From: Pontiellaceae bacterium | GTDB taxonomy: Bacteria > Verrucomicrobiota > Kiritimatiellia > Kiritimatiellales > Tichowtungiaceae | Reading direction: 5' to 3' | DNA length: 32,931 nucleotides | NCBI GenBank assembly: GCA_029939835.1 | Contig: JAOZSE010000008.1 | Location: 1-32,931, forward strand | In this document: positions 1 through 32,931 of the stretch, piece after piece | How positions within the stretch are numbered: position 1 is the first letter of the stretch | Layout: each line of letters opens with the position of its first letter | The notes under the pieces: generated by a model | Databases searched by the model: none | What the model saw: the letters and a program-made list of their open reading frames with translations, nothing else | Told to the model about the DNA's origin: nothing | Made by a program: the position numbers and the translations under genes

Positions 1-155
1 GGAAATTCCGCGGTGCGACCTACAAGATTGAAATCGACAACACCGCCGGGCGTTGTATCGGAACTACCTCTATCACCGTGGACGGTAAAAAACTGGAAGG
101 CAACGTGCTACCGGTTTTTAAAGACGGCAAACACAATGTAGAGGTTGTTATCTGA
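1..155 (+). CDS. GH94-type glycoside phosphorylase, C-terminal end (partial)
   Basis: The window opens inside a gene whose last 50 codons are read in frame 3 and end at TGA 153-155. The tail contains RGATYKIEIDN, then SITVDGKKLEG, then LPVFKDGKHNVEVVI. This is the usual C-terminal beta-sandwich ending of GH94 enzymes (cellobiose and chitobiose phosphorylases), which split beta-linked disaccharides with phosphate to give a sugar 1-phosphate and a free sugar. The substrate cannot be told from this fragment because the catalytic domain lies outside the window. A cytosolic role in saving ATP during polysaccharide use would fit the PPi-type phosphofructokinases elsewhere in the window, but that is inference. 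Confidence 0.65.
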   Translation, partial: KFRGATYKIEIDNTAGRCIGTTSITVDGKKLEGNVLPVFKDGKHNVEVVI

Positions 156-253
156 GGATCGCCCTGTAGCTTTCCGCGACTGAAAAGTATCTCCGCCCGC
201 CTGTTTTTTTTGGATTGAAACCTCTATACTCCTTGGTCAAGGAGACTCTTTGT

Positions 254-1399
254 ATGCTGTACAGACCGTTCGGGAAAACCGGAATAAAAATCTCCGCACT
301 CGGCTTTGGAGCGATGCGCCTGCCGATGGCGTGGAACAAAGAGGGAAAGGGCCACGTCAAAACGGATGAAGCGGTTGCTTTGCTTCGTCGTGCCTTCGCG
401 CGGGGCGTCAACTATGTTGACACCGCCTATATGTATTGCGAGGACGAGAGCGAAAACATAGTTGGGCGCGCGCTGAAAGACGGCTGGCGCGAGAAAGTTT
501 ATTTATCCACCAAGTTCCCGCCTCATTTGGCAGAAAAGCGCGAAGATTTTCGACGCATCCTTACTGAACAACTCAGCAAGCTGGATCAGGAATATATCGA
601 TTTCTATCACTTTCACGGCATCGGAAAAGACCAACTGCGCGATAAAATCGACAAATTTCACCTCATTGATGAAGCGATGAAGGCCAAAGAGGAGGGGCTG
701 ATTCGCCACCTCTCTTTTTCTTTTCACGATAAACCAGAAGAGATGATTCCGATTGTTGACCGGGGCTGTTTTTCCTCCGTGCTCTGCCAGTACAACCTGC
801 TCGACCGCAGCAATGAAGATTCAATTGCCTATGCCAAAAGCAAAGGGCTCGGCGTCGTCGTGATGGGGCCGGTGGCCGGCGGGCGTCTTAAGAACCCATC
901 CGAGGTTTTTGAGAAATCGGTTTCGGACCGCGCGATAAAAACGCCCGAGCTGGCGCTGCGCTTTGTGCTGTCCAACCCGAACGTCGACTGCGCACTCTCC
1001 GGAATGGAAACCGTACAGATGGTCGATGAAAACGTTGCCGTGGCTTCCGATGAAACGCCGCTGAGCAGCGCTGAAAAAGCTGCGATTGAAAAAACAGCCG
1101 ATGATCTCAAAAAACTGGCCGATCTCTACTGCACCGGCTGTGAATACTGCATGCCGTGTCCGCAGGAGGTGAACATTTCGAAATGCTTTGAGTTCATGAA
1201 CTATCTCAAGGTGTACGGACTTGAAGATGCTGCACGTGAGCGTTATGCGCAGATCGGAAAACCGTGGATTGCCAAAGGCAAGGATGCCTCCCACTGCATC
1301 GAATGCGGCGAATGCGAAAAGAAATGTCCGCAAAAGCTTCCGATTATCCGGCACCTAAAGGAAACGCACGCTGCGCTGAACGCGGAAGGCGGACACTGA
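254..1399 (+). CDS. Aldo/keto reductase with C-terminal 2x[4Fe-4S] ferredoxin domain
   Basis: Start ATG 254 is preferred to an upstream in-frame ATG at 215, because AAGGAG at 239-244 sits 9 bases before it and the family normally begins LYRPFGKTG. The 381-residue protein has the AKR barrel first, with the catalytic tetrad visible as D56 and a following Tyr in VDTAYMY, K87 in STKF and H121 in DFYHFHG. A C-terminal ferredoxin-like part has two cysteine clusters, C293/C296/C299/C302 and C348/C351/C354/C358. This layout is the 'aldo/keto reductase, 4Fe-4S binding' family common in anaerobes. It probably reduces a carbonyl or sugar substrate with electrons passed through the clusters; the substrate is unknown. 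Its stop codon overlaps the next start by one base (TGATG), so it is co-transcribed with birA. Confidence 0.9.
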   Translation: MLYRPFGKTGIKISALGFGAMRLPMAWNKEGKGHVKTDEAVALLRRAFARGVNYVDTAYMYCEDESENIVGRALKDGWREKVYLSTKFPPHLAEKREDFRRILTEQLSKLDQEYIDFYHFHGIGKDQLRDKIDKFHLIDEAMKAKEEGLIRHLSFSFHDKPEEMIPIVDRGCFSSVLCQYNLLDRSNEDSIAYAKSKGLGVVVMGPVAGGRLKNPSEVFEKSVSDRAIKTPELALRFVLSNPNVDCALSGMETVQMVDENVAVASDETPLSSAEKAAIEKTADDLKKLADLYCTGCEYCMPCPQEVNISKCFEFMNYLKVYGLEDAARERYAQIGKPWIAKGKDASHCIECGECEKKCPQKLPIIRHLKETHAALNAEGGH

Positions 1400-2109
1400 T
1401 GCAATTTACGGTTCAGTGGCACGAAACGCTGCCATCGACCAATACGTTTCTGAAGCAACGGGTTGATCGCGACCCGGATTTGCCGGAAGGGACGGTGGTC
1501 GCGGCACGCGAGCAGACTGCGGGGCGCGGCCGCCGCGGCCGCACATGGGATTCAAAAGGCGAAAACCTGACGTTTTCCGTACTGGTTCGCGGTCTCACCG
1601 ACCCAAAAAACGCGCCGGCCGCCGCGATGGCCGTGGCGATTGCGGTGGCCGAACTGCTCGAAGCCGAAGGGTTGCAACCCTCGCTCAAATGGCCGAATGA
1701 TGTGCTCGTTAGCGGAAAAAAAATCTGCGGCATCCTGTCTGAAGGAATTTCCGGTGGTGTCATCATCGGCATCGGCCTCAACGTCAATATGGAGAGCGCC
1801 GATCACATTGATCAGCCCGCGACCTGCATTCTGATTGAAACCGGAACACGACACAGCGTGGATGAACTGCTCGAAAAGCTGCTTACCCATCTTTCGGCCC
1901 ATCTCGAAAAATGGAAGAGCAGCGGCTTTAAGACATTGCGCGCTGACTGGGAAAAACGTGTGGAGAATATCGGTCAGCCCGTCACCGTTCGCGATGGCGA
2001 TGCAGAGCGAAGCGGGCTTCTGGCCGGGTTTGGAAACGACGGGGAGCTGCTTCTGCGCGTTGCAAATGGCGAACTCCTTCCCATCTGGGCAGGCGACCTT
2101 TCCGTTTAA
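1399..2109 (+). CDS. birA: Biotin--[acetyl-CoA-carboxylase] ligase
   Basis: This enzyme forms biotinyl-5'-AMP and attaches biotin to the lysine of biotin carboxyl carrier proteins in the cytosol. The 236-residue sequence has the N-terminal STNTFLK motif, the adenylate-binding loop AGRGRRGR at about residues 41-48, LKWPNDVLV with the catalytic lysine, and GIGLNVN. The C-terminal SH3-like part (TVRDGD to ELLPI) is present. There is no N-terminal helix-turn-helix, so it is a monofunctional ligase and not a BirA-type repressor. The ATG at 1399 overlaps the preceding TGA. A longer in-frame reading from 1264 only shadows the end of the reductase gene. Confidence 0.93.
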   Translation: MQFTVQWHETLPSTNTFLKQRVDRDPDLPEGTVVAAREQTAGRGRRGRTWDSKGENLTFSVLVRGLTDPKNAPAAAMAVAIAVAELLEAEGLQPSLKWPNDVLVSGKKICGILSEGISGGVIIGIGLNVNMESADHIDQPATCILIETGTRHSVDELLEKLLTHLSAHLEKWKSSGFKTLRADWEKRVENIGQPVTVRDGDAERSGLLAGFGNDGELLLRVANGELLPIWAGDLSV

Positions 2110-2182
2110 TGCTTTTCAATGCGGGGTTCTCCAATTACGATGCCGCTTTTCCAATTTACGCGGATAACAGAAGGAGAATGAA

Positions 2183-3583
2183 ATGGGCGGATTTTTCGGT
2201 GTAGCTTCGAAGAAGGATTGTGTGTCGGACGTTTTTTACGGGACGGATTATCATTCCCATCTCGGAACCCAGCGCGGCGGCATGGCTACCCTGAGTGATG
2301 ACGGAAATTTCACCCACTACATTCACGACATCCGCAACGCCCAGTTCCGCTCCAAATTTGAAGACGATCTGCCGAAAATGAGCGGGAATACCGCTATCGG
2401 TATCATCAGCGACTACGAAGACCAGCCGCTCATCATTAACTCGCGTCACGGGCGCTACGCCATCGTGACCGTTGGTGTGGTGCAGAATGCCCAGAAGCTG
2501 GAGGCGGAAGCCTGTGCGGCTGGAATTCATTTTTCGGAAATGAGCGGCAACGAGGTGAACCCCACCGAGCTGATCGCCCACCTGATTAATCAGGGTAAAG
2601 ATTTTACGGATGGGCTCACCAAAGCGCAGGAGGCTGTCGAAGGCTCCTCCTCGATTTTGCTGCTCACCAAAGAGGGTGTTTATGCTGCGCGCGATCGGGT
2701 GGGGCGCACTCCCGTCATCATCGGCAAAAACGAAAACGGCTATGCGATAACGCTCGAGACCTGTGCGCTACCCAATCTTCAATACCAGATTGAACGCGAA
2801 TTGGGCCCCGGCGAAATTGTCCGCATCACCGCCGATGGCGTGGAGCGGATGAAATGCCCCGGTGACTGCATGAAAATCTGTTCTTTTCTTTGGGTCTATT
2901 ATGGCTATCCCGCCTCTACTTATGAGGGCCGTAACACCGAGGACGTCCGCAACGAGTGCGGGAAGAGGCTTGCCCGGCGCGATGACGTCGAGGCCGACTG
3001 TGTCAGCGGCATTCCCGATTCCGGAACGGCCCATGCCATCGGTTACGCGCAGGAATCCGGCCTGCCGTACCGCCGCCCGTTTGTGAAATACACCCCCACC
3101 TGGCCGCGCAGCTTTATGCCGCAGAACCAGCAGGAGCGAAACCGCGTCGCCAAGATGAAACTCATTCCGGTGCGTGAACTGATTGAAGGCAAGCGACTGA
3201 TGTTCTGCGAAGATTCCATTGTGCGCGGCACACAGCTGCAGGACACCATCGAGCGGCTCTACACCGAATATGGCGCCAAGGAAATCCATATGCGCCCGGC
3301 CTGCCCACCACTGGTCTACGGCTGCAAGTTCCTGAACTTCTCCCGCTCGCGCTCCATTGATGAGCTTGCCACGCGTATTGCCATCAAAGAGCTCGAAGGG
3401 GAATACGAGCATCTCGACGAATATGCCGACGCCTCCACGGAACGCTATCAGGCGATGGTGGACAAAATCCGCGAGCGATTGAATCTGACCTCTCTGCAGT
3501 TCCAGACGCTGGAAGATTTGGTTGAAGCCATCGGCCTCCCCAAGGAAAAGCTCTGCACCTACTGCTGGGACGGGGAAGGATAG
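2183..3583 (+). CDS. PurF-like amidophosphoribosyltransferase with degenerate glutaminase site
   Basis: The 466-residue protein aligns along the whole length of PurF, which makes 5-phosphoribosylamine from PRPP and glutamine in purine synthesis. The phosphoribosyltransferase half is intact: the PRPP loop is FCEDSIVRGTQ. Cysteines that hold the [4Fe-4S] cluster in B. subtilis PurF have counterparts in KICSF, VYGCKF and CTYC near the C-terminus. The N-terminal glutaminase half is abnormal. It begins MGGFFG, so the nucleophilic Cys that should follow Met is Gly. The HxRYST segment is replaced by IISDYED, and the oxyanion Asn-Gly appears as Val-Gly (TVGVVQN). It may use free ammonia or have another role; a canonical purF may exist elsewhere. 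An AGAAGGAGA ribosome site precedes the start. Confidence 0.85.
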   Translation: MGGFFGVASKKDCVSDVFYGTDYHSHLGTQRGGMATLSDDGNFTHYIHDIRNAQFRSKFEDDLPKMSGNTAIGIISDYEDQPLIINSRHGRYAIVTVGVVQNAQKLEAEACAAGIHFSEMSGNEVNPTELIAHLINQGKDFTDGLTKAQEAVEGSSSILLLTKEGVYAARDRVGRTPVIIGKNENGYAITLETCALPNLQYQIERELGPGEIVRITADGVERMKCPGDCMKICSFLWVYYGYPASTYEGRNTEDVRNECGKRLARRDDVEADCVSGIPDSGTAHAIGYAQESGLPYRRPFVKYTPTWPRSFMPQNQQERNRVAKMKLIPVRELIEGKRLMFCEDSIVRGTQLQDTIERLYTEYGAKEIHMRPACPPLVYGCKFLNFSRSRSIDELATRIAIKELEGEYEHLDEYADASTERYQAMVDKIRERLNLTSLQFQTLEDLVEAIGLPKEKLCTYCWDGEG

Positions 3584-3592
3584 CTGCTGTGT

Positions 3593-3696
3593 GGAGTGCG
3601 CAGGCTTGCCTGCGCTTTTCTCTCCGGAGCTTGCTCCGCGTATAGATGGCCGAAGCAAGCTTCGACCGACAGAGCGCAGGCAAGCCTGCGCACTCC
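3593..3696. repeat. 104-nt four-hairpin repeat, CTTG/CAAG loop family (copy A)
   Basis: Terminal GGAGTGCG and CGCACTCC are inverted copies of each other. Between them lie four hairpins: GCGCAGG-CTTG-CCTGCGC (3598-3615), CGGAG-CTTG-CTCCG (3625-3638), CGAAG-CAAG-CTTCG (3651-3664) and GCGCAGG-CAAG-CCTGCGC (3674-3691). The loop is constant while the stems differ. The element lies exactly 9 bases past both converging stop codons (the PurF-like gene and the thymidylate synthase-like gene), so it could also act as a bidirectional terminator. A second copy of identical length is inside gspJ at 14126-14229. Confidence 0.93.
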
Positions 3697-3705
3697 AAAA
3701 CGTTA

Positions 3706-4605
3706 TTACGTCCGCGGATGTTCGGCGTCGTAGGTTTTAATTTTTTCGAGGACGGTCGCCTCGGCTTCGTCGTACAGCTCGCGGATCATTTCATCGCCGA
3801 GTTCATAGACGCGGTCTTCAAAATCAGTGGAGTCGAGACGGTTCATCAGCCGTTCTTTGACGTCGGCGATATCCTTGCCATAGATGTGGAAGGAATCGGC
3901 CTGCCAGTTCATTCGGCCCAGCTTTACGGTTTTGCCGGTTTTCGCGGCGACGGCATCGGCAATCACTTCCTGGTTGAACAGGGTAAACCCGAACATGTTC
4001 ATGAAGTTGGCGCCCCACGCGTCGTTGCTGCGGAAGCGTACGTTGCAGTTGAGCCACCAGACACCCTCTTCGTCTTCAAAAATGCGATACCAGAGAGATT
4101 GCAGGCAGGGCGGGTCGTAGCATTCGAGATCCAGGTTGGGCATCCATGTGATGGCCTGCGCCTGACGGGTGAAGGGTTGTTCGGAAAGTTTGTTGATGAT
4201 GCCTTCGAGCTGTTTAACTTTGAACGGACCGGTCTCGGTGCTCTTGCCATCCTTGAGATCCTGCCAGACACCGTAGTTGGCGAGCCTTCCGTGATAGGTG
4301 TATTCCCAGCGCGTATCATCGGGATCGTTTATGTTTTTCACCCAGTGGTCTTTGAGGCCCTTGAGTTCCATCACGTATTCACGCAGATCCTCAATGCCGC
4401 CGGGGAAAGCCTTATGGATCATCGGATCCTTCATGGGGTCGAGTATGGTGATATTCATCGTGCAGTCTCGGCTGAGCGGATCTCCGGGTTTGTCGTACTG
4501 CGTTTTGAACTTCGCGCCATCATTGAAGAGGGCGATAATGGCCTGTTCATACGCTTCGGCGAGTGTTTCGGCTTTCACACAAAGTACAGGGATGTTTTTC
4601 GGCAT
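3706..4605 (-). CDS. Thymidylate synthase-superfamily protein (divergent ThyA-like)
   Basis: The 299-residue protein has the folate-dependent thymidylate synthase fold signature rather than the ThyX one. C167 in DPPCLQSLWYRI corresponds to the catalytic Cys. R192-S193-x-D195 followed by N203 matches the dUMP-binding RSCD...N of E. coli ThyA, and D237-x-x-H240-x-Y242 (DSFHIY) matches GDTHLY. Keeping Asn at 203 suggests dUMP, not dCMP, as substrate. The rest, including the N-terminal 130 residues, is far from E. coli ThyA and closer in style to archaeal or phage-like members, so dCMP hydroxymethylase or another pyrimidine C5-methylase remains possible. Start ATG 4605 is chosen over 4620 because AAAGGA lies at normal spacing before it. 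The gene converges on the PurF-like gene. Confidence 0.75.
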   Translation of the reverse strand: MPKNIPVLCVKAETLAEAYEQAIIALFNDGAKFKTQYDKPGDPLSRDCTMNITILDPMKDPMIHKAFPGGIEDLREYVMELKGLKDHWVKNINDPDDTRWEYTYHGRLANYGVWQDLKDGKSTETGPFKVKQLEGIINKLSEQPFTRQAQAITWMPNLDLECYDPPCLQSLWYRIFEDEEGVWWLNCNVRFRSNDAWGANFMNMFGFTLFNQEVIADAVAAKTGKTVKLGRMNWQADSFHIYGKDIADVKERLMNRLDSTDFEDRVYELGDEMIRELYDEAEATVLEKIKTYDAEHPRT

Positions 4606-4628
4606 GGGTTTTCCTTTCAAAATATTGG

Positions 4629-4680
4629 GTAGGGACCGCTCTCCGAGCGGTCCACGGACGGTTCGGAGAACCGTCCCTAC
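4629..4680. repeat. 52-nt BIME-like repeat, TCC/GGA loop family (copy 1)
   Basis: Two hairpins are arranged head to head: GGACCGCTC-TCC-GAGCGGTCC (4633-4653) and GGACGGTTC-GGA-GAACCGTCC (4656-4676). The element starts with GTAG and ends with CTAC. It lies between the HIT hydrolase stop and the start of the thymidylate synthase-like gene. A second 52-nt copy with a different left stem lies at 7844-7895. Confidence 0.92.
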
Positions 4681-4684
4681 CTAG

Positions 4685-5173
4685 TCACGATAATTTTTTA
4701 AACTCTTTTGCGAGCACCTCATGGGTGGCGTCCAGCGCTTCGGGAATGACGCGCGGCCCGCCGAGCACCGGCATAAAATTGGTATCACCGTTCCAGCGCG
4801 GCACGATGTGACGGTGCAAATGATCCTCCAGCCCCGCACCGGCAACCTGGCCGAGGTTGATGCCGATATTGAACCCTTCCGGTTGCAAAGCAGAGCGCAG
4901 GGCCACCACCGCGCATTTGGTCAGCTCGCTGAATTCCAGGTCTTCGTCGGGAGAAAGGTCGTCGAGTTCGGCAATGTGGCGGTAGGGCGCCACCATCAGG
5001 TGACCGCTGTTGTAGGGGAAGCGGTTCATAGTTACCGCACAGGTTTCGCCGCGGAAAAGGATCAGGTTCTCACGATCCTTTGTTTCAGAAAACATCCGGC
5101 AGAGAAAGCATTCACCCGCCTTTTCGCCTCGAATGTATTCAATCCGCCACGGTGCCCAGACAGGTTTTTTCAT
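4685..5173 (-). CDS. HIT family hydrolase (Ap4A phosphorylase-like)
   Basis: HIT proteins hydrolyse or transfer nucleoside phosphates through a histidine triad. Here the triad is HLHRHIVPR near residue 120, with the helper Asn in the preceding FNIGINLG. The N-terminal WAPWRIEYI and the CFLC pair are typical of the bacterial HIT branch related to Ap4A phosphorylase, where two cysteines and a distal His may bind zinc. Start ATG 5173 is preferred to ATG 5191 because AAGGAG lies 9 bases before it, giving 162 residues. The gene is divergent from holA, so the 77-base gap 5174-5250 should hold both promoters, although I could not identify them. Confidence 0.9.
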   Translation of the reverse strand: MKKPVWAPWRIEYIRGEKAGECFLCRMFSETKDRENLILFRGETCAVTMNRFPYNSGHLMVAPYRHIAELDDLSPDEDLEFSELTKCAVVALRSALQPEGFNIGINLGQVAGAGLEDHLHRHIVPRWNGDTNFMPVLGGPRVIPEALDATHEVLAKEFKKLS

Positions 5174-5250
5174 TCCAATACGCTCCTTCATTGCCAGATT
5201 GTGCCGAATTATGATTAAGATACCGGTCTAACGCAAAAGGAATTTTTATT

Positions 5251-6327
5251 GTGGCCGTAAAACTGATCCATGGAACCGATGAATATCTGGTGAGTCACCA
5301 CGCCCGCAAAGCGGTCAATACCCTGTGCCCGGAGAGCGAACAGACTCTCGGTCTCGAAACCGTGGACGGCAGCGTTAAAACGATTGATGAAGCTGTGACT
5401 GCGCTCAAAACCTGCCTTGGTGCGTTGCGCACGGTCGGCCTCTTTGGCGGGCAGAAAACCGTCTGGTTGCGCGATGTCTCGATTTTCAAGGACAAGGTTA
5501 TTTCCAAAAACGAAGCGGTTAAGGCGCTTTTCGGCGAGCTGGCGGATGACATCAAAAAAGGACTGCCTGCCGGGCATCATCTCGTAATTTCTGCGCCGGG
5601 AGTGGATCGTCGTTCCGCCTTCTATAAAACCTGCGAAGCGTCGGCCGAGGTGGAAGCCTACGATCTGCCCGAGCAGGACTACAAAAAGAGACCCCTCATC
5701 CGCGAACGGGCACAAAAACTTTTTGCCAAAGCAAAGTGCCGAATCGGGGCCGCCGCGCTCGATCTTTTCCTCGACAAGGTCGGGATGGACACCCGCCAGC
5801 TGGTCATGGAGGCTGACAAGCTGACGCTCTACATCGGTGACCGCAAAGAAATCACCGAGGACGATGTTAAAGCCATTACCTCTTCCGCGGCGGAGGCTAT
5901 TGCGTGGGACTTCACCGATGCCATCGGCGAGCGGCGACTTGATGAAGCGCTCAAAATTCTTCGCCAGCTCATCTTTCAGGGTGAAGCACCGGTTGGAATT
6001 ATATTTGCGGTCGAGAACCTGTTTCAGAATCTCACGCAGTACCGCGCCTATCTCGACCAGGGCTGGGTGAAGATGCGGGGGCAGAACGCACAGTGGGGCA
6101 ATGATCCCGAAATGGACAAACTTTTCGATCTGCTTCCGTCCGATCCGCGCAAAACCCACCCCTTCCGCGCCGGCATGCTGGCACAGCAGGCTAAAAACTA
6201 CACCGCCGAAGAACTGCGCCTTTGCCAGAAACGCCTTCTTGAAACCCATGAGCAGCTCGTCTCCAGTGGTGTTCCGCAGGCACTGATCCTTGAAATGCTC
6301 GTCATTAAACTGATCGCCAAAGTATGA
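5251..6327 (+). CDS. holA: DNA polymerase III subunit delta
   Basis: HolA opens and loads the beta sliding clamp as part of the clamp loader. The 358-residue protein fits the family length. The N-terminal AAA-like part has LIHGTDEYLV and VGLFGGQKTVWLRD. The middle has LFLDKVGMDTRQLVMEADKL and the C-terminal collar domain has AIAWDFTDAIGERRLDEAL and LFQNLTQYRAY, all at expected places. The start is GTG at 5251 with AAAAGGAA shortly before it. The next gene (yggS) starts within the stop codon by an ATGA overlap, so the two are translationally coupled. Confidence 0.92.
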   Translation: MAVKLIHGTDEYLVSHHARKAVNTLCPESEQTLGLETVDGSVKTIDEAVTALKTCLGALRTVGLFGGQKTVWLRDVSIFKDKVISKNEAVKALFGELADDIKKGLPAGHHLVISAPGVDRRSAFYKTCEASAEVEAYDLPEQDYKKRPLIRERAQKLFAKAKCRIGAAALDLFLDKVGMDTRQLVMEADKLTLYIGDRKEITEDDVKAITSSAAEAIAWDFTDAIGERRLDEALKILRQLIFQGEAPVGIIFAVENLFQNLTQYRAYLDQGWVKMRGQNAQWGNDPEMDKLFDLLPSDPRKTHPFRAGMLAQQAKNYTAEELRLCQKRLLETHEQLVSSGVPQALILEMLVIKLIAKV

Positions 6328-6992
6328 GTATCAGCGACAACCTCGAAGCCGTCGAAGTGCGTATCGCGGAGGCCTGCCGGAAGGCGGGGCGAAGTCGCGA
6401 CGAGGTAAAGCTGATCGCTGTTTCCAAGAAAAAACCGGCCGAAGCCGTTTGCGAAGCCGCCGCTGCGGGGCAGATTCTGTTTGGCGAAAACCGCATACAG
6501 GAAGCGCAGGCCAAAATATCGCTTTGCCCGAATCATCTGCACTGGCACCTGATCGGCCACCTCCAGAGCAACAAGGCCAAAATAGCCGCGAACCTGTTTC
6601 GGATGATCCATTCTGTTGATTCCGAAAAACTGCTCCGCGCGCTCGATGAATACGTCGCGACGCCGCTCCCCGTGCTTGTACAGGTTAATGTTTCCGGCGA
6701 AGGTTCCAAATCCGGCTGCGCACCGGAGGAAGCCGCCGCGCTTATCGAAGCGGCCAATGCCTGCTCGCAGGTCGAAGTACACGGGCTGATGACCATTCCG
6801 CCGTTTACGCCTGACCCCGAAAAGGCGCGGGTTCATTTTGCCGCGCTGCGTGAGCTGCGTGACCGCCTGCAGGACGAAACCGGCACACCGCTGCCCGAAC
6901 TTTCCATGGGTATGTCGCACGAATTTGCAATCGCGATTGAAGAGGGGGCCACATTTGTGAGGGTAGGGAGTGATATTTTTGGAATGCGGTAG
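6324..6992 (+). CDS. yggS: YggS/PLPBP family pyridoxal-phosphate-binding protein
   Basis: This family binds PLP in a TIM-barrel resembling alanine racemase but without racemase activity, and helps vitamin B6 and amino-acid homeostasis. The 222-residue protein shows the PLP lysine in LIAVSKKKP, LFGENRIQEAQ, HWHLIGHLQSNKA, VQVNVSGEGSKSGC, GLMTIPPF, LSMGMSHEF and the C-terminal RVGSDIFGMR. Its placement just before proC is common in bacteria. Its TAG stop is formed by the GTAG foot of the palindrome 6989-7016. Confidence 0.95.
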   Translation: MSISDNLEAVEVRIAEACRKAGRSRDEVKLIAVSKKKPAEAVCEAAAAGQILFGENRIQEAQAKISLCPNHLHWHLIGHLQSNKAKIAANLFRMIHSVDSEKLLRALDEYVATPLPVLVQVNVSGEGSKSGCAPEEAAALIEAANACSQVEVHGLMTIPPFTPDPEKARVHFAALRELRDRLQDETGTPLPELSMGMSHEFAIAIEEGATFVRVGSDIFGMR

Positions 6993-7016
6993 GGGCAGGA
7001 TGCATCCTGCCCCTAC
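6989..7016. repeat. 28-nt perfect palindrome, TGCA loop family (copy 1)
   Basis: The half-site GTAGGGGCAGGATG is followed at once by its exact reverse complement. The central TGCA would be the loop. The GTAG foot supplies the TAG stop codon of yggS, and the other foot is CTAC. A relative with the same TGCA centre but a different stem is at 20605-20624. Confidence 0.95.
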
Positions 7017-7031
7017 GAATGGAGGCGCAAT

Positions 7032-7847
7032 ATGAGCATTATGGAATCGAAAGTGGTTTTTGTCGGCGCGGGAAATATGGCGGAGGCCATCGTCAGCGGC
7101 ATGCTCGCGGAAAGCTTCTGTGCGCCGGAAAAAATTGTGATGACGGATATCCGCCCGGAACGGCTCACCGATCTCGAAAATGAATATGGCGTTACCGTCT
7201 CCACGGATAACAGCGTCGTCAAAAATGCCGAAATGGTTGTGCTGGCCGTTAAACCGCAGGTACTGCCGGAAGTACTCAAAGACCTGGCCGCCGATCTGCG
7301 TCCTGAGACGCTGATCATCAGCATCGCGGCGGGTATTTCCACGGCAAAAATCGAATCCACGCTCGGCGGCGAACGCCGTGTAGTCCGGGTGATGCCCAAT
7401 ACGCCCGCGCTGGTCGGGCAGGGAGCTTCCGCGCTTGCGGCGGGCTCCAACGCCGACGAAGCCGATCTGGAAGTGACGGAGGCCATCCTGCAATGCGTCG
7501 GGCTGGCGGTGCGCGTTGAAGAAACAGATATGGATGCCGTTACCGCGCTGAGCGGATCCGGCCCGGCCTATGTTTTCTACCTGCTCGAAGGCATGCTGGC
7601 CGCGTCCGAAAAAATGGGGCTTGATGAAGAGACGGCGCGGTGGCTGGCACTCAAAACCGTCGAAGGGGCCGCGCGGCTCATGACCGATTCCGGCGAAACG
7701 GCGGAGGCTCTCCGGGAGAAAGTTACTTCCAAAGGCGGCACCACCGAAGCGGCGGTTCGTCTGCTCGACAAAGCGGGTGTGAAAAAGGCGGTCGTTAAAG
7801 CGATTCTCGCCGCCCGAAAGAAATCGGTTGAATTATCCCAAGGGTAG
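7032..7847 (+). CDS. proC: Pyrroline-5-carboxylate reductase
   Basis: ProC catalyses the last step of proline synthesis, NAD(P)H-dependent reduction of 1-pyrroline-5-carboxylate. The 271-residue protein begins with the Rossmann fingerprint VVFVGAGNMAEAI. It contains VLAVKPQVL, SIAAGIS, RVMPNTPALVGQGASAL and the C-terminal signature region ALSGSGPAYVF through KVTSKGGTTEAAV. GGAGG at 7020-7024 lies 7 bases before ATG 7032. The TAG stop lies inside the GTAG foot of the repeat beginning at 7844. Confidence 0.97.
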   Translation: MSIMESKVVFVGAGNMAEAIVSGMLAESFCAPEKIVMTDIRPERLTDLENEYGVTVSTDNSVVKNAEMVVLAVKPQVLPEVLKDLAADLRPETLIISIAAGISTAKIESTLGGERRVVRVMPNTPALVGQGASALAAGSNADEADLEVTEAILQCVGLAVRVEETDMDAVTALSGSGPAYVFYLLEGMLAASEKMGLDEETARWLALKTVEGAARLMTDSGETAEALREKVTSKGGTTEAAVRLLDKAGVKKAVVKAILAARKKSVELSQG

Positions 7848-7895
7848 GGACGCCTCTCCGAGGTGTCCTCGGACGGTTCGGAGAACCGTCCCTAC
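7844..7895. repeat. 52-nt BIME-like repeat, TCC/GGA loop family (copy 2)
   Basis: GTAG...CTAC bound two hairpins: GGACGCCTC-TCC-GAGGTGTCC, whose stem contains a G.T wobble, and GGACGGTTC-GGA-GAACCGTCC. Length equals that of the copy at 4629-4680. The stop codon of proC (7845-7847) is part of the foot. It may help end or stabilise the proC transcript. Confidence 0.92.
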
Positions 7896-7947
7896 CATAA
7901 ACTTGACTGCCCAAGGTGAGCGCTGTATTACTATCCGCTATTTTATG

Positions 7948-8023
7948 GCCAATGTAGCTCAGTTGGTAGAGCAGCTCATTCGTAATGAGCAGGTCGTCGG
8001 TTCGAATCCGACCATTGGCTCCA
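7948..8023 (+). tRNA. tRNA-Thr (anticodon CGT)
   Basis: A full cloverleaf is visible. The acceptor arm GCCAATG (7948-7954) pairs with CATTGGC (8013-8019). The anticodon stem GCTCA/TGAGC encloses loop TTCGTAA with anticodon CGT at 7981-7983, which reads ACG (Thr). The T loop is TTCGAAT. The discriminator is T, and CCA is encoded at 8021-8023. The downstream repeat begins within this CCA. Confidence 0.97.
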
Positions 8024-8059
8024 GCCTTCGCTCCTTCGGAGCTACGGCTGGCAGGCCAG
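8021..8059. repeat. Nested hairpin repeat abutting the tRNA 3' end
   Basis: The outer arms CCAGCC (8021-8026) and GGCTGG (8046-8051) enclose an inner hairpin GCTCC-TTC-GGAGC. A second overlapping hairpin CTGG-CAGG-CCAG follows (8048-8059). The outer left arm uses the CCA of tRNA-Thr. It could act as a terminator or processing structure; no long T tract follows. Confidence 0.7.
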
Positions 8060-8091
8060 CCTTTTCGGTTGCGCCAGACACGCCGTTCAGC

Positions 8092-10356
8092 TCACTTGGT
8101 CTCAGCTTTTGCTGCACGGAGTTCCTGAAGAATCAGGTCTGTACTGCTTAGTTTTGGAGTCTCGGCTGGCTTTTCCTCAGACACTTCGCTGATATCTTTT
8201 TCGCCGGAGGCTTTGCTATTATCCTCTTTGGCCGATTCCTCATTGCGGAGCGGGCTTTCGGACCAGCCGGGCGGCCAAAGGGTTTTGCTGGAATCGGACG
8301 CTTCGTAAATGCGGCGCGTTTCGCGCTCCGCCTCTTCGGGCGTAGTCAGCACGTAGGGCGTTAGCAATACAATGAGTTCGCCGCGCGCATCAGAGTTGTT
8401 GTGCGAGCTGAAAAACCAGCCGAGCAGGGGGATGTCGCCGAGAATTGGAATTTTGGTGGAGCTTTTGCGGGTGGATTTATTGACCAGTCCGCCGAGTACA
8501 ATCGTGGAGCGGTCCTGCACAGCCACCTGCGCGCTCATTTCCCGTTTTAGAATGATAGGCACTTCATTCCCGTCAATCGTGACGTTTGAGCCGACGTCAT
8601 CGGCCGACTGCGTGATTTCCATGACGACATAACCCTGCGGGTTGATGTGCGGGGTGACGGTGAGGTTGATCCCGATGTTACGGTATTCATAGGTGGAGCG
8701 CGCCGTGGTGCTGCTGTCACTGTTTACGGAGGAGGTGATGATGGGGTGTTCTTCACCAACCGTAATTTTGGCTTCCGTATTGTCTGTTGTCAGAATGACC
8801 GGGGTGGATAGAATCCGCGCATCACCATCGGTTTTAGCCGCATGGATAATGGTCTTTAAATTCAGTTCGGGAAAAACACCGTAGTAACTAAGAGCCCCGC
8901 CAACCATGTTTGTAGCTAGGCTAGCCGCATCAAATCCTATTCGATTGAGGTCAGTTAAAGATTTATAAAGGTTCTCGGTAATTTCAAATCCAGCATTTGT
9001 TATTGTTCTGGTCGCAATAACAGCCCGTTCTTCTTCAATATTTTGATACACCCACTGGATACCGGTTTGGAGCGAGTCGTTGAGGTTGACGTTGAGGATG
9101 ACGGCCTCGATGAGGACCTGAGCGAGCATGACATCCAGATTGGCGATGACGGCTTTGAGGGCTTCAATGTCGGACTTGCGGCCCATAAGGAGCAGGGAGT
9201 TGGTGCGCTCATCGGAAAGGATTTTGGTCTCGGCGGAGAGGCGGCCGATCGCGCTTTTAGCTTCAGCGCTGATTTCGCGCCCGGTGGTGGAGGTGACTTT
9301 TTCGACCGCTTCTTCAATGCTTTTACTGCCTTCATCTTTCCCGCCCGGGCCGATACTCTTGGTTTTTTCGGTGGCTTTGGCCGCTCCGATGAATTCGTTG
9401 AGGACACCGGAGATTTCGGACGCCTCGGCATACTCAAGATTGACGACTTCGACGATGACTTCGGGGTCAACGGGGACGTCGAGCACTTTGATGATGTTGT
9501 CGAAAAAGTCAAAGTTGGCGGCTTTCGAAAAAATAATGAGAATATTGGTGCGCTCATCGGAGACAAATTTGACTTCGCCCTGAATCATTTCGGTTTCGTC
9601 AGCCGGAGCGCTTTCCGGTTTTACGGCGGTACCGGCGGTTTTGGGCGCGCGGATGACGCCGGGGATGGTGCGCCCGCCGCCGGCGACAACGGTCTGTTCG
9701 CTTTTTTTGGTTTTGGCGGCCTCGACCAGCTCTTTGAGCTTACCCGCAACCGTTCCGGCGGTGGCGTGTTTGAGCTGGTAGATGCGGGGTTCAATTTTTT
9801 CGACAGGCTGATCCACCATGGTGATCAGTTCAACGATCCGGGCGATATTGGCGGAGGTGTCCGTAATGAGGACGCTGTTGATGCGATCCATCTGGATGAT
9901 TTTTCCGTAGCCGTGGACAAGATGCTGGATGAGCGGCTGGACATCGGCAAAGACGACGTAGCGCAGGGGAATGACCTGGGTGATGAGCTGGTCGGCCTCG
10001 GTGTATTTCTGGTCTGGATCGAAGGGTTTGATTTCCATCCCTTCCTGCCGGGCGTTGGCGATGGGGACGACTTTGAGGAATTTGTCGCCCATCGGAACGA
10101 GGGCGATGCCGTGCATGGCGAGGACGGTTTCGATGGCCTGTTTGGCTTCATCCCGTGTCAGTTTGCTGTATTGAAGGGTAACGGTGGGTTTTAGATCGGC
10201 CTGCGTGATCAGTGTGCGGTCCTCTTCCTCGTTGTAAAGAAGCACCAGCTGCTCAAGGGTGGCATCCTTCAATTTCTGTGAAAAAAGCTGCTCCGCCCGG
10301 GCACAAAACGTTGCGCTGAGCAGGGCGGTCATCAGAAGGAAAAGTGTCTTTTTCAT
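8092..10356 (-). CDS. gspD: Type II secretion system secretin GspD
   Basis: GspD forms the multimeric outer-membrane channel through which folded proteins leave the cell. The 754-residue protein starts with a Sec signal peptide (MKKTLFLLMTALLSATFCARAE). An N0-like domain (about 25-110) and N1-N3 repeats follow, for example VIPLRYVVFADVQPLIQHL, RIYQLKHATAGTVAGKL and VVNLEYAEASEISGVL. The secretin domain ends with MSAQVAVQDRSTIVLGGL and KIPILGDIPLLGWFF. A charged C-terminal tail of about 60 residues may bind a pilotin or the membrane. It is the last gene of the operon, 96 bases after gspM, with only a weak ribosome site. Codons for residues about 430-495 (8870-9060) are visibly more AT-rich than the rest. 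Confidence 0.95.
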   Translation of the reverse strand: MKKTLFLLMTALLSATFCARAEQLFSQKLKDATLEQLVLLYNEEEDRTLITQADLKPTVTLQYSKLTRDEAKQAIETVLAMHGIALVPMGDKFLKVVPIANARQEGMEIKPFDPDQKYTEADQLITQVIPLRYVVFADVQPLIQHLVHGYGKIIQMDRINSVLITDTSANIARIVELITMVDQPVEKIEPRIYQLKHATAGTVAGKLKELVEAAKTKKSEQTVVAGGGRTIPGVIRAPKTAGTAVKPESAPADETEMIQGEVKFVSDERTNILIIFSKAANFDFFDNIIKVLDVPVDPEVIVEVVNLEYAEASEISGVLNEFIGAAKATEKTKSIGPGGKDEGSKSIEEAVEKVTSTTGREISAEAKSAIGRLSAETKILSDERTNSLLLMGRKSDIEALKAVIANLDVMLAQVLIEAVILNVNLNDSLQTGIQWVYQNIEEERAVIATRTITNAGFEITENLYKSLTDLNRIGFDAASLATNMVGGALSYYGVFPELNLKTIIHAAKTDGDARILSTPVILTTDNTEAKITVGEEHPIITSSVNSDSSTTARSTYEYRNIGINLTVTPHINPQGYVVMEITQSADDVGSNVTIDGNEVPIILKREMSAQVAVQDRSTIVLGGLVNKSTRKSSTKIPILGDIPLLGWFFSSHNNSDARGELIVLLTPYVLTTPEEAERETRRIYEASDSSKTLWPPGWSESPLRNEESAKEDNSKASGEKDISEVSEEKPAETPKLSSTDLILQELRAAKAETK

Positions 10357-10452
10357 AATTTAGTCCATTTAATTTAAAGGCGGCTATTTAATCACAGCTT
10401 TTTCCGGTTTACACGGATATTTCACGTAACGAGCAACACGTTTCATAACTCA

Positions 10453-10983
10453 TCATTCGCTATTCCGCCGGTAGGCGCAGTCAATGATCATGGAACCTTT
10501 CAGGACGCCTTCACGCCGGGCGTCGGGCATGGCGTTGAGCTGGCGGACATCAAAACGGATGCCTTGGCTCTGGAGGTCGTAAAGGAAACGGACGAGCGCA
10601 TCGAGTTCACCCTCCCAGTTGCAGCTGACACCGAGTTCGTAGAGCGCACCGCGCTGTTCTTCGCGGTAGGGCTGGGTGCGAATGAGGTCGAGGCCGTATT
10701 CATCGGCGGTGCGCTTGATGAGCTTGAGCACTTCGGCGGTGACGGAGGTTTTCTCGTTATATACCGGAAGCTGATCCTGAAGCTCAATGAGGCGGCTGAT
10801 CCAGTCTTTTCTTTCGTCGAGAATCCGCTTATGCAGTTTAATCTGCCTCAGGAGACGGGTTCGTTCTTCGGTGAGCTGCCGCTGCGCGGCGATCTTCGAG
10901 CCGGCCAGCCAGTAGGTGAAGCCGAAGAGCACCACGGTCAAGGCGGCCATACCCAGCAGGAGTTCGCGCCTTGAAAATTTCAT
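10453..10983 (-). CDS. gspM: Type II secretion inner-membrane protein GspM (PilO-like)
   Basis: The 176-residue protein has a short cytoplasmic start (MKFSRREL), one membrane helix at about residues 8-28 (LLGMAALTVVLFGFTYWLAG), a coiled-coil stretch at about 30-70, and a periplasmic ferredoxin-like domain. GspM/PilO proteins pair with GspL and connect the cytoplasmic ATPase to the pseudopilus. Sequence similarity in this family is weak, so the call rests on topology, length and position: the start overlaps the gspL stop by four bases (ATGA) and the gene precedes gspD. Confidence 0.82.
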   Translation of the reverse strand: MKFSRRELLLGMAALTVVLFGFTYWLAGSKIAAQRQLTEERTRLLRQIKLHKRILDERKDWISRLIELQDQLPVYNEKTSVTAEVLKLIKRTADEYGLDLIRTQPYREEQRGALYELGVSCNWEGELDALVRFLYDLQSQGIRFDVRQLNAMPDARREGVLKGSMIIDCAYRRNSE

Positions 10984-12383
10984 GGCCGGTCCTCCTGCGG
11001 TTGTTTGGGAAGTTCCGCCGTGAGGGAAAAGGTGGAGACGCGCCGGTCTTTGATGGTGCGCGTGCTGACGGGCTGATCTTTAATCCGTTCAAAGAGTCCG
11101 GACGCGCTGAGCTGCTGGAAGTAGTCATAGATGGGGTCGGCGCGCTCGCTGGTTCCCCGCAGGCTCACGGAAGCGCCCTTTTTGTAGGTGAAGGAGCTGA
11201 TTTCGACCCCCTCGGGAAGGGCGGCGGTAATTTCGCGCAGGCATTCGAGCGCCGAGCGGGAGCGGTCTGAATATTCTTTGAGCGAGAGCATGGCTTCGCG
11301 GGCGGCCTGTGCTTTACGCGCGGGCTCCTCATAGATGGCGGCCTGTCGGCGGATGCGGCGGCAACTGGCCTGCCGGATGGAGAAAACGACACCCGTAATC
11401 GTGACCACGGCCAGCCAGATGCTGAGCACCGCGATGGAGGCAATGGTGGCAATGCGCATGATCCGTTTTTTCCGCTGCAGTTCAATCCACTCGCGCGGCA
11501 CCAGTTCGACATGGTGCAGCCCGCGTTCGGCGGTACGCAGCGCCAGTCCTTCGGCCAGCGGCGGTAATGTGCCCAGATCGTGCAGCGACACGTCGGCTCC
11601 GCAGGCTTTTTTCAGCATCCGGACGAGCGACGGCGGCACTTCGGCCTCGCTCCAGAACAATACCGAATCGGTTTCGCGGTGGCCGTATTCAGCTTCAAGC
11701 GACAGCAGCGTATAGCGAACCTCCTCGGAAACTTCCTTCATCACGGCTTCATCGCTGAAGTTATGAAACAGTTCGAGAGACCGGAAGCAGACGGGTACGC
11801 CGTCATCCACGACGATCATGGAAAATTCTGTATGTTCTTCGAGCACGAGTACAATCCGCCCCTTGTCCGGCGCCTGCGCGTGGGCGACCAGCAGGCTCCA
11901 CCATGCCAGTATTTCGGCGTCCAGACTGCGGATATAGATATTCTTTTCCTTAAAGAGATCGCCGAGGGTGTCCACCACCTTGCGCGGGGCCGCCACCGCC
12001 AGCACCCGGGAGTGGTCTTCGGTCTGATGCAGTACCTCATAGGAGACCGTCATTTGGTCAACGGGGAACGGCGATATCTGGTCGATCTGCAGTTCCACCA
12101 TGCCGCGCAGCTCGTCCGCGTCGGCGGAGGGCAGTTCGATCACCCGCATCAGCAACTGTGATGAGGGCAGCGCAAGCGTCACGATGCCTTTAAAATTATT
12201 GCGGATTTCAGGAAGCACCTCTGCAGGGAAGAGCGGGGCGTTTTCCTGTTCAAAAAAACCTTCCGGCAGGGGCAGGGTACCTTCGTACAGTTTTTCCGTA
12301 CCACGGCGGTTTTTGCGCAACACGGCCCACTCGACGATTTCGTCGGTAAAGTGGATCCCGGTTGTATGAGTGAATAGCAACAT
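10980..12383 (-). CDS. gspL: Type II secretion protein GspL, fused PilM/PilN-like
   Basis: The 467-residue protein has a cytoplasmic actin-like PilM-type domain (about 1-300; VTLALPSSQLLMRVIELP, PFPVDQMTVSYEVL, LAVAAPRKVVDTL). A membrane helix follows at about 312-338 (IATIASIAVLSIWLAVVTI), then a coiled segment and a periplasmic PilN-type domain (LREITAALPEGVEISSFTYK, VSLRGTSERADPIYDYFQQL). In type IV pili these parts are separate proteins; the fusion is what defines GspL. It recruits the GspE ATPase to the inner membrane. It lies 8 bases after gspK and overlaps gspM by four bases. Confidence 0.88.
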   Translation of the reverse strand: MLLFTHTTGIHFTDEIVEWAVLRKNRRGTEKLYEGTLPLPEGFFEQENAPLFPAEVLPEIRNNFKGIVTLALPSSQLLMRVIELPSADADELRGMVELQIDQISPFPVDQMTVSYEVLHQTEDHSRVLAVAAPRKVVDTLGDLFKEKNIYIRSLDAEILAWWSLLVAHAQAPDKGRIVLVLEEHTEFSMIVVDDGVPVCFRSLELFHNFSDEAVMKEVSEEVRYTLLSLEAEYGHRETDSVLFWSEAEVPPSLVRMLKKACGADVSLHDLGTLPPLAEGLALRTAERGLHHVELVPREWIELQRKKRIMRIATIASIAVLSIWLAVVTITGVVFSIRQASCRRIRRQAAIYEEPARKAQAAREAMLSLKEYSDRSRSALECLREITAALPEGVEISSFTYKKGASVSLRGTSERADPIYDYFQQLSASGLFERIKDQPVSTRTIKDRRVSTFSLTAELPKQPQEDRP

Positions 12384-12391
12384 ATCAGTGC

Positions 12392-13462
12392 TCAGTGCTG
12401 TTTTCCTTCGAGCCAGAATAGTGGAGAGGCCTCCTTTTCGCCCAGCTTAAAGATGCAGGAGATTTCACTGGTGATATTCCCGACGGCGCCGACACTGGTA
12501 ATGGTGACATATTCCGGCTTCAACGTGAAAAGATCGGAACTGAGGCCCAGCGCCGCGAAATCTTCCTGCGTAATTCCGTCGTCTTCCGTTTCGGCTTCGC
12601 CGTCGAGGCCTAGACGGGCGTCCATAATGTCATCAATCACAGCTTCAGGAATACCAAGGCTGTACAATGTAGTACGGCTTGCACTGTTGGGGTTCACTTT
12701 TCCGTTTCCCCAGGTGGTCAGTTCCGCAGCGAGGCCGGTCATAGGTTCCTCAGCTTCCGCCAGAGCGTCCGGCGGCGTACCGTAGAGAATCTCCTCGGTC
12801 CAGTCTTTGATCAGCAGCAGTTCATCCACCGTATCCACAGGGGCGTTTTTGCACTCATAGCCGCGCGTGCGGTAGAACGTATGGTCAGATTCCGCACCGT
12901 TGGCCCGGTGGGCGTCATTTTCGTCCTCCCAATCCTCCAGACAGGCGAGCAGGGTGTCCCACTTCGTATTGGGAACACCGGTTTGAATGAAAAGTTCTTT
13001 CCATCCGTCACGCGAAAGCTTGTGGATATTGCGCCGTCCTTTTTCATAGTCGATGTCCACGGTGACCGTTCCGTCGCCGAACGCCTCGCTGTAGCCCACT
13101 ACTGGAACTCCTTTGGCGATTTTAGCTGCTTCATTCAAATAAGGGTCTTCATAGACAATGTCTTCGCCGGGATTTTCCTCTTCAAAGGCCATCATGGCTT
13201 TGGCCAGTTCCACGCCCGCCAGCGCCAGCCGGTCCGCCTTGAAGCGCTTGCGTTGTGCGGAAATAATGCGCGCCTCCAACTGCATTTCAAAAGCAAACGT
13301 GCTCACAATCATGGCGACAATCACCAGCACCCACATCACCACAATCAGCGCCGCGCCGGACTTTTTAGAATTTTGACCACAGAGGACACAGAGACTCAGA
13401 GGGAAGGAAATGGTGCCTTCTCTGTGCCTCTGTGTCCTCTGTGGTGAATAAAAAATCTTCAT
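12392..13462 (-). CDS. gspK: Type II secretion minor pseudopilin GspK with repeat-encoded leader
   Basis: GspK caps the tip of the pseudopilus with GspI and GspJ. The 356-residue protein has the class III signal KKSG|AALIVVMWVLVIVAMIV. As is typical of GspK, it lacks Glu at mature position 5. A large alpha-helical domain follows, with the GspK motif WGNGKVNPNSASRTTLYSLGI. The 36-residue leader is unusual: codons 6 to about 28 are made by an inverted repeat at 13376-13445. No ATG, GTG or TTG lies in frame between the repeat and the cleavage site, so translation must run through it. The start ATG overlaps the gspJ stop (TGATG) and is preceded by GGAAG. Confidence 0.9.
   Translation of the reverse strand: MKIFYSPQRTQRHREGTISFPLSLCVLCGQNSKKSGAALIVVMWVLVIVAMIVSTFAFEMQLEARIISAQRKRFKADRLALAGVELAKAMMAFEEENPGEDIVYEDPYLNEAAKIAKGVPVVGYSEAFGDGTVTVDIDYEKGRRNIHKLSRDGWKELFIQTGVPNTKWDTLLACLEDWEDENDAHRANGAESDHTFYRTRGYECKNAPVDTVDELLLIKDWTEEILYGTPPDALAEAEEPMTGLAAELTTWGNGKVNPNSASRTTLYSLGIPEAVIDDIMDARLGLDGEAETEDDGITQEDFAALGLSSDLFTLKPEYVTITSVGAVGNITSEISCIFKLGEKEASPLFWLEGKQH
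13376..13445. repeat. Inverted repeat inside the gspK leader (ACCACAGAGG family)
   Basis: ACCACAGAGGACACAGAG (13376-13393) is repeated as an exact 18-nt reverse complement at 13428-13445, with a 34-nt spacer. From memory, similar ACCACAGAGGACACAGAG-type sequences are scattered in many environmental bacterial genomes. Here it is translated in frame (SPQRTQRHREG...LCVLCG) between the gspK start codon and the prepilin cleavage site. Confidence 0.95.
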
Positions 13463-14247
13463 CAGTTTGCTTCCGAAACATCATTGGTGACTTCGGGGCC
13501 GAGCGGAATTTCGATGAGCTGGCGAAATTCAACGGGTTCGTCGTATTCCTTCATTGGCTCCGCGTAGAGCGTAATTTCAAGCAGTCCGGGAATGGCGTTG
13601 GTATGTTCCCAGCGGCTTTCCCAACCCTCATGGTCTTCTTCGGTGTCATATACCCGGCAGCGAAGTCCTTTGATGTTTTCGCTGATGAACCAGCTCTTTT
13701 TATCGACCTCATCCTCGTCGGCCAGATGCGGCCAGACGGTGACGACCAGCCCTTCCTCACCGTCCTCGTCCCTTCCGCCGCCGATCTCAATGCGGTGCAG
13801 GCCGTGCTTGAACGCCTCGCCCGGCGGAATAAACGCGCCGCTGGCGGTAACCCAGCTGATCGTGTGTTCCCCATATCCCGTTGGATTGTTTTCCATCCGG
13901 AACGCGTATTTATCCGGCGCGGAATCAAAAAACGCCATGGAGCGGAGCGAAGCCGACAGTTGGGTGAGTACGAAATCGCCATGATGAATTTTATCCATCA
14001 GTTCCCGCCCGCCGGTCCATGCGCGTGTCGCGGTCGAAAAAGTCTGCCATGCCACGGTGAGGGCAATGGAGAGAATCACCATCGAAATCAGTACTTCAAG
14101 GAGAGTAAAACCGCGGCAAGATTTTGGAGTGCGCAGGCTTGCCTGCGCTTTTCCCCCCGAAGCTTGCTTCGGGAAGGTTAACGCGGAGCAAGCTCCGCTG
14201 ATGAAAGCGGCAGCAAGCTGCCGCATTCCATAACGATTTCCGCTCAT
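13462..14247 (-). CDS. gspJ: Type II secretion minor pseudopilin GspJ with repeat-encoded leader
   Basis: GspJ is part of the pseudopilus tip complex. The 261-residue protein carries the class III signal CRG|FTLLEVLISMVILSIALTV, with Glu at mature position 5, and a beta-rich C-terminal domain typical of GspJ (GLLEITLYAEP, FRQLIEIPLG). The leader is 46 residues instead of the usual 6-10. About residues 7-41 are encoded by the four-hairpin repeat 14126-14229 (MRQLAAAFISGAC... QASLRTPKS). The start is well supported: GGAGGA lies 7 bases upstream and the ATGA overlaps the gspI stop. No other in-frame start lies between the repeat and the cleavage site. Confidence 0.9.
   Translation of the reverse strand: MSGNRYGMRQLAAAFISGACSALTFPKQASGGKAQASLRTPKSCRGFTLLEVLISMVILSIALTVAWQTFSTATRAWTGGRELMDKIHHGDFVLTQLSASLRSMAFFDSAPDKYAFRMENNPTGYGEHTISWVTASGAFIPPGEAFKHGLHRIEIGGGRDEDGEEGLVVTVWPHLADEDEVDKKSWFISENIKGLRCRVYDTEEDHEGWESRWEHTNAIPGLLEITLYAEPMKEYDEPVEFRQLIEIPLGPEVTNDVSEAN
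14126..14229. repeat. 104-nt four-hairpin repeat, CTTG/CAAG loop family (copy B, within gspJ)
   Basis: It has the same architecture and length as the copy at 3593-3696. Terminal GGAGTGCG and CGCATTCC flank hairpins with stems GCGCAGG, CGAAG, GCGGAG and GCGGCAG, with loops CTTG, CTTG, CAAG, CAAG in plus-strand order. The stems differ from copy A but remain self-complementary. It is translated as part of the GspJ leader. Confidence 0.93.
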
Positions 14248-14714
14248 CGCTCTTCCTCCGGCGGAATGTAGTGCCAGGTGACGATTTCCTCAAAACTCTC
14301 GCGGCCGCGGGCGGACCAGCTCACCCTCGTACGCACGGTATAGAGCCCTTCGCGCTCTTCGTCTTCGGGTTCAGTGATTTCACGCTCCCACTTGTAGCCA
14401 TTATCAAATGAACCGGAGTCTGCTCCGGCATCCAGTTCGCTGCGGGTGAGGGGGTTTTCTGCACCGACCTGCAGAATCAGACGCTGCGCCGTGCTGTAGT
14501 GGCGTGCTTTGGCAATGACCGCCAGGCAGCGGGCCGTCGCCAGCATCAGGGTGCCCGCACCGATCCCGAGGATCACCATGGCCAGAAGAACCTCGATGAG
14601 GGTTAACCCGCTTTTCCAGAGGGTAGACGAGGCTTCCAGCCTCGTTTGCGCCGGCGAGGTGTCTTGCGTTTTCGAACGAGGCTGGAAGCCTCGTCTACGG
14701 TAGAGATTCACCAT
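14244..14714 (-). CDS. gspI: Type II secretion minor pseudopilin GspI with repeat-encoded leader
   Basis: The 156-residue protein has the class III signal KSG|LTLIEVLLAMVILGIGAGTLM and a short globular domain, matching GspI, which starts tip-complex assembly with GspJ and GspK. The 36-residue leader is mostly repeat: codons about 6-31 come from the 76-nt element 14623-14698. The start at 14714 has GGAGGAG 6 bases upstream, within the end of gspH, and overlaps gspH by 7 bases. There is no in-frame alternative start after the repeat. Assignment as GspI, not GspH, rests on size and gene order. Confidence 0.88.
   Translation of the reverse strand: MVNLYRRRGFQPRSKTQDTSPAQTRLEASSTLWKSGLTLIEVLLAMVILGIGAGTLMLATARCLAVIAKARHYSTAQRLILQVGAENPLTRSELDAGADSGSFDNGYKWEREITEPEDEEREGLYTVRTRVSWSARGRESFEEIVTWHYIPPEEER
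14623..14698. repeat. 76-nt inverted repeat, TTCCA loop family (copy within gspI)
   Basis: The 24-nt arms are exact inverted copies, from GTAGACGAGGCTTCCAGCCT onward at the left and ending CTGGAAGCCTCGTCTAC at the right, separated by 28 nt. Each arm is itself a hairpin, CGAGGC-TTCCA-GCCTCG. The feet are GTAG and CTAC. A twin of the same 76-nt length with an unrelated spacer lies between genes at 27639-27714. Confidence 0.95.
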
Positions 14715-15214
14715 GACGACTCCTCCACGGTTGTTTTTCCGGAAATCGGATTGCAGGAAACCGTCACGCGCCGGTCTTTTTCATCACGGAAAGTCACCGA
14801 AAACCCGTCATTCATGCCGGTGGAATAGTAGTGTACCGCGCGCCCTTCATCAGGGATGCCATCTGCTTCGGCCAGGTTTTCGAATTCGCTGATTTTAATA
14901 TCGCCCGGCAGGCGGCGGGAGGTTTCCGGTTCGGCGGCGTTGGTGCCGCCGCATGAAAGCGTCAGCAGGCCGTCCTTGAAGCGGAGCGTGCATTCGTCCT
15001 GTTTGAGAATGGACATGCTGCGTGCATAGCGGGCCATACGGACGGTTGAGCGGACGGCGTCATTCATCTGGGTGGATTGAAACGTGCCCCGGAAAAGCGG
15101 GACAGAAACGCCTGTGGCAATCAGGATAATTACCACCACCAGAAGAATCTCGATGAGGGTGAAGGCATTTTTGATTGACGATTGATGATTGATGATTGGG
15201 GAATTGTTTTTCAT
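14708..15214 (-). CDS. gspH: Type II secretion minor pseudopilin GspH with repeat-encoded start region
   Basis: From ATG 15214 the protein has 168 residues with signal KNA|FTLIEILLVVVIILIATGV and a GspH-like beta domain (VRMARYARSMSILKQDECTLRF). The residue before the cleavage site is Ala, not the near-universal Gly, so processing may be less efficient. A longer in-frame reading from 15400 would overlap gspG by 146 bases and is rejected. The inverted repeat 15174-15248 covers the weak ribosome site, the start codon and leader codons 1 to about 14 (MKNNSPIINHQSSI). Confidence 0.85.
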   Translation of the reverse strand: MKNNSPIINHQSSIKNAFTLIEILLVVVIILIATGVSVPLFRGTFQSTQMNDAVRSTVRMARYARSMSILKQDECTLRFKDGLLTLSCGGTNAAEPETSRRLPGDIKISEFENLAEADGIPDEGRAVHYYSTGMNDGFSVTFRDEKDRRVTVSCNPISGKTTVEESSW

Positions 15215-15248
15215 AGAAGTCTTCAATCGAAAATCATCAATCGTCAAT
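15174..15248. repeat. 75-nt inverted repeat over the gspH start (ATTGACGATTGATGATT family)
   Basis: The 17-nt arms ATTGACGATTGATGATT (15174-15190) and its exact reverse complement (15232-15248) flank a 41-nt spacer. The spacer also repeats GATTGATGATT. The element lies between the gspG stop and the gspH cleavage site and supplies the gspH initiation region. Folding would hide the gspH start, which could tie its translation to gspG. Confidence 0.93.
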
Positions 15249-15254
15249 TTCTCC

Positions 15255-15653
15255 CTATTCCCAGCTGTTGAAGTCGGCCCCGTCGGGAGATCGGGTGGAA
15301 AGGTCATACCCCCGGTTATGGCTGCCGGGCTTGCTGTACTGGAATTTCTGTCCCCATGGATCTTGAAGTTCGCTTGGTTTGAGATAGGGCCCCTTGCCAT
15401 CCTTCACCTTGGTCAGATCGTCGAGACTGTCGGGCAGGCGCAGGTGCTCCATTTCATAGTTTTGAACGGCAGTTTCAATGCTCTTGAGGCTGGCGCGCGC
15501 CGCGACATCCAGCGACATGCCGATCTTGCCCGACATGCGCGGCACAGCAATGCCGATAACAATGCCGATAATGACCACCACCAGCAGGATTTCAATCAGT
15601 GTGAAGCCGCCTTTGGATTTATGATTTCCGATTTTAGATTTCTGATTCTTCAT
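15255..15653 (-). CDS. gspG: Type II secretion major pseudopilin GspG
   Basis: GspG polymerises into the pseudopilus that pushes substrates through the secretin. The 132-residue protein has leader MKNQKSKIGNHKSKGG, cleavage before FTLIEILLVVVIIGIVIGIAVPR, and the GspG signatures LKSIETAVQNYEMEHLRLPDS, GPYLKPSELQDPWGQKFQY and GYDLSTRSPDG. The C-terminal aspartates would form the family's calcium site. AGGAG lies 7 bases before ATG 15653. The leader is a run of A-rich near-repeats (see 15615-15650) of the kind that recurs as dispersed repeats in related bacteria. Confidence 0.96.
   Translation of the reverse strand: MKNQKSKIGNHKSKGGFTLIEILLVVVIIGIVIGIAVPRMSGKIGMSLDVAARASLKSIETAVQNYEMEHLRLPDSLDDLTKVKDGKGPYLKPSELQDPWGQKFQYSKPGSHNRGYDLSTRSPDGADFNSWE
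15615..15650. repeat. Short AAATC-type repeat encoding the gspG leader
   Basis: On the coding strand the leader is built of AATCAGAAATC, TAAAATCGGAAATC and ATAAATCC units, giving the peptide rhythm NQKSKIGNHKSK. I recall such AAATC repeats as a frequent dispersed family in PVC and other environmental bacteria. In this window there is no second copy, so the repeat call is weaker than for the other four leaders. Confidence 0.5.
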
Positions 15654-15668
15654 CTCGTACTCCTGTTG

Positions 15669-16904
15669 TTAAACACCTAATCCGCTGGTCAGGTCGAAAA
15701 CGGCCAGCAATAAACTGATAACCACGAATCCCACAATGACTGCGACACCCAGAATCAGAACCGGCTCAATCACCGTGGTCATAATTTTAATGCTTCGGTC
15801 GAGGTCATCGTCATAGCGCCGGGCGATGTGCTGCAGCGCGCCGGGCAGGTCGCCGGTTTCTTCGCCGATGGCCAGCATATCGGTCAGCAGCGCCGGAAAC
15901 ACGTTGCCCGCCGCCAGCGGGCCGGAAACGCTCGATCCGTCCGTAACGCGTTCGCGTGCAGCGGAAATTTCCTGCGCGATCACCTGGTTGCCGATGGTTT
16001 CCTGCACAATCACCAGCGCACGCAGGATCGGCACGCCGTTGCGGATGAGCGTTTCGAGTGTGCGGGCGAAATGGGCGAAGGCGTTGGCTTGGACGATGTT
16101 GCGGATGACCGGCCACTTGAGTTGCCTCGCGTGCCACCAAAATCGACCGGCTTCGGTGCGCAACCACTTTCGGAACACAACCCCTCCTCCTAGAAGAAGA
16201 AGTAAGATTAACCACCCATAATTAATTATAACGGTACTCATGTTCATGAGAATGCGAGTTGCTAAAGGGAGTGTTCCGCCTAGGTCATCGAAGATACTTG
16301 TAAAGCGAGGCACAATGAATGTCATTATGAAAATGACGGTGAGTAAACCAAAACCAAGCACAATCGCCGGATAAATCATGGCCGTGATCACTTTGCCTCG
16401 GGCTTCCTGTACGCGTTCATAATGATGACAAAGTCCTTCCAGCGACTCGGCCAGCACACCGGAGGCTTCTCCCGCGCGCACCATACTGATGTAGAGCTGC
16501 GGGAAGGTGTCGGGATAGATTTTCAGCGCGTCAGAGAGGGCGCTTCCCTGAACCACTTCGTCGCGCAGGCGCTGGACAATCTGTGCCTGTGCTGAGGTGC
16601 CGGTGCGTTGCGCCAGGGTGTGCAGCACCCGGCCCAGTGTCATACCTGAGGCAAGCAGATCGGCCGTTTCACGGGTAAAGAGGAGTACATCGTGCGGTTT
16701 CATCCGCAATTTAGTGCCGGTTTTCCACTTAAACCGGAACCGTTTCCGTCCGGCGGCCTGCGGCGCGGCGGCCTGTTCCAGCGAGAGCGGCATATGGCCC
16801 TCCTTCTGGAGTAACTGCATGGCACTGCGCCGGTTGGCGGCCTCTACGGTGCCGTCCAGCCGCTGGCCGTCTGCATTGCGCGCAATATATTTGAAGGTTG
16901 GCAT
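15669..16904 (-). CDS. gspF: Type II secretion inner-membrane platform protein GspF
   Basis: GspF is the polytopic platform on which the pseudopilus is assembled. The 411-residue protein begins with the usual MPTFKYIARNADGQRLDGTV. It has two T2SSF domains (about 70-195 and 275-400), each followed by membrane helices: VLGFGLLTVIFIMTFIVPRF, IINYGWLILLLLLGGGVVF and ILGVAVIVGFVVISLLLAVF. It is the first gene of the operon in this window. No gspE lies upstream, since the next gene is divergent. Codons around 16170-16370, the central membrane region, are much more AT-rich than the rest. The ATG has no clear Shine-Dalgarno sequence. Confidence 0.95.
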   Translation of the reverse strand: MPTFKYIARNADGQRLDGTVEAANRRSAMQLLQKEGHMPLSLEQAAAPQAAGRKRFRFKWKTGTKLRMKPHDVLLFTRETADLLASGMTLGRVLHTLAQRTGTSAQAQIVQRLRDEVVQGSALSDALKIYPDTFPQLYISMVRAGEASGVLAESLEGLCHHYERVQEARGKVITAMIYPAIVLGFGLLTVIFIMTFIVPRFTSIFDDLGGTLPLATRILMNMSTVIINYGWLILLLLLGGGVVFRKWLRTEAGRFWWHARQLKWPVIRNIVQANAFAHFARTLETLIRNGVPILRALVIVQETIGNQVIAQEISAARERVTDGSSVSGPLAAGNVFPALLTDMLAIGEETGDLPGALQHIARRYDDDLDRSIKIMTTVIEPVLILGVAVIVGFVVISLLLAVFDLTSGLGV

Positions 16905-16978
16905 AAAACAGATTTGAATTCTGCGCTCAGGAAACGGCAGAATACTAGCCGCATTTTTTTGATAAAAGGAGTTTTTTC

Positions 16979-17581
16979 ATGCGCATTATTAAATTGGTCA
17001 TCGTCGCCTTGCTTCTGCTTTCTGCCGCCTGCTCAAATGAACCGCAGGAAAAGGCGATCACACTGGTGAACGCCGCTGCCGTGGACGCCGATCTGCTCGA
17101 GCGCGTCCGTGTGTTTGCGGAGCGCGAACTGCACGTTCCGGTACGCGCAGTCGAAAATTCGAAGCTGGTCGGCAGGAAGAACTTTCAGGCCTTGGAAAAA
17201 GCGGCCCGCCGCGTGAAGAGCGATGCGGATGTAACGCTGATCGTGCTCTCCGGATTCAATGAGGAATCGAAGCATTTGGCGGTTTTCCCGAAAAGCGGCA
17301 TTGCTGTGATCAATACGCAGCCGCTCTATACCGATGACGAAGAAACTTTTGCACGGCGCGTGGAGCGGCAGGTGATGCGTGCCGCTGCTTTTGTTTTTGA
17401 ACTGCCGCCGACTCCTGATCCGTTTTGCGTTACGCGCGACTACCGCTCGCTCGACGACCTCGACCGGATGGGTCGCAATTTTTCGCCGCCATGGCAGAGC
17501 CGTTTCGCCGATGAAGCCGCCAAGCGCGGCCTGCTCCTTTTGAACAGCGGTGGGCACAAAGAGAAAACCCAGCCTCAATGA
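16979..17581 (+). CDS. Putative lipoprotein of unknown function
   Basis: The 200-residue protein has a lipoprotein signal: positive start MRIIK, hydrophobic core, and lipobox LSAAC with Cys at about residue 19. AAGGAG lies 8 bases before ATG 16979. The middle has an alternating pattern (DVTLIVLSGFNEESKHLAVFP, GIAVINTQPLY). The C-terminal part CVTRDYRSLDDLDRMGRNFSPPW vaguely recalls the end of archaemetzincins, where cysteines bind zinc, but there is no HExxH motif, so I do not call it a peptidase. It overlaps the MATE gene by four bases (ATGA), so the two are co-translated; function may be linked to export or the envelope. Confidence 0.75.
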   Translation: MRIIKLVIVALLLLSAACSNEPQEKAITLVNAAAVDADLLERVRVFAERELHVPVRAVENSKLVGRKNFQALEKAARRVKSDADVTLIVLSGFNEESKHLAVFPKSGIAVINTQPLYTDDEETFARRVERQVMRAAAFVFELPPTPDPFCVTRDYRSLDDLDRMGRNFSPPWQSRFADEAAKRGLLLLNSGGHKEKTQPQ

Positions 17582-18987
17582 ATAAATGTCAGCCACCGTC
17601 TTCCGCCTCCTATCGCGAGCTGCTGCGCATTGCACTGCCGCTGATTGTGACGTCCGCGTCATTCACGGTGCTGCATTTCTGCGACCGCATGTTCCTGGCA
17701 TGGTACAGTCCTGTGGCACTGCAAGCCTCTGTGCCGGGCGGGATTCTTTTCTTTACACTCGTATGCGGTTTCATGGCGACGGCGGCCTTTGCCAACAGTC
17801 TGGTGGCGCAGTATTACGGCAGTGGCGATTACCATGGCTGCAGCCGCTCCGTCGCACAGGCGGTTCTGCTCGCGCTGTTTTCATATCCGCTGATTCTGCT
17901 GCTTCTTCCCGCCGGGCTGGCTATGCTGACGGCCAGCGGCCATGCACCGGAGGTGCTGGCCGCGGAACGGAAATATTTCACCATCCTGATGCTCGGCGGC
18001 TTGTCGGTTTCGCTGAACTCGGCCATCGGCAGTTTTTTTTCGGGGCGCGGGCTGACGAAGGTGATTATGTTCTGTGCGCTCATCGGCAACGCGATGAACA
18101 TACTGCTCAACTGGCTGCTGATTTTCGGCAAAGGGCCTTTTCCGGAGATGGGCATTTCGGGAGCCGCAGTGGCTTCCGTCGCTTCGGGCTTCATTTCACC
18201 GGCGATCATGCTGGTTCTCTATTTTTCAAAGAAAAACAATCGGCTCTACGATACGCGCCGTCTTTTCTATTTTGACGCACCGCTGTTCCGCCGCCTGCTG
18301 CGATTCGGGGTGCCTTCGGGGGTGCATCTGGCGCTGGATATCGGCGCGTTCTCACTGTTTGTGCTGCTGCTGGGGCGGCTCGGCGAAACGGCTTTCATGG
18401 CCGCCAATATCGCTTTGAGCGTGAACATGATTGCCTTCCTGCCCGCCGTCGGCATCGGACAGGCGGCCAGCACACTGGTGGGACAGCACCTGGGGCGGCG
18501 TGACGTAGACGGTGCCGCCGTCGTTGGCTGGCGCGCGGTGCACATCGGCTGGATTTACACGATTCTCGCCGCTTCAACCTTTGTGTTGATGCCCGAAGTG
18601 TACGTCCGCCTGTTTGCTCGCGGCGATGTGCCGTTTGATGAGGTCTTCAGCATTGCCCGCACCCTGCTGCTCTTTGCGGCCTGCTGGGGGCTGATGGACG
18701 CCACCAACCTTATTCTGGCCGGCGCGCTGCGCGGCGCGGGCGACACCCATTTTGTGATGTGGTACCAGACCGCAGTGGCGTGGCTGTTTTTTGCCGCCGG
18801 AGAGCTGGTGATTGTTCTGGTGCTGGATGGCGGCCTGCTGGCGGCTTGGAGCTGGGCGCTGATTTACATCTGTCTGCTGGCGCTTGGGTTAATCGTGCGG
18901 TTTCTTTCGCGCCGCTGGCAGAAGATCGAACTGATTGAACACCGGGAGCCGGCACCGGAAACCAGGGAAGGACTTCCGCTGGCCTAG
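17578..18987 (+). CDS. MATE family efflux transporter
   Basis: The 469-residue membrane protein has about 12 helices arranged as two MATE halves, starting LLRIALPLIVTSASFTVLHFCDR. The second half has LLRFGVPSGVHLALDIGAF and the typical PAVGIGQAASTLVGQHLGR. MATE proteins export drugs, cationic metabolites or lipid-linked precursors using Na+ or H+ gradients; the substrate is not evident. It is translationally coupled to the upstream lipoprotein. Its TAG stop interlocks with the TAG of the opposite-strand gene in the shared palindrome CTAG (18984-18987). Confidence 0.93.
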   Translation: MNKCQPPSSASYRELLRIALPLIVTSASFTVLHFCDRMFLAWYSPVALQASVPGGILFFTLVCGFMATAAFANSLVAQYYGSGDYHGCSRSVAQAVLLALFSYPLILLLLPAGLAMLTASGHAPEVLAAERKYFTILMLGGLSVSLNSAIGSFFSGRGLTKVIMFCALIGNAMNILLNWLLIFGKGPFPEMGISGAAVASVASGFISPAIMLVLYFSKKNNRLYDTRRLFYFDAPLFRRLLRFGVPSGVHLALDIGAFSLFVLLLGRLGETAFMAANIALSVNMIAFLPAVGIGQAASTLVGQHLGRRDVDGAAVVGWRAVHIGWIYTILAASTFVLMPEVYVRLFARGDVPFDEVFSIARTLLLFAACWGLMDATNLILAGALRGAGDTHFVMWYQTAVAWLFFAAGELVIVLVLDGGLLAAWSWALIYICLLALGLIVRFLSRRWQKIELIEHREPAPETREGLPLA

Positions 18988-19349
18988 GCAGCCTGTTTAT
19001 TCCAGTCTCTGATAATCTGCATGATTTCGCGCACCCAGCCGCATTCGCACTTTTCCGGACAGAGTTCGAGATCGTCCTCGTGCAGGCAGCGTTCCGGACA
19101 GGTTTCGGGGCGGGGAGTGGACGGTGCGAGAACCGGATGCTCGGAGAGTGCGGTAAAGGCCGACACATAAACACCCATCGTTGTTCCGCAGTTCGGCGCT
19201 TGGTGGGTGAACAGGAACAGACCGCGGGTCAGGTCGGAAATGTTGATCTGATAGCCGTTCAGCTCGTTCTCAGGATCCCCGATAAAATCATCCAGTGTCT
19301 TCCATTCACTGCGGCAGTTGGGACAGGTTTTGAAGAAGTCTTTTTTCAT
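18984..19349 (-). CDS. Cysteine-rich, zinc-ribbon-like hypothetical protein
   Basis: I do not recognise a named family. From ATG 19349 the protein has 121 residues. It starts MKKDFFKTCPNCRSEWKTLD, with further CPERC, CPEKC and CGW clusters near the C-terminus, so it probably binds zinc, with one or two ribbons. NCGTTMGVYVSAF lies between them. Starting at ATG 19421 instead would overlap the upstream phosphofructokinase gene and add a non-conserved-looking segment. It lies 13 bases after that gene and may be co-transcribed with it. It is presumably cytosolic, since there is no signal peptide or membrane helix. Confidence 0.7.
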   Translation of the reverse strand: MKKDFFKTCPNCRSEWKTLDDFIGDPENELNGYQINISDLTRGLFLFTHQAPNCGTTMGVYVSAFTALSEHPVLAPSTPRPETCPERCLHEDDLELCPEKCECGWVREIMQIIRDWNKQAA

Positions 19350-19362
19350 AATTAAAAGTATC

Positions 19363-20580
19363 TCACTTTTTCGGCACGCGTACCATTTTAAATTTCCCAA
19401 TGACCGGAAGCTTTCCAGCAATCGGCGTAGCGTAGCGGATGAAGGCTACGGTTACATCATTGCCCGCCTTGTTGATAAAGGAGCCCGGCATGTGTTTGGT
19501 ATGGCCCGCCACATTCTTCAGCGGAACGCGTTTGAATTCGACCGCGTATGTTGCGCCCGCCTTTCGTTTGATCGCAATGCTTCCGTCGCGGGTGCCTTTG
19601 ATCGCTTCTTTCACCGCCGCGGCTCCGATGCCGCGCGCCTCTTTGGCGTCGGTTTCTGAAACGCATCCGGCGAACGAACGCTGGAGATAGCCGAACGTAT
19701 CGGCCCGCACGCGGGTGATCGATGTTTTGGCTTTGATTTCTGCGGCGAGGATATCGCCGAGCGCGCCGGTTCCGGAAAGCTGCACGTTACCGTGTGAGTC
19801 CACCTCTTTGGTTTTGGCGGCCTTCACGACAATCGGAACTCCACTTCGATCCGAGATTCCTTCGGAAACGGCGATCACACAGCGGCCATGTTTTTTGTAC
19901 ACCGCTTTGACGTCCTTAATAAATCGGCTCATGGCAAAGGGGCGTTCGGGCAGGTAAATCAGGTGCGGGCCGTCGTCCTCGTGAAAGCGCGCCAGCGCGG
20001 AGGCTGCCGTGAGGAAGCCTGCGTGGCGACCCATCACGACATTGATTTTTACGCCGCCAAGCGCGCGGTTGTCGAGGTTGTCGCCCATAAAGGCCTGCGC
20101 GACAAATTTGGCGGCCGAGCCGAAGCCGGGCGTGTGGTCGTTTTCGCGCAGGTCATTATCAATGGTTTTGCAGATGTGGAAGCAGTGAAGGGGATACTTT
20201 GCCTTTTTGGCCTCTTCGCTGATGATGTGCGCGGTTTCCGCCGAATCATTGCCGCCGATGTAGAAAAAGAAGCGGATATTGTATTTTTCCAGGGTTTGGA
20301 AAATTCGCGCGCAATCTTTGGCGGTCGGCTTGCGCCGCACCGAGCCGAGCGCCGAGGAGGGCGTATTGGCCACGGCTTCAAGCGTTTTAACGCTTTCCTT
20401 TTTCAGGTTGATGAAATCCTTATCGAGAATGCCCTGAATACCATGGAGTGAGCCGTAGATGCTTTTGATGCATCCGTGCTTTTTGGCTTCGAGCACCGCG
20501 CCGACCAGACTCTGGTTGATGACGTGTGTCGGTCCGCCGCTCTGGGCGATCAGCATGTTTCCTGACAGGTTTGTATTCAT
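19363..20580 (-). CDS. Phosphofructokinase family protein, PPi-type, GGND variant
   Basis: From ATG 20580 the protein has 405 residues and the PFK fold: AQSGGPTHVINQSL, FFYIGGNDSAE, CKTIDNDL, GRHAGFLTAAS and the C-terminal VRADTFGYLQRSFAG. Lys in KTIDND, in place of the Gly of ATP-dependent PFKs, marks the diphosphate-dependent type, which reversibly phosphorylates fructose 6-phosphate. The diphosphate loop reads GGND where the neighbouring paralogue has GGDD. The Asn falls at the position of the Mg2+-binding Asp103 of E. coli PfkA, so it may differ in activity or be a regulatory partner. It is the second gene of a PFK pair, preceded by palindrome 20605-20624 in its leader, with GGAG 11 bases before the start. 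Confidence 0.85.
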   Translation of the reverse strand: MNTNLSGNMLIAQSGGPTHVINQSLVGAVLEAKKHGCIKSIYGSLHGIQGILDKDFINLKKESVKTLEAVANTPSSALGSVRRKPTAKDCARIFQTLEKYNIRFFFYIGGNDSAETAHIISEEAKKAKYPLHCFHICKTIDNDLRENDHTPGFGSAAKFVAQAFMGDNLDNRALGGVKINVVMGRHAGFLTAASALARFHEDDGPHLIYLPERPFAMSRFIKDVKAVYKKHGRCVIAVSEGISDRSGVPIVVKAAKTKEVDSHGNVQLSGTGALGDILAAEIKAKTSITRVRADTFGYLQRSFAGCVSETDAKEARGIGAAAVKEAIKGTRDGSIAIKRKAGATYAVEFKRVPLKNVAGHTKHMPGSFINKAGNDVTVAFIRYATPIAGKLPVIGKFKMVRVPKK

Positions 20581-20604
20581 CGTTTCGTTGTCTCCATGAA
20601 GAGG

Positions 20605-20624
20605 GGGCAACATGCATGTTGCCC
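20605..20624. repeat. 20-nt perfect palindrome, TGCA loop family (copy 2)
   Basis: GGGCAACATG is followed by its exact reverse complement CATGTTGCCC. The centre is TGCA as at 6989-7016, but the stem is different. CTTAC (GTAAG on the other strand) follows at the right foot. It lies in the 51-base gap between the two phosphofructokinase genes and could stabilise or attenuate the downstream mRNA. Confidence 0.9.
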
Positions 20625-20631
20625 TTACGGT

Positions 20632-21861
20632 TTAGTGACTGACTTCGACTTTTTCGCCTTTGGTCTGGCCGATGCCGGCGAGGAGTTCGCCGAACCACGG
20701 GGTGTCGATATCGAACGGTTTTCCGCCTGCGATGCGCGGGAATTCAATCGCGCGCAGTTCGTTGTCGCGGTCTTCATCTTCACCGATGACGCCGCCGATA
20801 CCCGCGAGGGCGCATTCAACCGCTTTATCGGCGCAGGTTTTGATCAGATGCAGATCGGCTTTGTTGGAGGCCGCCGCGCGGCTGTAGTAGCCCGATTTCT
20901 GAATCAGCACTTTTTCGGCGCCGAGCAGTTTGGCGAACTGCCTGCCGAACCACTGGCCGGGATTGACCGCGTCGAGCTTGACGTGGCCAAACGCATCGCG
21001 CGGCACTTGCTGTCCGGCAGCTTCCATTTCCTTAACGATGTCTTCGACACCCGCGCCTTCAGAAATGAAAATATTCACGTTGTCGATTTCGTCCATCACC
21101 TTCTTGAGGCGTTCGGCTTCCGCTTTGAGGTCGACGGCCATTTCCGGAACGAAGACCGCGTGAACATCTTTACGTTCCCGGCTTAGTCCGAGCTGCGGCA
21201 GGAAATCCAGTTCTTCAAGTTTTTCGTGGTAGACCTTGGCGGTATAGGCCGTCAGCCAGCCGCAGCTGCGGCCCATTACTTCGTGAATGATGAGCATTCG
21301 CGGATTGGCGTTATATTCAGCCACGACGTTGCTGAAATATTTCGCGCCTTCTTCAGCGGCGGTCCATGCACCGAGACTTTGGCGAATCGGGAAGACGTCG
21401 TTATCAATGGTTTTAGGCAGTCCGACCACGGTCAGCTCGTAGTCGTGCTCGGCGAGATAGGCGGCGAGGTCGGCTGCGGTGATATTGGTGTCGTCACCGC
21501 CGATGGTGTGAAGCACGTCCACACCGTCTTTGACGAGCTGGTTCGCGGCCACTTCGAGCGGGTTTTCACCTTCTTTGACAAGGCCGCGCTTTTCGCAGTC
21601 CTTGACATTGGTGAGTTTCACGCGGCTGTTGCCGATCGGGCTGCCGCCGTGTTTGTAGAGCACCTCGGCATTCTGCCGGATTTCCTCGCTTACCCCAATG
21701 AATTCGCCGAGCAGAAGACCCTTGTAACCGCTGGTGTAGCAGATGATTTCAATATCGGGGGCGACTTCCGTGTAGCGTTCAATCAGACCGCCGATGGCCG
21801 ACGAGAGACAGGGGGCCAGGCCGCCTGCGGTGAGGATAGCTGCTTTTTTGACTTTCTTCAT
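20632..21861 (-). CDS. pfp: Diphosphate--fructose-6-phosphate 1-phosphotransferase
   Basis: The 409-residue protein has AAILTAGGLAPCLSSAIGG at the N-terminus, the diphosphate loop HTIGGDDTN and the substrate motif LPKTIDNDVFP. GGDD plus Lys in KTIDND are the accepted signs of PPi use instead of ATP. MGRSCGWLTAYTA and a C-terminal VNPGQWFGRQFA with QKSGYYSRA follow. The reaction is reversible, serving glycolysis and gluconeogenesis in the cytosol and saving ATP, common in anaerobic fermenters. AAAGGA lies 8 bases before ATG 21861. It is transcribed with the GGND paralogue downstream. Confidence 0.92.
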   Translation of the reverse strand: MKKVKKAAILTAGGLAPCLSSAIGGLIERYTEVAPDIEIICYTSGYKGLLLGEFIGVSEEIRQNAEVLYKHGGSPIGNSRVKLTNVKDCEKRGLVKEGENPLEVAANQLVKDGVDVLHTIGGDDTNITAADLAAYLAEHDYELTVVGLPKTIDNDVFPIRQSLGAWTAAEEGAKYFSNVVAEYNANPRMLIIHEVMGRSCGWLTAYTAKVYHEKLEELDFLPQLGLSRERKDVHAVFVPEMAVDLKAEAERLKKVMDEIDNVNIFISEGAGVEDIVKEMEAAGQQVPRDAFGHVKLDAVNPGQWFGRQFAKLLGAEKVLIQKSGYYSRAAASNKADLHLIKTCADKAVECALAGIGGVIGEDEDRDNELRAIEFPRIAGGKPFDIDTPWFGELLAGIGQTKGEKVEVSH

Positions 21862-21955
21862 GATCTAAATCCTTTCTGAAACAGGGCTTAATTTTAAAGC
21901 GCACCATGATGGGAAGTTCCGCCTGCAAGGCAAGGCTAAAAAGCGCTTCTTGTGG

Positions 21956-21984
21956 TTGACAGGGGAGCCCCGCATCGCTTTAAT
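21956..21984 (+). promoter_or_regulatory. Sigma70-type promoter of rpsD
   Basis: TTGACA (21956-21961) is a perfect -35 box, followed after exactly 17 bases by TTTAAT (21979-21984), a 5 of 6 match to the -10 consensus. Transcription would begin near 21991 and give a leader of about 140 bases before rpsD. Confidence 0.75.
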
Positions 21985-22019
21985 GCGCCCTTTGTTTCGC
22001 AAGAGGATTATTGCTTAAA

Positions 22020-22065
22020 CCGCCGGACGGCGGGGCGATCGCCTGAAATGTGTTTATTCGAAACA
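22020..22065 (+). promoter_or_regulatory. Structured 5' leader of rpsD (possible S4 autoregulatory RNA)
   Basis: Three hairpins follow in series: CCGCC-GGAC-GGCGG (22020-22033), GGCGATCGCC (22034-22043) and TGTTT-ATTCG-AAACA (22051-22065). S4 represses its own mRNA in E. coli and B. subtilis through leader structure. The position fits, but I cannot match this to a known S4-binding leader, so the function is inferred. Confidence 0.4.
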
Positions 22066-22131
22066 GGCGGCCTGGCAGAGCGGGCTTAATTGAGCGGGAC
22101 GCAGGAAACAGAAACCAATACGGAGAGAACC

Positions 22132-22734
22132 ATGAAGTATAACGGACCGAAGATCAAAAAATCGCGTCGTCTGGGCATTGCCCTCACGCCGAAGAGTGAA
22201 AAATATCTTGAGCGCCGCCCGCATCCGCCGGGTCAGCACGGCCCCTCGCGCCGCCGCTCCAAACTGTCGGACTACGGCAAACAGCTTATTGAAAAACAGC
22301 GACTGCAGTATCAGTACAACTTAAGTGAGAAGCAGGTTCGCAAATACTATCAGGCCGCCTCCCGCAAGCAGGGCAATACCGCCGATCATCTGTTGCAGAT
22401 GATCGAAACCCGTCTCGACGCCGTCGTGCTTCGTGCCGGGCTCGCCCGCTCCATCTACCAGGCCCGCCAGCTTGTTGGTCACGCTCACTTACGCGTTAAT
22501 GGCAAAAAAGTAAACATTCCTTCCTATCAGGTGCGTATCGGCGATGTCATCACGGTGCGTGAAAAAAGCCGCGACCTCGACATCTTCCCGTCCGCGCAGC
22601 AGATTGCCGCCACGCCCGAATACCTGAGTGTGGACGACAAAAACCTCACGGCGGTCCTGAGCCGCCTGCCGGAGCCCGGCGAAGTTCCGGTGCAGTGCGA
22701 AGTCACCCTTGTCGTTGAGTTTTACTCGCGCTAA
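22132..22734 (+). CDS. rpsD: 30S ribosomal protein S4
   Basis: S4 binds 16S rRNA early and nucleates assembly of the small subunit body. From ATG 22132 the protein has 200 residues, the usual length, with KSRRLGIALTPKSEKYLERRPHPPGQHG at the N-terminus, where zinc-binding cysteines of some S4 forms are absent (C-minus type). The S4 RNA-binding domain is RLDAVVLRAGLARS, QARQLVGHAHLRVNGKKVN and SYQVRIGDVITV. GGAGAG precedes the start. An upstream in-frame ATG at 22090 would place extra residues not found in S4. It has its own promoter and a strong terminator, so it is a single-gene unit rather than part of an alpha operon. Confidence 0.97.
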   Translation: MKYNGPKIKKSRRLGIALTPKSEKYLERRPHPPGQHGPSRRRSKLSDYGKQLIEKQRLQYQYNLSEKQVRKYYQAASRKQGNTADHLLQMIETRLDAVVLRAGLARSIYQARQLVGHAHLRVNGKKVNIPSYQVRIGDVITVREKSRDLDIFPSAQQIAATPEYLSVDDKNLTAVLSRLPEPGEVPVQCEVTLVVEFYSR

Positions 22735-22753
22735 GCCGCCTCACACTGAGACG

Positions 22754-22788
22754 AAAAGACCGCAGAGTTTACCTTTGCGGTCTTTTTT
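22754..22788 (+). terminator. Rho-independent terminator of rpsD
   Basis: AAAAGACCGCA (22754-22764) pairs with TGCGGTCTTTT (22776-22786), and the descending arm runs into six Ts (22783-22788). Because the arms are A/T-ended on both sides it could also work on the minus strand. Confidence 0.92.
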
Positions 22789-22802
22789 GTTTCACTGCGC
22801 CC

Positions 22803-23381
22803 ATGCTTCTTCGCGAAACAACGATTGCGGTACTCGACTTTGAAACGACCGGTTCCGTGCCGGGGTTCGACACCGAGCCGTGGCAGGTCGGCGTTGTACT
22901 GTTTGAAAACGGAAGAGTAGTTTCTGAACAATCCTTCGAGAGCCTCATTCGCGTCGATGCCAACCGTCCGTTTAACGGCTACGCGCCTGGCAAACACCAC
23001 TCACTGAGGGATGAAATCGCCGTTGCTCCGCCGCCGCACGAAGTGTTTCGTTTGCTTGAACCGTGGGTAGCCAGCCGCCCGCTCGCCGCGCACAACGTGG
23101 CGACCGAAAAGAAATTTCTTCGGCAGATGGCGCCCATGCATCGCTTCGGGCCGTGGATGGATACCCTCGCGCTGGCCCGCAAAGTTTATCCCGATGCAGG
23201 CTCGCATAAACTGGAAGATTTGATGGCTGGTCTCGACCTCGCAACCCGTGTTCAGGAGCTCTGCCCGGATCGTGAAGCCCACGATGCGCTCTATGACGCC
23301 GTTGCCGCCGCCGTTTTTCTTGAACATTTGCTGGCATTGCCGGAATGGGCTGATGCAGCGCTTGAAATGATTTCTTTCTAA
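22803..23381 (+). CDS. DnaQ-like DEDDh 3'-5' exonuclease
   Basis: The 192-residue protein is one exonuclease domain. Motif I is VLDFETTG (D and E ligate metal), motif II is in LAAHNVATEKKFL, with WMDTLALARKVYP following, and motif III is HDALYDAVAAAVFL with the DEDDh His and Asp. This is the proofreading/RNase T superfamily, acting on DNA or RNA 3' ends. A stand-alone protein of this size could be a polymerase III epsilon-like subunit or a repair nuclease. It begins only 14 bases after the rpsD terminator's T tract, with no Shine-Dalgarno sequence visible before ATG 22803, so its transcript may be nearly leaderless or arise by readthrough. Confidence 0.88.
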   Translation: MLLRETTIAVLDFETTGSVPGFDTEPWQVGVVLFENGRVVSEQSFESLIRVDANRPFNGYAPGKHHSLRDEIAVAPPPHEVFRLLEPWVASRPLAAHNVATEKKFLRQMAPMHRFGPWMDTLALARKVYPDAGSHKLEDLMAGLDLATRVQELCPDREAHDALYDAVAAAVFLEHLLALPEWADAALEMISF

Positions 23382-23418
23382 AAAATCCGACTGGTCAGTC
23401 AGATCCGTCCGATCCTCT

Positions 23419-24807
23419 TTACCGCGCAAACTTAAGACGCTGGCTGCGGATGGCGGAATTCACTTTGCCATTCTGCCAGGCGATCTGGCCGGAGACGATG
23501 GTGGTGTCAACGGAGGAGCGGAAGGTGACGCCCTCGAAAGGCGACCAGCCGCATTTGGAAAGAATGCTTTCGCGCGTTACTTTGCTCGGGCGGTTCAGGT
23601 CAACGAGAACGAGGTCAGCCCAGTACCCCTCGCGGAGGAAGCCGCGTTCTTTTACGCTGAAAATGCGCGCGGGGTTGTGGGCAGTTTTTTCAACGATCAC
23701 TTCGAGCGGTAGCAGCCCGCTGTGGAAATGTTCGAGGACGGAGGGCAGGGCGGACTGTATGAGCGGTATGCCGGACGGGGTGGCCCAGTAAGTACCCTGT
23801 TTTTCCTTGAGCGTGTGCGGGGCGTGGTCGGTGCCGATGGTATCAAGACGATCGGTGAGCAGCCCGCGAAGCAGCGCGTCGCGGTCGCTCGCTTTTTTGA
23901 TGGCGGGGTTACACTTAATCAGTGCGCCTTTGGTTTCATAATCGGCGTCGCTGAAGAAGAGATGGTGGATACAGGCTTCAGCGGTAATGTTTTTGGCGGT
24001 TTCGTCGTGCTCCTCAAAGAATTCACTTTCGCGCGGACTGCTGATGCGTATGGTGCGGTCATCGAACAGTTCCAGTTCGCGGGCGGTACTGACGTGGAGG
24101 ATATGCAGGCGGGTATCGTATTTTCGGGCGAGCTGAACCGCCAGTTCGCTGGAGCGGAAGCAGGCTTCTTCGCTGCGGATATGCGGATGGGCGCTGAACG
24201 GGGTTTTGTCGCCGTATTTTTCGCGGAAAATTTCCTCGTTTCGGGTGATGATTTCACGGGTCTCGCAGTGGGCGGCCAGCGGTACCGGCACCTCGCGGAA
24301 GAGCGCATCGAGCGCCTTTTCCTGGTCGACGAGCAGGTTGCCGGTCGAGGAGCCCATAAAGACCTTTACGCCGCAGACGTTCTGCGGGTCGACCGCTTTG
24401 ATTTCGTCGAGGTTGTCGTTGGCGGCACTGAGGTAGAAGGAATAGTTGGTGGCCATTTTCTGCGCGGCGAGGGTAAATTTTTCTTCGAGCAGGTCGTTGG
24501 TGACAGCGGGCGGTTTGGTGTTGGGCATTTCCATGACGGAGGTGACGCCGCCGGCAACGGCGGCGCACGATTCACTTTGCATATCGCCTTTATGAGTGAG
24601 GCCCGGTTCGCGGAAATGGACGTGGCAGTCGATCATGCCGGGCAGCAGCGCCTTGCCCGAGGCGTCAATCTCGATATCGGCACTCTTTGAGATCGAAGCG
24701 TCGATCCGGTCGATACGTCCGTTGCGGACGAAAAGGTCGCCCTTAAAGCTTCGTCTTTCGTTTACGATGTCTGCGTTTCGAATGAGAATGCTTGGAATGG
24801 TACTCAT
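23419..24807 (-). CDS. pyrC: Dihydroorotase (class I)
   Basis: Dihydroorotase closes the pyrimidine ring, converting carbamoyl aspartate to dihydroorotate. The 462-residue amidohydrolase has the metal motif DCHVHFREPG, then GGVTSVMEMPNTKPP, the candidate carbamylated-lysine segment CGVKVFMGSSTGN, HCE, LHILHVST and the catalytic Asp in IGTDHAPHT, where KEKQG follows. The C-terminal strand domain GYWADLVLVDLN is complete. The start at 24807 has no clear ribosome site; a GACAGGAT-type repeat sits just upstream (24816-24840). It could be transcribed from the same region as lgt, but a repeat-filled gap of 133 bases separates them. Confidence 0.93.
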   Translation of the reverse strand: MSTIPSILIRNADIVNERRSFKGDLFVRNGRIDRIDASISKSADIEIDASGKALLPGMIDCHVHFREPGLTHKGDMQSESCAAVAGGVTSVMEMPNTKPPAVTNDLLEEKFTLAAQKMATNYSFYLSAANDNLDEIKAVDPQNVCGVKVFMGSSTGNLLVDQEKALDALFREVPVPLAAHCETREIITRNEEIFREKYGDKTPFSAHPHIRSEEACFRSSELAVQLARKYDTRLHILHVSTARELELFDDRTIRISSPRESEFFEEHDETAKNITAEACIHHLFFSDADYETKGALIKCNPAIKKASDRDALLRGLLTDRLDTIGTDHAPHTLKEKQGTYWATPSGIPLIQSALPSVLEHFHSGLLPLEVIVEKTAHNPARIFSVKERGFLREGYWADLVLVDLNRPSKVTRESILSKCGWSPFEGVTFRSSVDTTIVSGQIAWQNGKVNSAIRSQRLKFAR

Positions 24808-24815
24808 AAATTTTT

Positions 24816-24840
24816 GACAGGATAACAGGATCGACAGGAT
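24816..24840. repeat. Short tandem GACAGGAT/AACAGGAT repeat upstream of pyrC
   Basis: GACAGGAT, AACAGGAT and (C)GACAGGAT follow one another, 25 bases in total. I recall ACAGGAT tandem units as a widespread dispersed repeat in environmental bacterial genomes. Here it occupies the place where the pyrC ribosome site and promoter would be expected. Confidence 0.7.
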
Positions 24841-24880
24841 GTTTACAAAATCATTGACAGCAAAATCATGGGAAACAGAA

Positions 24881-24937
24881 GGTGGGGCTCGACCGCCGGG
24901 CGAGCCGCATCCGGACGCCCCGGCGGTGCATCCCTAC
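24881..24937. repeat. BIME-like repeat, ACCGCCGGG loop family
   Basis: Two hairpins lie in opposite orientation: GGCTCG-ACCGCCGGG-CGAGCC (24886-24906) and GGACGC-CCCGGCGGT-GCATCC (24913-24933, with one wobble pair). The two 9-nt loops are exact reverse complements although the stems are unrelated. CTAC lies at the right foot. It sits 3 bases past the lgt stop codon. Confidence 0.88.
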
Positions 24938-24940
24938 CCA

Positions 24941-25759
24941 TCATTCCGTTACAACGCCTCTGCGATAAAGTTTTTTTGCGACCATGATGCTGATAGCGGC
25001 AAGCACCATTACGGCGGAGTACAGCTGACCTTTGGTGATCCAGTCAAGATAGAGTGCGTAGCCGGCATCGGGCTCACGAAAGCATTCGGCGCCAATGCGC
25101 GCGGCGGCATAGAGGATTAGAAACCCTGCGCTGACTGCGCCGTTGCGTTGCCCCCACTTTGTGCGGCGGATTAACTGAAGGACAATAAAGAGCACAAGGC
25201 CCTCCCCGAACGCTTCATAGAGTTGCGACGGGTGGCGCGGGGTCGGGACGGCGTCGCCCGCCTGCGGGAAGATGACGGCCCACGGCACACTGGTCGGGCG
25301 TCCCCAAAGTTCGCCGTTGATAAAGTTGGCGACGCGACCGAAGAACAAGCCGACGGGCGCGACGGCGGCGAGGTTGTCGGCGAGATTCCAGAATGAATGC
25401 TTGTGGCGGTGCGCGTAGCAGAGCAGGACGAGCAGTACACCGATCATTCCGCCGTGGCTTGCCATGCCGCCTTCCCAGATGCGCAGGGCGAAGAGCGGGT
25501 CGCGAATGAAGGTTTCAAAACTATAGAAGAGAACATAGCCGAGGCGTCCGCCGAGAAATACGCCGCCGATGGCGAGCCAGACGATAAAATTGGAAAGCTC
25601 CTTTTTCGGAACCTGGAATTCGCCGCGCTTTGAGGCGCGCAGCAGCAGGATGTATCCGCCAAGAAACCCGAGCAGATACGCTATCCCGTACCAGCGAACC
25701 GCCAGCGGCCCGGCAATCTGGAAAATAACGGGATCAAGGTTGTGTACCCAGTGAGTCAT
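24941..25759 (-). CDS. lgt: Prolipoprotein diacylglyceryl transferase
   Basis: Lgt moves diacylglycerol from phosphatidylglycerol to the lipobox Cys of prolipoproteins in the inner membrane, the first step of lipoprotein maturation. The 272-residue protein has about seven membrane helices, VRWYGIAYLLGFLGGYILL at the start, HGGMIGVLLVLL, the Lgt signature GRVANFINGELWGRPT, RHPSQLYEAFGEG and RIGAECFREPD. Lipoproteins such as the one at 16979 would be substrates. ATG 25759 is the first residue matching the family. It lies 18 bases after nadK, so the two are probably one operon. Confidence 0.97.
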   Translation of the reverse strand: MTHWVHNLDPVIFQIAGPLAVRWYGIAYLLGFLGGYILLLRASKRGEFQVPKKELSNFIVWLAIGGVFLGGRLGYVLFYSFETFIRDPLFALRIWEGGMASHGGMIGVLLVLLCYAHRHKHSFWNLADNLAAVAPVGLFFGRVANFINGELWGRPTSVPWAVIFPQAGDAVPTPRHPSQLYEAFGEGLVLFIVLQLIRRTKWGQRNGAVSAGFLILYAAARIGAECFREPDAGYALYLDWITKGQLYSAVMVLAAISIMVAKKLYRRGVVTE

Positions 25760-25777
25760 GTGGTCATTTTTTCGTAG

Positions 25778-26638
25778 TTAAAGGCTTGAGCCGCGCCAGT
25801 GGAGTTTCTGGCTCAGGACGGAAAAATAGCTGTAGCCCGGCAGATGCAGGAAGGTGACCGGTTTGTCGCTGCGCGTGATGCGGACGGCATCCCCTTCGTT
25901 TAGCTCTTCCACATCCTGTCCGTCGGCGGAAAAAACAAGTGCTTTGTGCGAATGGCGCACCGTAATCTCGATCACACTGGAGTCGGGAATGATCAACGGG
26001 CGGTTGCTGAGGGTGTGCGGACAGATGACGCTGACACCGAAGGCGCAGGAGCCGGGCTGAAGGATCGGTCCGCCTGCGGACAATGAATGACCGGTACTTC
26101 CCGTTGGCGTGGTTACAATCATTCCGTCGCAGGCGAACGAGGTGATCGGTTCGCCATTGATGCTCATGTCCAGCTTAACAATCTGCGAGGAACCGCCGAA
26201 GGCGAGAACGGCATCATTGAGAACGCGACAGGTGGCGTCGGCTTTACCTTTGTGCAAAACCGTACAGTCGGCGACAGCACGTACATCGCTTTCACACTTT
26301 CCGGCGGCCAGTGCGTCGAGGGCGGCTTCGAGGTCATCTTCGCTGACCCCGGTGAGAAAGCCGAGACTGCCGAGATTGATCCCAAGAATTGGAATATCCG
26401 CGCCGTCGAGCACCTTGGCGGCGAAAAGGACGGTGCCGTCGCCGCCCATCGCAAGTACGGCCTCAACGGTCTGGGCAAACGCTCCGAACTCAATCACTGT
26501 AGCCGAGGGCAGATGCGCGCCGCTGTTGGCGTCAGCGAAAAGGGTGAGTCCGAGTTCGCCCGCTTTTTGATCGAGCCGCTCAAAGATATCCGCGGCATGC
26601 GGCCGTTTCGGGTTTGCGATGATACCGATCTTTTTCAT
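25778..26638 (-). CDS. nadK: NAD kinase
   Basis: NadK phosphorylates NAD to NADP in the cytosol. The 286-residue protein has the N-terminal MKKIGIIANPKRP, the signature AMGGDGTVL, ILGINLGSLGFLT, LNDAVL and the C-terminal TPTGSTGHSLSAGGPIL with SNRPLIIPD. Start ATG 26638 is chosen over 26656 because the family begins at MKKIGII; neither has a good ribosome site. It is likely transcribed with lgt downstream. Confidence 0.96.
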   Translation of the reverse strand: MKKIGIIANPKRPHAADIFERLDQKAGELGLTLFADANSGAHLPSATVIEFGAFAQTVEAVLAMGGDGTVLFAAKVLDGADIPILGINLGSLGFLTGVSEDDLEAALDALAAGKCESDVRAVADCTVLHKGKADATCRVLNDAVLAFGGSSQIVKLDMSINGEPITSFACDGMIVTTPTGSTGHSLSAGGPILQPGSCAFGVSVICPHTLSNRPLIIPDSSVIEITVRHSHKALVFSADGQDVEELNEGDAVRITRSDKPVTFLHLPGYSYFSVLSQKLHWRGSSL

Positions 26639-26691
26639 GACCGAATGTTGGCACATCTGTGTTGGATAGGGGAGAGCTTAGTTCTGAAAAA

Positions 26692-26765
26692 GTAGGACAG
26701 TGCTTCCAGCCTGTCTTTTCCTGAGTTGCCGAACGGTGGCGGACAGGCTGGAAGCACTGTCCTGC
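26692..26765. repeat. 74-nt inverted repeat, TTCCA loop family (copy with asymmetric stem)
   Basis: GTAGGACAGTGCTTCCAGC at the left is mirrored at the right by GCTGGAAGCACTGTCCTGC, with one foot base changed. Each arm can form a hairpin closed on TTCCA or TGGAA with an extra unpaired T or A in the stem. It lies between the divergent nadK and hisF genes, where both promoters must be. Confidence 0.9.
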
Positions 26766-26835
26766 ATTTAACTTTATCGCTTGAGACTCCCTTCTGTTTC
26801 CGATATTCGTAGTGCTGTTTTTTAGAGGAATACAA

Positions 26836-27606
26836 ATGTTGGCTAAACGAATCATACCCTGTCTTGATGTAACCGGCGGCCGCGTGGTCAAAGGCGTGAA
26901 ATTCGTCGAACTGCGCGACGCGGGCGATCCGGTGGAGTGCGCCAAGGCCTATGAAGCGCAGGGCGCTGACGAACTCACCTTTCTGGATATCACTGCGTCG
27001 AGCGACGGACGCGAAACCATGGTGGACATCGTCCGCCGCGTCGCCGAGCAGGTTTTTATGCCGCTTACGGTCGGCGGCGGCATCCGCACCCCGGCCGACG
27101 TGCGTCGGATGCTCAACGCCGGGGCCGACAAAGTTTCCTTTAATACAGCCGCCGTCAACCATCCCGACATTCTCAATGAATGCTCCGAGCAGTTCGGCAG
27201 CCAGTGCACGGTGCTGGCGATTGATGCGCGGCGTAACGATACAAACGATCCCTCGAAAGGATGGACCGTCTATACGCACGGCGGGCGCACGCCCGTTGAC
27301 CGCGATGCGGTCGAATGGGCGGTTGAAGGCGTTGAGCGCGGCGCAGGTGAAATCCTGCTCACCAGCATGGACGCCGACGGAACCAAAAACGGCTACGACC
27401 TCAAACTGACACGCACCATTTCCGAGGCGGTTGGCGTGCCGGTTATCGCATCCGGCGGCGCGGGCACACTCGACCATCTCGTCGAGGCCGTGACCGAAGG
27501 GAAAGCCGACGCAGTGCTCGCCGCCTCCATTTTCCACTTCGGCGAATTTACCATTCAGCAGGTCAAAGAATATATGCAATCCAAAGGAGTGGTGGTTCGG
27601 CTGTAA
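26836..27606 (+). CDS. hisF: Imidazole glycerol phosphate synthase cyclase subunit
   Basis: HisF makes imidazole glycerol phosphate and AICAR from PRFAR and ammonia delivered by HisH. The 256-residue barrel has [20 protein letters not shown] with the catalytic Asp (IPCLD), [61 protein letters not shown] with the second catalytic Asp, and [24 protein letters not shown] precedes ATG 26836; an earlier in-frame start at 26812 lacks support. hisI follows after a repeat-filled gap; hisH and hisA are not in the window. Confidence 0.97.
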
Positions 27607-27608
27607 AA

Positions 27609-27635
27609 TTGGAGGTCGCAAATTGTGATCTCCAA
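27609..27635. repeat. Hairpin after hisF
   Basis: TTGGAGGTC (27609-27617) pairs with GATCTCCAA (27627-27635) with one G.T wobble. It lies 3 bases after the hisF stop and directly abuts the next repeat. It has no T tract, so it is more likely a repeat or mRNA-stabilising stem than a terminator. Confidence 0.6.
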
Positions 27636-27638
27636 ATT

Positions 27639-27714
27639 GTAGACGAGGCTTCCAGCTTCGTTTGGTTGAACGAAACGTTTTGTAAAACAGAACGAGGCTG
27701 GAAGCCTCGTCTAC
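27639..27714. repeat. 76-nt inverted repeat, TTCCA loop family (intergenic copy)
   Basis: It has the same length (76) and almost the same 24-nt arms as the element inside gspI (14623-14698). The left arm has one change (GCTTCG for GCCTCG) that becomes a wobble pair. The 28-nt central spacer is unrelated. GTAG and CTAC are at the feet. It fills the gap between hisF and hisI. Confidence 0.95.
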
Positions 27715-27729
27715 ATAAAAGGAAGACGA

Positions 27730-28143
27730 ATGAGCAAAGAACTTGAAGAGGGGCTGAAACTCGAACTCGACTGGGACAAAGTTGAAAAAGCCGCCGCAGC
27801 CTGTAAAGGTATCATTCCGGTGGCCGTGCAGGACGCCGATACGAAAGAGGTGATTTTGGTCGCCTATATTAATCAGCAGGCATTCGAGGAATCTCTGAAA
27901 CGCAAAATGCTGGTGCTGTGGAGCTCGTCGCGGCAGGAGCTGTGGATTAAAGGGCTCACCTCCGGTGAAACGTTTGAGCTGCTCGATGCACGCGTCAACT
28001 GCGAGCAGAACTCACTGCTTTTCATCGTACGTCCGAACCGAGGCGGCATCTGCCATACCAAAAACAAAAAGGGCGAGCCGCGCGACTGCTATTACCGTCG
28101 GATTAACTTCGACACGCAGGCGCTAGAAAACCTTGATCCCTGA
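27730..28143 (+). CDS. hisI: Phosphoribosyl-AMP cyclohydrolase, metal-site variant
   Basis: HisI opens the adenine ring of phosphoribosyl-AMP in histidine synthesis. The 137-residue protein has IIPVAVQDADTKEVILVAYIN, VLWSSSRQELWIKGLTSG and CHTKNKKGEPRDCYYRRI. The three zinc cysteines are retained (C91, C108, C120). The Mg2+ motif normally written D-C-D-x-D reads N90-C91-E92-Q93-N94, and the spacing between the last two cysteines is longer than usual. I recall such a branch in other bacteria but cannot verify it. There is no fused HisE domain. The GreA-like gene follows after 8 bases, so they share a transcript. Confidence 0.88.
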   Translation: MSKELEEGLKLELDWDKVEKAAAACKGIIPVAVQDADTKEVILVAYINQQAFEESLKRKMLVLWSSSRQELWIKGLTSGETFELLDARVNCEQNSLLFIVRPNRGGICHTKNKKGEPRDCYYRRINFDTQALENLDP

Positions 28144-28151
28144 TTTTCCAG

Positions 28152-28619
28152 ATGAAGAAATCAGCGATTTTACAGGCCCTGCTTTCGGAACTGGAAAATG
28201 ATCTGCACCGTCAGCAGGCGGCGAATGAAAAGGCTTCTGCCGGCGCGACCAGTAGTGAGGCGCGTGCGGAAACCAAATGGGACACCTGCGGGCTGGAATC
28301 CTCCTATCTGGCGCGCGGCCACGCGCAGCAGTTTAAGGCGCTGGCGGCGAATGTTCACGAACTGCGGGCGTTTACCATGCCGGTTTTTGCCGGCAAGCCG
28401 GTCGGGCCGGGGGCGCTGGTGGAGGTGGATCTCGACGAAGAGAGGATACTCTTTTTCCTGCTCCCGTTCGGCGGCGGAGTTGAGCTGACGGTTGAGGGTC
28501 GCGAGGTGACGGTTATTACGCCGGAGTCGCCCGTTGGCTCTGCATTGCTGGATAAAAAGAAGGGCGATGCCTTTTCGTTCCGCGCCGGATCAATCGGAAA
28601 GATTTTAAATGTTGAATAA
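28152..28619 (+). CDS. GreA/GreB-related protein
   Basis: The 155-residue protein has an N-terminal helical part with a conserved WDTCGLESSYLARGHAQQ segment and a C-terminal FKBP-like GreA domain ending VITPESPVGSALLDKKKGDAF. True GreA/GreB rescue backtracked RNA polymerase by inserting a coiled-coil finger with acidic tip residues. Here the N-terminal coiled coil is shorter and its tip is not the GreA type, so transcript cleavage is uncertain. It may bind polymerase or another partner through the C-terminal domain. It lies 8 bases after hisI. A terminator is not evident; a repeat-like region follows. Confidence 0.75.
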   Translation: MKKSAILQALLSELENDLHRQQAANEKASAGATSSEARAETKWDTCGLESSYLARGHAQQFKALAANVHELRAFTMPVFAGKPVGPGALVEVDLDEERILFFLLPFGGGVELTVEGREVTVITPESPVGSALLDKKKGDAFSFRAGSIGKILNVE

Positions 28620-28645
28620 CTTTGGATCACGAATTTCGCGAATTT

Positions 28646-28697
28646 TTGCGAATCAAAAACCAAAATATTCATTCGTGTAAATTCGCTTGATTCGCAA
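28646..28697. repeat. Inverted repeat downstream of the GreA-like gene (TTCGCGAATT family)
   Basis: TTGCGAATCAA (28646-28656) is mirrored exactly at 28687-28697, and both flanks are rich in ATTCG/CGAAT words. The pattern recalls the dispersed ATTCGCGAATT-type repeats of environmental genomes. No second copy is in the window. Confidence 0.65.
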
Positions 28698-28740
28698 TCT
28701 GAAAAATGTTCAATGGGGTGTTTGCTTTGGGGGGATGAAA

Positions 28741-29058
28741 ATGAAAACGTGTCCATTTTGTGCCGAGGAAATTCAGGATGAGGCGGTTCTGTGTCGCTAC
28801 TGTAACCAGTTTCTAACGCCGGAGCATAAGCCGGTGCCGTGGTATTTGAAGCCGGGGTTCCTGTTTACGGCGGTGGTTGTGGCCGGGCCTTTTTCGATTC
28901 CCCTGTTTTGGATTCATCCGCGATATAGCCGCCGGAAGAAAATCATTTGGATTCTCGTTATTCTTGTCATCAGTTTCTGTGTGTGGGGCGTGATGCAAAA
29001 ATCGATACAGTCCATCGAAGAATATTACGGTGTTCTTGATGAGTTGCTTCAGTATTGA
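28741..29058 (+). CDS. Small zinc-ribbon membrane protein
   Basis: The protein has 105 residues if it starts at ATG 28741, which lies 6 bases after a GGGGGG ribosome site; an ATG at 28735 touches that site and is less likely. It begins [20 protein letters not shown], a CxxC...CxxC zinc ribbon common at the start of small bacterial proteins. Two predicted membrane helices follow (about 34-57 and 66-87) with a basic loop RYSRRKK between them. Function is unknown. The stop codon lies in a perfect hairpin, TTGCTTCA-GTAT-TGAAGCAA (29044-29063). Confidence 0.75.
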
Positions 29059-29070
29059 AGCAATCTTGTT
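29044..29070 (+). terminator. Possible terminator hairpin at the end of the zinc-ribbon gene
   Basis: An 8-bp perfect stem, TTGCTTCA with TGAAGCAA around GTAT, includes the stop codon TGA 29056-29058. The following bases TCTTGTT are only partly T-rich, so termination would be weak. Confidence 0.4.
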
Positions 29071-29087
29071 GTCCATCATCTTGTAAA

Positions 29088-29104
29088 ACCCGCAGGTTGC
29101 GGGT
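29088..29104. repeat. Short hairpin before trpE
   Basis: ACCCGCA-GGT-TGCGGGT forms a 7-bp stem followed by AG, so GTAG appears at the right foot. It lies 19 bases before trpE. It may be a solo REP-like hairpin. I found no leader peptide with Trp codons, so classical trp attenuation is not supported. Confidence 0.6.
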
Positions 29105-29122
29105 AGAACATCTGGATTGATT

Positions 29123-30649
29123 ATGAGTATTTCACCCAACAGAGAAGCGTTTTTAGAGAAGGCGAAGCAGGGGAATCTGATTCCGGTCTGGAAGGAAATT
29201 CTGGCCGATCAGGAGACGCCGCTTTCCGCCTACGAGCGGGTGCGCCGCTACCTGCGAGAAAAAGATCACGCTTCGCACACGTGGATGCTGGAAAGTGTCG
29301 AGGGCGGCGAACACATCGGACGCTACTCGTTTATCGGCGGTAATCCGCGTTCCATTATCCGCACATGCGGCGGCATGACCGAAATCACCGAGGGCGAAAC
29401 GAAACTCGAACTCAAGGAGCCCGATCCGCTCAGCGCTGTAAAGGCCTACATGAGCCGCTATAAACCGGTGAAGGATCCGGCGTTGCCGCGTTTCACCGGC
29501 GGAGCGGTCGGCTTTATCGGCTACGATGTGGTTTCGGCGTTCGAGCCGCGCGTTTCGCTCGTCCAAAACGACGAAATCGGTAATCCCGATATCGTGCTGA
29601 TGGTCACCAATTCGATTATCATTTTCGACCGCGTCAAACACACGCTGAAAATTGTGGCCAACGCTTACGTTACCGGCGACCCGAACGAAGCCTATGACGA
29701 GGCGCTGGCCGAAATTGACGAGCTGCTTGCGGCGCTTCAAACAACACCGGTGTCGCGCGTGCTGGTGGATCTACATACAGAGGTCGAACCGCTCGAACCG
29801 CAGTCGAACACGACACCCGAAGAGTTTAAGGGCATGGTCGAAAAGGCGCAGGAATATATCCGCGCGGGCGACATCATCCAGACCGTGCTTTCCCAGCGCT
29901 TTGAGGTGGAAAACACCGCCGATTCGCTCGATGTGTATCGCGCGCTCCGCGCGGTCAACCCGTCGCCCTACATGTTCTGCCTCGATATGGCCGAAAGTGC
30001 ACTGGTCGGCGCGTCGCCCGAAATTCACGTGCGGTGCGAGGACGGGCAGGTTGAAGTGCGCCCGATTGCCGGCACCCGCCGCCGCGGTCGTACTGATGAA
30101 GAAGACCTTGCGATGGAAAAAGAACTGCTGGCGGATCCCAAGGAGCTTGCCGAGCATGTGATGCTGGTCGATCTCGGCCGTAACGATATCGGGCGCGTCT
30201 GCGAATTCAACAGCGTGACCGTGCCCGAACAGATGTTGATCGAACGCTACAGCCACGTGATGCACATTGTCTCCGACGTCACCGGAACCCTTTCGCCGGA
30301 ACACGATGCCTACGATGTGATGCGCGTGACGTTTCCTGCGGGCACTGTCAGCGGCGCACCCAAAATCCGCGCGATGGAAATCATCGCCGAACTCGAGAAG
30401 TCGAAGCGCGGGCCGTATGCCGGCGCGGTCGGCTATTTCAGTTTCGACGGTAACCTCGACTCCTGCATCACCATTCGCACCATTGTTCTCGATAAAGACA
30501 AAGCCTACGTGCAGGCCGGCGCGGGCATCGTCGCCGACTCCGTCCCGGAGCTGGAATATAAAGAAACCCGCAACAAAGCCCGCGCCATGATGACGGCGCT
30601 GGCACTTGCGAAACAGTATGCCGCTGCGCGGGAAGGGGATACGCAATGA
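29123..30649 (+). CDS. trpE: Anthranilate synthase component I
   Basis: TrpE converts chorismate to anthranilate, using ammonia supplied by TrpG. The 508-residue protein has the feedback (Trp-binding) motif region [106 protein letters not shown] and [24 protein letters not shown]. These give the complete chorismate-binding domain. ATG 29123 is used; no strong ribosome site is visible. The trpG start overlaps the stop (ATGA). No trpD, C, F, B or A follows in the window. Confidence 0.97.
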
Positions 30650-31209
30650 TTCTGGTGATCGATAACTATGATTCGTTTACGTACAACCTCGTGCAGTACC
30701 TTGGCGAGCTGGGTGCGGAGATGCAGGTGTTCCGTAATGACAAGATTTCGGTCGAAGAGGCGGTTGCACTTAAGCCTGAAAAGGTACTCGTCAGTCCCGG
30801 CCCGTGCACGCCGAAAGAGGCGGGTGTTTCGTGCGATATCATCCGCGAGTTCGGCCCGAAGGTTCCTTTGCTCGGCGTCTGTCTCGGGCATCAGTGCATC
30901 GGCGAAGTGTATGGCGGAAAAGTCGTCCGCGCGGAGCGGCTGATGCACGGCAAAACCTCGCCGATTCTCCACAACGGCGAAAGCGTGTTTAAAGGACTGT
31001 CCAGCCCGTTTGAAGCCACGCGTTATCATTCGTTGATTGTTGAACGCGAAAGCCTTCCTTCTTGCTTAAGAATTACCGCCGAAACCGCCGAAGGCGAAAT
31101 TATGGGACTTCAGCACGTTGAACATCCTGTTCACGGCGTTCAGTTCCATCCCGAATCCATCCTCACTCCCGACGGCAAACAGCTTCTCCAGAACTTCCTC
31201 GAATTGTAG
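30646..31209 (+). CDS. trpG: Anthranilate synthase component II (glutamine amidotransferase)
   Basis: The 187-residue class I glutamine amidotransferase has [29 protein letters not shown], the nucleophile elbow [13 protein letters not shown] (Cys at about 84), RYHSLIVE and the catalytic His and Glu in [12 protein letters not shown]. It hydrolyses glutamine to feed ammonia to TrpE. The same family serves PabA in folate synthesis and may do both jobs. The four-base overlap with trpE makes the TrpG assignment firm. It ends 12 bases before the convergent cardiolipin synthase stop. Confidence 0.96.
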
Positions 31210-31221
31210 GGCGGAAAATGC

Positions 31222-32697
31222 TCAGAGCACCGGAGCCATGAGACTGCAGAGGTTTTCGAGCAGGCGGCGGTGAGCGGGGCGGCGGCGCCATGCGGCGAGC
31301 AGGATTTCGTCGCTGCACTCCATTTCTTCGTGAACGAGGTCTTTCATGGCATCGGCAAACGGAACACTGTAAACCGCCGCGCTGGTTTCGTAGTTGAGAT
31401 GTAGGCTGCGCGCATCAATGTTGGCCGTGCCAATCAGCACAAACTCATCGTCCACCACCAGTGCTTTGGCGTGCATAAAGGGCGGGTGGCGCTCGAAAAT
31501 ACGCACGCCGGCCAGCAGCAGATCTTCGTAGAGTGCCTGACCGGCCAGTCCCGCGTAGCGATGGTTGTTGATCTGCGGAACGATCAGCCGTACATCAACG
31601 CCGCGCAGTGCCGCGGAGCGCAGCGCGCGCAGAATGTCAACGGTCGGCACAAAATACGGGGTAACAGCCAGAATCTGTTTTTGGGCGAAGACGATGCTGT
31701 TGAAAAAAGCTTCAATGGCGACATCCTCGGTGGTGGAAGGACCGCTGTTGATGAGACGCGCGGTGACTTCGCCGTCGGGTTCGGCGTGCGGAAAATATTC
31801 TTCAGTGAGCAGGATCTCCGGCGCTTCGTTGGTGATGAAATGCCAGTCGCGCAAAAAGGTATACTGAAGTTCCTGGACGAGCGGGCCTTCGGTTTCGAAA
31901 TGGTAGTCCCGGATGGGCGGGATATCGTCCCGGGTGATGTTGTCCTTATGGATGTTAATGCCGCCGAAAAACGCTTTTTTTCCATCGATGAGCAGGGCCT
32001 TACGGTGGTTGCGCAAATTGATCTGGAACTGGCGTTTCAACAGATTGGCTTGCGTCCAGCCGGCGATTTTGAAATTGGGCGTTTTGCGGTATTTGCGGAA
32101 GAGTCCGCACAGATGGGCGCGGGTGGAGCCGAAGCGGTCGTAGAGCAGGCGGACTTCGACGCCCTCGGCGGCTTTGGCGGCGAGCGCTTTCATGAATTCG
32201 CGGCCGGTAGCGTCGTTTCCGATGATGAAGCTTTGCAGATGAATGTGTTTTTTTGCGCCGCGAATGGCTTTGAGCATTTTTGGGTAGGCTTCGTCGCCGG
32301 TGACGAGTGGCGCGATGTGATTGCCTGCCAGTGATGGGTGGTCGGGAAGTAGGGCGTTGAGCGCGCGGTTGAATTCGCGTTGAAATTCATTTTGCGCGGG
32401 TGCGCCGGGGAGAAGGTTGTGCCAATAGGCGCGTGGCGCGGTTTCCTGTGTTTCTTTGCGGGTGCGAAGCAGATGTTCTTCCGTCAGAAATTTTCGAAAG
32501 CCGCGATCTGCTACGCGGTCGATGCCGAAGGTGAGATAGAACAGGGGTCCGAAAACGGGAAAGGACCAGGCGAGAAATATCCAGAGGATGGTGGAGGTGG
32601 CGTTGCGGCGTCGTCGAAGGCAATGGAGAGTGATGAGAATAAAGATGATCAGGTGAAGGACGGTGCCAAGTGCTAGGATGAGCGGGTGTTCAAACAT
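31222..32697 (-). CDS. cls: Cardiolipin synthase (phospholipase D family)
   Basis: Cardiolipin synthase joins two phosphatidylglycerol molecules at the inner membrane. The 491-residue protein has two N-terminal membrane helices (about 6-26 and 36-59; LILALGTVLHLIIFILITL, STILWIFLAWSFPVFGPLFY). Two PLD domains follow with HKD motifs NHRKALLIDGKKAFFGG and MHAKALVVDDEFVLIGTANID. HLQSFIIGNDATGREF and VTPYFVP are family segments. The length fits ClsA-type enzymes. The gene converges on trpG. Confidence 0.93.
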   Translation of the reverse strand: MFEHPLILALGTVLHLIIFILITLHCLRRRRNATSTILWIFLAWSFPVFGPLFYLTFGIDRVADRGFRKFLTEEHLLRTRKETQETAPRAYWHNLLPGAPAQNEFQREFNRALNALLPDHPSLAGNHIAPLVTGDEAYPKMLKAIRGAKKHIHLQSFIIGNDATGREFMKALAAKAAEGVEVRLLYDRFGSTRAHLCGLFRKYRKTPNFKIAGWTQANLLKRQFQINLRNHRKALLIDGKKAFFGGINIHKDNITRDDIPPIRDYHFETEGPLVQELQYTFLRDWHFITNEAPEILLTEEYFPHAEPDGEVTARLINSGPSTTEDVAIEAFFNSIVFAQKQILAVTPYFVPTVDILRALRSAALRGVDVRLIVPQINNHRYAGLAGQALYEDLLLAGVRIFERHPPFMHAKALVVDDEFVLIGTANIDARSLHLNYETSAAVYSVPFADAMKDLVHEEMECSDEILLAAWRRRPAHRRLLENLCSLMAPVL

Positions 32698-32754
32698 AGA
32701 AGAACTATGAACGCGGAATGATGAATCAGAAAGTTGAAATTTTCTAAACCTTGG

Positions 32755-32858
32755 AACCCACCCCGCCGTTCAGGCACCCCTCCGAGGGAGGGGATTGTGT
32801 GGACGGTTGTTTCTTGGTTCCCCTCCTTTGGAGGGGTGGCCGTAGGCCGGGGTGGGTT
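32755..32858. repeat. 104-nt palindromic repeat (AACCCACCCC...GGGGTGGGTT)
   Basis: AACCCACCCCG at the left is mirrored by CGGGGTGGGTT at the right. Inside are CCCCTCC-GAG-GGAGGGG (32777-32793) and CCCCTCC-TTT-GGAGGGG (32820-32836), plus short GCC-GTTCA-GGC and GGCC-GTA-GGCC stems. It lies upstream of cls, in the gene-free stretch 32698-32931, where I see nothing else. Repeats of this type are, from memory, widespread in Bacteroidetes and PVC genomes. Confidence 0.88.
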
Positions 32859-32931
32859 ATTCTGCGGGCTAAGCTGGCGCGCGCCTGAATACAGGTCACA
32901 CGCACTACATTTAAAAACCGCCTCTTTTTGT

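Follow-up and report, generated by a model that had tools for sequence, protein, structure and literature searches.

The T2SS operon of a Kiritimatiellales MAG raises the question of how its pseudopilins came to carry leaders of 16, 17, 36, 46 and 36 aa (GspG, H, I, J and K, counted to the cleavage site), lengths that the initial annotation gave exactly and attributed, for all five proteins, to dispersed-repeat DNA. The window, i.e. the whole stretch of 32,931 nucleotides that was analysed, carries this operon on the minus strand in the order F-G-H-I-J-K-L-M-D. In agreement with the initial annotation, no insertion was present in gspF (15669..16904; inner-membrane protein; PF00482, TIGR02120), the gspL/PilM-like gene (10980..12383; PF11104, PF05137), gspM (10453..10983; PF10741, NF040576) or the secretin gene gspD (8092..10356; PF00263, TIGR02517), and for gspF, gspL and gspM an N-terminal insertion was found in no member of the genus. 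The pseudopilins presented the elements of class III signals, namely a hydrophilic basic leader, G/A at −1, F/L at +1, E at +5 and a hydrophobic helix, with the exception of GspK, which is without E5. From this motif, the leaders are predicted to be cleaved by the prepilin peptidase.

The leaders of gspI, gspJ and gspK in the MAG are translated dispersed palindromic repeats. In the minor pseudopilin gene gspI (14244..14714; PF07963 and, weakly, TIGR01707), the 36 aa leader (14607..14714) contains a GTAG-tagged palindrome pair, GTAGACGAGGCTTCCAGCCTCGTT and its inverse (14623..14698), which forms a hairpin of 24 bp with 100% complementarity and produced 26 HSPs on both strands of its own genome, with an intergenic copy at 27638..27715 of the window (direct- and inverted-repeat matches). 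The family was found in 9/14 genomes, and the tag occurs as an inverted pair, GTAGACGAGGCTTCC...GGAAGCCTCGTCTAC; those other leader-repeat families that were checked for the tag are without it. The 46 aa leader (14110..14247) of gspJ (13462..14247; minor pseudopilin; PF07963, TIGR01711) holds a 109 nt unit of four palindromes, GCAGGCAAGCCTGC / GAAGCAAGCTTC / GGAGCTTGCTCC / GCAGCTTGCTGC (14122..14230), found at about 20 other places in the same genome with 74–94% identity and represented between genes at 3592..3700 (inverted- and direct-repeat matches). In gspK (12392..13462; minor pseudopilin; PF21687, NF037980), an inverted repeat of the ACCACAGAGGACACAGAG type (13373..13448) lies within the 36 aa leader (13355..13462), and its hairpin has several further genomic copies. 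Own-genome copies of the leader repeats span 75–115 nt. An inverted-repeat scan of genomes sampled as stretches detected 41 hairpins scoring at least 14 in the real DNA of this genome vs 0 after codon shuffling, and 17 vs 1 in the genome G007.

The remaining two leaders did not bear out the original claim to the same degree: it holds clearly for gspI, gspJ and gspK, in part for gspH and not for gspG. In gspH (14708..15213; a minor pseudopilin gene assigned by weak NCBIfam GspH/ComGD/N_methyl matches and operon position), an inverted repeat of the ATTGACGATT type (15174..15248; hairpin score 17.5) straddles the start codon, the ATG at 15213 lying in its loop, and therefore half of it is 5' UTR and only the other half falls in the 17 aa leader (15163..15213); its arms had at least three other genomic matches (E 5e-6 to 0.002). 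The 16 aa leader (15606..15653) of the major pseudopilin gene gspG (15255..15653; PF08334, TIGR01710) is of AAATC-type content, yet it gave a single weak match elsewhere in the genome (26 nt, E 7e-4) and is homologous throughout the genus as MxNRKSK (MKNRKSK, MRNRKSK, MNNRRSK and others), indicating that it is inherited and at most lengthened by AAATC-type units. We therefore rejected gspG as a landing site.

Several observations bear on whether the repeats are read by the ribosome. As initially described, the Shine-Dalgarno sequence and start codon lie upstream of the repeat in gspI (GGAGGAG, 14720..14726, minus strand, within the gspH 3' end) and gspJ (GGAGGAAG, 14252..14259, minus strand, within gspI), and neither these genes nor gspK have an in-frame start after it. 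The gspJ start overlaps the gspI stop (ATGA), while that of gspK adjoins the gspJ stop (TGATG). In 12/12 gspI and 13/13 gspJ genes (25/25), the start that overlaps or adjoins the stop of the preceding gene was in frame. Among 21 filled leaders picked by length (795 codons), the used frame contained 0 stops and each other frame 16–26, so that 21/21 leaders were stop-free in the used frame vs 5–9/21 in the others. The peptide of the used frame was also more basic (charge +5.1 vs +2.7, p 0.0025) and more hydrophilic (GRAVY −0.77 vs −0.44, p 0.0004). Together, these sequence features strongly support translation of the repeat leaders.

Comparison within the genus separated the leader from the rest of the protein. 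The mature pseudopilins had a constant length in 13–14 same-genus genomes (118 aa for G, 122–129 for I and 215–219 for J), while leaders ranged from 2 to 97 aa, the start codons of gspG, gspH and gspK having been set partly by rule. The gspI, gspJ and gspK leaders were wholly different among 14 genomes, with the repeat family changing in almost every species and at least eight unrelated-looking families at these sites, including direct-unit types (AATCGGC, GGAATATTGG) and palindromic REPs. One family was shared by G007 gspJ and G010 gspI (81%) and another by G004 gspJ and G013 gspI (78%), and the G007 gspJ family occupied at least 12 places within that genome. Relatives with repeat-free leaders, which the initial annotation had anticipated, were found, as four species (G003, G005, G006 and G009) have "empty" gspJ leaders of 2–3 aa, and G005 is sister in the tree to the filled G007; at least nine independent gains were counted for the gspJ leader. 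The initial annotation would have been contradicted by leader sequences occurring nowhere else in the genome, but those of gspI, gspJ, gspK and gspH proved dispersed; leader peptides common to different species, its other counter-argument, were seen for GspG only.

The distribution of long leaders was narrower than had been proposed. Leaders of ≤20 aa were found in 100/111 other pilins and pseudopilins of the genus vs 6/28 GspI/GspJ (p 2e-12), long ones being concentrated in GspI/GspJ and the third gene of a minor-pilin triplet. Class-wide, leaders of >24 aa occurred in 18/55 H, 7/36 I, 7/26 J and 0/56 G. L225, one of these long leaders, has six or more other copies in its genome. Strong inverted repeats were present in 12/27 gspI/J leaders vs 35/404 co-directional gaps (p 4e-6) or 35/201 gaps of at least 30 nt (p 0.004), gaps being counted with a home-made gene caller, and in 0/14 gspG of the genus. 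Pure tolerance would predict an occupancy of gspI/J leaders no higher than that of intergenic gaps; the observed one was higher. The idea of the cleaved leader as a tolerated landing site survived these checks at its core, but an enrichment in class III signals generally had to be rejected given the ordinary leaders of the other genus pilins, the effect being centred on GspI/GspJ. Stop-start overlap alone was also rejected as the cause, since long leaders occurred in 7/38 overlapping vs 5/72 separated non-T2SS pilins (p 0.10); with 31/38 overlapping-start pilins other than gspI/J short-leadered, overlap and cleavability are insufficient. Nor was in-gene insertion in the genus restricted to cleaved signals. 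RPE-like in-frame repeats were also found within other proteins, one of them Mur-ligase-like and another glycerate-kinase-like, and the genus has RAYT transposases lying inside PriA, XseA and the CCA-adding enzyme.

We consider it probable that the repeat leaders are best explained by in-frame insertion of the RPE/REP type, tolerated since the leader is removed. Dispersed REP/REPIN-like palindromic repeats would insert repeatedly into minor pseudopilin genes (mostly gspI, gspJ, gspK and gspH), behind the start codon and ahead of the region coding for the mature protein. As gspI and gspJ starts overlap or abut the upstream stop and usually have the Shine-Dalgarno sequence inside the upstream gene, they would be fixed, forcing the inserted DNA into the reading frame. 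An insertion would be retained only when in frame, stop-free and coding for a hydrophilic, basic peptide able to act as a class III leader on the cytoplasmic side. Removal of this peptide by the prepilin peptidase, even from a long leader, would leave the mature pseudopilin unchanged, making the leader a tolerated, rapidly refilled site where insertions may be nearly neutral, and apparently one of the few intragenic places where translated junk DNA does no harm. Regarding the route, RAYT (Y1_Tnp) domains were present in 14/14 genomes, and one RAYT of the MAG is flanked by palindromes with the gspI-repeat core of 15–25 nt, a short similarity (25 nt at 88%, E 6e-4) concerning one family only. 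The polymorphism observed is between species, and at least some of the repeats were probably moved by RAYTs of the genus.

Some of the same evidence could be read otherwise. If the repeats lay in untranslated spacers with the true starts downstream, the long leaders would be annotation artefacts, a caution raised for N-terminal REPs, whose misannotation is held to be common (Di Nocera et al. 2013; PMC3733652). This description does fit one half of the gspH repeat, but the in-frame overlapping starts and stop-free used frame, together with the lack of later starts in gspI, gspJ and gspK of the window, led us to reject it as very unlikely. Less probable still is an insertion hot spot, where the transposition machinery favours structured or stop-start regions of the operon regardless of tolerance; it would account for one site being refilled by different families and for an occupancy above that of gaps, but the many unrelated-looking families would need a common target preference, and the gspL-gspM junction was never struck in genus members. 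Inheritance of long, low-complexity leaders, resembling other loci through convergent short simple motifs, describes gspG, but for gspI, gspJ and gspK it is refuted by peptides that differ between species, by empty sites and by the length of the own-genome copies, making it the least credible account.

A regulatory role for the leader repeats is possible, and it could go as far as selection for the hairpins themselves, although we think this unlikely. A strong RNA hairpin opening each minor pseudopilin gene would lower or time its coupled translation and set a low minor:major ratio, and any folding repeat would suffice, hence the recruitment of different families. The high occupancy of gspI/J leaders, the presence of hairpins in the minor genes H, I, J and K and their absence from the major gene gspG, and the convergent arrival of different families at one site are in line with this. 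Against it, the gspJ leader is empty in four species, the gspI leader is short and without a strong hairpin in two, most species have short gspK leaders, other minor pilins are mostly without hairpins, and neither sequence nor structure is conserved, an Rfam search of the operon having matched no known RNA family. On this doubtful account, the leaders would be a recurrently recruited regulatory site at which lineages separately capture available hairpin-forming mobile repeats to damp or pace tip-subunit translation relative to GspG, so that unrelated selfish repeats would be domesticated by convergence into 5' structure elements that are translated.

Since filled and empty orthologues coexist, tolerance and a selected hairpin function are separable experimentally. 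The unusually long, non-conserved pilin leaders of this group are inserted repeats, which bears on start annotation and on the use of leader length to tell type IVa from type IVb, and they amount to an experiment, repeated many times by nature, on the places in a bacterial proteome where mobile DNA can be translated and survive.

In operons, stop-start overlap provides translational coupling, and the gspI/J starts are similarly locked in NTGA-type overlaps. Searches of the open literature turned up no account of pilin leaders derived from repeats, although this does not prove that none exists. Rickettsia palindromic elements (Ogata et al. 2000, 2002), as outlined in PMC10969869 and PMC2229807, are likewise palindromic repeats of about 100 bp, in frame in unrelated protein genes and translated, with the host protein retained, the likeness being one of organisation. 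In those accounts they lie within mature proteins, whereas most strong coding copies here are in a peptide predicted to be cleaved off, refilled by many families across species of another phylum. The intragenic GTAG/CGTC-tagged REPs of Di Nocera et al. (PMC3733652), including those of Opitutus terrae, resemble the leader repeats as GTAG-tagged palindrome dimers coding for 20–30 aa within ORFs of a relative in the Verrucomicrobiota, with a RAYT association. Most N-terminal copies were deemed probable misannotation there, and pilins are unmentioned in the main text; in the pseudopilins, the frame, stop and charge tests favour translation and one gene class was struck repeatedly, which answers that doubt for this class. 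Yersinia YPO1552 has an RU-2/YPAL repeat within its predicted signal peptide (Delihas 2007; PMC2759123), but this concerns a single class I signal, without the recurrent multi-family, multi-species pattern. Finally, long class III leaders are known from T4b pilins and Streptococcus sanguinis, where the prepilin peptidase removes long cytoplasmic leaders in a manner compatible with function, although they are not described as repeat-derived or species-variable insertions (PMC10191384).

The window, contig C146 in a genome of 1.93 Mb (183 contigs, 87 % complete), carries the type II secretion operon gspF-G-H-I-J-K-L-M-D on its minus strand. The leader lengths reported in the initial annotation (16, 17, 36, 46 and 36 aa for GspG, H, I, J and K, from the start to the prepilin-peptidase site) proved exact on re-measurement. 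Within the gspI leader, the 24 nt GTAGACGAGGCTTCCAGCCTCGTT is present twice in mutually inverted orientation, 100 % complementary; a further copy of this repeat is located at 27638–27715 of the window, and the family gave 26 HSPs in the genome (both strands) and is present in 9 of the 14 genus genomes (this one and relatives G001–G013). The gspJ leader is a 109 nt unit of four palindromes that occurs in about 20 places in the genome; an intergenic counterpart at window positions 3592–3700 is 79 % complementary to the leader. Both the gspK hairpin and the arms in gspH have additional copies elsewhere in the genome, and the gspG leader has a single weak match. In the inverted-repeat scan, the codon-shuffled control was essentially without strong inverted repeats. 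The window also carries a separate repeat family, a 55 nt GGGTAGGGAC...GTCCCTACC palindrome in two intergenic copies (4627–4681 and 7842–7896, 91 %), whose core was found again within a gene in L020, and, at 32755–32858, an inverted repeat akin to the GGGGTGGGTT type that fills the gspK leaders of G008 and G001.

When the operon was compared among the 13 same-genus genomes, mature lengths were steady, truncated contigs being the exceptions (G 118, I 122–129, J 215–219, K 316–332 and F 411–416 aa), and leaders ranged from 2 to 97 aa, with a different repeat in almost every filled (long, repeat-coded) leader. The fillers include GGAATATTGG, GTATGGGAG, AATCGGC, TTCCAA-loop and GGGTGGG-type units and a palindrome translated as GVRRQAEG...AAWHFVSRRTP, while gspJ leaders are empty (2–3 aa) in G003, G005, G006 and G009. 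In a seven-protein tree, G005 (gspJ empty, gspI short) is the sister of G007 (both filled), and the gspJ leader requires at least nine gains, counted by family label. The gspI leaders of the window and of G004 belong to one family, yet the genomes are not sisters, which may reflect common descent or parallel insertion; one family sits in gspJ of one species and in gspI of another. The gspK leaders of G008 (L059, 97 aa) and G001 (L068, 87 aa), with less certain start codons, consist of several tandem CCCACCCCG-type repeats.

Starts of gspI and gspJ lie at or adjoining the stop of the upstream gene, mostly as ATGA, GTGA or TTGA, with a GGAGG-like site usually within that gene. The stop-adjoining start was in frame with the mature domain in 12/12 gspI and 13/13 gspJ genes, where chance predicts one third. 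Across 21 filled leaders the used frame had no stops in 795 codons, while each of the other five frames had 16–26 and was open in just 5–9 leaders. Judged against the other two frames on that strand of the leader DNA, the used frame encodes more basic peptides (charge +5.1 vs +2.7, p=0.0025) of greater hydrophilicity (hydropathy −0.77 vs −0.44, p=0.0004). A class III leader that is translated and lies in the cytoplasm would require an open, basic, hydrophilic frame of this kind, which is hard to explain if the DNA were untranslated.

Long leaders were found in 22/28 GspI/J proteins of the genus vs 11/111 other pilins (p=2×10−12), the other pilin and pseudopilin genes having a median leader of 8 aa. 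The few long leaders outside the type II system mostly have strong hairpins and the look of repeat-coded sequence. Notable among them is a minor-pilin triplet whose third gene is filled in L009 of the window's genome and in G002, G008, G012 and G013 and short in G007 and G009; another is a second gspJ-like gene, filled in G013 and short in G008. Elsewhere in the class, among 56 type II secretion loci with genes labelled by operon order, leaders exceeded 24 aa in 18/55 H, 7/36 I and 7/26 J genes and in no G gene. At one such locus, L225, the J leader is matched by six or more further copies in its host genome (76–83 %); the other five long leaders tested for copies gave weaker support or none.

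A 645 kb sample of two genomes had its strong inverted repeats mainly between genes, with few in coding DNA beyond the leaders. These few are in-frame cases inside mature proteins (putatively Mur-ligase-like, glycerate-kinase-like and DUF2064-like) and one at the C-terminus of a putative ABC ATPase, all named by eye. These RPE-like in-frame palindromic insertions lie at L015:10200–10253 and L020:3035–3088 of the window's genome and at C3:301426–301491 and C3:104368–104440 of G007. Since repeats occur inside mature proteins as well as leaders, RPE-like in-frame insertion occurs in the genus, with the leaders as its densest site.

RAYT domains are present in 14/14 genus genomes. One RAYT of the window's genome has palindromes carrying the gspI-repeat core on either side and is itself in frame within PriA. 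This arrangement, a RAYT (Y1_Tnp, PF01797) between the 3'BD and helicase domains of a single open gene with, in this genome, gspI-leader core palindromes at both ends, was identified by Pfam in L263 (C75:35029–35304 of the window's genome), L274 and L281 and by sequence similarity in L279 and L280, and was seen in five or more species of the genus. In G007 (L274) and G010 (L281) the RAYT domain within PriA has an extra in-frame REP-like insert of its own, GRDEGVxST...NVDATPSS, which the copy in L263 lacks. RAYTs are also in frame in the CCA-adding enzyme, XseA (the ExoVII large subunit) and HypF (G003), at L262 (C58:9591–9830 of the window's genome) and L283; L278 (C75:44530–44751 of the window's genome) and L275; and L276. 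Different host proteins with an in-frame, stop-free transposase number at least four.

The best-supported explanation is that repeats would insert in frame at pseudopilin leaders over and over, that only insertions encoding open, basic, hydrophilic peptides would be kept, and that these would be tolerated because the prepilin peptidase cuts the leader off; from the sequences, we infer cleavage of the leaders, mobilization by RAYTs and neutrality. The main doubt concerns tolerance, since strong inverted repeats were commoner in gspI/J leaders than in intergenic gaps (12/27 vs 35/404, p=4×10−6), also when only gaps of at least 30 nt were considered (12/27 vs 35/201, p=0.004). This excess leaves room for a selected role of the hairpins in these leaders or for a preference of the insertion machinery for these sites.

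In the literature searched, we found no report of recurrent filling of one cleaved segment by many families across a genus and class, and it is this repeated, multi-family occupation of a single cleaved segment that appears to be new with respect to known RPE and REP insertions. In-frame palindromic repeats are already known as the RPE of Rickettsia (PMC10969869), GTAG/CGTC REPs are also found in frame, including in Opitutus terrae (PMC3733652), and in YPO1552 the predicted signal peptide contains one repeat (PMC2759123).
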